From contig NZ_WTKU01000001.1 in the NCBI RefSeq assembly GCF_011378715.1, positions 372,001 to 436,000 of the forward strand: a DNA stretch of 64,000 bases, read 5' to 3'. Each line of letters begins with the position of its first letter. Position 1 is the stretch's first letter. This document shows, in pieces, positions 1-64,000 of this stretch. Under the pieces are notes generated by a model, which ran no database searches, was not told the origin of the DNA, and saw only the letters and a list, made by a program, of their open reading frames with translations. Made by a program: the position numbers and the translations under genes. The stretch comes from Psychromonas sp. SA13A. Its GTDB lineage: Bacteria; Pseudomonadota; Gammaproteobacteria; Enterobacterales; Psychromonadaceae.

Positions 1-1
1 G

Positions 2-754
2 GTAGGTATCGGAAATGATGTCGGATTGAAAAACTACGAACGTATTTTTTCTAGATCGCGTTATTTAGATGCGATTACGATCACTTTTGCATTTGCTTTT
101 ATAGTTGTTGTTGTACAAAACTTAATCGGGCTATTTTTCGCAACGGCTTTATTTAGGTTACCTAGGATCCGTAATTTTAGCCGTGCAGCTTTATTCACTC
201 CTGCAATGATGTCTTTTGTTATTGTTGGTTATGTATGGCAGTTCATCTACTCGCCATATAGTGGAGGCCTAAATGCAATGTTGGTTTCTATTGGTTTAGA
301 GTCATTTCAACGACCATGGTTAGGCGACCCATCAACGGCATTATTTGCAATTACTGCGGCTCATATCTGGATGTTTGTTGGTTATTCCTGCGCCATATTC
401 TTAGCAGGTTATGCCAATATACCTACCGATATTCAAGAAGCTAGCCGATTAGATGGTGCATCTTCATGGCAGCGTTTTTGTCATATAGAGTTTCCACTTT
501 TGGCGCCAAGCATCACTATTAATATCGTATTAGCAACCATTGGTACATTAAAGACCTTTGAACTCCCTTTTATCATGACCGGTGGTGGTCCTGCAGGTGC
601 AACACGAACTTTAAGTCTAGAAATTATGACCAATTTATTTGGTCGTTATAAATTTGGTTTCGCAAGTGCACTTTCTATTGTCATGCTTATTGTGATTGTT
701 GTGGTTGTAACCTTAATGAATAAATACCTGCGCAATAGGGAGAACAACACATGA
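2..754 (+). CDS. Sugar ABC transporter inner-membrane permease, MalF/UgpA type (5' end outside window)
   Basis: Inner-membrane subunit of a CUT1-type carbohydrate importer. The reading frame is open from base 2 and the first in-window start (a TTG at 26) lies inside the conserved stretch GLKNYERIF that precedes the second membrane segment in MalF/UgpA proteins, so the true start is upstream of the window and about 50 residues are missing. Several hydrophobic segments are visible, and the cytoplasmic EAA loop that docks to the ATPase is clear (EASRLDGASSWQRF, then PLLAP). Its stop overlaps the start of the next permease by 4 bp (ATGA), so the two are translationally coupled. The sugar transported cannot be read from the permease; the binding protein is presumably upstream, outside the window. 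Confidence 0.9.
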   Translation, partial: VGIGNDVGLKNYERIFSRSRYLDAITITFAFAFIVVVVQNLIGLFFATALFRLPRIRNFSRAALFTPAMMSFVIVGYVWQFIYSPYSGGLNAMLVSIGLESFQRPWLGDPSTALFAITAAHIWMFVGYSCAIFLAGYANIPTDIQEASRLDGASSWQRFCHIEFPLLAPSITINIVLATIGTLKTFELPFIMTGGGPAGATRTLSLEIMTNLFGRYKFGFASALSIVMLIVIVVVVTLMNKYLRNRENNT

Positions 755-1632
755 GTATCTCCATGAATAAATCTTCATCAGGATCCCCAAAAGGTAACGG
801 TATGAAATTCACTGGTAAAACCGTATTTTCGGCTTCTGCGAATGTGTTTGTACTATTCCTCGTTATTGCGATGCTCATTCCTGTTGCCTATATGATTATG
901 ATGTCATTTAGAACCGGTTCGGAAATTGCACAAGATCCACTTGGTTTCCCGACTAGCTTATACTTTGGCAATTACATCAATGCCATGGATAAAATGAATT
1001 ATTTCCGTAGTGTAGTAAACTCGCTTGGCATTACCTTGTCTGTCACGGCATTAGTTTCATTACTTGGATCTATGGCTGCCTATCCTCTTGCTCGTCGTAC
1101 TAATGGTTTTTCCAAAGCGGTGATCATGTTAGTTTCCTTGGGTCTTGCGACTCCGAACTTTGTAAACATCACGCCTATTTATATCATCTTTCGGGATTTA
1201 GGTTTATTAGACAGTTACGTCGGTATTATTATTGTTTTTACCGCGTTGAACTTACCTTTATCTATTTTCTTTTATACCGGATTTATAAGCTCAGTTCCTA
1301 AAGAGCTAGAAGAAGCGGCACGTTTAGACAACTGTAGTAACTGGCAAATATATTGGCACGTGATCCGCCCTTTACTTGGTTCGGCTACAGCAACGTTATC
1401 GCTATTTGTGATGTTGATGGTGTGGAATGACTTCATATATCCACTACTTCTGTTAACAGATGAAAGTAAATTTACTGTGATGATTTCAGTTTATCGATTT
1501 GTAGGTAATCGAAGTATTGAACCAGATATGCTTTTCCCAGCAGCAGTATTAGGGTCATTACCGTTATTAATACTATTTGGATTTTTCCAACGTCGTATTT
1601 TGTCTGGTGTAACTGCAGGTGCAGTGAAATAG
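751..1632 (+). CDS. Sugar ABC transporter inner-membrane permease, MalG/UgpE type
   Basis: Second membrane subunit of the CUT1 importer, 293 aa, the normal family length. The first roughly 30 residues are polar, followed by six predicted membrane helices; the EAA loop is present (ELEEAARLDNCSNWQIY, then IRPLL). It pairs with the upstream MalF-type permease (4-bp overlap) and with the ATPase gene 93 bp downstream. Family knowledge: the two permeases form the heterodimeric channel and the EAA loops contact the MalK-type ATPase dimer. The substrate is unknown. Given the galactoside genes later in the window an oligosaccharide is plausible, but that is inference only. Confidence 0.92.
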   Translation: MSISMNKSSSGSPKGNGMKFTGKTVFSASANVFVLFLVIAMLIPVAYMIMMSFRTGSEIAQDPLGFPTSLYFGNYINAMDKMNYFRSVVNSLGITLSVTALVSLLGSMAAYPLARRTNGFSKAVIMLVSLGLATPNFVNITPIYIIFRDLGLLDSYVGIIIVFTALNLPLSIFFYTGFISSVPKELEEAARLDNCSNWQIYWHVIRPLLGSATATLSLFVMLMVWNDFIYPLLLLTDESKFTVMISVYRFVGNRSIEPDMLFPAAVLGSLPLLILFGFFQRRILSGVTAGAVK

Positions 1633-1725
1633 AGCAAACGTTATTTAAATCGTAATTGTTAGTGATTTAAATAATTATTTCCGGTTTTGAGCCAACGAGC
1701 TCGATAAAGATTAGGTGAGTAAAAA

Positions 1726-2823
1726 ATGGCTAATATTAATTTAAAAAATGTCACTAAAAGCTTTGGTGATGTAAAGATAATTCACGGTATAGACTTAGAT
1801 ATTAATGATGGTGAATTTGTTGTATTTGTTGGACCATCAGGCTGTGGTAAATCTACATTATTAAGACTGATTGCCGGTTTAGAAGATATTACTGACGGCG
1901 AAATATATATTGATAATGACTTAGTTAATGATGTAGATCCTGCAAAAAGAGGCGTAGCAATGGTATTTCAAAGCTATGCGCTTTACCCACATAAAACCGT
2001 TGAACAAAATATGGGTTTTGGTCTAAAAATGAGTGGCCATGACAAAGCATTCATTGATAAACAAGTTGCGATTGCAGCCAAGTCATTACAACTTGAAGAC
2101 TTGCTTAAACGCAAACCTAAAGCTTTATCAGGGGGTCAACGTCAACGCGTTGCAATAGGACGAGCCATTGTTCGTAACCCTAAAATATTCTTGTTTGATG
2201 AGCCATTATCCAATCTAGATGCGGAGCTAAGAGTAGATATGCGTTTACATATAGCTAAGCTTCATCAAGAACTAAAAAATACGATGGTTTATGTTACACA
2301 TGACCAAGTAGAAGCGATGACATTAGCCAGTAAAATAGTCGTATTAAGAGCGGGCCAAATTGAGCAAGTTGGTTCGCCACTGGAGCTTTACAATAAGCCA
2401 GGTAACTTGTTTGTAGCGGGTTTTATAGGGTCACCAAAGATGAACTTCATACCTTGTACAGTAGAATCTATTGATGAGCAGTTTATCAAGCTAGCCATAA
2501 TAAATAGCCAACCTATTTATTTACCTAAAACATATAAAAATTTGGTTGATAAAGTCGCTATAGGCAAAAACCTTACCCTTGGTATTCGCCCTGAGCACAT
2601 ACAAATTAATGATAGCCTACCAATTAAGCTTGATTTTCAGAGTGAAGTTGTAGAACGTTTGGGTAATAGTACTTACCTCTTTGGTCAAGCTGCTGGTATT
2701 GATGGCTTCCGCGTACATCAAACGGGTGATAGTGAAATTGCACCTTATCAGAAAATTGTATTAAGCTTTGACGTCGAAAGTTGTCATCTATTTGATGATA
2801 AAGAGCTTTCACTAACGAGCTAG
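1726..2823 (+). CDS. Sugar ABC transporter ATPase, MalK/UgpC type
   Basis: ATP-hydrolysing subunit that energises the importer encoded just upstream; 365 aa, usual for MalK/UgpC. Walker A is GPSGCGKST near residue 38, the Q-loop follows in VFQSYALYPH, the ABC signature is LSGGQRQRVAIGRA near residue 135, Walker B is IFLFDEP, and the H-loop is VTHDQVEAMT. After about residue 235 comes a C-terminal regulatory/TOBE region (FIGSPKMNF, GIRPEHI), typical of the CUT1 ATPases that service di- and oligosaccharide systems. A good ribosome-binding site is not obvious, but the AGGTGAG run at 1711-1717 is suitably placed. A rho-independent terminator follows the stop codon. Confidence 0.95.
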   Translation: MANINLKNVTKSFGDVKIIHGIDLDINDGEFVVFVGPSGCGKSTLLRLIAGLEDITDGEIYIDNDLVNDVDPAKRGVAMVFQSYALYPHKTVEQNMGFGLKMSGHDKAFIDKQVAIAAKSLQLEDLLKRKPKALSGGQRQRVAIGRAIVRNPKIFLFDEPLSNLDAELRVDMRLHIAKLHQELKNTMVYVTHDQVEAMTLASKIVVLRAGQIEQVGSPLELYNKPGNLFVAGFIGSPKMNFIPCTVESIDEQFIKLAIINSQPIYLPKTYKNLVDKVAIGKNLTLGIRPEHIQINDSLPIKLDFQSEVVERLGNSTYLFGQAAGIDGFRVHQTGDSEIAPYQKIVLSFDVESCHLFDDKELSLTS

Positions 2824-2851
2824 TGGCATCCTAAAATATGCATTCCCTGCC

Positions 2852-2886
2852 AAGCTCGTCATGATTTAATCAGGCGAGCTTTTATC
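2852..2886 (+). terminator. Rho-independent terminator of the CUT1 transporter operon
   Basis: Inverted repeat AAGCTCGTC / GGCGAGCTT (9 bp, one G-T pair, 12-nt loop) followed by a T-rich tract, 28 bp after the ATPase stop codon. Confidence 0.7.
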
Positions 2887-3454
2887 TAAATTGTTATGTA
2901 ATTTATCGTTTAATCCCCAACAATACCTTCTCTAGCAAGACCTATAGTAATCAATAATACTTATCTACTCTTTAAGACGAAAAAGAAGCCCTTTAAAGGC
3001 CTCACCACAAGCTAGTTGATACTTATCATCATTCTTTTAATACCTAGCACTAAGCCTCTAAACTTATGATCATTTTCGGATTAAAAATAGGTATTAACAT
3101 ATTCATCCTCAATGACTCACACTAATCATTTTTCCATCGACAGACTCTCGACTATTGGCAGTGTGATAACGAGTAAAACCAGATCTATTAGTACCCATTT
3201 CATTTAACATGCAATCAAATATTAGGCAGGAAAAATGGATCAAATTAAAATGGATCAAATTAATATTAATTGGAATGGACATGACTTTATCAAAGTGAAT
3301 ACTCTCCTTCTTGAGTAAAGTCTATTCTTGAGCAGATGGTGTTAAAAATTTTAGGCTGTTAAAACCTATTACCAGAAAATGTTGTCATAAAGTATTGCCA
3401 GGAAAAGTTGTCGTTTAGACTAATGAAAAACATTAATAATTAGCTAATGAAATT
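2887..3454. other. Non-coding stretch between two transporter operons
   Basis: No credible gene on either strand. It contains a perfect 15-bp tandem duplication (AAAATGGATCAAATT at 3232-3246 and 3247-3261) and two similar 15-mers, CCAGAAAATGTTGTC (3372-3386) and CCAGGAAAAGTTGTC (3398-3412), spaced 26 bp apart. The second pair could be the repeated end of a lost insertion sequence, but no transposase remnant was found. Confidence 0.5.
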
Positions 3455-3460
3455 AAAAAA

Positions 3461-3484
3461 GTAGGGATCAGTATTGATCCCTGC
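3461..3484 (-). terminator. Terminator of the ribose-type ABC operon
   Basis: A 9-bp stem (GCAGGGATC / GATCCCTAC, one G-T pair) with a 6-nt loop. On the minus strand it is followed directly by TTTTTTAATTT, and it lies about 60 bp beyond the stop codon of the permease gene at 3544. The flanking sequence would also allow it to act weakly on the plus strand. Confidence 0.75.
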
Positions 3485-3543
3485 TTTTATTTATCACCTA
3501 TTTAACTAACAGAAGGCTTACCAGAATTTATATTTCTACCTGT

Positions 3544-4536
3544 TTAAGTTCTTTTCATTGCAACCGTCATGGCGAATACAATAATCAGCCCTTTACTAAC
3601 AAGCTGGTAAAAATAAGGCACGCCTAACATGTTTTGACCGTTTAAGACTAAAGCAACAATTAGCGTTCCTAGCAATGTTCCTGCAAGTCGCCCTTCACCA
3701 CCTTTTAAGCTAGTACCACCTAGAATAACCGCGGTTAATGCATCAAGTTCATAACCATTACCTGCAGCTGGAATACCTGCATATGTTTGGGCTGCAAGTA
3801 AAATACCCGCGATACCGGCAAGTAGAGCCATAATGCAATAGACTAAAATTCGAGTTTTGACGACATTGATACCCGATAAACGTGCGGTCTCTTGGTTGTT
3901 ACCAATAGCATAAACATTACGACCAAATTGCGTATATTTCATCATAAATGCAATGATCACCAATACCGCTATCATAATCACAATAGGAGCAGGAATACCT
4001 ACGATAGAGCCTGTCCCCATAAAACGGATAATTTCTGATTCGAAAGGTTGAGGCTGGCCACCAATGATAATATAAGCAATACCACGTACTAAGCTCATAC
4101 TACCTAGAGTAATAATAAAAGGGTTAATCTTTAATACCGAGATAAAGAAACCATTAAATAAACCAACACTGATAGCACCAACAAAAGTAAGCATTAGAGA
4201 AATGGTTAAGCCTAATCCTGCGTTAAGGCTGACACAGAGTATTACACTACAAAATGCGACCACTGAACCTACTGATAAATCAATACCATCACTGATCAGT
4301 ACAACGGTCATACCAAAAGAAATAATACCAATGACGGCTGTGCCTAATAAAATATCTTTGAAATTGGTGATAGTGAAAAAATATGGGCTCAGATAAGAGA
4401 GCACCATAATGAGCACCACGCAGGCAATAGATAATTTAGCTAAATAACTAGATGTTAATAACTGAAAAAGAGAATTAAGTGGTTTTTTAGCCACTAATTC
4501 TTCACTTGTCGTGGTTGAATTTGGGTTATTACTCAT
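3544..4536 (-). CDS. Ribose/galactose-type (CUT2) ABC transporter permease, RbsC-like
   Basis: Single permease type of a CUT2 monosaccharide importer, 330 aa. After a polar N-terminus of about 30 residues there are around ten hydrophobic segments; the family-conserved regions are present (GMTVVLISDGIDLSVGS near residue 75, GRNVYAIGNN, and GGTSLKGGEGRLAGTLLGT near residue 280). CUT2 permeases homodimerise, so one gene suffices. Its start overlaps the end of the ATPase gene by 4 bp, giving the order binding protein - ATPase - permease on the minus strand. The location next to the sugar-acid catabolic operon and a shared operator upstream of the binding-protein gene suggest that it imports the sugar degraded by that operon. 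Confidence 0.92.
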   Translation of the reverse strand: MSNNPNSTTTSEELVAKKPLNSLFQLLTSSYLAKLSIACVVLIMVLSYLSPYFFTITNFKDILLGTAVIGIISFGMTVVLISDGIDLSVGSVVAFCSVILCVSLNAGLGLTISLMLTFVGAISVGLFNGFFISVLKINPFIITLGSMSLVRGIAYIIIGGQPQPFESEIIRFMGTGSIVGIPAPIVIMIAVLVIIAFMMKYTQFGRNVYAIGNNQETARLSGINVVKTRILVYCIMALLAGIAGILLAAQTYAGIPAAGNGYELDALTAVILGGTSLKGGEGRLAGTLLGTLIVALVLNGQNMLGVPYFYQLVSKGLIIVFAMTVAMKRT

Positions 4537-6068
4537 TGTGCGACTCCTAATTCTTGCTCTGTATGAATTCCATTCATTGCCAAATAAATATCGTTATGAT
4601 CATATTCGCTACGTGTAAACTCTTTAAATATTTCACCTTTATAAATAGTAATAATTCGGTCAGACACATGCATCAACTCAGTGATATAAGAAGATGTATA
4701 AAGAATGCCTCTGCCTTCTGCTGCAATTTCTTGAATTAATTTATTAACATCAAGTTTGGCAGCGACATCAATACCAGCCGTAGGCTCACACATAATTATT
4801 ATTTTAGAGTTGAGTTGTAACCACTTTGCAATAATGGCTTTTTGTTGATTTCCGCCACTTAAGTTTTTAATGACTTTTTCTTCTGATTCAGTTTTTATAT
4901 TTAATTTTTCAATAAAAGATCGTGAATCAAGTACCTCTTGGTTATTTTTGATCAAAGAAAATACTTTGTTTTTTTGTCCATTTGGAATGCAAATATTATC
5001 TTTCACACTAAGTTCAAGAAACTCACCATTTGATTGCCTATCATCAGAAACAAAACCTAATCCATAGTTAATAGCATTAATTGGGTTATTGATTTTGGCC
5101 TGCTTTCCTTCGATTTCAATTTCACCAGAAATTCGTTTTTTCAGCCCATAAATACTTTCAAAAACATCTTCAACACCAGAACCACCTAAACCTGCAAAAC
5201 CAAGGATCTCTCCCTTGTGAAGTTTGAAAGTAACATTCTTAACATTAGCAACATTAAGGTTCTTAGCTTCTAACAACACTTCATCTGATACTGATGTCTG
5301 AGAACTATCATTAATATCTTTATGATGCTCAAACTCGGTTTGATCAGTAATGCCGCTCATACTTTCAATAATCCGATCGGCTGAGAAATCTTTTTTATCG
5401 CCTTCAACGATATTGCTACCATCACGAATAATGGATATTTTATCGCATATCTCTATGACTTCTTTTAATCGATGGGAAATGAAAACAACGCTACAACCTT
5501 GGGATTTAAGTTTGTTCATCAACTTAAACAATCGCTCTACATCACCTTGACGAAGTGTTGTGGTCGGCTCATCCATTAATAATATTTTCGGATTTTTTGA
5601 ACAAGCTTTTACTATTTCTACCAATTGCTTTTCTTCCGCAGATAACTCAGAAATTAATGCCTTACAGTCAATATTCAACTCCAGCATTTTTAATAAACTA
5701 GTGGCATCTTCATTCATTTTTTTGAAATCAACGATGCCATATTTTTTGGGCATATTATCTAAAAATATATTTTCAGACACTGTCATATAAGGCATTAACC
5801 GACGATGTTGAAATATAATACTAATACCCAGTGCCTGTGCTTTTTGTGGATTAATATTGTTAATTTTTTCTCCATTAACAAAAATCTCTCCAGAGTCTGG
5901 CGCATAAGCTCCGTATATAACATTTAATAAAGTCGATTTCCCGGCACCATTTGATCCTACTAATCCAATAATTTCACCTTTATTAAAATTAAGAGAGATC
6001 CCTTTTAATGCTTTGGTACCATCAAAGCTTTTAACAACATTGTTAATTCTTAGTGCTGTATTATCCAT
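4533..6068 (-). CDS. Ribose/galactose-type (CUT2) ABC transporter ATPase, RbsA/MglA-like, two nucleotide-binding domains
   Basis: 511-aa double ATPase. The N-terminal domain has Walker A GSNGAGKST near residue 38 and Walker B ILLMDEP; its signature motif is degenerate (LSAEEKQLVEI where many relatives have LSAGQQQ). The C-terminal domain lacks a normal Walker A, as usual in RbsA/MglA (GLGGSGVEDVFE), but keeps LSGGNQQKAIIAKWL and a Walker-B-like IIMCEPTAGID. This asymmetry, with one canonical and one decayed site, is known for the family. Encoded between the binding protein (104 bp gap holding a stem-loop) and the permease (4-bp overlap). Confidence 0.94.
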   Translation of the reverse strand: MDNTALRINNVVKSFDGTKALKGISLNFNKGEIIGLVGSNGAGKSTLLNVIYGAYAPDSGEIFVNGEKINNINPQKAQALGISIIFQHRRLMPYMTVSENIFLDNMPKKYGIVDFKKMNEDATSLLKMLELNIDCKALISELSAEEKQLVEIVKACSKNPKILLMDEPTTTLRQGDVERLFKLMNKLKSQGCSVVFISHRLKEVIEICDKISIIRDGSNIVEGDKKDFSADRIIESMSGITDQTEFEHHKDINDSSQTSVSDEVLLEAKNLNVANVKNVTFKLHKGEILGFAGLGGSGVEDVFESIYGLKKRISGEIEIEGKQAKINNPINAINYGLGFVSDDRQSNGEFLELSVKDNICIPNGQKNKVFSLIKNNQEVLDSRSFIEKLNIKTESEEKVIKNLSGGNQQKAIIAKWLQLNSKIIIMCEPTAGIDVAAKLDVNKLIQEIAAEGRGILYTSSYITELMHVSDRIITIYKGEIFKEFTRSEYDHNDIYLAMNGIHTEQELGVAQ

Positions 6069-6122
6069 AACTCAACCTAGTACTTTATGGTGTATTAATC
6101 AGAATTGATCATTAAGGTAATA

Positions 6123-6162
6123 TTAATAAGCATGATAATTAAGGTATTAGCATGCTTATTAA
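6123..6162 (-). promoter_or_regulatory. Intercistronic stem-loop after the binding-protein gene
   Basis: Perfect 12-bp inverted repeat (TTAATAAGCATG / CATGCTTATTAA, 16-nt loop) between the binding-protein and ATPase genes, with no long T-run on the minus strand. Such hairpins often protect the upstream mRNA so that binding protein is made in excess over membrane parts; that role here is inference. Confidence 0.55.
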
Positions 6163-6171
6163 ACTAAATAG

Positions 6172-7098
6172 TTAGTCGAAATTTAAGAACTCTAAATTTT
6201 CCTCAACATTATCTTTAGTCACTAAAACACCTGTTGTTTTAACAATAAACGGAACGGGACGGTTATGATTCAAAATATCTAAAAGAGTTACCGCAAGAGC
6301 GCCGTAATTGTATGAATGCATAGCAAACACCCCCGTAATTACTTTGTCTTTTTTTAATTCTTTATAGATACTCGTACTTTCCACCACTGTAACTGATTTG
6401 ATTTTCCCTTCCATATGCGCATTTTCAATACCGCGTACAATGCCTAATGCACTCGTATCTTCAATAGAAATAAAACCTTTAATATCTGGGTTTGCTTGAA
6501 TAGTTGCAGCCGTCCAGTTCATTGCTTTAATAGTGTCGTAACCTGGACCAGCCTCTGTAACTACTTTGATTTCTGGATATTCTGCAAATGCTTTATAGAA
6601 ACCTTTTACGCGGTCTTCTGATGGTGGGATAGGATCTGGAAATTTATTAATAGCAACTTTACCTTTACCACCAATAGATTCAGCTAATTGTTTAGCTGCA
6701 AAATAACCCGCAGCAACATCATCACCACCAACTTGGCTTTCAGCTTTTGAATCAGGCTGAACTGAATCCATAGTAACTACTTTCATTCCAAGAGAATGAG
6801 CTAGTTCAACACCTGCAACACCTGCAGCTTGTGTGGTTGAGCCTAAGATTAAAAGCTTTGCTCCTCTTTTTGAGAAGTTTCTAATAATTTCTAACTCTTT
6901 TACTGGGTCATCATTTGAAGATGCATCCATGAAATCATAACCTAATCGCTTTGCATTTTCTGAAGCACCACGTAGCATGCTTTGTTGAAATGAATCCGAT
7001 TGATTATGCTGCATCAAAGCAATGACTTCAGGAGCAGCAGTCGCATTGAGACTAAAACCAGCTATTGCAGCGATCAATAAAGTTGATAGTTTTTTCAT
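6172..7098 (-). CDS. Periplasmic sugar-binding protein of the CUT2 importer (RbsB family)
   Basis: 308 aa with a clear signal peptide (MKKLSTLLIAAIAGFSLNATAAP, cleavage after the AxA motif near residue 22). The mature part is a type-I periplasmic binding protein: ALMQHNQSDSFQQSMLRGASENAKRLG, with later GVAGVELAHSLGMKVVTMDS and DIKGFISIEDTSALGIVRG, the usual ribose-binding-protein segments. It is the first gene of the importer operon; an operator-like palindrome lies about 205 bp upstream of its start. The ligand is not predictable from sequence; the neighbouring enzymes point to a galactose-derived or anhydro-galactose sugar. Confidence 0.93.
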   Translation of the reverse strand: MKKLSTLLIAAIAGFSLNATAAPEVIALMQHNQSDSFQQSMLRGASENAKRLGYDFMDASSNDDPVKELEIIRNFSKRGAKLLILGSTTQAAGVAGVELAHSLGMKVVTMDSVQPDSKAESQVGGDDVAAGYFAAKQLAESIGGKGKVAINKFPDPIPPSEDRVKGFYKAFAEYPEIKVVTEAGPGYDTIKAMNWTAATIQANPDIKGFISIEDTSALGIVRGIENAHMEGKIKSVTVVESTSIYKELKKDKVITGVFAMHSYNYGALAVTLLDILNHNRPVPFIVKTTGVLVTKDNVEENLEFLNFD

Positions 7099-7304
7099 TT
7101 TAAGATTCCTTGTTAAATTAAACTGTATGTTATTTAGGTTTAAGGGGATCGTTATAAATAATGCTTAATAGATAATAACGATGTTGTTTAAAAAATATTT
7201 TATGTTTAAAAATTAACCTATTAATAATGAAACTGAGACGAGTTTAAATGCAATAAAATCATTTTATTGTGATCGCCCTACCGATTGTTTTTTATACGGA
7301 ATGA

Positions 7305-7320
7305 TTCCCATATAGTGGAA
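7305..7320. promoter_or_regulatory. Operator copy 1 (TTCCCATATAGTGGAA)
   Basis: Imperfect palindrome TTCC-N8-GGAA in the 525-bp gap upstream of the importer operon. It matches two further copies in the 10.4-10.7 kb divergent promoter region (TTCCCACATGATGGAA and the inverted CTCCCATATGATGGAA). The rest of the gap (7099-7550) is very AT-rich and shows no gene. Confidence 0.65.
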
Positions 7321-7550
7321 CAAAATTGATCTAGATTAATTATTATCGATAAATCTAAGAAAAATATTGATTTTTAAATCTTACTAAGAAGTGTGATAAC
7401 TATTTTTTAAATATGAATTTAAGTTGGTGAGAAATTTAAATAAAGAAGGTGAAATAAGAGGATTGATTAGATGACAAAGAGACGCTACTGAAAATTAAAA
7501 AGACACATCAACTCAAATCATAAGCTATTGTTTATTAGTTAAAATTAAAT

Positions 7551-7579
7551 TTTATAGGCTAGGTAGACTAGCCTATAAA
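7551..7579 (-). terminator. Terminator of the kinase/aldolase operon
   Basis: An 11-bp stem (TTTATAGGCTA / TAGCCTATAAA, 7-nt loop) followed on the minus strand by a T-rich tract, 45 bp after the aldolase stop. It separates the catabolic operon from the importer operon, which therefore has its own promoter. Confidence 0.7.
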
Positions 7580-7623
7580 TAATAATAAATAGTGCAATTA
7601 AAATAGACTATTTGATTCTTTTT

Positions 7624-8262
7624 TTAATTAAGACTTTCATTATAAGCAGTAACAAATGCTTTGGCATTGTTACGAATTTCATCATCACTCATGGATGGAG
7701 AATATAAAGCAGATCCTAAACCAAAGCCTAATGCGCCGAGATCTAAATAAGGTTTCATACTTTCTATGGTTGGATTGATACCACCAACAGGCATACAAAT
7801 TGTCTTCGGTGGAAGTACCGATTTTAATGCTTTAAACCCATCTAAACCCAACGCGGAAACCGGGAAAATCTTTATACCAGTTGCACCAGCAGCCAAAGCG
7901 GAAAAAGCTTCTGAAGGTGTAGCAATACCAGGGAATACTGCGCAGCCTGCAGCTGCAGATAAATGGACAACTTCTTGATTAAAATTAGGTGTTACCACTA
8001 AGTTGGCACCCGTCGCAATCACTTGTTTCGCCTGCTCGCCGGTTGTCACTGTACCTGCACCGACTAAATATTCGTCTCCAAATTTTTCAACTAACTTCTT
8101 AATACTCTCAAGCGCATTTGGGCTATTTAATGGTACCTCTATCATAGTGAAACCTTCACTAATTAGGATTTCCGTCACGCGTATTACTGCATCTGATTCT
8201 ACCCCTCTAATAATTGCAATAAGAGGTAAATGGTCTTCTAACTTAAACTTATTTTTTAACAT
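7624..8262 (-). CDS. dgoA: 2-dehydro-3-deoxy-6-phosphogalactonate aldolase (KDPGal aldolase, DgoA type)
   Basis: Class I aldolase of the KDPG/KDPGal family, 212 aa. It splits the 6-phosphate of 2-keto-3-deoxygalactonate to pyruvate and glyceraldehyde-3-phosphate in the cytoplasm. The general acid/base glutamate is in MIEVPLNSP (E42), the Schiff-base lysine in IKIFP (K131), with GAGTV, VTPN, PVGGIN and GLGSALY at the expected places. The DgoA-like motifs (EVPLNSP, GLGSALY) favour KDPGal over KDPG, though the family is promiscuous. The ATG has a good GAAGGTGAT ribosome-binding site and lies 14 bp inside the end of the kinase gene, so the two are coupled. It is the last gene of the operon. In the carrageenan literature the equivalent enzyme is called DauD. 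Confidence 0.88.
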   Translation of the reverse strand: MLKNKFKLEDHLPLIAIIRGVESDAVIRVTEILISEGFTMIEVPLNSPNALESIKKLVEKFGDEYLVGAGTVTTGEQAKQVIATGANLVVTPNFNQEVVHLSAAAGCAVFPGIATPSEAFSALAAGATGIKIFPVSALGLDGFKALKSVLPPKTICMPVGGINPTIESMKPYLDLGALGFGLGSALYSPSMSDDEIRNNAKAFVTAYNESLN

Positions 8263-9190
8263 TATTAATCACCTTCTTCAGTTCTATCATGCCCTTAATG
8301 AAACAATCATCACCATTAACATAAGTATTTTTTATACCAAACTCAGAACAAGCAAGTTGATAGGAACGGCATAAATTTTCACTGCCAACTAAATAAAGAT
8401 GCTCATCCGTTTCATTCATCGTGTTTTTTAATGCGCTTAACTCTTTGCCTATTAACATACCTGACAAATACTCTAATACCTGATCATCAGACAGGTTATT
8501 AAAGAGTCGATGGGTTCTAACCAAAAATAATGCATTACTTAGCAGCCCTGATTGTCCTTCATTAAGCCCTCTAATAAATGCTTTCCCAAGCTCATGGGGC
8601 TGAGGTAGTTCAGATAAGCCTCGACCTAAAATCGAATATTGGGACAATATAGAGTAGAGCTCACCTGTCATATAAGTTGAAAATGAGCTTAATTTCCCAT
8701 TTTTCATAACCGCATGTTTACTATGAGTACCTGGTAATATTGATAAAAAAGAAGTAGATTCAAGCAGATAAGAAAGGCCAATTAATTGGATTTCTTCACC
8801 GCGCATAACATCATATTGATCACCGTTCGATTGATGGCTAACCCCGGGAAAAATAACAGCCGACGCCCCCCACGGTAATAAAAATTGATAAGCAGTTGAA
8901 GCAAGGTTAATTAAGTCAACGGGCGTAGCTTGATAATTTACATCATGCCAGCCTTGTTTTGAGCCAACCATACCCGCCATGAAAATAGGCAAACTTTTAA
9001 ACTCTGCTAACCATCCAGATAATATTTCCTCTAGTTGCTTTGCAAAGCCTCCCTCCTTCACTTGTAGTAGACCTAATTTTTCTTCTTTTTTATCAACAAC
9101 ATCATTGTTTGCATCCATAGCGAATACTCTAAAATTTGTTGTTCCCCAGTCTATGATCAACCAACTTATTTCTCGTTTGTTTAAATTCAT
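8249..9190 (-). CDS. dgoK: 2-dehydro-3-deoxygalactonokinase (DgoK family)
   Basis: 313-aa sugar-acid kinase of the DgoK family (usual length about 290-310). The N-terminal phosphate-binding signature is WLIIDWGTTNFRVFAMD, followed by a family-typical FMAGMVGSKQGW and, near the middle, LPGTHSKHAVMKNGKLSSFSTYMTGELYSIL. It phosphorylates 2-keto-3-deoxygalactonate at C6, providing the substrate of the aldolase encoded with a 14-bp overlap downstream. The AAGGG ribosome-binding site 7-8 bp before the ATG supports this start. It is the middle gene of the minus-strand operon, 39 bp after the cycloisomerase gene. Confidence 0.9.
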   Translation of the reverse strand: MNLNKREISWLIIDWGTTNFRVFAMDANNDVVDKKEEKLGLLQVKEGGFAKQLEEILSGWLAEFKSLPIFMAGMVGSKQGWHDVNYQATPVDLINLASTAYQFLLPWGASAVIFPGVSHQSNGDQYDVMRGEEIQLIGLSYLLESTSFLSILPGTHSKHAVMKNGKLSSFSTYMTGELYSILSQYSILGRGLSELPQPHELGKAFIRGLNEGQSGLLSNALFLVRTHRLFNNLSDDQVLEYLSGMLIGKELSALKNTMNETDEHLYLVGSENLCRSYQLACSEFGIKNTYVNGDDCFIKGMIELKKVINNVKK

Positions 9191-9229
9191 TTCAGACCCT
9201 TTAATTAAAGTGAAAATAATTTTATTAAC

Positions 9230-10375
9230 TTAATTCACTTTATATTTGTCTATGATTTCTCTATTCACTTCGACACCAATACCCGGTAATTTAGATATCT
9301 GAACTTTTCCATCTTTTAGCTTGATCCCATCAAAAATAAGATCCGTTCTAAATGGGTGAGACGATTGATCAAACTCAAGCATGGGTTCAAGGGGATTAAG
9401 AGATAATGGCGTGGCAGGAATGGAAGCAATAAATTGTAAAGATGCGGCGATACCAATACCAGACCCCCAAACATGAGGAATCATCATGGTATTGTGCGCT
9501 TGAGCCATTGCAGCAATTTTTTTACATTCTGTAATACCACCTGAAGAACATAAATCTGGCTGAACAATGTCTAGTGCACTAGCTGCAAACCAAGGACGAT
9601 AACCAGTTTTACCAAAAATTTGTTCTCCTGCGGCAATATAAGTTTTAGATAAGTTTTTTATCTGTGCATAACCTTGCAGATCTTCAGGTGCTAGTAGCTC
9701 TTCAAGAAAGTAAGGATTAAACTCTTCCGTTTCTTTTATAATTCGACGTGCAGCACCAACATTATAAGCACCATTCGCATCGGCCATAATCTTAATATCA
9801 TTACCAACGGATTCGCGAATCGCTTTAATGAACTTGATATCTTGTTCAACACCAAAGCCAATTTTTAACTTAAACGCAGAAAAACCTTTATCTACATATT
9901 GCGCCGCTTCTTCAATGGAATCTTCTGGATATTTACCATTTTCTACTCGATAAAATCCTGTTGCATAGGGCGTTACTTCGGTTCTGAATGCACCACCAAT
10001 AAGCGCATGAATAGGTTTATTTACTGTCTTGCCCATAATATCCCATAGCGCAATATCAACACCACTCATCGCATTGACGGCAGCGCCACCTTGGCCATAT
10101 GGACGGGTGTGGTTATACATTTCTTCCCACAACACCTCGACGTCAAAGGGATCTCTATTCAATAATATTTTTTTAAATATATGACTAATAAATGCAGCAG
10201 CAATATGTGGAGACTGTAGGCCATGACATAGAGATTCACCCCAGCCAGTTACACCTTTGTCGGTAACAATTTCAATAATAAGTGAGCTTCGTTCATGTAC
10301 CCATCCTTGTGAAAAATAGAAAGGTTGATCAAGAGGTACTGATATAGCGTGAGGAATAACATCTATGATTTTCAT
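9230..10375 (-). CDS. Enolase-superfamily cycloisomerase/dehydratase; probable 3,6-anhydrogalactonate cycloisomerase
   Basis: Mandelate-racemase-subgroup member of the enolase superfamily, 381 aa. Seen: the KxK pair (FKLKIGFG, K169/K171), metal ligands D199 (MADANGAY), E225 and E251 (AAGEQ), and the general base H301 in PHVWGSG. The stretches KIGFG, ILQPDLC-like IVQPDLC, HVWGSGIGIAASLQF and NPLEPMLEFD closely resemble, from memory, D-galactarolactone cycloisomerase (Gci) more than galactonate dehydratase DgoD, which lacks this His context. A cycloisomerase that opens an anhydro-sugar acid to 2-keto-3-deoxygalactonate fits the kinase and aldolase downstream. Start: the TTG at 10390 is in frame, but the ATG at 10375 has GGAAGAG at the right distance and is preferred. 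Alternatives: galactonate dehydratase or a lactone cycloisomerase. Confidence 0.75.
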   Translation of the reverse strand: MKIIDVIPHAISVPLDQPFYFSQGWVHERSSLIIEIVTDKGVTGWGESLCHGLQSPHIAAAFISHIFKKILLNRDPFDVEVLWEEMYNHTRPYGQGGAAVNAMSGVDIALWDIMGKTVNKPIHALIGGAFRTEVTPYATGFYRVENGKYPEDSIEEAAQYVDKGFSAFKLKIGFGVEQDIKFIKAIRESVGNDIKIMADANGAYNVGAARRIIKETEEFNPYFLEELLAPEDLQGYAQIKNLSKTYIAAGEQIFGKTGYRPWFAASALDIVQPDLCSSGGITECKKIAAMAQAHNTMMIPHVWGSGIGIAASLQFIASIPATPLSLNPLEPMLEFDQSSHPFRTDLIFDGIKLKDGKVQISKLPGIGVEVNREIIDKYKVN

Positions 10376-10491
10376 TTCATACTCTTCCAATTGATAAATT
10401 TATTGTTGGCTTATTATGTAAGTCAATATTATGGAGAGATGATAGTGAAAATATTGAGATCTAACTACCAATAAACCATCGTAAGAATACA

Positions 10492-10507
10492 TTCCCACAT
10501 GATGGAA
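10492..10507 (+). promoter_or_regulatory. Operator copy 2 (TTCCCACATGATGGAA)
   Basis: Same palindrome as at 7305, about 117 bp upstream of the cycloisomerase ATG. Flanking AT before and CAAA after are shared with copy 1, extending the similarity beyond the core. Confidence 0.65.
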
Positions 10508-10548
10508 CAAATCAGTTTTTTGTTAATGGGTTAGTATCAATTTTAATA

Positions 10549-10564
10549 TTCCATCATATGGGAG
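10549..10564 (-). promoter_or_regulatory. Operator copy 3 (inverted)
   Basis: Read on the minus strand this is CTCCCATATGATGGAA, differing from copy 2 at two bases. It lies about 123 bp upstream of the dehydrogenase ATG. Confidence 0.65.
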
Positions 10565-10686
10565 AAAACAAAAACCAAATAGGAAAAATGACTTCATTGG
10601 CTTATGCTAGAAAGCTAAAGATTATCTACTGATGCAGTCCTATAACACTTGATCACTGCAGTTTATTACAAGAGGATTTGAATATT

Positions 10687-12108
10687 ATGAAATATCAAAA
10701 AATGTATATTGATGGTGTTACTGTGGTATCGCCACAACAAATTGAAATTGTGAATCCCGCAACAGAAAATGTGATTACGAAGATATATAGCGCAGATAAA
10801 GAATATGCTCAAAAAGCATTAGATGCAGCAAAGAAAGCACAAAAGCCTTGGGCGAATACACCGATATCAGAGCGTGTAGCATGGATGAAAAAACTACAAC
10901 AAGCAGTCATAGAAAATGAAGAACTATTGCGCCAGTGTGTGCATGAAGAAACAGGAAAGACATGGGCCGGTACTGAGGAAGACTATCAATCATTAGTGGA
11001 TAGTTTAGGATTTTATTCCGAAGAGATTCAACGCCACGGTGTTACCCAAATTCCAGATATCGCAGGTACTCATAAACATACACTAAGTACTAAACCTGTA
11101 GGTGTTGTAGTTGCTTATTTATCATGGAATTTTCCATTATTAAATCTTGGATTTAAGTTAGGTCCTGCAATGGCAACAGGCTGCCCGATTATATTAAAAC
11201 CTTCATTAAAATCTCCCTTGTCAGCCTATGCTTTAGGTGCTATTTGTGAACAAATAGGTCTTCCTTCTGGCGTTGTTAATATTATTAGCGGTGATGATGC
11301 CGATATTGGCGATTACATCTCATCATCTAAAATTCCAGCAATGTTGACATTGATTGGGGCTATTAGTACCGGCATTAAAATTATGCAAGCAGGGTCAAGT
11401 ACTATTAAGCGTTACTCTATGGAACTAGGTGGAAACACCCCATTTATTGTTTATAAAGACGCAGATTTAGATCTCGCGGCAGACATACTAACCGCATTGA
11501 AATTTGGTAATGCAGGTCAAATCTGTGTAGCTCCCAATCGTATATTTGTTGAAGCAGCTATTGAGAAAGAATTTACAGCCAAAGTATTAGAACGAGTTAA
11601 AAATGTTGTTGTAGGTTACGGAAAAGACAGCAACGCAACAATGGGGCCATTGATAGATAAAGCGTCGAGAGAAAAGGTTCATGCTTTAGTAACTAACGCG
11701 GTTCAATCTGGGGCAGAACTTATTACAGGAGGGACTTTTGATGCTAAACAGGTTGGAGCATTTTACCCACCGACAGTACTAAGAAATGTAATAGATACTA
11801 TGCCAATTTACCAAGAAGAAGTTTTTGGCCCCGTTATTAGTTTGATTACGTTTGAACATGAAGATGAGGTTTTACAAAGAGCAAATGATACTGATACTGG
11901 ATTAGCTTCCTATGTCTTTACACAAGACCATGTTAAAGCAAATAATGCAGCGAATACGTTAGAGTTTGGAGAAATCCAAATTAATGGTGTTAAGTACGGT
12001 ATAGATTTACCCCATGTTGGCATTAAACAATCTGGTATCGGATGTGACTGTTCAAAGTATGCTTTGAATGATTACCTTTATCTGACACGTGTTACTGAGG
12101 TTATTTAA
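10687..12108 (+). CDS. NAD(P)-dependent aldehyde dehydrogenase; probable 3,6-anhydrogalactose dehydrogenase
   Basis: Aldehyde dehydrogenase superfamily, 473 aa from the preferred ATG at 10687 (ribosome-binding site AGAGGA 10 bp upstream; an in-frame TTG at 10678 is too close to that site). Catalytic residues: N148 (YLSWNFP), K171 (ILKPS), E246 (SMELGGN) and nucleophile C280 (GNAGQICVAPNR). The usual FTGS loop reads LIGA. It is divergent from the cycloisomerase-kinase-aldolase operon with shared operators, so it probably does the first step: oxidation of the open aldehyde of an aldose (3,6-anhydrogalactose, which cannot close to a pyranose) to the acid. Close generic relatives include lactaldehyde and succinate-semialdehyde dehydrogenases, so the substrate call rests on context. 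Confidence 0.72.
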   Translation: MKYQKMYIDGVTVVSPQQIEIVNPATENVITKIYSADKEYAQKALDAAKKAQKPWANTPISERVAWMKKLQQAVIENEELLRQCVHEETGKTWAGTEEDYQSLVDSLGFYSEEIQRHGVTQIPDIAGTHKHTLSTKPVGVVVAYLSWNFPLLNLGFKLGPAMATGCPIILKPSLKSPLSAYALGAICEQIGLPSGVVNIISGDDADIGDYISSSKIPAMLTLIGAISTGIKIMQAGSSTIKRYSMELGGNTPFIVYKDADLDLAADILTALKFGNAGQICVAPNRIFVEAAIEKEFTAKVLERVKNVVVGYGKDSNATMGPLIDKASREKVHALVTNAVQSGAELITGGTFDAKQVGAFYPPTVLRNVIDTMPIYQEEVFGPVISLITFEHEDEVLQRANDTDTGLASYVFTQDHVKANNAANTLEFGEIQINGVKYGIDLPHVGIKQSGIGCDCSKYALNDYLYLTRVTEVI

Positions 12109-12294
12109 AACTCTCGCTATTTCGCACCTATTTTTGATGGTGCTTAATAGCATTAGTAACCTATTCAACTATTCAATCTATGTAGCCAATGATAACCAAC
12201 ATTAGAATAAATAATCCCTATTGGAATCAGTATAAGACTTGGATTTATTGGTGGATTAGAAATACTGAAAGCTATCAAGAGGTATGAGTTCAAC

Positions 12295-12351
12295 TAGTTT
12301 ATAAAGGCACTGCTAGCTTACAAAGGTATAAATAGCTTATACAGATATAAA
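12295..12351. repeat. 19-bp tandem repeat, three units
   Basis: Units TAGTTTATAAAGGCACTGC (12295-12313), TAGCTTACAAAGGTATAAA (12314-12332) and TAGCTTATACAGATATAAA (12333-12351). It lies in the 410-bp gene-free gap 12109-12518, which otherwise shows nothing. Confidence 0.7.
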
Positions 12352-12518
12352 AAATAATTTAAATTTCAATAACATTAATGATTTACAGGGTCATAACTGG
12401 TGGATTCAATATTGAAGTACATAATGACTAAACAGCTATTTACTGAAAAAGCCCATAAAAATCACAATACAATATTTAACTTTTACATATTAACCAGAAA
12501 TGATTAATAATCATATTA

Positions 12519-12731
12519 TTACTTCTCTTTTTCAGGCCATACATAACCTACATTAATGCACCAGATGCCATCGGAAGGCACAACTAAACGATCGCTTCCT
12601 TTTGCATCCCAAACACGTGAGAGTAACTTTTTAAGCTTAACGATTAAGTTATGTTTTTTAAATGCTTGGTATCGGTTTGAATAACCTACATCTACTGAAT
12701 TAGGCACGGGTTTTAACTGTAGAATACTCAT
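12519..12731 (-). CDS. Small hypothetical protein, 70 aa
   Basis: Family not recognised. The ATG is preceded on the minus strand by AGGAG at an 8-bp distance, a strong ribosome-binding site, which is the main argument that this is a real gene. The protein is basic in its first half (KKHNLIVKLKKLLSRVW) and ends with an aromatic stretch (WCINVGYVWPEKEK); no signal peptide or membrane segment is seen, so it should be cytoplasmic. It stands alone, 411 bp after the dehydrogenase and oriented against it. It could be a small regulator or nucleic-acid binder, but nothing in the sequence proves a function. Confidence 0.5.
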   Translation of the reverse strand: MSILQLKPVPNSVDVGYSNRYQAFKKHNLIVKLKKLLSRVWDAKGSDRLVVPSDGIWCINVGYVWPEKEK

Positions 12732-13076
12732 AATTATCTCCTAGAATAAGTGTTAATAACGGTATACATACACTTTTAAAAGCTATTTATAGTTGAAGGT
12801 ATAATAAAGTAGCTAGTGTTTGTCGCTTATTAGCAATATAAGCAAAACTTATTCCAAAAGTAGCGTAAGGTTGATTATTAAATATAGAAAAAGCACTACA
12901 AGAAAGTTTATTGAATAAGAAGCCACACAAATAAGATAAAATAAAACAAATACTTAACTAACTTAACAACCCTTTTAATATGTTATTTCTTCATCGGTAA
13001 AACCCACTTAGTTTATAGTATTTTCCTATCTGTAAAAAATATTATGATTCAATAATAGAATAACATCTTCCAGTTT

Positions 13077-13120
13077 GGTGCAAATTAAGCGCAAAAATGG
13101 TGCGAAAACGGTACGAAAAT
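13077..13120. repeat. 11-bp tandem repeat, four units
   Basis: Degenerate units GGTGCAAATTA, AGCGCAAAAAT, GGTGCGAAAAC and GGTACGAAAAT in direct succession. The period is close to one DNA helical turn. The surrounding gene-free region 12732-14108 also holds the larger repeat at 13458-13781 and the promoter of the oxidase gene at its end. Confidence 0.6.
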
Positions 13121-13457
13121 ATCAATTAATTACGAAACGCTAGTAAATTAATGATCGACCATCTGGTAACGTTAGTTTTTTAATCGTTATGCTCTTCAAT
13201 ATTAAATCTGCCAAACAATAAAAGGCTAGAATATCTATCAAGCACTAAATAAAAACAACGCCGTTAATAAAGCCTTGGCTCCTACAAACCGACACCTTAA
13301 ATCAAATTTTATATTTAACCTCAGTTCGGACTAAGCAAAATGAGTCACACCGCTATTTTCGTGAATTTCTGCGTTGATTCATCTTACAATAACCTGTTAT
13401 TACTTCATTAAATAGCCTTGAACTTAACAAAACTAGCGACACTGCCTAATGTGCATA

Positions 13458-13781
13458 TATACCCGTTACCATTCAAGATGCAAAGTTCTGCAAGTTGTGA
13501 GACGAGTAGCTTCTAGGCAGAAAGTTGAAGATCTAACGAGTTCAATCAATACTTTCAAACAACAAAGATGCTTGCCTCACAACTTGCCCTGTGGGTCGTT
13601 AGCTCGAAAGCAATTCAGCGTTGCAACATTCGATAAGGACTAGCCATTTAAGATGTAAATACTTGTTTTTACATCTACCGGCAGAGGATTAACGTAGTTA
13701 ATCGCTCGATAGGTCATCTACGCCTTGCCTTGCTGTCCAAGCTAACAACTGAATAAAGCATATCGATTGATAACGGGTATA
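13458..13781. repeat. Dispersed structured repeat with inverted ends (TATACCCGTTA...TAACGGGTATA)
   Basis: A 324-bp element whose ends are inverted copies (TATACCCGTTACCA and TGATAACGGGTATA). Inside are further inverted repeats: CAAGTTGTGAG (13491-13501) with CTCACAACTTG (13576-13586), and a hairpin AGATGTAAA / TTTACATCT (13651-13676). No transposase is encoded; a 64-codon open frame inside has no ribosome-binding site and is not regarded as a gene. Related ends occur at 27073-27159, and the left-end motif recurs at 19739-19763. This is compatible with a MITE-like non-autonomous element. Confidence 0.6.
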
Positions 13782-14050
13782 GCTTTATGAATTTAAATAT
13801 AAAGACGCTCTCATTATCCAGAATTGTAGTTAATTATTTAAGAGTCTCCAAAGCAATATAGAGCCTTATAATTTTGTGTAATGTGATCACTTAACATTTC
13901 AAGAAAATGCTTAAAAAAACACAACAAAAACGCAACATATTGATAACAAAGTTATTTTTTTTGAAATGTATGTGTCACATTAAAATAGTCACAAACAATC
14001 GATTATGCAGATTGAACAAAACTATTGACGAACACAATTGCTTATAGTAG

Positions 14051-14089
14051 TTTCGCATTTCGAAAGTAATATTTTACAATGCAGAACAA
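14051..14089 (+). promoter_or_regulatory. Putative IclR-type operator/promoter element before the FAD oxidase
   Basis: TTTCGCATTTCGAAA (14051-14065) is a perfect TTTCG-N5-CGAAA palindrome. It is followed by ATTTTACAATGCAGAACAA (14071-14089), which matches 18 of 19 bases upstream of dhaK (25417-25435). Family knowledge: IclR proteins bind short palindromes of this general kind; assignment to the IclR gene at 24512 is inference. Confidence 0.6.
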
Positions 14090-14108
14090 CTATTAGAGAG
14101 ATACGCCA

Positions 14109-15410
14109 TTGACTAACATGATGAAACCCAAAGAAGAAGTGCATTGGCGGACAACCGCGCCCCGTGGGCCAGATTGTTCATCATTAGAAACTAACCTAAC
14201 CGTTGATACAGTGATTGTCGGTGGCGGGCTAACTGGTTGCCGAACTGCTCTTGGTTTAGCTGAGAGTGGTATGTCTGTTGCTTTACTTGATGCCAAAGAA
14301 ATTGGCTGGGGTGCATCAGGTAGAAGTGGTGGTCAATGCAACCCTATCTGGCGTGAAACACCAGCACAGTTGATCAAGCGCTTTGGTGAGGCACAAGCTC
14401 AACGTTTGATTAAAACAACGCTTAATTCAGCCGATGCTCTGTTTTCAGACATTGCTAAATACAATATAGACTGTGACGCGGTACAAGCAGGTTGGGTTCA
14501 AGCAGCACACAACCGTAGTGCCAGAAGATCACTTGAAAAACTTGGTGCCGCTTGGTCTGCAGTAGGGGCGAAAATAGAAACACTTGAAGGTGATGCGGTT
14601 AAACAAGCTACGGGTTCTCCAGCTTATAATTTTGCCTTACGTCATGCAGCAGGAGGCCACGTCCAACCTTTATCATTAACACGTGGTTACGCTAAAAATG
14701 CTCAAGAGAAAGGTGCGCAGTTGTTTAGTGATAGTCCTGTTACATCTATTGAGCGTCAAGGAAAACAATGGCGAGTAACCTCTCCTTCAGGTTCCGTAAC
14801 CGCAGAAAAAGTTGTGCTAACCACCAACGCCTATTCAACTGACTTATGGCCAGGGCTAAAACAAACTTTTTTACCAATGATTAGTATCGCTATTGCTACT
14901 GAGCCTCTTTCAAAAGAATTACAAGAGGTTATTTTACCAGGTAAAGTTACCATTGCAGACTCGCGCTTAGCCATTTACTTCTCTCGTTATGATCGTGATG
15001 GACGACTTATTTTTGGTTGCGTAGGTAGTGCAGATGCAGTTGGTATGTTAGGTGGGCATAAGCGCCTTCGCGAGGGCTTACATACAGTATTCCCTCAGCT
15101 AAAAAACACAAAAATCGAACGCACTTGGTCAGGACGCATTGCCGTTACGCCAGAAATGATGCCGCACTTACATGAGCCTGCACCAGGCATCATCGCGGGA
15201 CTTGGCTTCAGTGGACGTGGTATTGCGATGACATCCGTCATGGGACGAACAATAACGGATAAAATATTAGGCGCTAGTGATGATCAACTTGCATTTCCAG
15301 TGTCTCCTATTAAGAAGATCCCAATGCATAAAGTTATGGCTGCTACGTTGCCATTTGGTGCTCCAGCAATGAGTATCAGAGATAAAATTAGCACAATAAT
15401 CGACATTTAA
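14109..15410 (+). CDS. FAD-dependent oxidoreductase, DAO family (gamma-glutamylputrescine oxidase/TauY-like)
   Basis: 433 aa, D-amino-acid-oxidase/glycine-oxidase fold. The N-terminal dinucleotide-binding motif is VIVGGGLTGCRTALGLAE (about residues 36-53) with the acidic end of the second strand in VALLDAKEIGWGASGRSGGQCN; the C-terminal FAD contact is IIAGLGFSGRGIAMTSVMGR. Such enzymes oxidise primary or secondary amines to aldehydes with release of ammonia. Start: the TTG at 14109 follows GAGAG by about 9 bp; an ATG at 14118 is the alternative and costs three residues. Neighbours (cupin, two permeases, aldehyde dehydrogenase) suggest that the aldehyde is oxidised by the dehydrogenase at 18243. 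The substrate could be a polyamine, an amino acid or an aminosulfonate such as taurine. Confidence 0.82.
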   Translation: MTNMMKPKEEVHWRTTAPRGPDCSSLETNLTVDTVIVGGGLTGCRTALGLAESGMSVALLDAKEIGWGASGRSGGQCNPIWRETPAQLIKRFGEAQAQRLIKTTLNSADALFSDIAKYNIDCDAVQAGWVQAAHNRSARRSLEKLGAAWSAVGAKIETLEGDAVKQATGSPAYNFALRHAAGGHVQPLSLTRGYAKNAQEKGAQLFSDSPVTSIERQGKQWRVTSPSGSVTAEKVVLTTNAYSTDLWPGLKQTFLPMISIAIATEPLSKELQEVILPGKVTIADSRLAIYFSRYDRDGRLIFGCVGSADAVGMLGGHKRLREGLHTVFPQLKNTKIERTWSGRIAVTPEMMPHLHEPAPGIIAGLGFSGRGIAMTSVMGRTITDKILGASDDQLAFPVSPIKKIPMHKVMAATLPFGAPAMSIRDKISTIIDI

Positions 15411-15479
15411 TATTAATCTAAACCTGGTCTAGTGAATGCTCTGTTCACTAGCCCTTTTTGACCTAATAGGTAATTAATT

Positions 15480-15842
15480 ATGACTACATTTACTAAGTTT
15501 TCAGACTGTGACACAGCGCCAAACGAAAGAACCCCAACGGATGTAACTATTTCAGGTACACCAATCCATACTGGATGGCCTCACTTTATTAGTGCTGATG
15601 GCAAAACACGCTCAGGTGTATGGCAGAGTACTGCCGGTGTTTTTCGCGGCCCGATGAATGATCAAATTGAGTTTTGTCACATTCTTGAAGGCGAAGCATT
15701 AATTAAAACAGAAGATGGCAAAGAGTTTACTGTAAAGTCTGGGGATGCTTTTGTGATGGATAATGGCTTACAACCAATATGGCATGTTGATAACTTTGTA
15801 AAAAAACACTTTGTGATCGTCGCTGTACCTGCATCTGAATAA
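15480..15842 (+). CDS. Cupin-domain protein (DUF861/EutQ-like)
   Basis: 120-aa single-domain cupin. The first cupin motif is reduced (GPMNDQIEFCHILEGEALI), and the second appears as VKSGDAFVMDNGLQPIWHV, with W and H at the position seen in DUF861 proteins. Relatives include the C-terminal half of ureidoglycine aminohydrolase and EutQ, and family members are frequently encoded beside DAO-type oxidases. It is 69 bp after the oxidase stop, probably the same transcript. A binding or accessory role for the amine or its product is inference. Confidence 0.8.
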   Translation: MTTFTKFSDCDTAPNERTPTDVTISGTPIHTGWPHFISADGKTRSGVWQSTAGVFRGPMNDQIEFCHILEGEALIKTEDGKEFTVKSGDAFVMDNGLQPIWHVDNFVKKHFVIVAVPASE

Positions 15843-16164
15843 CTATTTTTGGTAATGGCTCCCTAAAATGGAAATAGGAAATCATTACCAACAAAGACGA
15901 CCTTATTAAAATACTAAAATGATCAATCTTATACTTGGTCAAACTGATAGATCATAATAGTTAAATTGATAAATAAAATCGTTAAGTTATTTATATATAA
16001 ACTCAATAGGATTAATTAAAAATGCCAAAAATAATGGTTCAGGAGGTATCCAAAAGGAAGGTCTATCCCTTATTTAACGCCCTTTAATTAATCTATCCAC
16101 CTAGTGCATACATAATGCGCCATTCCTTTTCTACCATCATCACTATTTTTAGCTGGAATCGACT
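15843..16164. other. Gene-free gap
   Basis: 322 bp, AT-rich. No open frame with a ribosome-binding site, no convincing terminator and no repeat. A promoter for the permease gene at 16165 is possible but not identifiable. Confidence 0.4.
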
Positions 16165-17088
16165 ATGCAACGATCTAACCTTTTAAAAGACGGCCTATTC
16201 TGGATCACTTCAGGTTATATCCTTTGGGGGCTGACACCACTCTTCTATCAGTATTTTCATGGTGTAGATGCAGTGGAAATATTTGCCATGCGAGTTCTAT
16301 TCTCAGTACCACTTATCGCTATATTATTGTGGGTAACGCGTACTCCAGTACGTGTATTCAAAATGTTGATGGTACCTAAAACTTTCATTTCATTAATTCT
16401 ATCAACTGCTTGTATCTCTACCAGTTGGTATCTAAATACTTGGGGGGCTACCAACGGCCAAGTACTAATGGTAAGTCTTGCGTATTTCCTTACGCCACTG
16501 ATTAGCATCTTGATTGGTGTGATCTATCTACGTGAGCGGCTTACTACATTACAGATAATCGCGTTGCTACTTTGCATATCAGGATTTTTATATGCATGTA
16601 TCAGCTTAGAAAGCTTCCCATGGTTAACGATCGGAATCGCACTTGCATTTGGTTGCTATGGTGTAATTAAGAAACAAGTACGTATTGATACCCTCAACGG
16701 ATTAGCAGCAGAAACTTTATTAATGATACCTTTTGTACTATTTTATCTGGTTGTTATATCAGGGCCGACACAATGGGAAATGGGGGATAACACTATACGA
16801 ATTTTGTTGATCCTAACTGCCCCAGTAACTATTTTACCACTGGCCCTATTCTCTTTCGGCGTCGCACGGATAAAAAACCTTTCTACTATCGCGATTCTAC
16901 AATACATAGAACCTACTCTTTATTTCTTGTTAGCCGTCTTTATATTTGGTGAAGCAATTGATATGCAACGTCTAACCACTTTCATTTTAGTATGGATGGG
17001 CTTTACTGTATTTTCAATCGATGGGATACGTCGTGCTAAGTTAGCTAAATTTGCAGAGAATATAGTAATAGAGCGTTCAGAAAGGTGA
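16165..17088 (+). CDS. EamA/RarD-type drug/metabolite transporter permease
   Basis: 307-aa inner-membrane protein with about ten hydrophobic helices arranged as two EamA repeats. The N-terminus SGYILWGLTPLFYQYFHGVDAVEIFAMRVLFSVP is the RarD-like signature, and the second repeat carries LSTIAILQYIEPTLYFLLAVFIFGEAI. Family members export or import small metabolites and amino acids; RarD itself has no settled substrate. It lies in the amine-oxidase cluster on the same strand, so a role moving the substrate or product of that pathway is plausible. Confidence 0.88.
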   Translation: MQRSNLLKDGLFWITSGYILWGLTPLFYQYFHGVDAVEIFAMRVLFSVPLIAILLWVTRTPVRVFKMLMVPKTFISLILSTACISTSWYLNTWGATNGQVLMVSLAYFLTPLISILIGVIYLRERLTTLQIIALLLCISGFLYACISLESFPWLTIGIALAFGCYGVIKKQVRIDTLNGLAAETLLMIPFVLFYLVVISGPTQWEMGDNTIRILLILTAPVTILPLALFSFGVARIKNLSTIAILQYIEPTLYFLLAVFIFGEAIDMQRLTTFILVWMGFTVFSIDGIRRAKLAKFAENIVIERSER

Positions 17089-17470
17089 CATTCTAATTTA
17101 ACCTAAGTTGGGGTAAGCAATTTCTCCAGCAAGGTTATTTTGTATTAGCTTCTTTTAAGGTTAAAACTACCGACTTTAGTCGACTGGCCTATGATATCTC
17201 TAATTTTCATTTCTATTGTTTATGGGGAGAAGATAGCGTAATCATCATGCTTTTATCCAATCAGGTACAGTCAATTCAAATTAACCTTAAAATTTCATTT
17301 TATTTATAAATTTAAATTTAATTACCCCTCATAAAAACAAACCTAACATGCTGAAATAAAAAGACATTTAATTATTTCATATCTGGCACTATAAGTTGAA
17401 TTTTGTGGCTCTAAATTACCCTCTGCGCATCGAATATATTGAATACATCAATCACTTTTAGTAAGAAGCA
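17089..17470. other. Gene-free gap with a possible decayed reading frame
   Basis: 382 bp. From about 17097 to 17308 one plus-strand frame stays open for some 70 codons and has protein-like composition, but it has no start codon in its first part and no ribosome-binding site. It may be the relic of a gene; no family recognised. Confidence 0.3.
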
Positions 17471-18223
17471 ATGGACATTATCTCTCTAACATTAGAAGCC
17501 TCTACCTTGATATGCGTTGCTATTTTCATAGCATCTGTGATCTCTTCAGCGACGGGTATGGCAGGTGGCGTATTAATGTTTGCCAGTATGAATCAAGCAA
17601 TCGCTCTGCAACCGTTAATTGCGATTCACGGTATGGTGCAAGCATTTAGTAATGGTGTTCGTTGTTGGTTACTAAGACCTCAAATACTATGGGGAATGTG
17701 TTTACCTTTTGCTTTCGGTGCACTCATTGGTACTGCCATTACTACATATTTCCTGATCAGTTATATTTCAGAAGGTAATGCACTATTTGTTTTGCTAATA
17801 CTTATTTTTTATACCCTTTGTAAACCAAAAAAATTACCTGAATTACTGCTTTCAAATAATCAGTTTTTTGGTGTGGGAATACTAACTGGAAGCCTCGGCA
17901 TTATAGCAGGTGCTATTGATCCGTTATTAGGTGCTTTCTTTGTTAGAAACGACTTATCTAAAGAGCAAGTGGTTGCCACTAAATCAATGATGCAATTTAT
18001 TGCTCATATGATAAAAATTCCAGCCGCAATATTTATCGGTTTTTCAGTATTAGAGAACATCAATATCATTGTACTGTTTTCATTTGTTGCCATGTTAGGT
18101 ACACAAGTCGGTGTTTATATGCTCAAACGTATTCCAAATAATGTTTTTTTCATGGTCATGAAGGTCGCGTTATTACTAGCTGCATTGCGAATTAGCTATC
18201 AACTAATCGTAATTTATTATTAA
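17471..18223 (+). CDS. TSUP-family permease (TauE/SafE type)
   Basis: 250-aa membrane protein with seven to eight hydrophobic segments. The family pattern is seen twice: ASVISSATGMAGGVLMFASM near residue 22 and GSLGIIAGAIDPLLGAFFVRNDLSKEQVVATKSM near residue 140. TSUP proteins export sulfite, sulfoacetate or other small organic anions; TauE and SafE act in taurine breakdown. It is only 19 bp ahead of the aldehyde dehydrogenase, so the two are co-transcribed, and a product of the dehydrogenase is the obvious cargo candidate. Confidence 0.87.
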   Translation: MDIISLTLEASTLICVAIFIASVISSATGMAGGVLMFASMNQAIALQPLIAIHGMVQAFSNGVRCWLLRPQILWGMCLPFAFGALIGTAITTYFLISYISEGNALFVLLILIFYTLCKPKKLPELLLSNNQFFGVGILTGSLGIIAGAIDPLLGAFFVRNDLSKEQVVATKSMMQFIAHMIKIPAAIFIGFSVLENINIIVLFSFVAMLGTQVGVYMLKRIPNNVFFMVMKVALLLAALRISYQLIVIYY

Positions 18224-18242
18224 TCAGAGTCGAGTATTTATT

Positions 18243-19613
18243 ATGTCAATATCATATAAAGTTAATAACCCATTTAATCAAGAATTACTTGGAGAATTCC
18301 CTTTTTCAAGTAAAGAAGAAGTAGAAGCCCAATTAGTTTTATTAAAAAAAGGCCAAAAAACATTAAAAAATATACCGGCACATGAGCGTTCAGACATACT
18401 TCGACGTTTATCGGTATTATTAGATGAAAACTCAGAAAAATTAGCGAAGTTAATCACTTTAGAAACAGGTAAAACAATTGCTGATAGCCGTGTTGAAATG
18501 GTTCGAGCCGTCAATGCAAGTATTGCTAGTAGTGAAGAAGCAAGACAGATTATAGGTGAAACATTAGATTCTGACGCTTATGCCCCTACAAGAGGTAAAT
18601 TAGGTATCGTTTGCTGGCGCCCACTTGGTACTGCGTTATGTATAACACCTTTCAATTTTCCTATTAATATTGCGATTCATAAAATTGGTCCAGCTTTCGC
18701 CGCAGGTAACACCGTTATGTTTAAGCCGGGACCACAAAATACACTCTCAAGCCAACTATTAACTGACTTATGCTATGAAGCAGGTTTTCCTGAAGATACA
18801 TTGCAGTTATGTATGCCAGATATTCCAGAAATGGGTGATCTAATAGCAAGCCCTTTAATTAATGTGGTTAACTTTACCGGAGGAACCGCTGCAGCTAACT
18901 CAATTGCACGTGCAGCAGGTTATAAAAAGCTCTTACTTGAATTAGGTGGAAATGATCCACTCATCGTTATGGCAGACGCCGATATCGATTCAGCTGTCAA
19001 TGCAGCAATAAACCAACGATTTGCAACTGCAGGGCAACGTTGTACAGCCGCTAAACGCCTTTTCTTACATGAAGACATCTACATGCAATTTAGAGATACA
19101 TTAATAGCTAAAACAAAACAGTTAGTTGTTGGTGATCCGCTACAGGAAGAGACATTCATCGGTCCAGTGATAAATGAAAAAGCGGCTAATGAAATTAAAC
19201 TAAGCATCGAACAAGCTGTTTCAGTAGGTGCAACGGTTGCGTTAGGTAATAAACAAGAAGGTAATGTTATTTATCCAACGATTTTAGAAAACGTAAATAG
19301 CGATTGTGAGTTGATGGTTGAAGAAATATTTGGCCCAGTGATTCCACTGATGTCATTCTCAGATATTGAACAGATTATTCCTATTATTAACAACTCTGCT
19401 TATGGCTTACAAGGTGGCATTTTTACACAGCAATTAGGCCTTATTAAATATTTGTTTGACGAGTTAGATATAGGTACTCTTGCCGTTAATGATGGCCCAG
19501 GGTTCCGTGCTGAACATTTTCCTTTTGGTGGCGTTAAATCAAGTGGTGTAGGCCGAGAAGGTATTAAATACGCAATACGCGAAATGAGTTATTTGAAAAC
19601 ACTTGTGATCTAA
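18243..19613 (+). CDS. NAD-dependent aldehyde dehydrogenase (succinate-semialdehyde/sulfoacetaldehyde type)
   Basis: 456 aa, slightly short for the superfamily. Catalytic residues: N138 (ITPFNFP), K161 (VMFKPGPQN), E233 (LLLELGGNDP) and the nucleophile C267 (TAGQRCTAAKR). The C-terminal FPFGGVKSSGVGREG loop is intact. It oxidises an aldehyde to the acid; together with the TSUP permease (19 bp upstream) it resembles the SafD-SafE pair that converts sulfoacetaldehyde to exported sulfoacetate, but the same family includes phosphonoacetaldehyde and lactaldehyde enzymes. A rho-independent terminator follows. Confidence 0.88.
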   Translation: MSISYKVNNPFNQELLGEFPFSSKEEVEAQLVLLKKGQKTLKNIPAHERSDILRRLSVLLDENSEKLAKLITLETGKTIADSRVEMVRAVNASIASSEEARQIIGETLDSDAYAPTRGKLGIVCWRPLGTALCITPFNFPINIAIHKIGPAFAAGNTVMFKPGPQNTLSSQLLTDLCYEAGFPEDTLQLCMPDIPEMGDLIASPLINVVNFTGGTAAANSIARAAGYKKLLLELGGNDPLIVMADADIDSAVNAAINQRFATAGQRCTAAKRLFLHEDIYMQFRDTLIAKTKQLVVGDPLQEETFIGPVINEKAANEIKLSIEQAVSVGATVALGNKQEGNVIYPTILENVNSDCELMVEEIFGPVIPLMSFSDIEQIIPIINNSAYGLQGGIFTQQLGLIKYLFDELDIGTLAVNDGPGFRAEHFPFGGVKSSGVGREGIKYAIREMSYLKTLVI

Positions 19614-19635
19614 ACGATTATTTAATTAACAATAA

Positions 19636-19673
19636 AAAAGACTCGGCTAATTCTTAAATTAACCGAGTCTTTT
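19636..19673 (+). terminator. Rho-independent terminator after the aldehyde dehydrogenase
   Basis: Long stem with arms AAAAGACTCGG / CCGAGTCTTTT plus four more positions with one mismatch, closed by an 8-nt loop and ending in a T-run. The symmetry of A- and T-runs would let it work in both directions. Confidence 0.85.
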
Positions 19674-19738
19674 AGTATGAATTGATATTGCGAGGACAAT
19701 GTGAGGTTAGCAGTATTCGAGCTACCGACTGAAAAAAT

Positions 19739-19763
19739 CATCTTGAAGTAACATGGGTATATA
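19739..19763 (-). repeat. Solo copy of the dispersed repeat left end
   Basis: On the minus strand this begins TATATACCCATGTTACTTC and continues AAGATG, matching the left end of the element at 13455 (TATATACCCGTTACCATTC, then AAGATG). Confidence 0.5.
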
Positions 19764-19926
19764 TCCGAATAAGGCCCAAAATATTGATAAGTACCTTCAT
19801 CATAAAATTCTGACATTTAACCTATCTGAGATGATTTATCAGAACTGCTTTTCTTACAGATTTATTGAGTATTTTTTGTTTAATTAAACATTAATATTTA
19901 TCTAGAGTTATCAACAAACATTTACA

Positions 19927-20168
19927 ATGCCACTCGTAACGTCCCCCGAACTACTCGCTCTTTTTAGATATTGAAAATAGCACTTTATCCTTGATGTAAT
20001 TTGCTACCAGAAAGAGATTAACCAAACAAATAATTCAACAAAAACTGATTATATTTTAGTGTTAAAAGGTAACAAGAAAAAATCACCTGTATGGCCGCGA
20101 AAAAGAAAATGGTAATAGATGATAAGTACCGCTTAACCTTATTGGAGAGCGGTATTAAAGTGTGCTAA
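19927..20168 (+). pseudogene. Decayed transposase fragment, ISAs1-like
   Basis: Across two frames the segment spells protein pieces in the order expected in ISAs1-family transposases: SPELLALF, then (frame change) LDIENSTLSL, then (frame change) LDVICYQKEI and KTDYILVLKGNKKK. They correspond to the family stretches resembling PELLxLLDIKG, xTLDAMGCQKEI and ADYVLALKGNQ. The last part stays open to a stop at 20168 but drifts from the family. No start, no ends and no flanking inverted repeats were found, so this is an old relic. Confidence 0.6.
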
Positions 20169-20212
20169 GGATGATCTTTCATGGAGGACTTATTGATTTA
20201 CTTATTACTCTT

Positions 20213-20707
20213 TTATCTTTTTTCTTTAGGCGCCGGTACAACAAGAACAGGTATCAAAGAACTCCTCAGCACGCTCTTCGTGATACTTCCTAAGAAGGTA
20301 TGAATGACTCCTCGTTGATGCGTACCCATGATAATAACGTCCGTATTGATCTCTTTAGAGACGGATAAGATAGTTTCTGCTGGGTAAGCTTCAATTACTT
20401 GTGATGATTTGATCTGTACACGCAGTGCTTGATCTTCAACAGAGAGACTATTCCAAAAATTGTCTTGTCGTTCCTGTAATATTTCTGTCGCAGATTTGAC
20501 TCGCTCCTTTAGCAATTTATGGCGAGTATCAGAATTGGTAATATACCGTAAAGTAATTTTCGCATCCGTAGAGAGTTTTTCTACCACGTGTAACACATGA
20601 ATATCAGCCCCAGTCGTTTTGGCTAAATAAACCACGTATTTGAAAGCATTAATAGAACTTTCGGAAAAGTCAGTACAGTAAAGTATGTTATTAAATTTAG
20701 GTAGCAT
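20213..20707 (-). CDS. Universal stress protein UspA family
   Basis: 164 aa, single Usp domain. The N-terminus FNNILYCTDFSESSINAFKYVVYLAK, and the C-terminal nucleotide-binding signature IIMGTHQRGVIHTFLGSITKSVLRSSLIPVLVV (the G-x2-G-x9-GS/T pattern), are intact, indicating an ATP-binding type. It follows the TRAP transporter genes by 76 bp on the same strand; Usp genes are commonly linked to TRAP operons and in one studied case (TeaD) modulate transport. Regulation of this transporter by the protein is inference. Confidence 0.88.
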   Translation of the reverse strand: MLPKFNNILYCTDFSESSINAFKYVVYLAKTTGADIHVLHVVEKLSTDAKITLRYITNSDTRHKLLKERVKSATEILQERQDNFWNSLSVEDQALRVQIKSSQVIEAYPAETILSVSKEINTDVIIMGTHQRGVIHTFLGSITKSVLRSSLIPVLVVPAPKEKR

Positions 20708-20783
20708 AGTCAGTTATCCAAGTAACAGTGAACGATTTGTTGGCTATTGCTTGATATGTCTAGCGATAGCCAACAAGGTTTAT

Positions 20784-22127
20784 TTAGTAGCCAAAGAAGC
20801 GAGGTAAAAATAACGTAATCTCAGGGAAATACGCAATAATAAATACCGCTATAGTTGATACAAAGGCAAATGGTAGTGCTTGGTTTGTAACGCGTTCCAA
20901 TGAAATATCAGAGATACCCGCCGCTACAAACAAGTTCTCACCCAGCGGAGGAGTTGCAAAACCAATTGATAGTGTACAAATCATTACGACACCAAAGTGA
21001 ATTGGATCGATTCCTAAACTGTAAGTTACTGGTAATAGCACCGGTGTCAGAATCATGATGGCAGCGAGTGTTTCCATAAACATACCTACAAATAATAGAA
21101 ACAAGATGATCATTGCCCAGATTAAATATAAGTTACTTGTCATGCTCAACATTGACTCTGCTACAATAGCTGGGATCTGATTTTCAACCAGTACACGACC
21201 AAATATTGTAGCAGTAAACAGGATCATGAGGATACGGCCAGTGAGCCAAGTGGTGGTTTCTAAAGAATCAACAATCTTTTTCCACGTTAGCTCTCTGTAG
21301 ATAAACACACCAACAAATAAAGTATAAAAAATGGCTACAATTGCAGATTCAGTTGGCGTAAAGAAACCTGAATAAATACCACCTAATATAACTAAAGGCG
21401 CTAGTATTGACCAAAAACCACTGCGCATAGCATTAAGGATAGTGCGAAAGCTCCAGCCTTCTGCTGTACCTTGGTAACCACGACGACGACAGCGAATATA
21501 GTTCAAAATTAATAAACTAATTGAAATAACTAACCCAGGAAAGACACCTGCAATAAACATTTTGCTAATTGATACGGTTTGAAACTCACCATGCATTTCG
21601 ATCGCTTCTCTCGGGACACTTAAACCAATCGCTGAAATACCAAAAATAACCATAGGAATAGAGGGTGGAATAATAATGCCTAAACCACCTGCCGATGCTG
21701 TAATCGCAGAAGCGTAGCCTTTATCATAGCCACGGTTGACCATAGCTGGAATCATTAACATACCAACTGCTGCGGTTGTTGCAGGTCCTGATCCTGAAAT
21801 AGCGCCAAAGAACATACACGCTAATACAGTCGCTGCACCGATACCACCGGTGACTGGCCCTGCAAAACTTTCTGCTAATACGACTAACCGTTTCGATATG
21901 CCAGCTGCTTCCATTAAAGCACCTGCTAATACAAATGCTGGCAGTGCCATTAAGGGAAACGATCCGACCGAAGTAAAGGCGACTTGTACGAGTTTTATTG
22001 GGTTTTCACCGAGGTAGAGAAAAGAGGAAAGTGCGGCGACTCCTAGTGATACACTAATCGGTGCGCCCATAATCATCAGGCCTAAAAACGAACCAAATAG
22101 AATAATAATTAGATACGAATCGTTCAT
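20784..22127 (-). CDS. dctM: TRAP transporter large permease, DctM
   Basis: 447-aa membrane protein with about twelve hydrophobic segments. Family motifs: FGAISGSGPATTAAVGMLMIPAM near residue 108, GGLGIIIPPSIPMVIFG, and near the C-terminus MICTLSIGFATPPLGENLFVAAGIS. It is the ion-coupled transport subunit of a TRAP-T system, importing a carboxylate or sulfonate with Na+. Its start overlaps the end of dctQ by 4 bp (ATGA). The order binding protein - small - large subunit is standard. Confidence 0.94.
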   Translation of the reverse strand: MNDSYLIIILFGSFLGLMIMGAPISVSLGVAALSSFLYLGENPIKLVQVAFTSVGSFPLMALPAFVLAGALMEAAGISKRLVVLAESFAGPVTGGIGAATVLACMFFGAISGSGPATTAAVGMLMIPAMVNRGYDKGYASAITASAGGLGIIIPPSIPMVIFGISAIGLSVPREAIEMHGEFQTVSISKMFIAGVFPGLVISISLLILNYIRCRRRGYQGTAEGWSFRTILNAMRSGFWSILAPLVILGGIYSGFFTPTESAIVAIFYTLFVGVFIYRELTWKKIVDSLETTTWLTGRILMILFTATIFGRVLVENQIPAIVAESMLSMTSNLYLIWAMIILFLLFVGMFMETLAAIMILTPVLLPVTYSLGIDPIHFGVVMICTLSIGFATPPLGENLFVAAGISDISLERVTNQALPFAFVSTIAVFIIAYFPEITLFLPRFFGY

Positions 22128-22708
22128 GATTTTTCCCTTGCTGTCGCTGATGTTATTGTATCGTCAGACTCGCTGGTTTTATTAATTAGGTTATCCATCT
22201 CTTGTGATTCAGGATCGATAATCTCTTCACCTTTAACTAACTTAAAGTAATTCACCTGAAGTACGCGAAAAGTAATGAGCGAGAAACCTAGTGGTAGAAT
22301 GAAATAAATATATTTCATAGGGATGCCTAAGGTTTGTGACTTCCAGAATAGATTCATTTTGTTAAATACGAAGTCATATGAGAGGTAAATAAAGTAACTA
22401 TTGAAAGCTACCCAAACCATGTCTGTAAAAACTTCTAGCTTTGGGGGAAGCCAGGCTGGCATCAGCTTATATTGAAAGGTTACACGGTTGTGTGCATTGA
22501 GTCGTGCTGCATGTGCAGCGCCAAAATAAACAAACCATACAAACATATAAACTGACAGTTCTTCACTCCAAGCAATAGAATGGCCAAAGAGTTGTCGGGA
22601 GATAATTTGTGCAAACAATAGCGTTACAAATATGGCTAATAAGGCGCGGCAAACATAGCCTTCCAATTTATCCATGAAAATATAAAACTTTTTAAATTTT
22701 TCGCCCAT
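22124..22708 (-). CDS. dctQ: TRAP transporter small permease, DctQ
   Basis: 194-aa protein with four membrane helices and the typical SIAWSEELSVYMFVWFVYFGAAHAAR motif near residue 50. The C-terminal 30 residues are polar and rich in Ser, Asp and Glu, longer than in many DctQ proteins. It associates with DctM in the inner membrane and is translationally coupled to it. Confidence 0.92.
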   Translation of the reverse strand: MGEKFKKFYIFMDKLEGYVCRALLAIFVTLLFAQIISRQLFGHSIAWSEELSVYMFVWFVYFGAAHAARLNAHNRVTFQYKLMPAWLPPKLEVFTDMVWVAFNSYFIYLSYDFVFNKMNLFWKSQTLGIPMKYIYFILPLGFSLITFRVLQVNYFKLVKGEEIIDPESQEMDNLINKTSESDDTITSATAREKS

Positions 22709-22799
22709 CGTGATAATCCAAATATATGTAGCCTTACGAATAACTTATTAGCATCATTTTATGCCAAAGTGTTCCGCAGGCTATTTGACCTAACAAAAC

Positions 22800-22825
22800 A
22801 GTCCGAAGATGTTATCTAGCGGACT
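22800..22825 (-). promoter_or_regulatory. Intercistronic stem-loop after dctP
   Basis: AGTCCG / CGGACT 6-bp stem with a 14-nt loop, 18 bp beyond the dctP stop and well before dctQ. No T-run. Comparable in position to the stem-loops after the other two binding-protein genes (6123, 57029). Confidence 0.4.
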
Positions 22826-22843
22826 AAATATCGTGGTTATTGA

Positions 22844-23845
22844 CTAGATTTCCTCACGACCGATCGCTTTCAATACTACGTTTATTTTGTCTTTACCACC
22901 GACACTATCATAGTATTTAGGCCAAACTTGAGTTGTCGCTTTTTCGATCCACTCAGTCTCATCGACCTCATTGACTTCCATTCCATGTGCTTTTAACTTT
23001 TCAAGAGCTTCAGCTTCTTTTTCTCGTAAAAATTCAGCACTATAAATAGTTGCTGCTTTGCCGGCAGCCAAAATTGCTGCTTGTACGTCTTTAGATTGAT
23101 CTTGATAAACACTTTCCGAAATAATCATTGGCTCAAGCATGAAGTTATAATGAATTAGACTGATGTACTTTTGGATTTCATAAAACTTCAATGATTCAAT
23201 GTCAACCAATGCAAGATCTTGCCCATCAACAACTTTTTGTTGTAATGCAGTAAATAGCTCAGACCAAGCCATTGGTGTTGGATTGATACCCCAAGCATTG
23301 TAAGTATCTATCATAATTGCGTTTTTAGGGACACGGACAACAAGACCGTCTAAATCAGCGAGTGTTTTAACTGGTTTCTTAGAGTTTGTTAAAACACGAA
23401 AGCCAGAGAACGTCCAACCGACAATACGCACGCCAGCATCACGAACAGTGTTTTCAACAAGTACATCAGTTGCATCACTTTGAATTAGCTTTTCAGCTTC
23501 TTCTAAACTCGTAATCATATAAGGAAGGGTGTAAACACCAACCGTTGGAGAAAATGGGGTAATGTTATTGATAGCAACAACAGAGAAGTCTAATGTACCC
23601 AGAGACGCATCATTCACAGTATTTTGCTCAGAACCAAGCTGACTATTTGGAAATATACGTATTGTATCTTTAGTGTTTGCTTCGAAAGATTCTGTAAATT
23701 TAGTTGCTAGTGCATGTTGAGCGGTTCCTTCTCCGCCACCTAATGACATTTTAAATTCTTTGGCAGTTGCAGTGAGTGAAGCGCTTGTTAACAGTATAAA
23801 GCTCAGTAACGTAGCAGTTGATTTAAACTTAGGTTTCATTTCCAT
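22844..23845 (-). CDS. dctP: TRAP transporter periplasmic binding protein, DctP family
   Basis: 333 aa with a signal peptide of about 28 residues ending in SASLTATAK. The mature protein shows the DctP pattern: NSQLGSEQNTVNDASLGTLDFSVV, GWTFSGFRVLTNSKKPVKTLADLDGLVVRVPKN, with the arginine of LVVRVP expected to hold the substrate carboxylate or sulfonate, then MAWSELFTALQQKVVDGQDLAL. The first ATG has AGAGG six bases upstream. Ligand not predictable; cluster context offers an organic acid, an amino-sulfonate, or the substrate of the DhaK/DhaL kinase. Confidence 0.93.
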   Translation of the reverse strand: MEMKPKFKSTATLLSFILLTSASLTATAKEFKMSLGGGEGTAQHALATKFTESFEANTKDTIRIFPNSQLGSEQNTVNDASLGTLDFSVVAINNITPFSPTVGVYTLPYMITSLEEAEKLIQSDATDVLVENTVRDAGVRIVGWTFSGFRVLTNSKKPVKTLADLDGLVVRVPKNAIMIDTYNAWGINPTPMAWSELFTALQQKVVDGQDLALVDIESLKFYEIQKYISLIHYNFMLEPMIISESVYQDQSKDVQAAILAAGKAATIYSAEFLREKEAEALEKLKAHGMEVNEVDETEWIEKATTQVWPKYYDSVGGKDKINVVLKAIGREEI

Positions 23846-24511
23846 ACTAGACCTCTTAATTATTTTTAATTTAATAAAGAATCAAAATAGTGGGATACAA
23901 CTTTAATAACTCCACCAATTGTTTCAAGGATGTTACTCATTTGTTTCACAATGTTATATACATGTTTTATAATATGCAACTTCAATTCCATACTCAAACA
24001 CGTTATGCAGCGACATTTCCCTGATAGAATTCAAATAGGGTGACGAACATCACAGTGAACGATAATTACCCTAACTTAGAACTGTTACTTATCTTTAGTG
24101 CCAAGAGCTATAATCGATAGAACCAGATATTATGCTTAAAAATTGCTGAGATTCTGTTCATTTCAATAAAAATTAAACATGCATAAAGACCATTCATGAG
24201 TAAAAAATATTGCATCATAGTGAAAATATTCATTGGTCTATAAATACTTTTATTCGTTCAAATTTGCTTGATTACTATGGGCATTACTTTAGGTATTACT
24301 TTGAGTATGGCTATCGTGACTTGTGTGCGAGGCTTTAGATAATTTAGTTTTGATGTGAAAGTTAATTGTTGTTATTAAAAGGAATTTTTAGCTCGTATTT
24401 TAACCTTGAGGTTATTACTGCACCTAACCTCAAAAGAAAGGGGGCACAGCATTAAGTAAGAAAAAGCATGAGTTATTCGATTCAATGACGACAATCAACT
24501 CAATGCTTAAC
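23846..24511. other. Gene-free gap with the promoter of the TRAP operon
   Basis: 666 bp between dctP and the 3' end of the IclR gene. The only candidate site found is TTTCACAATGTTATA at 23944-23958, 11 of 15 matching the TTTTACAATGCAAAA element before dhaK. The rest is AT-rich without recognisable structure. Confidence 0.4.
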
Positions 24512-25276
24512 TTATACCATTGAACCAAATCTAGCTGAGATTTTAGCAGCGGTTTCCAGCAATAGTGGAGCTTCACTTTCTAACGCTTCCAGTGAGGCAA
24601 AGCGGGTTGGTGTCCACAGGCTCAAAGAGGCCATAATACGATTATCATAATCCACGATAGGAACGGCAATCCCAACGACTTGCCAGAACTCTTCACGATT
24701 AGAGGTCGCGTAGCCTTTAATTTTTATCTGCTCAATATCACGTAATAAAGACTTCTGATCAGTCAACGTATTTTCTGTAAATTTTTCAAGTTCAGCAGTA
24801 TCTAAATACTTATCTAGCTCCACTTTATCCATATGCGAAAGGAAAAGTTTGCCTACTGCCGTGCAATGTAAATCCGATTGTCCCCCCAATTTCACAGCCA
24901 GCTTATAGGGCTTGATAATACGGGTGCGGATAAAAGTAGCAGAGTAATCGCTCAATACAGCAACGGCGACATTCATCCCAGTTGCATTACCGAGATCAAT
25001 TAAATCCTGCCCCTCTATTTGCTCTAGGTCTGTCTTCTGCCATGCAGCCCTTGCCCAACTAAATAATTTGGGCCCCACTGTGTATGACTTATCGCGCTCG
25101 CTAAATTCAACCAACGCCTGCCCCATTAAAATAGACAATATTCGATGCGTCGAGCTTTTATTAAAACCTGATGCAGCAACAATTTCAGAATATGTTAATT
25201 TGCCCGGTGCTTTAGCCAGTATATCCAATACAACCACCAGTTTTTCAACGATGGAACTTTGCACTTCACGTGCCAT
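24512..25276 (-). CDS. IclR-family transcriptional regulator
   Basis: 254 aa. N-terminal winged helix-turn-helix (VEKLVVVLDILAKAPGKLTYSEIVAASGFNKSSTHRILSIL, about residues 10-52), followed by the IclR effector-binding domain with LHCTAVGKLFLSHM and VGIAVPIVDYDNRIMASLSLW. The ATG has an AGGAG site. It is divergent from dhaK with a 174-bp shared region containing the ATTTTACAATGCAAAACAA element, and convergent with nothing; it lies between the TRAP operon and dhaKL and is the most likely regulator of both. Confidence 0.93.
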   Translation of the reverse strand: MAREVQSSIVEKLVVVLDILAKAPGKLTYSEIVAASGFNKSSTHRILSILMGQALVEFSERDKSYTVGPKLFSWARAAWQKTDLEQIEGQDLIDLGNATGMNVAVAVLSDYSATFIRTRIIKPYKLAVKLGGQSDLHCTAVGKLFLSHMDKVELDKYLDTAELEKFTENTLTDQKSLLRDIEQIKIKGYATSNREEFWQVVGIAVPIVDYDNRIMASLSLWTPTRFASLEALESEAPLLLETAAKISARFGSMV

Positions 25277-25400
25277 AACAATCTCCTATAAACCTAAAAA
25301 AATTGGTCATTATACTCGATACCAATAATTTTGTATTAAATACCATACGCCAAGACTAAAACGGAATTTATTTGACTGGCCTGTCAATTCATCGTATCTT

Positions 25401-25435
25401 GTTTTGCGAAACTAGAATTTTACAATGCAAAACAA
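25401..25435 (+). promoter_or_regulatory. Putative IclR operator before dhaK
   Basis: An inverted repeat GTTTTGC (25401-25407) / GCAAAAC (25427-25433) encloses CGAAACTAGA. The right part ATTTTACAATGCAAAACAA matches the oxidase promoter at 18 of 19 bases. The core TTTTACAATGCAAAA is itself nearly palindromic (TTTT-x-CA-x-TG-x-AAAA). The element ends 15 bp before the dhaK ATG, so bound protein would block initiation. Confidence 0.6.
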
Positions 25436-25450
25436 TTAAAAGAGGTGCCT

Positions 25451-26452
25451 ATGAAAAAACTAATTAATGACCCAGCTAATTATGTCGATGAGGTTGTGGA
25501 AGGCATGTGCCTTATGCATCCTGAAATTTATACTGTCGATGGTGATACTTCTCGAGTACTTCGCCGTACGACTGCCGCAGAAAGCAAAGTTGGCGTTATA
25601 TCTGGAGGTGGTTTTGGCCACTTACCGTTGTTTGCTGGCTACATTGGCGAAGGTCTATTAGATGCTTGCGCGATAGGTGATGTATTCGCCTCTTCTGACA
25701 TGAACCCAATGTTAGAATCAGTGCGCATTGCAAATACTGGAAAAGGCGTCTTATGTGTTGTCGGTAATTACGGTGGTGACCGAATGAATTTCGACATGAC
25801 AAGTGAAATGGCAGAACTAGAAGATATCGTAACGACTAAGGTCATCGTTGCTGATGACGTTGCTAGTGCAGGTCCAGAAGAAGCATCTAAACGTCGTGGT
25901 GTTGGCGGTTTAGTTTATGTATTTAAAATTGCAGGAGCAGCAACTGCTGCAGGGCAATCATTAGAAGAAGCAACAGCGACAACTCAGAGAGCTTCTGACA
26001 ACTGCCGCTCTATTGGTGTTGCATTATCGTCTTGCATAGTTCCTCAAGCGGGGAAAGCGACCTTTGAAATTGCTGATGATGAAGTTGAACTAGGCATGGG
26101 TATTCATGGTGAGCCAGGTGTATGGCGTGGCAAAATAAAACCTGTCAATGATCTGGTTGATGAAATGATTGATTACATCCTTAAAGATATGCCATTAGGT
26201 GCATCAGATCGAGTATCAATACTGGTGAATGGCTTAGGTGCTACGCCAATTGAAGAGCTATATCTTGTTTTTCGTCGCGCTAAAGAATTACTTGAAAAAC
26301 AAGGTATTACTATCGCCTTACCGATGGTTGGGAACTATGCAACGTCTATGGAAATGGCCGGTGCATCAATAACTATTATGAAATTAGATGATGAACTAGA
26401 GTCATTATTAGGCGCTCCTGCCGACTGCCCTTTTTGGAGAAACTTGAAATGA
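25451..26452 (+). CDS. DhaK-like ketose kinase substrate-binding subunit (atypical)
   Basis: 333 aa; Dak1 domain. The covalent substrate-binding histidine is kept in LGMGIHGEPG (H219). Two other conserved segments differ from canonical DhaK: SGGGFGHLPLFAGY where GGSGHEP is usual, and GNYGGDRMNF where KNYTGD is usual. This points to a divergent subgroup whose ketose may not be dihydroxyacetone. Start: the in-frame GTG at 25445 is part of the ribosome-binding site (AAAAGAGG), so the ATG at 25451 is chosen. The stop overlaps the start of the DhaL-like gene. No DhaM (PTS donor) gene is present nearby, so ATP or a distant PTS protein must donate phosphate. Confidence 0.85.
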   Translation: MKKLINDPANYVDEVVEGMCLMHPEIYTVDGDTSRVLRRTTAAESKVGVISGGGFGHLPLFAGYIGEGLLDACAIGDVFASSDMNPMLESVRIANTGKGVLCVVGNYGGDRMNFDMTSEMAELEDIVTTKVIVADDVASAGPEEASKRRGVGGLVYVFKIAGAATAAGQSLEEATATTQRASDNCRSIGVALSSCIVPQAGKATFEIADDEVELGMGIHGEPGVWRGKIKPVNDLVDEMIDYILKDMPLGASDRVSILVNGLGATPIEELYLVFRRAKELLEKQGITIALPMVGNYATSMEMAGASITIMKLDDELESLLGAPADCPFWRNLK

Positions 26453-27066
26453 GCCAATCAACAATTACGACTGAAGATTTAAAAGCTACGATCGCCGCGA
26501 TCCACAAAAATATTGATGTAGTTGGTGCTGAACTAAACGAACTTGACGGTAAACTGGGCGATGGCGATTTAGGTGTTACCCTAATTAATGGCTTCAATAA
26601 TATGCAAAGTACTGCTGATGCCTTACCAGCTGATGTGGGCATGGCATTATTTGAATGTGCTAAAGCTGTTACTAAAGTATCTGGTTCTAGTTTTGGTACC
26701 TTAATGGCAACGTCAATGATGGCTGCTGGAAAATTAGTTAAAGGCCAAGAATCTATTGAAGCAACTGAGATCCCTAAATTATTGCAAGCAGCACTTGATG
26801 CAATGATGAGTCGTGGAGGCGCTAGCTTAGGCGACAAAACGGTATTAGATTCCCTTAATGCGATGATTTTGGCAATGGGCGAAGCTCAAACAACTGGTGC
26901 GATGTTAGATGCAGGCGTTCAAGCCGCGGATGAAGCATTAGTTGAGTATAATGGCAAGATTAACAAAATTGGTCGTGCACGCATCTTTGGCGAACGTACT
27001 ATTGGGATGGATGATCCTGGTATGGTTGCCGTTGTTAGAATGCTTGGCTGTATTAAAAACGCGTAA
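26449..27066 (+). CDS. DhaL-like nucleotide-binding kinase subunit
   Basis: 205 aa; Dak2 domain. The Mg/ADP-binding aspartates have the standard spacing in ELDGKLGDGDLGVTL (D33, D38, D40), and the helical core continues with SGSSFGTLMATSMMAAGK and SRGGASLGDKTVLDSL, then YNGKINKIGRARIFGERTIGMDDPGMVAV. Start: ATG 26449 with GGAGA 8 bp upstream, overlapping the DhaK stop as ATGA; the in-frame TTG at 26434 precedes the ribosome-binding site. It works as the phosphoryl-transferring half with the DhaK-like subunit. Confidence 0.88.
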   Translation: MSQSTITTEDLKATIAAIHKNIDVVGAELNELDGKLGDGDLGVTLINGFNNMQSTADALPADVGMALFECAKAVTKVSGSSFGTLMATSMMAAGKLVKGQESIEATEIPKLLQAALDAMMSRGGASLGDKTVLDSLNAMILAMGEAQTTGAMLDAGVQAADEALVEYNGKINKIGRARIFGERTIGMDDPGMVAVVRMLGCIKNA

Positions 27067-27072
27067 GTTATT

Positions 27073-27159
27073 TATACCCGTTAAATAGTCACTCTTATAC
27101 CTAAAATTAGCTCTCCTCAGGGCTTGCTGATTTTTGTATATTGATTTGTGACGGGTATA
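27073..27159. repeat. Short repeat element with inverted ends (TATACCCGT...ACGGGTATA)
   Basis: 9-bp perfect inverted ends 87 bp apart, located in the short space between the convergent dhaL and exonuclease genes. The ends are the same as those of the 324-bp element at 13458-13781; the interior is unrelated or heavily deleted. Confidence 0.55.
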
Positions 27160-27193
27160 TACGTTTTTATTTAATTAAAACTTTCAACGTATA

Positions 27194-27237
27194 ACAGTCC
27201 CATACTTAAAGTAAAACAGTCCCATACTTAAAGTAAA
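27194..27237. repeat. Perfect 22-bp tandem duplication
   Basis: Two exact copies of a 22-bp unit starting ACAGTCCCATACTTAAAG, side by side, in the gap 27160-27328 between convergent genes. Confidence 0.75.
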
Positions 27238-27328
27238 ATAACGTCAAAAAAGTAATCCTCCTTCCCAACACTTTATTTTCTAACTTACTTACTACACATC
27301 ATATTTTATACAAATTAAACTTTATTGT

Positions 27329-28048
27329 TTATTGACTCATTTCATACAACGTTTCAAGGGTGACTTGCCGATCTCGGTACATATGCGCTATTTGTGCAAG
27401 TAATAGTTCAGCGCTAGCAACTGAGTCAACCAAGGCATTATGAGCGGTATATTGAGGTAAGTTATAGCGTTTCCTGACCGCTGAAAGCCGATTATCTTGG
27501 GATATTGTGTTGCCTCCCGTTTTTGCAGTTTTCCACTCTTCTATTTTCATGGTATCAACCCACATCAAAGGTAACTCAGGGAGCCCTAAGAATTTTTGTG
27601 CATAAAAGTCTAGAAAGTTTTTTTCAATCACTTTGCCATGCACCACCAATATTTTACCTTTACTGGCATTCAGTAAAGCATTAATCACTTGCTCAAGAGG
27701 AACGCCATCATTTTGGATCATTTGCGGTACGATTTGATTGATAACCGCTGTCTCATGATTAATGTCTTGGCTATTACGAATGTAATAATGTTGCTTACAT
27801 CCAAGGTCGATTTGCATATTGACAATTTCTACCCAACCAATACTAATAATATCGTTTTTGGCTGGCTCAAAACCAGTAGTTTCAAAATCAACTACGAGAA
27901 AAGGCAGTGCCTTAAACAGTGTATTTTTATCGAGTAATGGCTGACTTAAATTCAAGCTAACTTCATTAGGAAGACTCGATGCTAAACATTCTGTGCGTTT
28001 AGCCGCCAATTCTTTCCAATAATTCTTTTTTTTAAAAAAGCGACGCAT
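27329..28048 (-). CDS. DnaQ-like 3'-5' exonuclease (DEDDh family)
   Basis: 239 aa. ExoI motif FLVVDFETTGFEP (about residue 50), a central acidic/His region VVHGKVIEKNFLDFY, and ExoIII HNALVDSVASAELL mark the DEDDh fold of the DNA polymerase III epsilon type. The N-terminal 45 residues are basic and extra to the domain. Its start shares one base with the stop of the upstream cNMP/CBS protein; this two-gene arrangement is common in gammaproteobacteria. Exact substrate (DNA repair or RNA turnover) unknown; it is not the replicative epsilon subunit. Confidence 0.9.
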   Translation of the reverse strand: MRRFFKKKNYWKELAAKRTECLASSLPNEVSLNLSQPLLDKNTLFKALPFLVVDFETTGFEPAKNDIISIGWVEIVNMQIDLGCKQHYYIRNSQDINHETAVINQIVPQMIQNDGVPLEQVINALLNASKGKILVVHGKVIEKNFLDFYAQKFLGLPELPLMWVDTMKIEEWKTAKTGGNTISQDNRLSAVRKRYNLPQYTAHNALVDSVASAELLLAQIAHMYRDRQVTLETLYEMSQ

Positions 28049-29892
28049 TAGCTAAATCTCATCTTCGTATATTGTTGCCAATCATCAATCAGACGAAAAG
28101 CATCTTTGATGTGCTTACGCTCGAAACTACCAAAATAATCAGGATTTATCTTACTACTTGGTATCTCGCCTTTATTGAGCATATCCACTTGATAAGAAAA
28201 ACGGAAACTTTTAAGAAAGTTATACGCACTGATTATATTTTTTAAGGTTGCATCATCCATCAGCCCCGCTTTATTGACTGCAATTAACCTGTCAGTGGTA
28301 TTACAGGCATCAGACTTAGCTGATAGCGCATAAATTCTCGCTAAATCGACAATAATATTAATGCCATAACGCTTTATATTAAGTGTTTTTTCATTATGTT
28401 CATTCTTACTTAATACCAGATTATGGAAAATCCCTAAAGGTGCACGATTCTCTGCCGCATCACGAATTAATTTACTCAAGAAAATACGGCTAGAAAGCAT
28501 TTCTTTAAATTCATTTACCAAGGTTGTTCTGTATTGGTGGTTCCCATATATAACCCTAGTATCAAGAAATACACTCAGGTTCAAAAGGCATTCGTATTCT
28601 GGATTGCGGATCCACTTTTTAAAATATTCTTGCCATACAGATAAAGGTTGGCACCACTTCGCAGTGACCGCCATAAACTTACCGGGACAAAGCTCATAAC
28701 CACAAAGGTCGAGCCCCTTAGTGACGACCATCGCAAGGTGACGAAAATATACTTTATCTTTTGTTGTTGCCTCATTCGATAAAATAATCGCACTGTCCTG
28801 ATCAGACAAAATATGCGCCTCTTTACGCGCATGAGAGCCAGAGACTACCCAAGAAAACTCACAGGGCACAGGGCCAAGTCGGTCAATGGCAATATCAATT
28901 AAACGCTGATTCACAGCATCCATGATCGTACTCAAAATAGTAGTGATTAAGTCTGCAGGCACTTTATCATTGACCAATGATTGAAAAATACGGTCACGTT
29001 CAGGCATGTGTTCTGCCAATTTATTTTCACTAGTTGATTTTTTTATTTTATTAATCAGATAAATAGCTTCAATACGCTGATTTTGAAAAAGTTGATTTAA
29101 AGATAACAAACCCAGTACTTTACCATGTTCGACAATGGGCAAATTTTGAATATTGTTTTCCATCATGCAGATAGCAGCATCAAAAACACTGGCCTTTGGA
29201 GAAATAGTACTTGGTAGTGCACTCATAATCTCACTAACTGGCGATTGTGTGCTTTTCTCTTCCGCAATTACTCGCCCAATAAGATCCGTGCAGGTAACAA
29301 TCCCAACTAACTGATTATCCTTTTTTACTATTAAACAAGATGCATCGTTATCTCGCATAACTTTAGCTGCTTGCGCAATGGAATCGTCACTATTAACTTG
29401 CGAAAATTGTTCACTGGCTACTTGTTCTACGCGATTAAAAAAAGAGTTCTGACTAATATCAGACCAACTTGACTCAAGTGCTGAATGGATCCGGTCTTCC
29501 GGTTTGGCAGTAAAATGTTGTGCATATTCGGGATATTGAGATTGAATATAATAAATAGTTTTGGCCGGCACTAAATAAAGTAATGTATTGTCAATTGCCT
29601 CTATTTGATAGCGCGCTTCGGAGTTAGAAAATAAACTAAAACCAAATACATCATCCTCTTCAAGCCGCCCTCTTAGGCTGCCATCAACGCACCGCTGTTC
29701 AATAGCGCCTGTTTTGACAATAAACAAATAGTTATCTTGTTCCGATGAAGGCGGTGGGATCACCTCTCCTTTGGCAAGATAAACGATCTTAATTGTCGCA
29801 CTTACTTTTTGAAGTAATGCTTCCGGTAAGCGACTGAATGGATCGATATTAGCGATAAACGATTCAATATTTGGAATAAGTGTTTCTGACAT
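28048..29892 (-). CDS. cNMP-binding / CBS / DUF294 nucleotidyltransferase-like signalling protein
   Basis: 614 aa, cytoplasmic. Domain order: cyclic-nucleotide-binding fold (residues about 15-130, with VKTGAIEQR and LEEDDVFGFSLF), two CBS motifs (about 155-285, SDDSIAQAAKVMRDNDASCLIV and PKASVFDAAICMMENNIQNLPIV), a DUF294 nucleotidyltransferase domain (about 300-440, GSHARKEAHILSDQDSAIIL with the GS and DxD residues), and the C-terminal DUF294 helical domain. Such proteins resemble the GlnD nucleotidyltransferase and are thought to sense nucleotides and modify a partner; the partner is not known. Coupled to the exonuclease gene. Confidence 0.92.
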   Translation of the reverse strand: MSETLIPNIESFIANIDPFSRLPEALLQKVSATIKIVYLAKGEVIPPPSSEQDNYLFIVKTGAIEQRCVDGSLRGRLEEDDVFGFSLFSNSEARYQIEAIDNTLLYLVPAKTIYYIQSQYPEYAQHFTAKPEDRIHSALESSWSDISQNSFFNRVEQVASEQFSQVNSDDSIAQAAKVMRDNDASCLIVKKDNQLVGIVTCTDLIGRVIAEEKSTQSPVSEIMSALPSTISPKASVFDAAICMMENNIQNLPIVEHGKVLGLLSLNQLFQNQRIEAIYLINKIKKSTSENKLAEHMPERDRIFQSLVNDKVPADLITTILSTIMDAVNQRLIDIAIDRLGPVPCEFSWVVSGSHARKEAHILSDQDSAIILSNEATTKDKVYFRHLAMVVTKGLDLCGYELCPGKFMAVTAKWCQPLSVWQEYFKKWIRNPEYECLLNLSVFLDTRVIYGNHQYRTTLVNEFKEMLSSRIFLSKLIRDAAENRAPLGIFHNLVLSKNEHNEKTLNIKRYGINIIVDLARIYALSAKSDACNTTDRLIAVNKAGLMDDATLKNIISAYNFLKSFRFSYQVDMLNKGEIPSSKINPDYFGSFERKHIKDAFRLIDDWQQYTKMRFS

Positions 29893-29941
29893 AATACAAC
29901 CATTAAGAAATAGACAATATAGTCATATTTATAGCATACAA

Positions 29942-29957
29942 TGGAAACGTTTACACA
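29942..29957. promoter_or_regulatory. GalR-type operator (TGGAAACGTTTACACA)
   Basis: Fits the GalR/LacI consensus with central CG (NTGNAANCGNTTNCA). It lies 50 bp before the DUF294 start and 190 bp before the strong site at 30132; two sites at that distance could allow looping, as in the E. coli gal operon. Confidence 0.6.
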
Positions 29958-30031
29958 ATGCTTTTTATACAAAATAGCCTCAATTTTGGTCTATTTCAGA
30001 CTATTAATGCTTATTTTATAAGCAATACAAT

Positions 30032-30040
30032 TGTTATAAT
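30032..30040 (+). promoter_or_regulatory. Probable extended -10 of the gal promoter
   Basis: TGTTATAAT (TGn plus perfect TATAAT) about 90 bp upstream of the strong GalR palindrome; no good -35. It lies between the two operators. Confidence 0.4.
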
Positions 30041-30131
30041 TAACCTAATAATCAAGCGAATAAAAAATATAAAGCTAAAAAAACTAACTTTATTGAGGGT
30101 GTAGGTAAGTAAAAAAACACTTCAAAAATAA

Positions 30132-30149
30132 AGTGTAAACGTTTACACT
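30132..30149. promoter_or_regulatory. Strong GalR operator: AGTGTAAACGTTTACACT
   Basis: Perfect 18-bp palindrome with central CG, the textbook GalR/GalS site, 80 bp upstream of the galE ATG. Confidence 0.85.
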
Positions 30150-30228
30150 ATGCGTATTGGATCACTTTTTTTCAAAATATTAATTGTTATTATTTATCTT
30201 AATTGAATAGCTATAGGAGCAGTTTGTC

Positions 30229-31239
30229 ATGAAAGTTCTCGTTACTGGTGGTATGGGGTATATAGGCAGTCACACCTGTGTACAAATGTTACAAGCTGGC
30301 CTAGAGCCTATTATTGTTGATAATCTTTGTAACAGTAAATTGGCCGTGTTAGATCGTATTGAAGCGCTGACAAAAGTGCGCCCAACATTTTATCAAGGTG
30401 ACGTTCGCGACCAAGCATTTCTAGATAAAGTCTTTAGTGAACATGATATTCAATCTGTTATTCATTTCGCCGGCCTAAAAGCGGTGGGCGAATCAGTAGC
30501 GAAGCCTTTGGAATACTATGATAACAACGTTAATGGATCCTTAGTACTAGCACGTGCAATGCGCACTGCAGGTGTAAAAAGTATTGTTTTTAGCTCTTCT
30601 GCAACGGTTTATGGCGACCCAGCAAGCGTGCCTATTACAGAGGACTCACCTGTTGGTGCAACAACCAATCCCTATGGTCGTAGTAAATATATAGTGGAAT
30701 GTTGCTTCTCTGATTTTTATGATTCTCAGCCTGATTGGAGCATTACGCTACTACGTTATTTCAATCCTGTTGGCGCACATCCTTCTGGCTCTATGGGTGA
30801 AGATCCACAGGGGATCCCTAATAACTTAATGCCTTTTATTGCACAAGTTGCCGTTGGTCGTCGCGAGAAACTGTCTGTATTTGGTGATGATTACTCAACG
30901 CCTGATGGTACTGGTGTCCGTGATTATATTCATGTTATGGATCTTGCCGATGGTCATATCGCTGCATTAAATGCAGTCGGTCAAAAATCTGGATTACATA
31001 TTTATAACCTAGGGACAGGTAATGGTTCTAGCGTCATTGAAATGGTTAATGCCTTCAGTGAAGCCTCTGGTAAAGAGATCGCCTATGAAATTTGTCCACG
31101 CAGGCCGGGTGATATTGCAGAGTGTTGGGCAAGTACCAGTAAAGCTGAACAAGATTTAGGGTGGAAAGCCAGCCGTAGCATTATGGAAATGACCGCAGAT
31201 ACTTGGAATTGGCAGTCAAAAAATCCACAAGGCTATTAA
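30229..31239 (+). CDS. galE: UDP-glucose 4-epimerase
   Basis: 336 aa, NAD-dependent extended short-chain dehydrogenase of the Leloir pathway, interconverting UDP-galactose and UDP-glucose. The NAD-binding motif is VTGGMGYIGSHT at the N-terminus; the catalytic YxxxK is YGRSKY (about residue 148) with S in SSSATVYG, and the GalE-typical NPVGAHPSG and RDYIHVMDLADGH follow. Ribosome-binding site AGGAGC. First gene of galETKM. Confidence 0.97.
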   Translation: MKVLVTGGMGYIGSHTCVQMLQAGLEPIIVDNLCNSKLAVLDRIEALTKVRPTFYQGDVRDQAFLDKVFSEHDIQSVIHFAGLKAVGESVAKPLEYYDNNVNGSLVLARAMRTAGVKSIVFSSSATVYGDPASVPITEDSPVGATTNPYGRSKYIVECCFSDFYDSQPDWSITLLRYFNPVGAHPSGSMGEDPQGIPNNLMPFIAQVAVGRREKLSVFGDDYSTPDGTGVRDYIHVMDLADGHIAALNAVGQKSGLHIYNLGTGNGSSVIEMVNAFSEASGKEIAYEICPRRPGDIAECWASTSKAEQDLGWKASRSIMEMTADTWNWQSKNPQGY

Positions 31240-31306
31240 TAATTATCCCAAATGTTAGGTGTTGAGTAAGCAATACCTAACGTTATAAATAGGAACGAGA
31301 ATAACT

Positions 31307-32362
31307 ATGTCTGATATTAAATTTAATCCAATTGATCATCCACATCGCCGTTATAACCCATTAACAGGACAATGGATCCTAGTTTCTCCACATCGTGCGA
31401 AACGCCCGTGGAGTGGACAAGATGAGAAACCATCAAACGTGCAGCTACCAAGTTACGATAAAGATTGTTTCTTATGTGCTAATAACACACGTATTTCTGG
31501 CGATAAAAATCCAGACTATAAAGGTACTTATGTTTTTGCTAACGATTTTGCAGCATTAATGACGGATTCGCCTGAAGCGCCAGAATCTGAAAACCCATTA
31601 TTTAAAACCCAAGGGGTACGTGGTTTAAGTCGAGTGATCTGTTTTTCACCGGATCACAGTAAAACCCTACCAGAACTGCCAGTAAACAAAATTCGTGGCG
31701 TTATTGATACTTGGAACGAGCAGATTGAAGAATTAGGTAAAGATTACGTTTGGGTGCAAGCTTTTGAAAATAAAGGCGAGACAATGGGTTGTTCACAACC
31801 GCATCCACACGGTCAAATCTGGGCAAACAGTTTCCTGCCTAATGAAATTGAACGCAAAGAAAAACACCTTAAAGAATATTACGACCAACAGGGTTCAAAC
31901 CTGTTACTTGATTATGTGCAAGCTGAAATGAAAGACGGTGAACGTACCGTTGTTGAAACAGAGCATTGGATTGCTGTTGTTCCTTATTGGGCTGCATGGC
32001 CATTTGAAACCATGTTATTACCAAAAACAGCGATTCGCCGCATGAGTGAGCTTTCTAGTGAACAACGTGATGACCTTGCCATTGCAATCAAGAAATTAAC
32101 CAGTCGTTATGACAATCTATTCCAGTGTTCTTTCCCTTATTCAATGGGTTGGCACTATGCTCCCTTCTTTGAAGCAGGAACGGATATTGACCATTGGCAA
32201 TTACATGCCATTTTCTATCCACCACTACTACGCTCTGCGTCAGTTCGTAAATTTATGGTGGGCTATGAAATGTTGGCTGAATCGCAACGCGATCTAACCG
32301 CAGAACAAGCCGCTCAGAAGTTACGTGATGTCAGCGATGTTCACTACAAAGAACAACAATAA
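31307..32362 (+). CDS. galT: Galactose-1-phosphate uridylyltransferase
   Basis: 351 aa, class I GalT with nucleotide transfer through a histidine: [12 protein letters not shown] carries the HPH active site near residue 165. Metal-site residues lie in CFLCANN (a CxxC variant) and the C-terminal HYAPFFEAG and [15 protein letters not shown] are the conserved GalT blocks. Between galE (67 bp) and galK (18 bp), same strand. Confidence 0.97.
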
Positions 32363-32380
32363 GGGACGGAGATTTACTGT

Positions 32381-33538
32381 ATGCCAAGCACTCACTTAAA
32401 ACAACGCGCAGCAAACGTATTCCAAGATGTATGTGGTTATCCTGCAACAACATTTGTACAAGCGCCCGGCCGCGTTAACCTGATCGGTGAACATACCGAT
32501 TACAATGACGGTTTTGTTATGCCCTGTGCCATTGATTATCAAGCCGTTATTGCCTGCGCTAAACGCGACGATGGTGTGATCCGTTTAATTTCGGTGGATT
32601 ATGATCATATTCAAGATTCATTTGTTGTTAACCAAGAAATAAAACCAACTGAAGATAAGCTATGGGCTAATTATATGCGTGGTGTGGTTCATTTCTTAAA
32701 AGAAAAGGGCTACTCACTTGGCGGCGCAGATATTGCTATTACTGGCAATGTTCCACTAGGCTCTGGTTTAAGTTCTTCAGCTGCACTTGAGGTAGTTACA
32801 GGTCAGGCCATGAAAGCGCTCTATGAATTAGATGTTACTCAGTCTGATTTAGCACTTATTGGCCAAGCATCTGAGCATAATTTTGCAGGTTGTAAATGTG
32901 GCATTATGGATCAGATGATTTCTGCCTGTGGTGAAAAAGGCCATGCGCTATTGCTTGATTGTCGAAGCCTAGAAACAAAATCTGTGCATATTCCCGAAGG
33001 TGTTAGCATTATGATCGTTAACTCTAATGTCACGCATAGCTTAGTTGATGGAGCCTATAATGCACTGCGAGAACAGTGTGAAGAAGCTTCTCGTTTGCTT
33101 GGTAAAGTGGCATTGCGTGATGCAACGTTAGCAGAATTAGGTGCATCAAGTATTAAAAAAGGCTCAGATGTTTATAAGCGTGCACATCATGTTATTTCTG
33201 AAAATGAACGAACTGTAGCCTGTGCTGATGCACTAATTGCAGGTGATTTACAAAAAGTCGGTGAATATATGTATGCTTCGCATGCTTCTATGCGTGATGA
33301 CTTTGAAATTACTGTGCCAGAGATTGACTATATTGTTGAAGTATTAACTGAAGCATTAGGTAACAAAGGTGGTGCACGCATGACTGGCGGTGGTTTTGGT
33401 GGATGTTGTGTTGCTTTGATGCCAACAGAAATGGTGCCTCAAGTTCAGGCAGCTATTGAAGCTAAGTATCAAGCAAAAACAGGCATTAAAGAATCTATTT
33501 ATATTTGCACACCACAAAATGGTGCAGGCGTTATTTAA
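32381..33538 (+). CDS. galK: Galactokinase
   Basis: 385 aa GHMP kinase making galactose-1-phosphate. GALK signature GRVNLIGEHTDYNDGFVMP near residue 35, the GHMP glycine loop GNVPLGSGLSSSAALEV near residue 125, catalytic-site CGIMDQMISACG and the C-terminal GGARMTGGGFGGCCVAL. GAGATT-type ribosome-binding site upstream. The galM reading frame overlaps its end only if an improbable upstream start is used. Confidence 0.97.
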   Translation: MPSTHLKQRAANVFQDVCGYPATTFVQAPGRVNLIGEHTDYNDGFVMPCAIDYQAVIACAKRDDGVIRLISVDYDHIQDSFVVNQEIKPTEDKLWANYMRGVVHFLKEKGYSLGGADIAITGNVPLGSGLSSSAALEVVTGQAMKALYELDVTQSDLALIGQASEHNFAGCKCGIMDQMISACGEKGHALLLDCRSLETKSVHIPEGVSIMIVNSNVTHSLVDGAYNALREQCEEASRLLGKVALRDATLAELGASSIKKGSDVYKRAHHVISENERTVACADALIAGDLQKVGEYMYASHASMRDDFEITVPEIDYIVEVLTEALGNKGGARMTGGGFGGCCVALMPTEMVPQVQAAIEAKYQAKTGIKESIYICTPQNGAGVI

Positions 33539-33555
33539 TACGAAAGGTAATCATC

Positions 33556-34608
33556 ATGTCGAATACACTTTTTAAAACCATGACTGAAGAAGTCGCTTTT
33601 GATGGTCAACCTGCAAAATTAGTTAAATTGCAGAATAAAAATGGCCTATCGGTTATTTTTATGGACATCGGTGCAACTTGGCTGAGTTGTGAAGTACCCG
33701 TTGCCGATCAGCAGCGAGAGGTTTTATTAGGTGTATCTACAATGGCTGATTTTAAAAAACAAGGCACCTATTTGGGTGCGACAGTGGGCCGTTTTGGCAA
33801 TCGTATTGCAGATGGGCAATTTAGTATTAATGGTTATCCCTACCAATTATCAATCAATCAAGATGGTAATACACTGCATGGTGGGGTTGATGGTTTCGAT
33901 AAACGTCGTTGGGAAATAGAACAGCAGACGCAAGGGTTCGTTCGCTTTGCTCTTGTATCAGAGGATGGTGACCAAGGTTTTCCAGGGCAATTACAAGTAT
34001 CAGTATGCTATCAATTAACCGATGATAATCAGGTTATTATCAGTTATCACGCAATCACTGACAAACCCACGCCAATTAACCTAACTAACCATGCTTATTT
34101 TAACCTTGCCGGTGCTGAATCAGGTGAGGACTGCAGAAATCATAGGCTACAGATAGATGCAGACCATTACCTGCCAACTAATAAAGTCGGAATTCCACTC
34201 GATGGACCTGCTTCTGTAGATAAAAACAGCTTTGATTTCCGTCAGCCTAAAGTCATTACAAGTGATTTTCTGACCGAGCCACAACAGCAATTAGCAAAAG
34301 GTTATGACCATGCTTTTTTGCTTAACAAACCTTGCCAACAAGGTGCCCGTGCAGCATTGCTTAGTAGTGCAGATAATGATCTGTCACTAGAGGTATTTAC
34401 CAATAAACCTGCGCTGCAACTTTACACTGGGAATTGGTTAGAAGGAACGCCTAATCGCAATGGTGGAGAGTATCAAGACTATGCTGGCATAGCTTTAGAG
34501 ACAGAGTTTTTACCGGATGCTGTCAACCATCCAGAATGGCAGCCTAGCGCTATTTTACAAGCGGGACAAGAATACCATTATCAAACCACCTATCGATTTA
34601 TTACTTGA
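33556..34608 (+). CDS. galM: Aldose 1-epimerase (mutarotase)
   Basis: 350 aa. It interconverts beta- and alpha-D-galactose so that galactokinase is fed. Catalytic histidine and glutamate are in NLTNHAYFNL and GIALETEFLPDAVNHPEW, and the N-terminal VGRFGNRIADGQF with NTLHGG supplies the other binding histidine. The ATG at 33556 has GAAAGG 8 bp upstream; an in-frame start at 33505 inside galK is not needed. Last gene of the operon, convergent with galR. Confidence 0.95.
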   Translation: MSNTLFKTMTEEVAFDGQPAKLVKLQNKNGLSVIFMDIGATWLSCEVPVADQQREVLLGVSTMADFKKQGTYLGATVGRFGNRIADGQFSINGYPYQLSINQDGNTLHGGVDGFDKRRWEIEQQTQGFVRFALVSEDGDQGFPGQLQVSVCYQLTDDNQVIISYHAITDKPTPINLTNHAYFNLAGAESGEDCRNHRLQIDADHYLPTNKVGIPLDGPASVDKNSFDFRQPKVITSDFLTEPQQQLAKGYDHAFLLNKPCQQGARAALLSSADNDLSLEVFTNKPALQLYTGNWLEGTPNRNGGEYQDYAGIALETEFLPDAVNHPEWQPSAILQAGQEYHYQTTYRFIT

Positions 34609-34672
34609 ATTCAAGCAAACAAAAAACTGCACCAAGAGCAGTAATTTTCCTGCTCACTGCACCCAATTATAT

Positions 34673-35680
34673 TCACTCTGCGTCATGCTTGCTAACCGAC
34701 AAACGCTTCACCAGTGTCGGTGAAAAAATACGAGTTTCGGGAGTATATTGTTCTTTTTTAGCAAGTTTAAGTGCCAGTTCTGTTGCTTGTTTAGCCATAA
34801 TCTCAATGGGATAATTAATGGTTGTTAATTTAGGATGAACATAACGGGAAATTAAGCTGTTATCAAAACCTATTAACGATATTTTTTCAGGTACCGCAAT
34901 ATTATTTTCTTCCAGTGCGCTAAGTACACCAGCAGCCATAAAATCGTTGTAAGTTAACACCGCACTAATTGGGATATTTTTAGATAACAATTCGATCATT
35001 GCAGATTTACCGCCTTGATCATTGCTATCTGCAGCAGCAATATATTGCATTGGTGAAGGTAAATTATGGTCCTTCAAAGCCTTTAGATAACCAGCTTGGC
35101 GTTCCGAAGCATCATCAATTTGATGATTAGAGTTAATATAAGCAATATGCTTATGGCCATTATTAATCAGAAATTCCGTCGCCATATAGGTCCCTTGAAA
35201 ATTGTCAAAGGCAATACAGCGATCCGCAATTTCAGGAATATATCGATTAATTAATACTAACCCCGGCACTTCTTTAGCAAAACCAATCAACTCTTCTGCA
35301 CTTAATGCTTTAGCATGAATAATAAGCGACTCTCGGCAGCTATTAATCAACAGCTCAATCGCTTCTCGTTCACTATCGGCGTCATGGTAACCATTGCCAA
35401 TTAACAGATGTTTATGATTTTCCCGTGCAACTTGATCCGCTGCTTTGATTAAAGTACCAAAAAAGGGATCTGAAATATCACTCACCAACACGCCAATAGT
35501 ATTAGAGTTTTGGCTGACCAAAGCGCGTGCGTTAACGTTAGGACGATAGCCCAATTTTTTCATAGCACACTGCACTGCACTGATTGATGATTTCCCTGCT
35601 TTAGGGGAATTATTTATCACCCTTGATACAGTCGCAATGGATACACCAGCTTCTCTAGCTACATCTTTAATGGTTGCCAT
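34673..35680 (-). CDS. galR: LacI/GalR-family repressor, probable GalR
   Basis: 335 aa. N-terminal helix-turn-helix MATIKDVAREAGVSIATVSRVINN, hinge near residues 45-60, and a periplasmic-binding-protein-like sensor domain (IGVLVSDISDPFFGTLI, SLIGFDNSLISRYVHPKLTTI). It sits between galETKM and the alpha-galactosidase gene, and GalR consensus sites (central CG, TGTAAACGTTTACA type) lie before both; a site in its own upstream region (35758) suggests autoregulation. The likely inducer is galactose. Confidence 0.9.
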   Translation of the reverse strand: MATIKDVAREAGVSIATVSRVINNSPKAGKSSISAVQCAMKKLGYRPNVNARALVSQNSNTIGVLVSDISDPFFGTLIKAADQVARENHKHLLIGNGYHDADSEREAIELLINSCRESLIIHAKALSAEELIGFAKEVPGLVLINRYIPEIADRCIAFDNFQGTYMATEFLINNGHKHIAYINSNHQIDDASERQAGYLKALKDHNLPSPMQYIAAADSNDQGGKSAMIELLSKNIPISAVLTYNDFMAAGVLSALEENNIAVPEKISLIGFDNSLISRYVHPKLTTINYPIEIMAKQATELALKLAKKEQYTPETRIFSPTLVKRLSVSKHDAE

Positions 35681-35757
35681 TTGATTCTCTTAAAAGAAGT
35701 TTATTTAGTTTCATTATTGCAATCATTATAACGTTATCGATACTCAAAATCAGAAGA

Positions 35758-35771
35758 TGTTAACGTTTCCA
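35758..35771. promoter_or_regulatory. GalR-type operator (TGTTAACGTTTCCA)
   Basis: 78 bp upstream of the galR start. Its reverse complement TGGAAACGTTAACA is identical to the site at 61895-61908 before the GntR gene. Confidence 0.65.
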
Positions 35772-35993
35772 ATTTTTTAATTAAAAAATACAAAAATAAA
35801 GCCTGAAAATTAACAGACTCTAATCGTATTAACAGATTTTATGTTACAAAAGACTTATCATTTACTTTAAAGTTAAACAAAAGTTCAACCCATGTTTTCA
35901 AAAACAATTGGTTACATAAAATCTATTGTTTCATATCACATATACCAACTTAAAGGCTGACAAAACCTTTAAAAGGTGACAATCTAACCATAA

Positions 35994-36007
35994 TGTTTAC
36001 GCAAACA
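35994..36007. promoter_or_regulatory. GalR-type operator (TGTTTACGCAAACA)
   Basis: Palindromic arms TGTTT / AAACA around a central CG, 39 bp upstream of the alpha-galactosidase ATG, where binding would block transcription. The 365-bp gap 35681-36045 holds this and the 35758 site and no gene. Confidence 0.65.
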
Positions 36008-36045
36008 ACTTACTTTTTCAATATTCTTTACGTACTGGAGATAAA

Positions 36046-38148
36046 ATGAGCGAAATTATTCACCTAACGAGTAAAAATTGTAGCCTAATAATCAAGGTTG
36101 ATCGCACTCCTGAGGTGCTACATTGGGGCGCAAAAATAAGTCAGATTGACCCTGATATTATGTTATCTACTGAGCGCCCTATCTCTCAAGCGCGCCTTGA
36201 TGTTGATGTTCCTTTGTCTTTATGTCCTGAGTTAGGCAGTGGGCACTTTAATGCGCCAGGTATAGAAGGTCATCGTAATAGCCATGATTGGGCACCGGTT
36301 TTTTCAGTAATCGATCAAGTAGTTACAGAGCAATCTGTCACCTTCACATTACAAGATGATGTTGCCAAACTACAATTAGATATTGAGCTGAAGCTTGATT
36401 TTGAAAGCGATGTTGTGCAAAAACGTGTAACCGTCACTAATGTTGGTGAAGGAAAATACCATCTCACCAAGCTTTCTTCTACGTTACCAGTGCCAAACCA
36501 TGCGAATGAATTAATGACTTTCTACGGTCGCTGGACACGAGAATTCCAAACTCACCGTCAATCATTCTCACACGGTGGTTTCATGCAAGAAAACCGCCGC
36601 GGTAGAACCTCTCATGAAAACTTTCCTGGTTTATTCGTTGGCACGGATCACTTTACTGAACAAAATGGACAGGTTTGGGGTTTTCACTTAGGTTGGAGCG
36701 GTAATCATCAACTACGTGCTGATGTTAAAAGTGATGGTCGTCGTTTTGTACAAGCAGGTGAATTACTGCTGGCGGGTGAAACCGTTCTTGAACAATCACA
36801 AAGCTATACAACGCCTTGGTTATACGCAACTTACAGTGCCAACGGTTTAAATGGTATTTCTGAACATTTCCACCACTTTGTACGCAACAACATTTTAAAA
36901 TTCCCCGTTGATAAACCACGTCCAGTGCACCTTAATACGTGGGAAGGTATCTACTTCGAACATGATCCTGAATACATAATGAAAATGGCAACTGAAGCTG
37001 CTGTTATGGGTGTTGAACGCTTTATTATTGATGATGGTTGGTTCATAGGTCGAGATGATGATCGCACGTCGTTAGGCGATTGGTATTTGGATGAGAAAAA
37101 ATACCCAAATGGTTTAGAGCCAGTGATCGAACACGTTAACAATCAAGGCATGGAGTTTGGTCTGTGGGTTGAACCAGAGATGATTAGCCAAGACTCAAAT
37201 CTTTACCGCGCACATCCTGATTGGGTTTTAGAGCTGAAGGGTTATCATCAACCATCGGGTCGTTGGCAGTATCTGCTGGATCTACAAAATCCAGATTGTT
37301 TTAACTACTTATTTGATCGCCTCAATGATCTACTCACTACCTACAATATCTCATACTTAAAATGGGATATGAACCGTGAGTTAGTTCAACCAGGTCACGA
37401 AGGTAAACCAGCGGTAAACGGCCAAACTAAAGCATTATATGCATTATTAGATAAATTATTAGCAGCACATAGTGAAGTAGAAATTGAGTCTTGTTCATCG
37501 GGCGGTGGTCGAATTGACTTTGAAATCCTTAAACGTACTCATCGTTTTTGGGCATCAGATTGTAACGATGCGTTAGAGCGTCAAGCAATCCAACGTGGTA
37601 TGAGTTATTTCTTTCCTCCAGAAGTAATGGGATCACATATTGGGCCTGAAGAATGTCATTCAACTAATCGTCGTCACCATATCAATATGCGTGGTATTAC
37701 AGCCCTAGGTGGCCATATGGGTGTTGAATTAGACCCAGTAAAAGTACCTGAAGATGAAAGACAAGCATTTGCTAAGTACATCGCGTTACATAAACAATAC
37801 CGTGAATTATTGCACAGTGGCCGTAGTTTCCGTTTAGATACTCCCGATAAGCGTCAAAACATCTACGGTGTACAAAATGAGAATGAGATGTTGTTGACTG
37901 TTTGTCAGCTAACCATGCCTGATTATGCATTGCCATCGCCACTGCGTATTAGCTGTATTGATGCAGATGCACAGTATCAAGTGCAAATAGTTGAGATGCC
38001 AGAGACTAGCTTCCAATTAATGAAACAGCGTCCGCAATGGTTAGACAAAACATTAACCTTAAGCGGTGAAAACATTAAAGAAATTGGCTTAACACTACCA
38101 ATCCTTGATCCTGAATCTGCACTCATGCTTTCTGTTAAAAAAATCTAA
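36046..38148 (+). CDS. Alpha-galactosidase, glycoside hydrolase family 36
   Basis: 700 aa, the usual length for GH36 enzymes. It removes alpha-1,6-linked galactose from oligosaccharides such as melibiose and raffinose. Domain order: N-terminal beta-sandwich, TIM barrel, C-terminal beta domain. The nucleophile is D441 in LKWDMNRE; the acid/base lies in FWASDCNDALERQ (D505/D508); VERFIIDDGWF, LWVEPEMIS and ESCSSGGGRIDF are the other family blocks. No signal peptide, so it acts in the cytoplasm on imported oligosaccharide and delivers galactose to galKTE. GGAG ribosome-binding site; GalR operator upstream; strong terminator after it. Confidence 0.95.
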   Translation: MSEIIHLTSKNCSLIIKVDRTPEVLHWGAKISQIDPDIMLSTERPISQARLDVDVPLSLCPELGSGHFNAPGIEGHRNSHDWAPVFSVIDQVVTEQSVTFTLQDDVAKLQLDIELKLDFESDVVQKRVTVTNVGEGKYHLTKLSSTLPVPNHANELMTFYGRWTREFQTHRQSFSHGGFMQENRRGRTSHENFPGLFVGTDHFTEQNGQVWGFHLGWSGNHQLRADVKSDGRRFVQAGELLLAGETVLEQSQSYTTPWLYATYSANGLNGISEHFHHFVRNNILKFPVDKPRPVHLNTWEGIYFEHDPEYIMKMATEAAVMGVERFIIDDGWFIGRDDDRTSLGDWYLDEKKYPNGLEPVIEHVNNQGMEFGLWVEPEMISQDSNLYRAHPDWVLELKGYHQPSGRWQYLLDLQNPDCFNYLFDRLNDLLTTYNISYLKWDMNRELVQPGHEGKPAVNGQTKALYALLDKLLAAHSEVEIESCSSGGGRIDFEILKRTHRFWASDCNDALERQAIQRGMSYFFPPEVMGSHIGPEECHSTNRRHHINMRGITALGGHMGVELDPVKVPEDERQAFAKYIALHKQYRELLHSGRSFRLDTPDKRQNIYGVQNENEMLLTVCQLTMPDYALPSPLRISCIDADAQYQVQIVEMPETSFQLMKQRPQWLDKTLTLSGENIKEIGLTLPILDPESALMLSVKKI

Positions 38149-38155
38149 GCCCCTC

Positions 38156-38195
38156 TTTATGTCGGCTAACTATATCAATCGTTAGCCGACATAAA
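38156..38195 (+). terminator. Terminator hairpin after the alpha-galactosidase
   Basis: Perfect 15-bp stem TTTATGTCGGCTAAC / GTTAGCCGACATAAA with a 10-nt loop, 7 bp after the stop. The T-run after it is short. Confidence 0.75.
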
Positions 38196-38344
38196 TTAAA
38201 TCTAGCAATTCAAACAAATCATTAAAGCTAATAATTCAAACTAAGAGTTCAAACTATCATTTTAGACTTTGACTTCAAACCGTAAGATAAATCAGCGAAT
38301 ATGTTTATAGCAACTCCTAAGATGAGTACAATAAACACACAATA

Positions 38345-38356
38345 CAGGGTACCCTG
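38345..38356. promoter_or_regulatory. 12-bp palindrome CAGGGTACCCTG before pykA
   Basis: Perfect palindrome 49 bp before the pykA ATG, GC-rich in an AT-rich gap. Possible operator; the binding protein is unknown. Confidence 0.3.
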
Positions 38357-38405
38357 AGTAGCGCTTTTTTACCTTCATGAGAAAATATATTAATAAGGAA
38401 TTCAC

Positions 38406-39836
38406 ATGACTAGACGTACAAAAATAGTGACAACATTAGGTCCAGCAACTGACCGCGATAATAACCTAGAAAAAATTATAGCCGCCGGCGCCAATATGGT
38501 GCGTATGAACTTTTCACATGGTGAGCCAGCGGATCATATAAAACGTGCCAAAGAAGTGCGTGAAATAGCCAAACGCTTAGGCATTGAAGTTGCCATTATG
38601 GGTGATTTACAAGGCCCCAAGATCCGCGTTTCCACCTTTAAAGAAGGAAAGATTCAACTTGCCGTAGATGATAAGTTTATATTAGACAGTGATATCGACA
38701 AGGGACAAGGTGATCAACAAGCAGTAGGTTTAGATTACAAAACATTGCCACAAGAAGTAGCAGCAGGCGATGTCTTATTATTAGATGATGGGCGTATTCA
38801 GCTTATTGTTGAAAAAGTCACTGGCAACCAAGTACACACAACCGTCTCTATTGGTGGCACTTTATCTAATAATAAAGGGATCAATAAAAAAGGCGGTGGT
38901 TTATCTGCGGCAGCTTTAACACCAAAAGACAAAAAAGATATTATTACTGCTGCTGAAATTGGTTGTGATTACCTAGCAGTTTCATTCCCACGCAATGGTG
39001 AAGATATTCACTATGCTCGCCGATTAGCAAAAGAAGCAGGTTGCCATGCTAAAATTGTTGCTAAGGTAGAACGTGCAGAAGCAGTAGAAACACAGGAAGC
39101 ATTAGAAGATATTGTCAAAGCTTCTGATGTGGTGATGGTAGCACGTGGTGATTTAGGCGTTGAAATTGGTGATGCACGATTAGTTGGTGTACAAAAAAAT
39201 ATGATCCGTACTGCTCGCCGTTTAAATAGAGTCGTGATCACTGCAACACAAATGATGGAATCGATGATCAGCGCGCCAATGCCGACTCGTGCAGAAGTAA
39301 TGGATGTCGCTAATGCCGTATTAGATGGTACAGATGCAGTGATGTTATCGGGCGAAACAGCGGCAGGTGAGTATCCTCTAGAAACCGTTAAAGCCATGAG
39401 TGACGTTTGTATCGGGGCAGAAAAGCACCCAAGCATTAACATCTCAACCAATCGTATGGATTGTACCTTTGATGACCCAACTGAAGCATTAGCAATGACA
39501 GCCATGTTTGCGGCAAATCATACGGTTGGTATCAAAGCGATCATCGCTTTAACTGAATCAGGCAGCACACCATTATTAATGTCACGCTTAAGCTCTGGGT
39601 TACCTATTTTTGCACTTTCAAGTAGCACCCAAACTCTTAATTACTGTGCTTTATATCGTGGTGTCACACCGATTAGGTTTAGTTCGACTGCAACCAATAA
39701 CAGTGATTATGTTCGCAACGCAATTGATACATTAAAAAATGCGGGTTACCTAAAAACGGACGATCTTATATTGATTACTCATGGAGATGACCATTCTGCA
39801 GGCTCAACGAATACCTGTAAGATCATAAAAGTGTAA
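38406..39836 (+). CDS. pykA: Pyruvate kinase, PykA (type II) subgroup
   Basis: 476 aa. Final ATP-forming step of glycolysis. The sequence follows E. coli PykA closely from the start ([47 protein letters not shown]) with the active-site AKVERAEAV and [12 protein letters not shown], and [11 protein letters not shown] at the end. The PykA type is AMP/sugar-phosphate rather than fructose-1,6-bisphosphate activated in E. coli. Its place between the alpha-galactosidase and a LacI-type regulator is unusual for a housekeeping gene; a separate promoter is likely because a strong terminator precedes it. Confidence 0.96.
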
Positions 39837-39904
39837 ATCACCAATATTGATAATCTTAGATATATCCTTTAATTAGCAGTTGGCTTAACAGGATATTGAA
39901 CAGA

Positions 39905-40972
39905 TTAATCAAGCAGTTGTTCGCATTGTTTGAGTAACGCACGCAATTGCTGTTTATCACTCAGGTTTTTTTGGTAGGCCTGAGTGCTTTTTCTTTCAAT
40001 AATTTCAGTAACAATCGATTCTTGCTTAAACTCAGCATCAGACTCCTCTTCCATGCTCAACGCCATTAAAACACTACGCTCTCCGATCAATAAAAAATCT
40101 TGTCTTATCGTGGTTAACGGTGGGGAAAAATACGCACTATCTGCCGTATCATCAAAACCAATAACAGACACTTGCTGTGGAACGCTCAAGTTAAACTCAT
40201 TTAATGCTCTTAACACCCCAAGCGCCATCTGGTCACTTCCCACTAACACCGCATCGAAATGGACACCATTAGTCAATGCGTGATGTGTATGCAAATAACC
40301 ACTATCCGCTTGCCAATCACCTTCAAATTGGCTGATAACTTTAACATCAGGATATTCATTAAGCACATCTAACCATCCTTTTAAACGTTGTTCAGCAGCA
40401 CTTGAGTAAAGTGGACCTGTGATGATTAAAAAATGTTTTCTTTGTAATGTGATCATCAATTCAGCAGCTTTCTTTGCGCCCTCATAATTAGCACCACATA
40501 CGATATTAACTTGGCTATCAAGTGGCACATCAATAAATACAAAATGAATACCAACATAACGTTCGATTAATATTTCTGATTCTTCTTTGCTGAGCGGAAT
40601 ATTCATGATGATAAACTCTACTTGCTGAGATTTTAGTTCATCTATGGCCGCCGTAATTTTATTCAAGGAGTGCGTCGAAACCACCGCTAACGAGGTCCCA
40701 TAACCTAACCTTCTTGCCTGTTTACGGATACCATTGGCAATCAATGATGCACCATGCAACAAAATATCAAGGGTCACAACGCCAATCATATTTGATTTAG
40801 CACGGCCTAATATCTGCGCGCCTTTATTGGGAATATAACCAAGTTCTTTAATCGCAGCATTCACTTTGATGCGTGTTTCTTCAGCCACATTAGACGAGCC
40901 ATTAGTGACACGAGAAACAGTTTGCGTCGATACATTCGCTAGTTTAGCAACGTCTTTAAAAGTTACATTCAT
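39905..40972 (-). CDS. LacI-family transcriptional regulator
   Basis: 355 aa. Helix-turn-helix NVTFKDVAKLANVSTQTVSRVTNGS, then a sensor domain resembling LacI/EbgR (IGVVTLDILLHGASLIANGI, VLVGSDQMALGVLRALNEFNLSVPQQVSVIGFDDTADSAYFSPPLTTI). The last 20 residues add a Gln/Leu-rich tail (KQQLRALLKQCEQLL) like the LacI tetramerisation helix. The symporter gene immediately upstream on the same strand has a perfect LacI-type palindrome before it, so this protein is its probable repressor. Confidence 0.92.
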   Translation of the reverse strand: MNVTFKDVAKLANVSTQTVSRVTNGSSNVAEETRIKVNAAIKELGYIPNKGAQILGRAKSNMIGVVTLDILLHGASLIANGIRKQARRLGYGTSLAVVSTHSLNKITAAIDELKSQQVEFIIMNIPLSKEESEILIERYVGIHFVFIDVPLDSQVNIVCGANYEGAKKAAELMITLQRKHFLIITGPLYSSAAEQRLKGWLDVLNEYPDVKVISQFEGDWQADSGYLHTHHALTNGVHFDAVLVGSDQMALGVLRALNEFNLSVPQQVSVIGFDDTADSAYFSPPLTTIRQDFLLIGERSVLMALSMEEESDAEFKQESIVTEIIERKSTQAYQKNLSDKQQLRALLKQCEQLLD

Positions 40973-41169
40973 AATCTCTTTCCATCTCTGTTAATGTGAA
41001 TACTAAACACATAATAATAGCCTCACTTCCTTGTTACGCTAAACAAACTTCTTAGGCGGGAATAGGTTTTATTCAACCAGACCTTCATTTTACACACTTA
41101 TTAAAAAAGAGGACATTCATCAGATTAAGGTTTTTGATTCTAAGCAGATTAGGTCATTTTTAAAACGAA

Positions 41170-41197
41170 AAAAGCAGAGTTAAATAACTCTGCTTTT
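41170..41197 (-). terminator. Terminator of the symporter gene
   Basis: 12-bp stem AAAAGCAGAGTT / AACTCTGCTTTT with a 4-nt loop, followed on the minus strand by a T-run, 23 bp after the stop codon. It separates the symporter from the LacI-type regulator gene. Confidence 0.85.
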
Positions 41198-41219
41198 GGG
41201 AAGGGTAAAATATTACCTA

Positions 41220-42992
41220 TTATTTAGCAGATAACGCTTCCATTTCGCGCATGCTTTTATGTTTTGTTTTAATTCTGAAGTACATACCAACAAGAAGAAC
41301 CAAACCAACGATGCCGTAAATAACCATCAAGCCTTTATCTCCAGTAACAAGACCAAGGTCAGAGAATACAATGTATGCACCTAATACCATATAAAGAATG
41401 ATACCTGAAGCTTCAAAGCGGAATGCCCAAGGTGTGATATCAATATTTTCGTTAACAGGCATTACGTAGGCAGTTTCACGAGGACGCAATTTACCGATAA
41501 CATACATAATTCCACAACAGATAACGAATAGTACCGCTAGTTGATGGAAGAAATGTAACTCTGCAAGCGGTTTAAGTGGGCCTAATGAATCTTGGAATTG
41601 AGTTGGTGTAAACTGAATAATACCGTAAGCAACCACGAAGAATGCTAACGAAACTTTTGCAGCAACAGCAGGCACATACTTGGTTAAGTAACCCATGAAT
41701 ACGATAGTAAAGATTGGCACACTAAATAGACCAGCAAGACGTTGCAATAGATCGAATAGACCATTTGGTGCATACATAACGAATGGGGCAATAACAACTG
41801 ATGAGATTGCAATTAACACACCAAATATACGTCCTTTATGTACTAACTCTAGGTCAGAAAGCTTGTTTTCTTTATCAAAGAAAGGCTTATATACATTTAG
41901 CGTAAACAGCGTTGTTGATGAGTTCAATACACCGTTAAAGGTAGATAGAATTGCACCGAACATCGCTGCGATGAAGAAACCTACTAATGGTTTAGGCAAT
42001 ACTTCGCCAACTAAACGTGTGTACATCGTATCTGCTTCAAACGCTTGTCCAGCAGCATCGGTAGTACCAAACATATGATAAGCAATAATACCTGGGATGA
42101 TTAAGAATAACGGTGTAATTACTTTAATCGCACCGGCTAAAATAACCCCTTTTTGACCTTCTTTAAGATTCTTTGCACCAAGAGCACGTTGAATAATCGC
42201 TTGGTCAGTACCCCAGTAATATAAGTTAACAAGTAATAAACCCGTAAACATAGTTGAGAATGGTACGTTCGGATCATCTGATGCACCAACAGCTTGTAAT
42301 TTATCTGTTGCTTGGGTTGTGATTATTGTAAAACCGTCCATGAAGCTACCATCACCTAGGACATAAAGACCAAAGATAGGGATCATCAAACCACCAACAA
42401 TAAGACCAACACCATTCATACTATCTGCAATAACAACGGCTTTTAAACCACCGTAAATAGCGTAGAACAAACCTAAAAATCCGATAATAGCAGAGATAAG
42501 TAACACCGACTGGAAGCGGTCAATACCTAGTAGCGCTTCAACATCAAAGATACCACCGATTACCATTGCACCAGCATAAAGCGTGTTAGGTAATAAGTTA
42601 ATAACGTAACTTAACAGGAACAGAATCGTTACAAATTTCTTTACCGACATGTCATAACGCGACTCTAAGAAATCAGGAATAGTTGTTATCCCCTGCTTCA
42701 AGTAACGCGGCACTAGAAACAGTGCAATGATGACTAGGGTAATACCCGATGCCACTTCGTAGCCCATTACTGACATGTTGCCTTTGTATGCAAGTGCGCT
42801 CATGCCAACAAAACTAGTCGCTGAAAGGTTGGTAAGGATTAGTGAACTTGCAATAAGACCACCTGTTAAACTACGACCACCAAGGAAGTAGCCATCTTTA
42901 GAGTCATTTTTATCTGCCTTTACACGAGTCCATGTGACAAAAACCACAAGGCCGGTAAAGAACAGAAATGACAAAAGAATTGTTATTGGCAT
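41220..42992 (-). CDS. Sodium/solute symporter (SSS family), YidK/SglT-like sugar transporter
   Basis: 590 aa, about 14 to 15 membrane helices. Recognisable SSS segments: YFLGGRSLTGGLIASSLILTNLSATSFVGMSALAYKGNMSVMGYE at the N-terminus, YAIYGGLKAVVIADSMNGVGL near residue 180 and NLYYWGTDQAIIQRALGAKNLKEGQKGVILAG, the part shared with the Vibrio Na+/galactose transporter. From memory it is closest to E. coli YidK, whose cargo is unsettled. GGAGA ribosome-binding site. A perfect palindrome 42 bp before the start implies LacI-type repression. Galactose or a galactoside is the likely cargo from context. Confidence 0.9.
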   Translation of the reverse strand: MPITILLSFLFFTGLVVFVTWTRVKADKNDSKDGYFLGGRSLTGGLIASSLILTNLSATSFVGMSALAYKGNMSVMGYEVASGITLVIIALFLVPRYLKQGITTIPDFLESRYDMSVKKFVTILFLLSYVINLLPNTLYAGAMVIGGIFDVEALLGIDRFQSVLLISAIIGFLGLFYAIYGGLKAVVIADSMNGVGLIVGGLMIPIFGLYVLGDGSFMDGFTIITTQATDKLQAVGASDDPNVPFSTMFTGLLLVNLYYWGTDQAIIQRALGAKNLKEGQKGVILAGAIKVITPLFLIIPGIIAYHMFGTTDAAGQAFEADTMYTRLVGEVLPKPLVGFFIAAMFGAILSTFNGVLNSSTTLFTLNVYKPFFDKENKLSDLELVHKGRIFGVLIAISSVVIAPFVMYAPNGLFDLLQRLAGLFSVPIFTIVFMGYLTKYVPAVAAKVSLAFFVVAYGIIQFTPTQFQDSLGPLKPLAELHFFHQLAVLFVICCGIMYVIGKLRPRETAYVMPVNENIDITPWAFRFEASGIILYMVLGAYIVFSDLGLVTGDKGLMVIYGIVGLVLLVGMYFRIKTKHKSMREMEALSAK

Positions 42993-43033
42993 GATGTTTC
43001 TCCGGTTTATTTAAAGTAATAAGGAAGCTCTCG

Positions 43034-43051
43034 AATGTTTTCGAAAACATT
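43034..43051. promoter_or_regulatory. LacI-type operator AATGTTTTCGAAAACATT
   Basis: Perfect 18-bp palindrome with central CG, 42 bp upstream of the symporter start. It differs from the GalR sites (TGTAAACG half-sites), so it should belong to another family member, most simply the regulator at 39905. Confidence 0.75.
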
Positions 43052-43283
43052 GGTTAATATAGTAGCAGTATTCGCGATATGGTCTCGATTATAGAGGTCA
43101 TATTGAGAGGTAGCTCACCTTACTAAATGACATAATGAGATCCAGATAACGTTAAAAATGATTGCGTAAACATAACTGATTGATATGTGAAATTACAGCG
43201 TAAAAAGAGATAAATTGTCGATTACCTCTTAATTGTTACTTTCATCGCTAGAAAGTGCTTTTACAATGAAAAAACACAATTTC

Positions 43284-43299
43284 ATGTTTTTGAAAACAT
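43284..43299. promoter_or_regulatory. Second LacI-type site ATGTTTTTGAAAACAT
   Basis: Same palindrome with one mismatch at the centre, about 250 bp upstream of the first; possible auxiliary operator. Its right half runs into the first unit of the 22-bp tandem repeat. Confidence 0.5.
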
Positions 43300-43399
43300 A
43301 ATTTAATATTGTTGAGGACATGAATTAATATTCTTGAAAATATAATTTAATATGGTTGAAGGCACAGCTTAATGTTATTGAAAATATAATGCAGCTAAT
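43290..43399. repeat. 22-bp tandem repeat, five units
   Basis: Units begin at 43290, 43312, 43334, 43356 and 43378, each starting TTGA. Units 1, 3 and 5 (TTGAAAAYATAATTTAATAT type) resemble one another more than units 2 and 4 (TTGARGRCA type), which indicates a 44-bp higher-order duplication. Located between the symporter promoter and pqiA. Confidence 0.8.
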
Positions 43400-43530
43400 T
43401 GGTAGGATTAACGCTAAATACAATAGTTCTGTTATTATGTTGCTTAGATCTTCACCTTTATGTCTATAATCTGTTCACCTCACGTCTTACTGACTTTTAC
43501 ACCTTAGAGGGTGATGGGGATATACCCACC

Positions 43531-43593
43531 AGCAGTTTTAAATTAACCAGTACCAGTTTCAAATTAACCATTAGCAATTTTAAATTAGCCAAT
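43531..43593. repeat. 21-bp tandem repeat, three units
   Basis: AGCAGTTTTAAATTAACCAG-T, ACCAGTTTCAAATTAACCAT-T and AGCAATTTTAAATTAGCCAA-T, directly upstream of pqiA. In the pqiA frame they would encode three S-x-FKL heptads, but translation of this part is doubtful. Confidence 0.75.
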
Positions 43594-43620
43594 AGAAAAA
43601 TAAGTGAGCCCATCAATAAC

Positions 43621-44988
43621 GTGACAATAGACATCAACAAGACACCAGTTAATTTAATGATCCCTTGTGAGGAATGCGGGTTAGTTGTAGCTGTGCCTAA
43701 ATTACACCAAGCGCAGAAAGCACACTGCCCAAGATGCGCGCACATGCTGACACAAACTATCGCTAAACCTCATCAAACTGCGATTGCTTATGCATCGGCC
43801 TGTTTACTAATGATGGTGCTAAGCGTTAGTTTCCCATTTATGTCATTTTCAGTGCAGGGATTGACGCAACAAATAACCTTGCTTCATGCAGTGCAAATGC
43901 TCGACCAATTTCAAAATTCATTACTCGCCTTGTTGTTATTAGCCACTGTGATTGTATTACCGACCCTATACATCAGTTCAATGCTGTATCTGTATTTTAT
44001 GGCGGCCAAAAATAAGCCTAACCTCGTTGTAAAATCATCGCAAAAGCATATTAAGCGACTCTGTAAACTGTTGCTAAAAATAGAGCCGTGGTTGATGGTT
44101 GATGTATTTTTATTGGGTGTATTAGTCAGCCTTATAAAAATTTCGTCACTGGCAGATATTAGCCTCGGTTATTCATTTTTTGCATTTTGCATCTATACCG
44201 TATTGGTTGTTAAGTGCGTTTCTTTAGTTGATAAAAATTGGCTCTGGGAACAATTTATTCCTTCGATACAGTTCAAAAAAGATTATCAAGGTGATACTCA
44301 TCATTCCAACACCCATCTCAACTGCCATGTATGCCACCAGATAAATCCTCAGCCGATAACCAACAATCACACCTGCATTCGTTGTGACAGCCCAATACAT
44401 CCCTTTAATATGCAAGCAAACTTGCAAAAAGTATGGGCATTATTATTTACAGCCATTATTTTTTATTTACCCGCGAACCTATACCCGATAATGTATACAG
44501 TAAGCTTAGGTTCAAGCAGTCCCTCGACTATTATGGAAGGTGTGATTGTATTGTGGCAATTAGGCTCCTACCCAATTGCAGCCGTTATTTTTATTGCCAG
44601 CGTCTTTATCCCCTTAGTAAAAATATTTGCCCTGTGTTGGCTTTTCATCAGCGCAAAAAAAATGCACACTTTGTCTAATAAAGATGCACTTCAAAAACTA
44701 AAGGTGTATCGAATAACTGAATTTATTGGTCGCTGGTCGATGATAGATATTTTTGTAGTGGCTATATTAGTTGCACTTGTGCAATTACAAAGTTTAATGG
44801 CAATCTACCCCGGACCCGCTGCACTTTCATTTGCTATTGTGGTTATATTTACCATGTTGTCGGCGATGTTATTTGATTCAAGAATGCTTTGGCCTGATCG
44901 CAGTAATAAAAGCCTAAAAATAAACAGTGAAATAGAAAGTCCCTCTCACTTAACCAATGATACAAAAGAGATAAAACATGACGAGTAA
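43621..44988 (+). CDS. pqiA: PqiA-family inner-membrane protein (two PqiA domains)
   Basis: Inner-membrane partner of the PqiB/PqiC lipid-transport bridge. Two PqiA domains, each with a zinc-ribbon-like start: CEECGLVVAVPKLHQAQKAHCPRCAHML at the N-terminus, and CHVCHQINPQP...CIRCDSPIHPF in the middle, each followed by four membrane helices. Start: the frame is open back to a TTG at 43399, but that upstream part overlaps tandem repeats; E. coli PqiA begins about 12 residues before its first CxxC, which points to the GTG at 43621 (AAGTGAG upstream, 455 aa) or the ATG at 43657. The 3' end overlaps pqiB by 11 bp. Confidence 0.85.
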   Translation: MTIDINKTPVNLMIPCEECGLVVAVPKLHQAQKAHCPRCAHMLTQTIAKPHQTAIAYASACLLMMVLSVSFPFMSFSVQGLTQQITLLHAVQMLDQFQNSLLALLLLATVIVLPTLYISSMLYLYFMAAKNKPNLVVKSSQKHIKRLCKLLLKIEPWLMVDVFLLGVLVSLIKISSLADISLGYSFFAFCIYTVLVVKCVSLVDKNWLWEQFIPSIQFKKDYQGDTHHSNTHLNCHVCHQINPQPITNNHTCIRCDSPIHPFNMQANLQKVWALLFTAIIFYLPANLYPIMYTVSLGSSSPSTIMEGVIVLWQLGSYPIAAVIFIASVFIPLVKIFALCWLFISAKKMHTLSNKDALQKLKVYRITEFIGRWSMIDIFVVAILVALVQLQSLMAIYPGPAALSFAIVVIFTMLSAMLFDSRMLWPDRSNKSLKINSEIESPSHLTNDTKEIKHDE

Positions 44989-46627
44989 TAGTACTCAGGC
45001 AGAAGCTAATATAAAGAAACAAAACTCAATATCAGCGATATGGATTGTGCCAATAGTTGCTCTGGTCATTGCCCTATGGATGCTATTTCAATTTATTAAT
45101 AATAAAGGCCCTGAAATCACTATTATCATGCCCACTGCAGAAGGCATTAATATTGGGAAAACAGAGATAAAATCCTTAAATGTAAAAGTAGGTATGGTTA
45201 CCGATATCACGCTCAGTGAAAACTATGATCATATAAAAATCAAAGCGCAAATGAATAAAGATACCGAGCGAATGCTTAATGATAAAACACAATTTTGGGT
45301 GGTCAAACCAAGGGTTGGCAGTGCAGGCATTTCAGGTTTAGAGACGATCTTATCCGGTGCTTATATTCAGATTCAGCCCGGTGAATCCACCACAAAAAAA
45401 CTCGATTTCACTGCGTTAGAGTTACCTCCTATTACTCCTCTTAGCAGTAAAGGAGTACGCGTTTTATTAAGTCATGCTAAAGCAGGAAAGCTAAATATAG
45501 GGGATCCAGTCAGCTATCAAGGTTTTACCGTCGGGCGCGTAGAAAAAACATCTTTTGATTTAGCAGAAAAAAAAGCACTGTATCAACTGTTCATTTTTGA
45601 ACCTTATGATGGTTTACTTCTTTCTGGCTCACAGTTTTGGCTCACCTCAGGTATTGATGTAAAACTGAATGCCGATGGTTTTAATGTGCAAGTCGACTCG
45701 TTACAAAGCCTACTATCCGGTGGTGTGACTTTTGGTATTCCTGCGGGTGAAGATGTTGGACAACCCTTTGACGATGAATTAGTTAAACTGCCTCTCTTTG
45801 ATAATTATGAACAAGTTAAAGAAGGACTTTATAAACAATACGTTAAGTTTATTATGGAATTTGATGAAAGCATTCGAGGTTTGACTGCAGGTGCTCCCGT
45901 AGAGTATCGAGGTATACGTATCGGCACCGTATTAGAAGCGCCCTATGATGTCGCCTTTTCTGAAAATAATGCATCATCAAACAAAATTCAGATTTTAGTA
46001 AAACTCGAACTAGGTAGGCTGTTTGATAAAGGTAGCAACATTTCCTTAAACACATTCCAACAAGCCTTTGAACAACACTTTAAAAATGGCTTAAAAGGGA
46101 AACTAGAAACAGGTAATTTATTAACCGGTGCTTTATTTGTTGATACTGAATTTGATGCACCTGAGCCAAACTTCAAGATGACAGAAGTTGGTAAATACAA
46201 TGTGTTTCCAACAAAAAAAGGCGAATTTGCAATGGTTCAACAGCAACTTTCATCATTATTTAACAAGGTCAATGATCTACCTTTAAATGATGCCGTCGAG
46301 TCAATGGCACGATCAATGAATTCTTTAGATAAAGCCTTAGTATCAGCCAATACTACCATCAAAAACTTAAATGGTTTGGTTTCTGAAGAAGCAACTCAAA
46401 ACCTACCGGCAGATATTCAAACTAGTTTAAAACAGCTACAAAAAACATTAGATGGGTTCAGTCCGAACTCAGTAATGTACAATGATTTAGAGCAAACAAT
46501 GAAAAAGTTTGAGCAAGTCATGTCTGAATTACAACCTGTTTTGAAACAAATTAATGATAAACCAAATTCACTTATATTTGGCACAGGCACCGTACAAGAT
46601 CCGATCCCAGCGAAGAGAGTAAATTAA
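44978..46627 (+). CDS. pqiB: PqiB, MCE-domain lipid-transport protein
   Basis: 549 aa, matching E. coli PqiB. One N-terminal membrane anchor (SAIWIVPIVALVIALWMLFQFI, about residues 18-39), then three MCE domains (starting near residues 48, 163 and 292; GPEITIIMPTAEGINIGKTEIKSLNVKVG is the first), and a C-terminal coiled-coil/amphipathic region from about residue 420. Family knowledge: hexameric rings and a helical needle span the periplasm to move phospholipids. Coupled to pqiA by overlap and to pqiC by a shared base. Confidence 0.94.
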   Translation: MTSNSTQAEANIKKQNSISAIWIVPIVALVIALWMLFQFINNKGPEITIIMPTAEGINIGKTEIKSLNVKVGMVTDITLSENYDHIKIKAQMNKDTERMLNDKTQFWVVKPRVGSAGISGLETILSGAYIQIQPGESTTKKLDFTALELPPITPLSSKGVRVLLSHAKAGKLNIGDPVSYQGFTVGRVEKTSFDLAEKKALYQLFIFEPYDGLLLSGSQFWLTSGIDVKLNADGFNVQVDSLQSLLSGGVTFGIPAGEDVGQPFDDELVKLPLFDNYEQVKEGLYKQYVKFIMEFDESIRGLTAGAPVEYRGIRIGTVLEAPYDVAFSENNASSNKIQILVKLELGRLFDKGSNISLNTFQQAFEQHFKNGLKGKLETGNLLTGALFVDTEFDAPEPNFKMTEVGKYNVFPTKKGEFAMVQQQLSSLFNKVNDLPLNDAVESMARSMNSLDKALVSANTTIKNLNGLVSEEATQNLPADIQTSLKQLQKTLDGFSPNSVMYNDLEQTMKKFEQVMSELQPVLKQINDKPNSLIFGTGTVQDPIPAKRVN

Positions 46628-47187
46628 TGAAAATATGGCTTACGTTATTCACCCTCTTTATCGCGGGGTGCAGCAATACTGCAATACAACAAGATTCATT
46701 GTTTTTACTACCAGTGAATAGCACTGAAGTCGTCACCTCTAAAAGTGCACCAATTGTAGTAGTTAAAACAAATTTGGATGAGTATTTAGATCAAGTTGGT
46801 TTAGTGTATAGGGTCTCTGATACCGAAGTAATATTGGCCAAACATAATCGCTGGGCACAAAAAATATCCATGCAAATTAATCAACGAATGATACTTAATC
46901 TACGGGCAAAACAAAGCGCTTACTGGCCAGTGCAATTAAACGCAGCAATGGTTTTGAATAATCAACCGCAATTACACCTCTCTCTCTCTAGATTCAATGG
47001 CGTATATACCGGTAATGCTGAATTAAGTGGCGAGTGGTTACTGATTAATTCACAGGGCAAGGTTATTCAAAGTGACAATTTCGAAATAATCAAACCGCTA
47101 AAAAGTGAAGGTTATCAACAATTGGTGATTGCACTTGCAGAAGGTTTAGATGAATTAGCATCACAGATTGCAAAACAAATAAATTAA
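46627..47187 (+). CDS. pqiC: PqiC outer-membrane lipoprotein (DUF330 family)
   Basis: 186 aa with a lipoprotein signal peptide: hydrophobic stretch LTLFTLFIAGC with the lipobox cysteine at about residue 15. The mature part matches the ABC-type transport auxiliary/PqiC family, including VVVKTNLDEYLDQVGLVYRVSDTEV, AKHNRWAQ, and the C-terminal long helix. It anchors the PqiB needle at the outer membrane. Start ATG shares its A with the pqiB stop. Last gene of the operon. Confidence 0.88.
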   Translation: MKIWLTLFTLFIAGCSNTAIQQDSLFLLPVNSTEVVTSKSAPIVVVKTNLDEYLDQVGLVYRVSDTEVILAKHNRWAQKISMQINQRMILNLRAKQSAYWPVQLNAAMVLNNQPQLHLSLSRFNGVYTGNAELSGEWLLINSQGKVIQSDNFEIIKPLKSEGYQQLVIALAEGLDELASQIAKQIN

Positions 47188-47618
47188 TAGCTCACTGTTA
47201 TAAGTTCACAGGGACTCCAAAGTAACATAACCATCAAATATTCACAGCCAGTGATTATTGGCTGTCATTGTTAACCACTCACCACCCTATAGCGTAGATT
47301 ATCGATAGTTTCATGGATAATGCCTGACACATTCGACAAACCCTAATGAGAATGGTAATGATACCTTTTACTATTTAAAAGTTAAGAGTAAGTCGCTATA
47401 ATCGATACTAATCCCATTAAGTATGCGATCAAATATTGGGCATAGATTACGTCAAAGAATAATTTTCTTTACAAAATTTTTGCCCTAAGTAGTGAAGTAT
47501 TTCAAGCATTGGAATAAAAAGTTGAGCCGTAAAATGGGTATAGGTTATAGGTGCCGTTTTAATTTTTTATCAATCAACTAGTCACACTAACTAAGCAAAC
47601 TATCAATTTAAGCGAACT
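47188..47618. other. Gene-free gap; stem-loop and weak Fur-like site
   Basis: 431 bp. A 7-bp stem ACAGCCA / TGGCTGT (47244-47265) may end the pqi transcript. GAGAATGGTAATGATACC at 47348-47365 reads as three successive GATAAT-like hexamers, a weak Fur-box pattern, upstream of the LysR gene. Confidence 0.4.
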
Positions 47619-48557
47619 ATGAATTTAAACCAAGTCGACCTCAACTTACTGCTGCTCTTAAAACAACTTCTGAAGGAAAAACACGTCACTAATACGGCAT
47701 TAACACTTAATATGAGTCAATCGTCGGTGAGTCGTGCGCTGTATAAATTGCGTAAGCTGTTCTCTGATCCATTATTAGTAAAATCCAGTAATGGTTATGC
47801 GTTAACGCCTAAGGCAGAAACCATTAAACGTGATTTAAATACGGTGCTTACTAGCTTAGAAAAGTTGATCGATGGCAATGAGTTTTTCCCATCAAGCAGC
47901 GAGAAAACTATTCGTATTTTTGGACTAGCGCCGCAAATGGATATATTGCTACCGAAATTAGTTAATATATTGAGAGATAGAGCTCCACAAATGACGCTCG
48001 ATGTGGATACGGTATCCAAACCACACTTTACTGGCCTGATCTCCGGTGCACATCATTTTATTATTACTAACCAAGAGCCGCCAGCTGCTGACCAAGACTT
48101 ATATCGTCAACATTATTTAGACCGTGATTTTCGTTTAATTATGTCTGCTAACCATCCCTTAGCAGATGCTCCTCTTGATGCAGAAAAATTACGCAATTGC
48201 CAATTTGGACAAGTTTCGCTGCAGGGAGACAAAAAATTATCCATTGAACCACGCTTTAAAGCCTTAGGTATAACAGGTGACAATGGCAAAATAGCGACCC
48301 CTGTACGTCTTAATAATTTCTCATCTGCTGCTTCCATTGCAGCCAACTCAGATATTATTTTTCACCTTCCAACGGACTACGCCCTACAGGCAGCAAAGTC
48401 GCACAACATAGTTTGTAGAGAGGTGCCAACAAACCTACAACATCCTACCAAGCGACTCTATTTATACTGGCACAAACGTTATCATCAAGATCCTATGTGT
48501 GTGTGGTTTCGTTCAATCATTACCGAGATTAGCAATCTAGAAAATAAGTACTTATAA
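47619..48557 (+). CDS. LysR-family transcriptional regulator
   Basis: 312 aa. N-terminal helix-turn-helix NQVDLNLLLLLKQLLKEKHVTNTALTLNMSQSSVSRALYKLRKLFSDPLLVKSSNGYALTPKAE (LeuO/NodD-like subgroup wording), followed by the LysR substrate-binding domain. It precedes the TonB receptor gene by 324 bp on the same strand, so it could regulate iron uptake genes, although LysR proteins more usually act on divergent genes. Effector unknown. Confidence 0.9.
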   Translation: MNLNQVDLNLLLLLKQLLKEKHVTNTALTLNMSQSSVSRALYKLRKLFSDPLLVKSSNGYALTPKAETIKRDLNTVLTSLEKLIDGNEFFPSSSEKTIRIFGLAPQMDILLPKLVNILRDRAPQMTLDVDTVSKPHFTGLISGAHHFIITNQEPPAADQDLYRQHYLDRDFRLIMSANHPLADAPLDAEKLRNCQFGQVSLQGDKKLSIEPRFKALGITGDNGKIATPVRLNNFSSAASIAANSDIIFHLPTDYALQAAKSHNIVCREVPTNLQHPTKRLYLYWHKRYHQDPMCVWFRSIITEISNLENKYL

Positions 48558-48804
48558 AACAATTTTTTAGTGGAAAAATTATTAACAAACTAAAAACTAA
48601 AAACTAAGCGACGATTATTCAGAAGATCCATGCCACTGTAAGCTTGATAATTTAAATTAGTCCATAGTTCCAAAGTGGCATAACTACCATTAACTAAGTG
48701 AAAAATCGAGCACTCACTAAGTAACATAAGGACCATTCATAAGCTGCATAATAGCTATCCAGAAAATGAATATGAGAATGATTGCTTTTAACATCACCAT
48801 CAAG

Positions 48805-48823
48805 TCTAATGATAACCATTATC
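48805..48823. promoter_or_regulatory. Fur box before the TonB receptor
   Basis: TCTAATGATAACCATTATC matches the 19-bp Fur consensus (GATAATGATAATCATTATC) at 16 of 19 bases. A second Fur-like motif (GAGAATGATTGC) is at 48774. The 324-bp gap 48558-48881 has no gene. Confidence 0.8.
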
Positions 48824-48881
48824 ACAAAGGCAATGTTAAACCGACTTATTACTCATCATTATTTCAGGACGAGATAGAAAA

Positions 48882-50861
48882 ATGAAAAAATCTGCACCAT
48901 TTCAACGTAAACGCATCGCAATAATTATTAGCTCATTATGTTCAAGTTTAGCCTTTTCTGTACAAGCAGAAGAACCAAAGGTGAGTACTTACGAAACGGT
49001 TGAGGTGTGGGGAACACAAATCAATAATGATAGCTCGCTATTAAGTAATGATATTGAATCTAAGCAGGCAGATCATCTCAGTGACTTGTTACGTGACCAA
49101 CCGGGTATCGATGTGGGTGGTTCACATGCACTTAATCAATCGATAAATATTCGTGGTGTTACCGAGTCTGACTTAAATATTACGATCGATGGTGTTGATC
49201 AAAGTAACAACGTATTTCACCATGTTGGTAACCTATTAATTAATCCAGATATTATTAAAGCGGTTGACCTGAAATTAGGTAGCAACTCTATTATTAACAG
49301 TGGTCTTGGTGGGGGGGTTGCCTTTGAAACCAAAGATGCTGATGACCTATTAAAAGACGGCCAAAAGTTAGGAGCAAGAGTTTACGGTGGTTATGCAGAT
49401 AACGATTACTACACCTACTCTGGCACTGTCTACTCTCGTTTAAATGACCACTTTGATATGCTCGCTTATTACAGCGCGATAGATCGTAACAACCCTGATG
49501 ACGGTGATGGCGTAGAACAAGTGGGTCAAGAAGGAAAAATGCAAAATGTTCTGCTTAAAGCAGGTTTTGATATTAATGATTCAAATCGTTTAGAGCTAAG
49601 TTACGATTATTATAATGATGATGGCGATTACACTATTAAATCTAATTTAGGCGCTGGTTACAGCCATGATAATTTGATTTATCCGATTGAATATACACGT
49701 GAATCAATTGCATTAAATTATGAATTATCGCTAACCAATACAGAAGTGCACTCTACTCTGTACAGCAACGAAATGAATTACAACCCAGATCGCCGCGATT
49801 ACGGTAGTACAAACGACGAAGGGATCACCAATAACATTGGCTTTAAAGTATTAGCAGAAACTTATCTTGAAACCGCAAGTATTGAACATACTGCTCGCTA
49901 CGGTGTTGAAGGCCAGCAACAAGAGTCAGAGAAAAAAGTTAATGGCAATCGTTCGGGTGAGAAAGAATCAATCGATAGCTATGCAGTTTATGTTGAAGAC
50001 GAAGTACAGTTAACTGAAAAATTATCTGTCACACCGGGTGTGCGTTACGATCATCATGCCATGGATGCTAACTCTTCTAACGATACTTTCAAAGAAACCA
50101 GCTTTGCATTAGCAGCTAAATACCTGATTAATGATCAATGGACTGCACGTGCTAGTGCCACTGAATTATTCCAAGGCCCTTCATTACCAGGTTCATTCCT
50201 AAGTGCTCCAGAAGTTATCAACGAAGACTTAAAAGCTGAGACAGGTGTTAACTATGAGTTAGGTTTATCATTTGAACAGCAAAACTTAGCAGGATTAGAT
50301 AGCGTCGGTTTCTCTGTAAGTGTATTTGAAACCAATATCGATGATTACATTGATAACTCAACAACGGGTAAAACAGGCCTTGAAAACTTAGGTGACGTAC
50401 AAATCCGTGGTGTGGAGTCTTCAATTAACATGCGTCAAGGTGAGTTTACAAGTCGCTTAACTTACGCTCATTCTGATTCTAAATATACCTCAATCAATGC
50501 CAATGCAACGGGTGCGCCGACTAAAGGTCAAGCCTTAACTAATGAAGTGGGTGATAGCTTCTCTTTAAACCTAGGTTATGCCATCCCAGCATTAGATGTA
50601 TCACTTAATTGGACCAGTATGTTGACCTTAGATTTGCATAAAGATGTTGACGCTGATGTCGCTAAAGAAGGTTACGACGTACATGACCTATCTATTCAGT
50701 GGACTCCAAAACAAGTGGAAGATTTAACCATTACCGCTGGGCTTGAGAATATCTTTGATGAAACTTATGCGTCACATGCTTCATACAATAATTCAATTAA
50801 TGGTTACACCGATTTTGAACCAGGTAGAACAGTGAAATTAACTGCATCTTACCTCTTTTAA
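48882..50861 (+). CDS. TonB-dependent outer-membrane receptor (iron-siderophore or haem type)
   Basis: 659 aa. A long signal peptide (basic KRKR, then IAIIISSLCSSLAFSVQAEE) is followed by a TonB box-like YETVEVWGT, a plug domain (LSDLLRDQPGIDVGGSHALNQSINIRGVTESDLNITIDGVDQSN), and a beta-barrel ending in the typical aromatic terminus TVKLTASYLF. The plug wording is like haem and catecholate receptors. Strong Fur box upstream, and the downstream ABC importer is of the catecholate-siderophore class, so a ferric siderophore is the favoured ligand; no siderophore biosynthesis gene is in the window. Confidence 0.92.
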   Translation: MKKSAPFQRKRIAIIISSLCSSLAFSVQAEEPKVSTYETVEVWGTQINNDSSLLSNDIESKQADHLSDLLRDQPGIDVGGSHALNQSINIRGVTESDLNITIDGVDQSNNVFHHVGNLLINPDIIKAVDLKLGSNSIINSGLGGGVAFETKDADDLLKDGQKLGARVYGGYADNDYYTYSGTVYSRLNDHFDMLAYYSAIDRNNPDDGDGVEQVGQEGKMQNVLLKAGFDINDSNRLELSYDYYNDDGDYTIKSNLGAGYSHDNLIYPIEYTRESIALNYELSLTNTEVHSTLYSNEMNYNPDRRDYGSTNDEGITNNIGFKVLAETYLETASIEHTARYGVEGQQQESEKKVNGNRSGEKESIDSYAVYVEDEVQLTEKLSVTPGVRYDHHAMDANSSNDTFKETSFALAAKYLINDQWTARASATELFQGPSLPGSFLSAPEVINEDLKAETGVNYELGLSFEQQNLAGLDSVGFSVSVFETNIDDYIDNSTTGKTGLENLGDVQIRGVESSINMRQGEFTSRLTYAHSDSKYTSINANATGAPTKGQALTNEVGDSFSLNLGYAIPALDVSLNWTSMLTLDLHKDVDADVAKEGYDVHDLSIQWTPKQVEDLTITAGLENIFDETYASHASYNNSINGYTDFEPGRTVKLTASYLF

Positions 50862-50902
50862 TTGAAAAAATGGTCTCGATAACTTTGCAACCATTATAGT
50901 AA

Positions 50903-50932
50903 ATACAACCCAGTTTAATCACTGGGTTGTAT
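50903..50932 (+). terminator. Stem-loop between receptor and binding-protein genes
   Basis: Perfect 12-bp stem AATACAACCCAGT-type arms (50903-50914 / 50921-50932), 6-nt loop, no following T-run. It may act as partial terminator or mRNA stabiliser between the two genes. Confidence 0.55.
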
Positions 50933-50970
50933 TCGTAATAGCTCCACACTAAAGAATAGGAATAAAGAAC

Positions 50971-51891
50971 ATGACCTTTGCTAAAAATGTTTTTCACGGA
51001 TTATTAAAAGTAATACTGTTAGTGGTTGTGACCAGCCCTGCTTTTGCTACCACTTATGAACACAGCCTAGGAACCGTAGAGATAAATGGAGTGCCAAAAC
51101 GAGTAGTTGTATTAGGATTCGGTAGCTTAGACTTTGTGGATGCACTCGGTGTTACCCCTATCGCGATGCCAAAAAGCCTACTGCCAACCACACTAGAAAA
51201 ATACAAAGCAGATAAGTATGTCGACACAGGCACGTTGCAAGAAGTTAACTATGAGACTCTGTTTACGCTAAAGCCTGATTTGATTATCGCTGAAGGACGA
51301 ATGGCTAAGCTTTATCCTGACCTTGCAGCGATTGCACCTACTTACCTATTTCAGGTAGAAGCTAAACACTACTGGGAGTCAACGCAAAAACATTGGCTTA
51401 ACCTAAGTAAAATATTAGGAAAAGAAGAAAAAGGTGCGCAACTTATCGCCGATATACAAAATCGTATTGATAAAATAAAACAAAAAACGCAACGTACTCC
51501 TTTAAAAGTCCTCACCGCTATGAGTAATGGTAGTAATATCACTTCATTTAGCCCAACCAGTCGATTTTCATTTATTTATGATGACGCTGGCTTTATGCCA
51601 TCAACTTCTACCAATGTCGCTTCAAAAAATCATACTCACGGTAACTTAATTTCCTTCGAATATATTGCAGATGCTCAGCCAGATGTACTGTTAATACTGG
51701 ATCGAGACCAAGCTATTGGCAAAGCAAGTGGCCAAGCACAACAACTATTTAATAACGCATTGGTGAATTCAATCCCTGCTGCAAAAAATGGCCGTATCAT
51801 CTACCTTGATACTACAGCTTGGTACTTAGCGGGAGGTGGTTATCGATCAATTAAACAGATGATACTCGACCTTAATAATGCCATCCGTTAA
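50971..51891 (+). CDS. Siderophore-binding periplasmic protein (FatB/CeuE/VctP type)
   Basis: 306 aa; signal peptide LLKVILLVVVTSPAFAT. Class III binding-protein fold with the two lobes joined by a long helix. The conserved segments of the FatB/CeuE/YclQ group are seen: VVVLGFGSLDFVDALGV near residue 47, HGNLISFEYIADAQPDVLLILDRDQAIG and the C-terminal IIYLDTTAWYLAGGG, where CeuE uses a Tyr near this place for iron. It hands ferric siderophore to the two permeases that follow. Confidence 0.9.
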   Translation: MTFAKNVFHGLLKVILLVVVTSPAFATTYEHSLGTVEINGVPKRVVVLGFGSLDFVDALGVTPIAMPKSLLPTTLEKYKADKYVDTGTLQEVNYETLFTLKPDLIIAEGRMAKLYPDLAAIAPTYLFQVEAKHYWESTQKHWLNLSKILGKEEKGAQLIADIQNRIDKIKQKTQRTPLKVLTAMSNGSNITSFSPTSRFSFIYDDAGFMPSTSTNVASKNHTHGNLISFEYIADAQPDVLLILDRDQAIGKASGQAQQLFNNALVNSIPAAKNGRIIYLDTTAWYLAGGGYRSIKQMILDLNNAIR

Positions 51892-51963
51892 CAATTAAAA
51901 TATGAACGGCTTGATAGGTTTGCTTAAACTCGCAACCTTTCAAGCTCTTCAATGTAGATAATA

Positions 51964-52920
51964 ATGAAGTTTACCCACTTTCTCGCTATTGCCATTTTAC
52001 TGGCTCTTACCTGCGCATCACTAATGGTCGGCGTTGCTGATTTTTCATTGAGTGATATATTCCATGCGGATCCACACGCTCTTAGTATATTAACAACCAG
52101 CCGCTTACCACGATTATTAGCAATTATGTTAGCCGGAGCAGGGTTAAGTATTGCAGGTTTGATCATGCAGCAGATTGTACAAAATCGATTTGCAGCACCT
52201 TCCACAACCGGCACCATAGATTGGGCAATGTTTGGTTACATGGTCGCATTGGTTGCATTTGCAGAGATGAGTAGTTGGGTTCATTTATTAATTATTTTTG
52301 CATTCTCAGTGTTTGGCACCATCTTGTTCATACATTTTTTACAACGCTTGAAGTTTAAGAGTACGGTGATGGTGCCCTTAATTGGCATTATGTACGGCAA
52401 TGTTGTTTCTTCCATGACTACCTTTATCGCCTACAAATACGACTTAGTTCAATCTTTAAATTCATGGACAGTGGCCAATTTTGCTTCTGTATTACGCGGT
52501 AACTATGAATTCCTTTATATCGCCCTACCTGTTGCCGTCTTAGCCTATTTTTATGCAAATAAATTCAGCGCTGCCAGCGTCGGTGAAAGCTTTGCAAAAA
52601 ATATAGGGTTAAATTACCAGCGTATCATCATGATTGGCGTTATTTTAGTGGCACTGCTTTCTTCTTCAGTGGTAATGATTGTAGGTATGATTCCGTTTTT
52701 AGGGTTAATTGTGCCTAACATCGTTTCGCTATTTATTGGTGACAATATGCGTCGTAACCTGCCCTGGACTGCTTACGTTGGTGTGGTGCTTGTACTGAGC
52801 TGTGATATTTTAGGCCGCCTGATTATTTTCCCTTATGAAATCCCTATCTCGATGATCATTAGCCTTTTAGGTGGTGCTGTGTTTATTTATCTGATCCTAC
52901 GGGACAAGTCTAATGCGTGA
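51964..52920 (+). CDS. Iron-siderophore ABC permease 1 (FecCD family)
   Basis: 318 aa, about nine to ten membrane helices. FecCD signatures: LTTSRLPRLLAIMLAGAGLSIAGLIMQQIVQNRFAAPSTTG near residue 40 and MIPFLGLIVPNIVSLFIGDNMRRNLP near residue 240. It overlaps the second permease by 8 bp. FatD/VctD equivalent by order. The ribosome-binding site is poor, suggesting coupling to the binding-protein gene or lower expression. Confidence 0.92.
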   Translation: MKFTHFLAIAILLALTCASLMVGVADFSLSDIFHADPHALSILTTSRLPRLLAIMLAGAGLSIAGLIMQQIVQNRFAAPSTTGTIDWAMFGYMVALVAFAEMSSWVHLLIIFAFSVFGTILFIHFLQRLKFKSTVMVPLIGIMYGNVVSSMTTFIAYKYDLVQSLNSWTVANFASVLRGNYEFLYIALPVAVLAYFYANKFSAASVGESFAKNIGLNYQRIIMIGVILVALLSSSVVMIVGMIPFLGLIVPNIVSLFIGDNMRRNLPWTAYVGVVLVLSCDILGRLIIFPYEIPISMIISLLGGAVFIYLILRDKSNA

Positions 52921-53863
52921 TCCTATTAAGCTATTCATTGTCGGCGCTATCGCATTTATCATTTGCGCACTTTTTTTAAGTAAAGGGCTGACCGTTGATA
53001 ATTATCAGTTTTTCTTATCACGCCGGATCCCAAAAGTATTGGCCATTATTTTATCAGCAATGGCGATTGCCTCTTCATCTCTGATTTTTCAAACCGTCAC
53101 CAATAATCGAATCCTTACCCCTTCGATACTGGGGTTTGATTCCTTGTATGTCATGATCCAAGTGTTATTAGTGGCTGTATTCGGTGGTTTTAGTGCAGTT
53201 GTCATTGATAGTGAAATGAACTTTTTACTATCAACTAGCATCATGATATTTTGCTCGATGGTCTTATTTCATTTTTATTTTAAAAGCCGACAACGCAACA
53301 TATTCACCCTGTTATTAATTGGCGTAGTACTCAGCAGTCTGTTCAATAGTGCGACTGGATTCTTTACCATGGTCATTGATCCCGATGAATTTACCTATAT
53401 TCAAGATTCAATGTTTGCCAGCTTTAATAATATTAATGCAGAGTTAGTTTACTGGTGTGTAGTGCCACTTTTACTGTGTTTTGCTTATCTAATGAAACTC
53501 GCTAATAAACTAGATGTCATGTGGTTAGGCATTGATAACGCAACTAGCTTAGGGGTGAATACACAGAAGTTAACCATGCATATCATGTTTGTTATCACTT
53601 TAATGGTTTCAATTTCTACTGCATTGATCGGCCCAGTTTTATTTTTGGGCTTAATTGTAGTGGCATTAACACGACAATTATTTCGGACTTATCAACATCG
53701 ATTTCTACTACTCGCAAGCGCTCTAGTCTCTATTGTGATGCTTGCTGGCGGACAATGGATGGTTGAAAACTTATTTAATTTTAATACCACTATTAGTGTC
53801 ATTATTAACTTCCTCGGTGGTGGTTATTTCCTATTTTTATTAATGAAACATAAATTTGATTAA
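52913..53863 (+). CDS. Iron-siderophore ABC permease 2 (FecCD family)
   Basis: 316 aa, second half of the heterodimeric permease (FatC/VctG equivalent). FecCD segments: SRRIPKVLAIILSAMAIASSSLIFQTVTNNRILTPSILGFDS near residue 35, and LIGPVLFLGLIVVALTRQLFRTYQHRFLL near residue 240. Overlaps the first permease by 8 bp; 11 bp before the ATPase. Confidence 0.92.
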   Translation: MRDPIKLFIVGAIAFIICALFLSKGLTVDNYQFFLSRRIPKVLAIILSAMAIASSSLIFQTVTNNRILTPSILGFDSLYVMIQVLLVAVFGGFSAVVIDSEMNFLLSTSIMIFCSMVLFHFYFKSRQRNIFTLLLIGVVLSSLFNSATGFFTMVIDPDEFTYIQDSMFASFNNINAELVYWCVVPLLLCFAYLMKLANKLDVMWLGIDNATSLGVNTQKLTMHIMFVITLMVSISTALIGPVLFLGLIVVALTRQLFRTYQHRFLLLASALVSIVMLAGGQWMVENLFNFNTTISVIINFLGGGYFLFLLMKHKFD

Positions 53864-53874
53864 GGTCTAGTCTC

Positions 53875-54633
53875 GTGATCACAGTTAGCGGATTAAGTAA
53901 AAAATATAACGATAAATACGTTGTAAGCAATGTCGATGCCCTTTTCCCTCTGGGTAAAGTGACCAGTATTATTGGCCCTAATGGCGCAGGTAAAAGCACC
54001 CTATTATCAATGGTTAGCCGTTTAACAGAAAGTGATGCAGGACAAGTCATGATTGCGGACAAACCATTAAATCAGTGGGACAGTGCAAGTTTAGCAAAGC
54101 GATTATCGGTATTAAGACAATCTAATAATATTAATATGCGCTTCACTGTACGTGAGCTAGTTGCATTTGGCCGTTTTCCTTATTCGCAGGGCAGACTCAC
54201 AAAAGAAGATAATAGCTTCATTGACCGAGCAATGATTAATTTGGACATTACTCACTTGCAGGATCGCTATATTGATCAATTATCCGGCGGGCAACGACAA
54301 ATGGCCTTTATCGCTATGGTTGTCGCACAGGATACTGATTATGTTTTTCTTGATGAGCCCTTGAATAATCTTGATATCAAACACTCGGTAGATATCATGA
54401 AAACACTAAAGAAATTAGCAAAAAAACACCATAAAACAGTGGTCATAGTGATCCATGATATTAACTTTGCATCTTGTTATTCCGATAATATTATCGCCAT
54501 GAAACAGGGACAACTCATTAAAAGTGGTACGGTGTCAGAAGTCATTCAAGAACAGGTACTCAGCGAGATCTATGAAATTCCCTTTAAAGTACAGGAAGTA
54601 GAAGGTAACCGTATTTCGCTTTATTATAGTTAA
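53875..54633 (+). CDS. Iron-siderophore ABC ATPase (FecE/FatE type)
   Basis: 252 aa with a GTG start. Walker A GPNGAGKST near residue 35, Q-loop VLRQSNNINMRFTVRELVAFGRFPYSQGR (the FecE-type spacing), signature LSGGQRQMAFIAMVVAQ, Walker B YVFLDEPLNNLD, H-loop VIHDINFASCY. Energises uptake by the two permeases just upstream. Last gene of the Fur-regulated block. Confidence 0.95.
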   Translation: MITVSGLSKKYNDKYVVSNVDALFPLGKVTSIIGPNGAGKSTLLSMVSRLTESDAGQVMIADKPLNQWDSASLAKRLSVLRQSNNINMRFTVRELVAFGRFPYSQGRLTKEDNSFIDRAMINLDITHLQDRYIDQLSGGQRQMAFIAMVVAQDTDYVFLDEPLNNLDIKHSVDIMKTLKKLAKKHHKTVVIVIHDINFASCYSDNIIAMKQGQLIKSGTVSEVIQEQVLSEIYEIPFKVQEVEGNRISLYYS

Positions 54634-55191
54634 GTATTTTTTAAGGCAGAAAAACGATTAAAAATGCTTATCTATTTCAACAAATGTCTACGCCTACCTA
54701 ATAACATAAATTTAAATCAATGATTTTCAAGAACCAATAATTGAATAAAAGCAGCAATTACTATTACAGCTTTTATTTAGTTATTGGTCGATCTCACCCT
54801 CGATATATTCAAAAAGTACAATAATTTTCACCAGCAATATGAATGCGAATAGTCGATTAATATAATATTCCCCCTTAAAATAGTTGTAATAATGTGTAAA
54901 AACAATAAAACAACAAAATTCCTAATATAGAAATTTATTATCTATCCTTAAATTTCACTCTAAAAATAAATATATTTAAAATCAATACATTAAATAAAAT
55001 AAAAACAATTATCATTATGAATAATCGCTTAGAAATAAGGATAAAAGGCAAACATGCGCAATATCTCATTATTTAAGAAAGTGAGATATCGCGCCTAAAT
55101 TAGTAAATATTAGTAATAATTAGTTTGAATTGTTGTTTTTTTAGTCATATCTTATTAATGGTCAAACGTCATATACACAAGGGGATTATTA
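54634..55191. other. Gene-free gap, very AT-rich
   Basis: 558 bp. A possible weak terminator stem AATAAAAGC / GCTTTTATT (54744-54777) may end the siderophore operon. ACAATTATCATTATGA at about 55006-55021 is Fur-box-like. A strong hairpin at 55056-55094 is listed separately. No open frame with support. Confidence 0.4.
55056..55094 (+). promoter_or_regulatory. Long hairpin 98 bp upstream of the RraA-like gene
   Basis: Stem of 4 + 8 bp with one A-C mismatch (GCGC-x-ATATCTCA / TGAGATAT-x-GCGC), 13-nt loop, no T-run. Could be part of a leader RNA, an operator or an old terminator; not assigned. Confidence 0.4.
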
Positions 55192-55926
55192 ATGAGTAAT
55201 GTAACTAGTATTCAAGAATTAGATGAACAAGTAATAAACAGATTTCGTAAAGTTTCTACCGCTACTTTACATACCGCTCTTTTTAAAAGAGGGTTCCGTA
55301 ATACCTTCATCCAGAATGTCAGCCGAGTTAACAAAAAGAAAGTAAAAATGGTTGGGCAAGCATACACATTGCGTTACATACCAGCTCGCGAAGACCTTGA
55401 TACGGTTGCCGCTTTCAAAGATCCGCAACATCCACAAAGGGTCGCAGTAGAAACCGTGCCAGAGGGCATGATCCTCGTTTCAGACTGCCGCCAAGATGCC
55501 TCAGCAGCAAGTGCAGGCAGTATTTTATTAGCTCGATTAGAATTTAGAAAGTGTGGTGGTTTTGTATCGGATGCTGGCATTCGCGATTTTGATGATTCAT
55601 CAAATATGGACTTACCTATTTTTTGCGCAAAACCTAGTGCTCCTACCAATTTAACCAAGCACCACGGTGTTGAACTTCAAGTACCTATCGGTTGTGGCAG
55701 TGTTGCTGTTTACCCTGGTGACGTATTAGTCGGCGATGGTGATGGTGTAATGGTTATTCCACTTGAAATTGCTGAAGAAATATCACTTGAAGCAGCTGCG
55801 ATGGAACGTTTTGAAGCCTATGTGATTGCTAAAGTGCGCACTGGCAGCAAAGTCATTGGCCTTTATCCACCAACAGACAAAGTATTAGAAGAATATAACC
55901 AAGCAAAATTAGCTGAGGCTAATTAA
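55192..55926 (+). CDS. RraA-like protein (4-hydroxy-4-methyl-2-oxoglutarate aldolase/RraA family)
   Basis: 244 aa. The RraA fold wording is clear: VSTATLHTALFKRGF, AYTLRYIPAREDLDTVA, GMILVSDCRQDASAASAGSILLARLEFRKCGGFVSDAGIRDF and PGDVLVGDGDGVMVIPLEIAEEI. The GDGDGVMVIP and the R-D pair (GIRD) are active-site parts in the aldolases. Members near transporters are metabolic aldolases or decarboxylases rather than RNase E regulators. First gene of a cluster with TctCBA, a semialdehyde dehydrogenase and a hydroxyacid dehydrogenase, so a retro-aldol or decarboxylation step on a sugar or dicarboxylic acid is likely. Confidence 0.85.
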   Translation: MSNVTSIQELDEQVINRFRKVSTATLHTALFKRGFRNTFIQNVSRVNKKKVKMVGQAYTLRYIPAREDLDTVAAFKDPQHPQRVAVETVPEGMILVSDCRQDASAASAGSILLARLEFRKCGGFVSDAGIRDFDDSSNMDLPIFCAKPSAPTNLTKHHGVELQVPIGCGSVAVYPGDVLVGDGDGVMVIPLEIAEEISLEAAAMERFEAYVIAKVRTGSKVIGLYPPTDKVLEEYNQAKLAEAN

Positions 55927-56049
55927 TTCAAACAAGCTTTTCATTGATTAGTACAAACAGTGACCAATATTAAACCGAGTGGATAGTTTATTTAAGCATC
56001 TCACTTATTGTTTAATTATCAACCGTTTTATAAAAAAAGGAAAATAGTT

Positions 56050-57015
56050 ATGTTATACAAAGGATTAAAAAACAAACTTATGTGTGCATTAGGAGCTTGT
56101 ATTCTTAGCTCTTCAGTCATAGCAGCAGATTTCCCATCACGAGATATTCGTCTCATTGTTCCATGGGCAGCAGGTGGTGGCGCAGATGGCATTTCACGTA
56201 AAATTAGTAATATTGCTGAGCAGGAATTACCTAAATCTATTTATGTTGAAAATATCAATGGAGCCGTTACAGCAACTGGTTTAATGCAAATGACGCGAGC
56301 ACGTCCAGATGGTCAAACAATTGGTATTTTAACCTATGACAGTGTGATCACTTTGCCACGTGGAAAAATGGTACCCGGTTACTCTCTGGATAAAATGTCA
56401 CTGATTGCACGCATCACAAAAGAAGCTGATTCCATTGTTGTTTCTAAACAGTCCGGTTTTAACAGCTTTGAAGAGTTGATTGCGGCGGCAAAAGCCAAAC
56501 CAAATACAGTACGAATTGGCGTTGCTCCAAAGGGTTCAGGTCCTTACTTAGCGGTACATCGCTTAGAAAAACTCACCGGTGTTAAGTTTAACGTTATTAC
56601 TTACCCTGGTTCATCAAGTGCAGAAACAGAAGCATTATTATCAGGTGAGCTTGATGGTGCAATTTCAAGTTTAGGTGATTTCAGCGGCATCATTGAATCA
56701 GGTGATGCGAAAGGAGTTATTGAATTAGCCTCTGAGCAGAATCCATCTTTCCCAGATGTCCCACCAATCAGTACCCTCGGTTATGAACTAGAAACAGGTA
56801 GCTTTATATTATTAGCCGCGCCCAAAGGAACGCCTAAAGACACCATTGCTATTATTGAAAATTCATTCAAAAAAGCTTACGACAGCACTGAATTTCAAGA
56901 GTGGATAATGAAAGTGGGTGTTACACCTAGCTGGTTAGGATCTAAAGATGTGCAAGCCTGGATTGACGAACTTCAATCTAGCACGTTCAAAGAAATGGAT
57001 GCATTAGGTCTATAA
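56050..57015 (+). CDS. tctC: TctC/Bug-family periplasmic binding protein of a tripartite tricarboxylate transporter
   Basis: 321 aa from the ATG at 56050, which has AAAGGA 8 bp upstream; an upstream in-frame TTG at 56008 lacks such a site. Signal peptide KNKLMCALGACILSSSVIAAD. Mature Bug-type sequence: FPSRDIRLIVPWAAGGGADGISR, where the GGGxD loop binds carboxylate through water, then GVAPKGSGPYLAVHRLEKLTG and FILLAAPKGTPKDTIA. First of the three transporter genes; a stem-loop separates it from tctB. Confidence 0.93.
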   Translation: MLYKGLKNKLMCALGACILSSSVIAADFPSRDIRLIVPWAAGGGADGISRKISNIAEQELPKSIYVENINGAVTATGLMQMTRARPDGQTIGILTYDSVITLPRGKMVPGYSLDKMSLIARITKEADSIVVSKQSGFNSFEELIAAAKAKPNTVRIGVAPKGSGPYLAVHRLEKLTGVKFNVITYPGSSSAETEALLSGELDGAISSLGDFSGIIESGDAKGVIELASEQNPSFPDVPPISTLGYELETGSFILLAAPKGTPKDTIAIIENSFKKAYDSTEFQEWIMKVGVTPSWLGSKDVQAWIDELQSSTFKEMDALGL

Positions 57016-57028
57016 GGACTTAGTAATA

Positions 57029-57054
57029 TACGCCTCACGTAAATACGAGGCGTA
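57029..57054 (+). promoter_or_regulatory. Intercistronic stem-loop after tctC
   Basis: 8-bp stem TACGCCTC / GAGGCGTA, 10-nt loop, no T-run; the tctB ribosome-binding site (GGAGGGG) follows at once. Fits an mRNA-stabilising hairpin favouring the binding protein. Confidence 0.55.
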
Positions 57055-57066
57055 AATGGAGGGGTT

Positions 57067-57549
57067 ATGCTTTTAAACAAGAATGTAGTATTTCATTTTT
57101 TACTTTTTTTTCTATCAGTCGGATATTTTGTCATTGCGATCAATTTAGGGGCTCCATTTGCTAATAATGGATTGCAACCATCCTCTTTTCCTTTGCTTAT
57201 TGGTCTTTTTGCAATGATGTTCAGTTCAATTTTGCTGTATAGAGAAGTGAAATTAATGAAAAGTAAGGCTTCTTCTTTAGAAGACGACACTCAAACAGAT
57301 AATGCTTTATCAGGGAAAGGCCGATTTGCTCCACTTGCGGTGATGTTATCAATCTTTTTATATATTTTGTTATTTTCACCTCTAGGGTACTTTTTCTCAT
57401 CTATTTTGTTTGTTTTATCAATCATTATTATTTTTTCATCACTGGAAAAAGTGCTTCAAAAAATAGTGATATCAACAATTATAGTCTCCTTTGGATATCT
57501 GGTATTTGAACAGATGTTTGGTGTAAGACTTCCGACGTTATGGGGATAG
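57067..57549 (+). CDS. tctB: TctB small membrane subunit
   Basis: 160 aa with four hydrophobic helices (residues about 8-26, 38-56, 88-108, 110-150), the architecture of TctB. Sequence conservation in the family is weak; the call rests on helices, size and position between tctC and tctA (4 bp from tctA). GGAGGGG ribosome-binding site. Confidence 0.88.
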   Translation: MLLNKNVVFHFLLFFLSVGYFVIAINLGAPFANNGLQPSSFPLLIGLFAMMFSSILLYREVKLMKSKASSLEDDTQTDNALSGKGRFAPLAVMLSIFLYILLFSPLGYFFSSILFVLSIIIIFSSLEKVLQKIVISTIIVSFGYLVFEQMFGVRLPTLWG

Positions 57550-57552
57550 ACC

Positions 57553-59064
57553 ATGGAATTTATTAATCTTGTTTTAGGTAGTTTTTCATTATTGCTGTCT
57601 CCTCAAATTCTTCTTTATGTGGTTGCAGGGTTTCTGATTGGTACTATCTTTGCCTCAATTCCAGGATTAACGGCAACACTTGCATTAGCACTTTTACTAC
57701 CACTTACCTACAGCCTTGACGTATCCACTGCACTAATGGCATGTGCCAGTATTTATATGGCAGGTATGTGTGGAGGGAGTATTACAGCAACCACCATTAA
57801 CATTCCAGGTGCACCTTCATCGATGATGACCGCTTTGGACGGCTACCCGATGCAATTGCAAGGCAAAGGGCCTTTAGCTTTAGGTCATGCAGCTTTTGGC
57901 TCTATGGTCGGTGGAGCATTAGGCGCAATATTACTAATTGTACTCGCCCCCTTTGTAGCTGAGGTTGCGCTATTAGTTAAAACAACGGGTAAATTTTCAC
58001 TATTAGCCTTTGCAATTGTAGTCATTGTGATTGCACAGCGCGGCAAAGTAGTTAAAGCGGGTATGGCTGCCTGTATTGGTTTAATGCTAGCAACGGTCGG
58101 GTTAGATGCAATGGAGCCAATGACTCGTTTCACTTTTGGTTCTAGCGAACTCACTGCCGGTCTCGATTTAATGCCAATGATTATAGGTACATTTGCAATC
58201 AGTGAAATCCTGATCCAAGCAAAGTCCAATGGTTGTGCTGAAAAAATGGTTGAGGCATTAAAGAAAGTAACGATATCTCGTCGAGACTTTATTCCACCTT
58301 TATCTGAAATACGCAAAATAGGGGTAATGTGCTACCTAAAATCTAGCCTTATTGGATATGCAGTAGGAACATTGCCTGGCGCAGGTGGTTCAATGGGTAG
58401 TTTCCTCGCTTATGCGGAAACAGTACGTACTTCTGATGAACCTGAAACCTTTGGTAAAGGTAACCCGAAAGGCATTGTCGCATCTGAAAGTGCTAATAAT
58501 GCGGTATGTGGCGGTGCATTAGTGCCCATGTTGACCTTTGGTATTCCGGGTGACCCAGTGACAGCTATTATGTTAGGTGTATTAGTGATCAATGGTATCC
58601 AACCAGGTCCACAGTTGATGGTAGGACAAGCCGAATTGATCGCGCCGATGTTAGCTTCATTACTGTTTAGTGCATTAATATTGATCCCATTAACCTTATA
58701 TTTACTTGGCCCATACTTTATAAAAATAGTCGCAATCCGCAAAGACGTTTTGTACGGCATCATTGCTTTATTAGCCGTGGTAGGTAGTTACGTTGCGACG
58801 TTCTCAACATTTCAAATGATGATGTCATTAATCATAGGTATCTTAGCTTACTACTTAAGAAAACATGATTTCCCTGTCATCACTTTACTTCTTGGATTTA
58901 TCCTTGGCCCCAATTTAGAAGAATTTTTAAGACGCTCATTATCATTATCAAATGGTAACCCGATGACCTTCTTTACTAATTATGACAGCCTATTTTTTGT
59001 CATTTTAACTTTGATCTTTGTGTACTTCTTAGCGATAAAGAAACCATTAAAGAAACCTTTTTAG
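57553..59064 (+). CDS. tctA: TctA large membrane subunit
   Basis: 503 aa, about twelve helices. The TctA signature ASIPGLTATLALALLLPLTYSLDVSTALMACASIYMAGMCGGSITATTINIPGAPSSMMTALDGYPM is complete at residues about 35-105, and the second block GTLPGAGGSMGSFLAYAETVR with ANNAVCGGALVPMLTFGIPGDPVTAIMLGVL follows. Secondary, ion-driven import of a carboxylate with TctB and TctC. Confidence 0.96.
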   Translation: MEFINLVLGSFSLLLSPQILLYVVAGFLIGTIFASIPGLTATLALALLLPLTYSLDVSTALMACASIYMAGMCGGSITATTINIPGAPSSMMTALDGYPMQLQGKGPLALGHAAFGSMVGGALGAILLIVLAPFVAEVALLVKTTGKFSLLAFAIVVIVIAQRGKVVKAGMAACIGLMLATVGLDAMEPMTRFTFGSSELTAGLDLMPMIIGTFAISEILIQAKSNGCAEKMVEALKKVTISRRDFIPPLSEIRKIGVMCYLKSSLIGYAVGTLPGAGGSMGSFLAYAETVRTSDEPETFGKGNPKGIVASESANNAVCGGALVPMLTFGIPGDPVTAIMLGVLVINGIQPGPQLMVGQAELIAPMLASLLFSALILIPLTLYLLGPYFIKIVAIRKDVLYGIIALLAVVGSYVATFSTFQMMMSLIIGILAYYLRKHDFPVITLLLGFILGPNLEEFLRRSLSLSNGNPMTFFTNYDSLFFVILTLIFVYFLAIKKPLKKPF

Positions 59065-59128
59065 GCTAATTCATCAATTAAATAAGGCTCTGAAGAGCTC
59101 AATATATTAAATACTTAGGAGAACAAAA

Positions 59129-60706
59129 ATGGAATTAACTGGACGACTATTAATAGGTAAAAAAAGCGTCGCTATTGCTGAACCAGAGATTAGAGCAATT
59201 AACCCTGCGACCGGTGAGTTGTTAGAGCCAGCTTATTATTCAGGCGGTATTGCTGAGGTCAACCAAGCATGTGAATTAGCGACACAAGCCAGTATCGAAT
59301 TTCGTAATACTTCTTTAGAAGAGCGCGCTGTATTTCTCGAAACAGTGGCAGAAGAAATAATGGCCATTGGTGACCCACTAATAGAACGAACAATGCTTGA
59401 AACTGGACTACCTAGAGCGCGCATTGAAGGTGAGCGTGGACGAACCTGTGGGCAATTACGTTTATTTGCTTCAGTAGTACGTGCAGGTGAATGGCTAGAT
59501 TTACGTATTGACCCTGCGATGCCAGATAGACAACCATTACCTCGTCCGGACTTGCGCTTACAAAATATAGCATTAGGTCCAGTGGCGGTGTTTGGTGCAA
59601 GTAATTTCCCATTAGCATTTAGTGTTGCAGGTGGTGATACTGCTTCTGCATTTGCAGCGGGTTGCCCTGTCGTGGTCAAAGCGCACTCAGCTCACCCAGG
59701 CACCTCTGAAATGGTAGGCCGAGCGATTCAATCTGCCGTTGCTAAATGCGGTTTAGCAGAAGGTGTGTTTTCTTTATTATATGGTTCGGGAAATGAACTT
59801 GGACAAGCATTAGTAAGTGACTCACGTATCAAAGCCGTAGGTTTTACAGGGTCGCGTAGCGGAGGCCTAGCATTAATGAATATTGCGCAATCTCGTCAAC
59901 AACCGATCCCTGTTTATGCAGAGATGAGCAGCATCAATCCTGTTTTCTTATTGCCTGAAGCACTTCAAGCACGCTCAACTCAGCTAGGTGAAAGCTTTAT
60001 TACTTCATTGGCGATGGGTGCAGGACAATTTTGTACCAACCCTGGGCTAGTTATTGCGGTCGGTGGAAAGGCACTTGAAGATTTTTTAACAACAGCAACA
60101 AAAGCAATTAATAATATAGCTGCCCAAACCATGTTAACACCAGGCATTCATCAAGCTTATCAACAGGGCGTAAGCGCATTAGCTAATAACAAAGCAGTCA
60201 AATCACAAGGATATGGAGTTAGCAGCGAGCAACCAAACGGCTGTCAGTCAGGGCTATTTGTCACTACTGCTGAAGATTTCTTAAAAGATGAAACACTACG
60301 TGATGAAGTATTTGGTTCAACGTCTTTAGTGGTTGAATGTAAAGATATCGAGCAAATGCTGTTAGTCGCTACTGGGCTTGAAGGGCAATTAACGGCGACG
60401 TTACAAATGGATGATTCAGATCTAGAAGTGGCTTCTGCATTATTGCCAATACTAGAAGAAAAAGCAGGTCGAGTAATGGTAAATGGTTGGCCTACAGGCG
60501 TTGAAGTTTGTCATGCAATGGTACATGGCGGCCCCTTCCCTGCAACATCAGATTCACGAAGCACTTCCGTAGGTAGTGGTGCCATTCAACGCTTTTTACG
60601 TCCAGTATGTTATCAAAACTTACCACAGGCATTGCTTCCAAAAAGCCTTCGAGATGATAATCTAAATACTACATCTCATTTATTAGACGGTAAACGTATC
60701 AATTAA
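59129..60706 (+). CDS. 2-oxoglutarate semialdehyde (2,5-dioxovalerate) dehydrogenase
   Basis: 525 aa, the length of the KGSADH type III group. Catalytic N159 ([10 protein letters not shown]), K184 ([10 protein letters not shown]), E265 ([10 protein letters not shown] instead of ELGG) and nucleophile C302 ([10 protein letters not shown]). The AEMSSINP and HSAHPGTSE motifs are particular to this family. It makes 2-oxoglutarate, the end of several routes (D-glucarate/galactarate, pentose and hydroxyproline pathways). It is 64 bp after tctA and is followed by a terminator. Confidence 0.92.
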
Positions 60707-60724
60707 AAACTTTATGGTCATACT

Positions 60725-60749
60725 AAAGCCTGATATTTATCAGGCTTTT
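60725..60749 (+). terminator. Terminator after the semialdehyde dehydrogenase
   Basis: 10-bp stem AAAGCCTGAT / ATCAGGCTTT with a 4-nt loop and a short T-run. Its presence confirms that the TTG at 60755 is not the start of the next gene. Confidence 0.8.
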
Positions 60750-60802
60750 ATCCGTTGTATTCTATTTTAAATCAAGCATGGACCCTATCAAGGAATATAT
60801 TA

Positions 60803-61744
60803 ATGAAACCAAATATATTGGTACTTCGCGCTCTTGAAGCAAAACAAATGGCCATACTCGAGCAGAATTTCACACTACATTTTTTCAACATTACTGCCCC
60901 CGTAAAGCAATTACCTGAACAAGTTGCGGCATCCATTATCGCGATAGTCACTAGCGGTACAATTGCTTTAACTAATGAGCTTATTGATCGATTACCTGAC
61001 CTTAAAATCATCTCATCATCAGGTGTGGGCTACGATGCTATTGATATTGAATTATGCAATAAACGCGGTATTAAAGTATGTAATACTCCAGGATTAATGA
61101 CAAATGACACGGCTGATTTAGCCATAATGTTGATTCTTGCAACTCGTCGTAGATTAATGTTCGGTGACCAATGGCTACGCAGTAATCAATGGGCAGAAAA
61201 AGGGCCAATGCCTTTAACCTCTTCATTGTCCGGAAAGAAGCTAGGTATTGTTGGCTTAGGTCGAATAGGCCAAGCTATAGCTACTCGGGCGCAAGCAATG
61301 CAACTAGAAATTGCTTACTTCGGTCGTAATAAAAAAAACAATTGCGACTATCAATATGAAAGCCAATTAATCGACCTTGCTAATTGGGCTGACATTTTAG
61401 TCGTTTGTTGCCCTGGTGGTAAAGATACCGTCGGACTTATTAACAAACAAATACTTATTGCGCTAGGGAAACAAGGTACTTTAATTAATGTAGCAAGGGG
61501 TTCGGTAGTGGATCAGACGGCCTTAATAGAAGCGCTTGCTAACAATACCATTGATAGTGCGGGGCTAGATGTTTTCACTGAAGAGCCTTGTCGTGGTGAT
61601 ATTTTTAAAGGTTTACATAATGTTGTTTTATCACCACACCACGCTAGTGGAACGGTGGAAACTCGAGCGAATATGTCGCAAATGGTTGTAGATAATTTAG
61701 AAGCCTATTTTTCTGGGAAAGCTTTAATAACACCCGTTAATTAA
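60803..61744 (+). CDS. D-isomer-specific 2-hydroxyacid dehydrogenase (hydroxypyruvate/glyoxylate reductase-like)
   Basis: 313 aa from ATG 60803 (AAGGA 9 bp upstream). NAD(P)-binding GIVGLGRIGQA at residues 148-158; catalytic R232 (VARGSVVD), E261 (FTEEP) and H280 (SPHHASG). The AYFGRN after the second strand has an Arg one place on, which in relatives suggests NADPH use. It reduces a 2-keto acid to the D-hydroxyacid or the reverse. It lies between the semialdehyde dehydrogenase and the GntR regulator and probably belongs to the same pathway. Confidence 0.9.
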   Translation: MKPNILVLRALEAKQMAILEQNFTLHFFNITAPVKQLPEQVAASIIAIVTSGTIALTNELIDRLPDLKIISSSGVGYDAIDIELCNKRGIKVCNTPGLMTNDTADLAIMLILATRRRLMFGDQWLRSNQWAEKGPMPLTSSLSGKKLGIVGLGRIGQAIATRAQAMQLEIAYFGRNKKNNCDYQYESQLIDLANWADILVVCCPGGKDTVGLINKQILIALGKQGTLINVARGSVVDQTALIEALANNTIDSAGLDVFTEEPCRGDIFKGLHNVVLSPHHASGTVETRANMSQMVVDNLEAYFSGKALITPVN

Positions 61745-61760
61745 ATAAAGTTAATCCAAG

Positions 61761-61816
61761 ATAATGATCGGAAAATAATGACCGATAAATAATGATCGGC
61801 AAATAATGTGCAGTAA
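61761..61816. repeat. 14-bp tandem repeat, four units
   Basis: ATAATGATCGGAAA, ATAATGACCGATAA, ATAATGATCGGCAA and ATAATGTGCAGTAA, in succession, starting 17 bp after the hydroxyacid dehydrogenase stop. Confidence 0.75.
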
Positions 61817-61894
61817 ACAACTGGCTACGATCAATAAATATTAATCAATACAATGATATAATTTTTATTTAAGAAAGCTAATAGCAAACACTGA

Positions 61895-61928
61895 TGGAAA
61901 CGTTAACACTATTATCGTTTGTGTTAAC
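61895..61928. promoter_or_regulatory. Composite operator before the GntR gene
   Basis: TGGAAACGTTAACA (61895-61908) is identical, inverted, to the GalR-type site before galR. Overlapping it is an 8-bp perfect inverted repeat GTTAACAC (61902-61909) / GTGTTAAC (61921-61928) with an 11-bp spacer, possibly the site of the GntR protein itself. 138 bp upstream of the start. Confidence 0.55.
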
Positions 61929-62065
61929 CATCAAGATTGCTCTGTTGCGCAGTGGAATTAGCATTACATCACAATACTATCAACACCTTAAAGGTAATTC
62001 TTAGTACTGTGCTAGAGTCAATAAAGAATAAAATAGCTTAACCGCTGGACGTTGGAAAATAACTT

Positions 62066-62776
62066 ATGAGCAAAACTAATCACCTACCCAAAAGCCACCA
62101 ACAATCATTGGGTGCGATCGTTTATGAACAAATACTGACGGCTATAATAGAAGGGGTTTATGAACTCAATACAAAACTCCCTGCAGAGACTCAATTATGT
62201 AAAGACTTTAAAGTTTCTCGCCCTATTCTTCGCGAAGCTTTAGCACGCCTTCGAGAAGATGAGTTAATTACTTCACGCCGTGGCTCAGGTAGTTATGTAA
62301 TAAAAAAACCTGACAGTGATGTGTTAAAATTCTCTCCTCTTTCTAGCATTGCAGATATCCAACGCTGTTTTGAATTCCGAGCTAACTTAGAAGCTGAAGC
62401 AGCAGGATTAGCGGCAAGCAGAAGAACTAATATACAGCTTGAAGCCATTCTAGATGCCTATGAGAAAATAAATGTTGCTAACGCTTCCAGTAAACTGGCT
62501 ACCGATGAAGATTTCAGTTTTCATTATGCAATTATCGATGCAGCCAATAACTATTTTTATAGTACCGTTCTGAAATCATTGGAAAAAAGTGTCAAAGAAG
62601 GAATCAATATCACCAGAAACTTATCGTTACGCCACCCTCCTTCTCGATTAGAGCTTGTACAACAAGAACACCTAGCAATTGTAGATGCAATAAAAGCAGG
62701 GGATGCAATAGCAGCAAGAGACGCAATGAAGAGCCATCTTAATAATGCGCGTACTCGTATGTTTGATGGAGTTTAA
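62066..62776 (+). CDS. GntR-family regulator, FadR/FCD subgroup
   Basis: 236 aa. N-terminal winged helix (GAIVYEQILTAIIEGVYELNTKLPAETQLCKDFKVSRPILREALARLREDELITSRRGSGSYV), followed by the all-helical FCD ligand domain with metal-binding residues (DEDFSFHYAI, QQEHLAIVDAI, HLNNAR). FCD regulators of this kind sense carboxylic or sugar acids. It closes the RraA-TctCBA-dehydrogenase cluster and is its likely regulator. Confidence 0.92.
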   Translation: MSKTNHLPKSHQQSLGAIVYEQILTAIIEGVYELNTKLPAETQLCKDFKVSRPILREALARLREDELITSRRGSGSYVIKKPDSDVLKFSPLSSIADIQRCFEFRANLEAEAAGLAASRRTNIQLEAILDAYEKINVANASSKLATDEDFSFHYAIIDAANNYFYSTVLKSLEKSVKEGINITRNLSLRHPPSRLELVQQEHLAIVDAIKAGDAIAARDAMKSHLNNARTRMFDGV

Positions 62777-63131
62777 GGAGAGGATTTAAGGGGTAGCTTT
62801 TGAATTCTCTCATCAACAGTATTTTATAGGCTGTGCTTTTATCCATATTCTATTCTGAAGTATAAAATCAACTAGCCAAGTGACAGCAATAAGTTAAGTA
62901 ACTTCAGTTCTGGATAAGTATAAAAATTTGTACTTATGATCTGAATTCAAGAAATTCAAGAAAGAAAAATGATCTGATATTACGTTTTAATCCTTAAAAA
63001 CTAAGCAAGCATCATTAGTAAGCAGATCATTAATTATACAATTTCTCTTTTCTGAATAACTAAGTACATATTATGAGAATCTAGGCTAAATACTTATCTA
63101 TTCAGAGTACTTAACTATTCAGAACACTTAA
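62777..63131. other. Gene-free gap ending in a 17-bp duplication
   Basis: 355 bp between convergent genes. CTATTCAGAGTACTTAA (63098-63114) and CTATTCAGAACACTTAA (63115-63131) are tandem copies abutting the stop codon of the quinone oxidoreductase. No clear terminator seen. Confidence 0.5.
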
Positions 63132-64000
63132 TTACTCTTGAACGTTAATAACAATATTACCCGTTGCGCCAGAGCCCATCACTGCAATATGCGCCTCCGT
63201 TGTCTCTGCCAATTCAAAACGTTTCGCAATGACGGGGCTAATATCGCCTTTTTCAGCAGCCGTAAACAAGGCTTCATGTATTAAGGTAACTTGTTCAGGA
63301 CTTGCATTTGCTAGCGCTATGCCCATTACACAAGCATCTTTAGCCATCAAATCACGCGGATTGATTTGCACTTGACCGCGACTACCAATGACTACTACCC
63401 TGCCATTAACATTGAGTAGAGGTAAATCATCACCTAGATTTTGATTCGCGAGCATTTCTAAAATAATATCAACTGCGCCAGCCTCTTTTACACTTTGGTA
63501 ATGTTCAGGATCATGATGATTCACCACCAAATCTGCACCTTGCTGCTGTAATAATGCTCTGCCTTGTTCAGAACTCGCACTAGCAAAGACTTTACAACCA
63601 GCTGCTTTAGCTAACTGCAAAGCCGCTAAACCAACACCACCACTAGCGCCATGAATAAATACCGTTTCTCCTGCCTGGCAATTTGCACGAATAAACAAAG
63701 CTCGCCAAGCGGTAGCATAAGGAGTACCAAGGCAAGCACCTTGCTCAAAGCTAAGGCTATCAGCTAAAGGAAAAACTTGAGCGGGTGTTGCTAATGCAAA
63801 CTGTGCGCTGGTACCTGTTTTAGAACCAGAACAATAAACGCGCTGACCAACCTTAAAACCAGTGACTTGACTCCCTAACGCAGTAATAACACCGGCGCCA
63901 TCTTTGCCAGGGGTGTGAGGAAAAGTAGCGGTATAACCATTGCTTCCAGCAGCGATATAAGTGTCAACAGGGTTAACCCCTGACACTTTAACTGCAATTA
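63132..64000 (-). CDS. Quinone oxidoreductase/zinc-free medium-chain dehydrogenase (5' end outside window)
   Basis: NADPH:quinone reductase-like MDR protein. The frame runs out of the right edge; the GTG at 63986 sits inside IAVKVSGVNPVDTYI, a conserved internal stretch, so about 35 to 40 N-terminal residues are missing. Seen: PGKDGAGVITALG, GTPYATAWRAL, and the nucleotide-binding VFIHGASGGVGLAALQLAKAAG. No structural or catalytic zinc cysteines. It reduces small quinones or enones in the cytoplasm; the natural substrate is not known. Confidence 0.9.
   Translation of the reverse strand, partial: IAVKVSGVNPVDTYIAAGSNGYTATFPHTPGKDGAGVITALGSQVTGFKVGQRVYCSGSKTGTSAQFALATPAQVFPLADSLSFEQGACLGTPYATAWRALFIRANCQAGETVFIHGASGGVGLAALQLAKAAGCKVFASASSEQGRALLQQQGADLVVNHHDPEHYQSVKEAGAVDIILEMLANQNLGDDLPLLNVNGRVVVIGSRGQVQINPRDLMAKDACVMGIALANASPEQVTLIHEALFTAAEKGDISPVIAKRFELAETTEAHIAVMGSGATGNIVINVQE

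Follow-up and report, generated by a model that had tools for sequence, protein, structure and literature searches.

We have found a 17-gene cluster in Psychromonas sp. SA13A that is quite probably a regulon under IclR control, serving to salvage oligosaccharides derived from carrageenan and having four genes as its monosaccharide end. That these four encode a D-anhydrogalactose pathway is very probable. A first-pass annotation had proposed 3,6-anhydro-D-galactose from carrageenan as their substrate, and this is supported by an orthologue of DauA, a linked GH127 gene with two sulfatase genes, the co-occurrence of DauA and GH127, and a common operator. All enzyme activities and transporter ligands named below are predictions from sequence.

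Extent and content of the cluster

The window analyzed is a 64-kb stretch of contig NZ_WTKU01000001.1. Its four ORFs at 7624-12108 are all intact, and family models place each in the family first named for it. The end-points 7551..12108 proposed for the set proved too narrow, as it is the right end of a unit of 17 genes in ~23 kb that runs from an aldose-epimerase-like gene (C1:360928) to dauA (C1:384108) and starts outside the window. Inclusion of the genes for a TctABC (tripartite tricarboxylate-type) importer, which adjoin the GH127 gene, extends it to ~26 kb. Directly left of the window lie genes for the GH127 protein, two sulfatases (S1a and S1b), an IclR regulator, an MFS porter and a CUT1 ABC importer.

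The CUT1 genes continue into the window on the plus strand with a malF-like permease (1..754, starting left of the window; L033:15885-16754) and a malG-like permease (751..1632). Both match PF00528 and are 69% and 73% identical to a Roseibium dauA-cluster permease and a Roseibium CUT1b permease, respectively. A UgpC/MalK-type ATPase gene follows (1726..2823; NF008653, 472.5 bits, cut-off 432). A CUT2 importer is encoded on the minus strand by genes for an rbsC-like permease (3544..4536; PF02653), an rbsA-like ATPase (4533..6068; family models) and an rbsB-like periplasmic sugar-binding protein with a hydrophobic N-terminus (6172..7098; PF13407), which are 80%, 73% and 83% identical to their Alginatibacterium counterparts. 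A close CUT1 relative (66%) is found on a Jannaschia plasmid beside ALDH, MR/MLE, SDR and sugar kinase genes, and this plasmid is not among the six records with a DauA match at 1e-100. The link between CUT1 and dauA is thus non-exclusive, and an importer specific to dauA clusters was ruled out. A search of plasmids with RbsB gave nothing at 1e-30. Taken singly, each ligand assigned to a transporter has about an even chance of being right.

Dehydrogenase, kinase and aldolase

The aldehyde dehydrogenase gene (10678..12108, plus strand; ATG at 10687) encodes a PF00171 protein that scores 541 bits against the solved structure 6pnu, compared with 296 for the next best, and is 52.6% identical to P. 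carrageenovora DauA. In our tree it clusters with 10 further DauA rows and away from two paralogues encoded in the same genome. On these scores and this placement it is a clear DauA orthologue. Two matches to the DauA query, one in genome G014 (1.4e-91, 36%) and one at another position of the window genome (5.5e-92, 37%), were excluded from the DauA counts. The dauC-like 2-keto-3-deoxygalactonate kinase (8249..9190, minus strand) matches the DGOK model PF05035 at 270 bits and is 35% identical to the P. carrageenovora kinase. The dauD-like 2-keto-3-deoxy-6-phosphogalactonate aldolase (7624..8262, minus strand) exceeds the KDPGal aldolase model NF006600 (246.7 bits, cut-off 207) and is 43% identical to E. 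coli DgoA. Both are of the galacto type by their profile matches.

A putative cycloisomerase outside the known DauB lineages

The remaining gene (9230..10390, minus strand; relatives use the ATG at 10375) encodes an enolase-superfamily protein with both MR_MLE domains, here called the 9230 protein. The motifs KLKIGFG and PHVWGSG, reported earlier as resembling galactarolactone cycloisomerase, are both present in its translation. It passes no NCBIfam cut-off. Among solved structures it is closest to 4ggb/4hpn (295.8 bits) and 5olc (289.7), and the third scores 197. It keeps the catalytic residues Lys166, Asp194, Glu220, Glu246 and His296, as named in PMC5698469 (cited here and below from excerpts), as well as Trp298. 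The active-site Asp87 (AtGCI numbering) is replaced by Pro, a substitution found in 14/14 rows of its clade, whereas 11/11 rows on the Gci/DauB side have Asp. Galactarolactone cycloisomerase was rejected as an assignment, since Trp298 is kept but position 87 is Pro.

The 14 rows form a separate clade (support 95/91; 92/88 in an earlier tree). L017, in which the gene is in two ORFs, and the fragmented L021 were omitted from the cycloisomerase trees and residue counts, and Roseib2_L055 was included in the first tree but taken out of the second for its long branch. The 9230 protein shares just 37% identity with P. carrageenovora DauB and falls outside both known DauB lineages. The D-anhydrogalactose reading of the four genes stands, but without orthology of this one to known DauB; lacking Asp87 and lying outside both clades, the enzyme would be DauB-like in function at best. 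The ring-opening step, this suggests, was recruited more than once within Gci-like enzymes, so that annotation from the nearest named enzyme could mislead.

Grouping with galactonate dehydratases had been named beforehand as a result that would overturn the pathway. E. coli DgoD is 30% identical to the 9230 protein and lies outside its clade, with a split of 100/99 in a tree with a single DgoD and a single P. carrageenovora homologue. The galactonate dehydratase model gives 226 bits against a cut-off of 311, and DgoD was ruled out by this score and the split.

Catabolism of 3,6-anhydro-L-galactose from agar would employ identical enzyme superfamilies, yet it is a highly improbable reading. The L-sugar cycloisomerase 5xd7 (ACI) scores only 120 bits against the 9230 protein, compared with 296 for the best structure, which rules out an ACI assignment; the pathway has a galacto-type kinase and aldolase, and its dehydrogenase groups with DauA. 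The original preference for the D-sugar over the L-sugar rested in part on the same galacto-type enzymes and is upheld.

GH127, sulfatases and the source of the oligosaccharides

The GH127 family holds known anhydro-D-galactosidases. Against the cluster GH127, the four enzymes compared from Flammeovirga and Persicobacter plasmids that carry dauA show 37-39% identity, and three GH127 proteins without a dauA link show 29-31%; a Rufibacter protein, however, reaches 37%. Persico_L061a is not a GH127 and was disregarded, but it remained in the GH127 tree. Counting against the assignment, the nearest solved structure is 5mqo, deposited as a beta-L-arabinofuranosidase, which we take to be BT1003. In the excerpts of PMC5698469, BT1003 is termed an aceric-acid hydrolase. 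S1a scores 133 bits against its best structure, 7oz8, with the exo-4S-kappa sulfatase 6prm third (108), and S1b scores 152 bits against 7oz8, with the exo-2S-iota sulfatase 6pt4 fourth (148). Neither has a close solved relative.

By a hydrophobicity measure, S1a, S1b and the cluster GH127 have no hydrophobic N-terminus, whereas all five P. carrageenovora/Flammeovirga sulfatases and both Flammeovirga GH127 proteins tested do. Because these enzymes show no signal peptide, desulfation looks cytoplasmic, which we consider reasonably likely. No TonB/SusCD-type receptor was found among the cluster proteins scanned.

The first-pass annotation had noted no carrageenase in the window and treated the source of the sugar as inferred. 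A genome-wide profile search likewise found no GH16 protein, although the model matched both P. carrageenovora GH16 proteins tested, and the oligosaccharides may therefore come from other organisms. It is unlikely that the same pathway is fed by oligosaccharides made by the bacterium itself with a carrageenase outside the families searched (GH82, GH150 or new). The 10 sulfatase matches in the genome would fit such self-supply, but the empty GH16 search, the lack of a PF02449 match and the N-termini of the cluster GH127 and sulfatases speak against it.

A predicted IclR operator

A 17-bp operator occurs in four regulatory regions of the cluster, and we infer that IclR is the factor binding it. 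In the window it is predicted upstream of rbsB (TTCCCATATAGTGGAAC, 7305..7321, plus strand) and twice in the divergent promoter region common to dauA and the cycloisomerase gene (TTCCCACATGATGGAAC, 10492..10508, plus strand; CTCCCATATGATGGAAT, 10548..10564, minus strand, left out of matrix building). Over 15 kb of the cluster the exact pattern matches five times; elsewhere in 4.57 Mb it matches once, within a 448-aa ORF. A matrix built from the sites in the four regions gave 11 matches across nine related loci, lying upstream of iclR, dauB or GH127, and 24 other loci totalling 541,686 bp gave none. With its columns shuffled, the matrix gave zero or one match per trial in 20 trials. The threshold of 17 was chosen after the scores were known, the maximum in the other loci being 15.1 among the matches listed. 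A locus was classed as related if it carries the IclR system; L049 and L050 were classed so because their genomes have it. The related loci are not all independent (L007/L008 are near-identical; L006/L050 and L010/L049 share a genome). L005, with a 78% identical cycloisomerase and no IclR in the stretch, was placed among the other loci and has no operator site. Operator discovery by itself gave a weak signal, with 8 mismatches where shuffling gave minima of 9-11, and with one mismatch allowed the pattern did no better than a reversed control (19 and 21 places). A near-match at C1:291829 precedes another CUT2 ATPase gene by 39 bp and was set aside as a paralogous system, as that cluster appears by eye to have its own IclR-type gene.

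Distribution and the Vibrio loci

DauA (E below 1e-150) and GH127 (above cut-off) occur in the same 4/17 genomes examined, all 17 with a related cycloisomerase; the genomes of L014 and L021 lie outside this count. DauA was found in 1/24 genomes of the host family, all of one genus, and in at least 1/369 genomes of a class sample in which at most four candidates were scored per genome, so that further DauA may be missed. It is too rare for broad statistics. Alginatibacterium sediminis carries CUT1, dauBCD, iclR, an S1b-like sulfatase, dauA, CUT2 and GH127 at 45-83% identity, with S1a and MFS absent from the stretches read.

Five Vibrio loci place an enzyme of the 9230 clade with IclR, kinase and aldolase in TRAP (n=4; enzyme 79-81% identical to the 9230 protein) or TctABC operons (V. 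sonorensis, cycloisomerase gene in two pieces), without DauA or GH127. None of these genomes shows a close DgoD: four give matches of 32-36%, the 9230-type enzyme included, and the fifth gives none at 1e-40. The Vibrio TRAP binding protein scores 218 bits against 7bbr, presumably a sugar-acid binder. These observations speak for a dgo-like operon in which the 9230 protein would act as a non-orthologous D-galactonate dehydratase, its substrate supplied through an acid importer, with the ALDH and GH127 acting on another sugar. D-galactonate is a possible substrate of the clade, but as an account of the Psychromonas cluster this is improbable. Here dauA and the 9230 gene share one divergent promoter region with two operators, the ALDH is a clear DauA orthologue, and the 9230 protein is the closest to DauB of only three MR_MLE_C proteins in the genome. 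When four enzymes from genomes with DauA are aligned with four from genomes lacking it, just five columns tell the two sets apart, which fits a single activity in both settings.

Proposed route and comparison with known systems

Under the carrageenan-salvage reading, small neocarrageenan oligosaccharides would be imported by the CUT1 importer, and 3,6-anhydro-D-galactose that is already free would probably be taken up by the CUT2 importer or the MFS porter. The two sulfatases would strip sulfate in the cytoplasm, where GH127 would then release 3,6-anhydro-D-galactose at the non-reducing end. DauA would oxidize this sugar to 3,6-anhydro-D-galactonate, which TctABC may also import directly, the 9230 enzyme would open the ring to give 2-keto-3-deoxy-D-galactonate, and the kinase and aldolase would yield pyruvate and glyceraldehyde-3-phosphate.

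The excerpts of PMC5698469 describe a core system of dagA with dauA, B and D. Like the cluster, Zobellia galactanivorans ZGAL_3145-3159 combines dauA, cycloisomerase, kinase and aldolase with GH127 and S1 sulfatases, and it converts 3,6-anhydro-D-galactose to the products predicted here (PMC5698469). It differs in having a SusCD-like pair (outside the PUL) and an AraC regulator in place of ABC importers and IclR, and anhydrogalactosidases that are periplasmic or membrane-anchored (PMC5698469) where the enzymes here show no signal peptide; its cycloisomerase lies in a clade separate from the one here. The Pseudoalteromonas CarPUL (PMC6923384, from excerpts; P. carrageenovora plasmid NZ_CP027525.1) shares DauA and the MFS porter (41%). 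Unlike the cluster, that plasmid stretch encodes GH16 enzymes and TonB receptors, its sulfatases have hydrophobic N-termini and its cycloisomerase is of another clade; it also carries genes for a glucose 1-dehydrogenase and SMP-30 proteins, and no GH127 is annotated in it. E. coli dgoRKADT (D-galactonate) likewise joins kinase and aldolase to an enolase-superfamily enzyme, but without ALDH or GH127. The Roseibium aggregatum plasmid NZ_CP128603.1 resembles the cluster in linking dauA and a cycloisomerase to CUT1 (the MalF and MalG relatives above) and CUT2, and in a sulfatase without a hydrophobic N-terminus; it also has TRAP. It differs in its GntR regulators and P. carrageenovora-type cycloisomerase, and GH127, kinase and aldolase are not annotated in the stretch read. 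Secreted TonB/SusCD-type carrageenan PULs would have signal peptides on their sulfatases and GH127 and a receptor, neither of which was found among the cluster proteins scanned.

Conclusions

Our best reading is that the cluster serves to scavenge carrageenan oligosaccharides through ABC import and represents a variant of a known pathway. No ABC- or IclR-type carrageenan salvage regulon was described among the matches listed from literature mainly outside subscription journals. A more tentative proposal is scavenging at three levels, in which CUT1 would take in oligosaccharides, CUT2 the free anhydrosugar and TctABC/TRAP 3,6-anhydro-D-galactonate. Desulfation and glycosidic cleavage would be cytoplasmic, and an independently recruited Asp87-to-Pro cycloisomerase clade would be the hub. 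Vibrio would keep the acid level only, cross-feeding on 3,6-anhydro-D-galactonate leaked from carrageenan degraders. According to the excerpts of PMC5698469, the core system is found in some species for which no carrageenase is known and which might use predigested oligosaccharides. For such a life the cluster would offer a concrete design, in which import is by ABC transporters, the sulfatases and GH127 stay unsecreted and an operator marks the bounds of the regulon. It also hints that vibrios may cross-feed at the acid level.

The catabolic cluster and its extent

A four-gene pathway for catabolism of 3,6-anhydro-D-galactose, the carrageenan sugar, had been proposed for this window in the first-pass annotation, and our analysis supports it. 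ORF calling and domain search confirmed all four ORFs and their named domains, namely the DauD-like aldolase (window 7624), the DauC-like kinase (8249), the cycloisomerase (9230) and the aldehyde dehydrogenase DauA (10678). These genes are real, although the unit is larger than four genes and reaches left beyond the window, which begins at C1:372001 (contig NZ_WTKU01000001.1) of a genome of 4.57 Mb assembled into 51 contigs. The flanking stretch L033 (C1:356001-374500) encodes TctA, TctB and TctC left of the window, as well as an aldose-epimerase-like protein (L033:4928-5896), a GH127 (L033:5915-7789), sulfatase S1a (L033:7874-9403), an MFS sugar porter (L033:9489-11075), IclR (L033:11468-12193) and sulfatase S1b (L033:12539-14092). 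The CUT1 ABC importer genes malE, malF and malG follow S1b and run on into the window, where the CUT1 ATPase (window 1726-2823) is followed by the CUT2 importer genes rbsCAB and then dauDCB, both on the minus strand, and dauA on the plus strand. Right of dauA, no ORF of more than 70 aa was found before window 14109, leaving a 2-kb stretch (12109-14108); the 2-kb bin 12001-14000 is the G+C minimum of the window (32%).

The dehydrogenase

Among solved structures, the window dehydrogenase scored 541 bits against 6pnu/6pop and 296 bits against the next best; we take this entry to be DauA. A DauA structure is reported in PMC6923384, in which the code 6PNU appears once. In a tree that included two remote rows on very long branches (G014 and L009), the window enzyme grouped with ten DauA rows, all taken from other dauA loci, and two further aldehyde dehydrogenases encoded by the window genome (37% and 34% identical to it) fell outside this group. 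Only group membership is claimed, since branching within the group was mostly unresolved.

The cycloisomerase

One alternative to a carrageenan-sugar pathway was a galactonate route, in which the 9230 protein would be a galactonate dehydratase (DgoD). It fell under every NCBIfam cut-off, scoring 226 bits against the galactonate dehydratase model, for which 311 are needed. Its top solved relatives were 4ggb/4hpn (295.8 bits) and 5olc (289.7 bits), which PMC5698469 identifies as the galactarolactone cycloisomerase AtGCI and Zobellia DauB, respectively; the L-sugar enzyme 5xd7 scored 120. The phylogeny called for in the first-pass annotation showed no clustering with DgoD, which sits outside (split 100/99). 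In this 27-row tree, the window enzyme falls in a clade of 14 rows (95/91) drawn from Vibrio, Alteromonadaceae, Halomonadaceae and a single spirochaete. DauB forms of the Zobellia type group with Flammeovirga and Persicobacter (100/100) and those of the P. carrageenovora type with three alphaproteobacteria (100/100); both lie on the AtGCI side, which is weakly supported (86/70, 80/74), and are not mutual sisters. Judged by sequence, the window cycloisomerase is not orthologous to known DauB. The catalytic Lys, Asp, Glu, Glu and His are retained in the alignment along with Trp298 (AtGCI numbering). Position 87 is Pro in 14/14 rows of the window enzyme's clade and Asp in 11/11 rows of the other side; according to PMC5698469, AtGCI and Zobellia DauB share a conserved Asp87.

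Four Vibrio loci carry the same enzyme (79-81% identical) inside iclR-TRAP-enzyme-kinase-aldolase operons. V. sonorensis has it alongside TctABC, with the cycloisomerase gene over two ORFs (L017 8513-11157) and tctA likewise divided, through decay or sequencing error. Searches of these five Vibrio genomes gave no DauA match at 1e-90 and no GH127. Only five alignment columns distinguish four enzymes from genomes with DauA (among them L005, assigned by its genome alone) from four whose genomes lack it. Because searches found no close DgoD in those Vibrio genomes, D-galactonate may be a substrate of the Vibrio enzymes.

Other clade members occur in different surroundings. In the Halomonadaceae loci L011-L015, no DauC or DauD match was found; TctC and TctA lie directly upstream in L011, L012, L014 and L015 but not in L013, and an ORF of about 600 aa lies downstream in L011-L013. 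The role of the cycloisomerase may differ there from that in the window, since the L011 and L012 genomes also carry a DgoD (59% to E. coli). In a Spirochaetaceae MAG (L016 1647-14017), a clade member is accompanied by TRAP and TctA genes and by two sulfatases, which are 24% identical to S1b.

Predicted desulfation, cleavage and import

Of the enzymes that the first-pass annotation suggested looking for outside the window, two sulfatases lie just left of it. GH16 was absent: a PF00722 search of the whole genome gave no match, and the same model matched both P. carrageenovora GH16 proteins tested (64 and 54 bits). A PF02449 search of the genome was likewise without a match.

The GH127 retains Glu/Cys motifs found throughout the family alignment, which are presumably catalytic. 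Its identity is 73-76% to the enzymes of Alginatibacterium and Aliagarivorans, 47% to that of Candidatus Epulonipiscioides, 37-39% to four enzymes of Flammeovirga and Persicobacter dauA plasmids, 37% to a Rufibacter enzyme with no dauA link seen, and 29-31% to three others. Epulopiscium, a surgeonfish symbiont, is listed among carrageenan-PUL bacteria in PMC5698469. When a plasmid collection was queried with the GH127, the best 2 of 239 records were the two Bacteroidota dauA plasmids. Across 17 genomes, each with a cycloisomerase relative, DauA (E <1e-150) and GH127 (over its cut-off) were each found in four, and these were the identical four: the window genome, an uncultured Alteromonadaceae, Aliagarivorans marinus and Alginatibacterium sediminis. 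As the genomes are related, this co-occurrence is suggestive of a link, and no probability is drawn from it.

S1a, S1b and the GH127 begin at the earliest possible start codon of each frame and have no hydrophobic N-terminus, as judged by measuring hydrophobicity and not by a trained predictor; the cluster's binding proteins and secreted comparison enzymes have one. By eye, GH127 rows of the same clade show no signal peptide, and two Flammeovirga enzymes do. Both sulfatases retain the CxPSR motif at residues 50-51, and C1:488845 encodes a radical-SAM protein, which we take to be a sulfatase maturase, 53% identical to one (PF04055 and SPASM) adjoining dauA in Aliagarivorans. Desulfation is therefore likely to be cytoplasmic. 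Two more sulfatases without hydrophobic N-termini are encoded elsewhere in the genome (L034 12406-16825; G000:C2:57406-61825). Their neighbours look by eye like a regulator of the AraC type and a solute symporter, and the group may be a further unsecreted system for sulfated sugars.

The CUT2 proteins share 73-83% identity with an Alginatibacterium set placed between dauA and GH127, and the CUT1 proteins share 60-79% with their Alginatibacterium counterparts; for malE, malF and malG, identity to a set from the Roseibium dauA cluster is 49-73%. Ligands assigned to CUT1 and CUT2 are putative. In the plasmid collection, MalF matched at 1e-60 in four records only, one being Jannaschia, with another gene setting. 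This plasmid (NZ_CP081160.1, L101 12915-28676) has a CUT1 importer close to that of the window beside, by annotation, two MR/MLE enzymes, an aldehyde dehydrogenase, two SDRs, an alcohol dehydrogenase and a sugar kinase. This set may encode an L-anhydrogalactose or L-fucose-like route.

A predicted operator

A near-palindrome common to the cluster's four regulatory regions had 8 mismatches in total, versus 9-11 in ten shuffled sets; taken alone, this discovery is weak. A matrix built from the four sites located a further one between dauB and dauA (window 10548). Nine related loci not used in building (187,030 bp) gave 11 sites scoring at least 17, a threshold chosen after the scores were seen. 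These lie upstream of iclR in five Vibrio loci (L004, L007, L008, L009 and L017), an estimated 90-115 bp before the homology-set start; upstream of iclR in Aliagarivorans, between dauA and iclR (two); upstream of dauB in Alginatibacterium (two); and upstream of GH127 in both Alginatibacterium and Aliagarivorans. At this threshold, 24 other loci (541,686 bp) had no site, and column-shuffled matrices gave 0 or 1 matches per trial in 20 trials. The exact consensus pattern, written after the sites were seen, matched six times genome-wide, five in the cluster and one inside a 448-aa ORF. Only exact matches are informative, because allowing one mismatch gave 19 places versus 21 for the reversed control. 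Since the site and IclR are conserved together, we infer that IclR binds the predicted operator. In a second sugar cluster (L086; G000:C1:282001-294500), inspection by eye shows an IclR-type gene, a CUT2 importer, one SMP-30-like gene and several dehydrogenase-like genes. This cluster carries a palindromic near-match to the operator, which lies 39 bp upstream of its CUT2 ATPase gene.

Conclusions

The cluster is a new variant form of a pathway already known; it does not represent a new class of system. The pathway is found in a new setting, an ABC-fed salvage regulon in which desulfation and cleavage apparently take place in the cytoplasm. No GH16 enzyme accompanies this regulon, which has an operator of its own and a cycloisomerase that was recruited separately.
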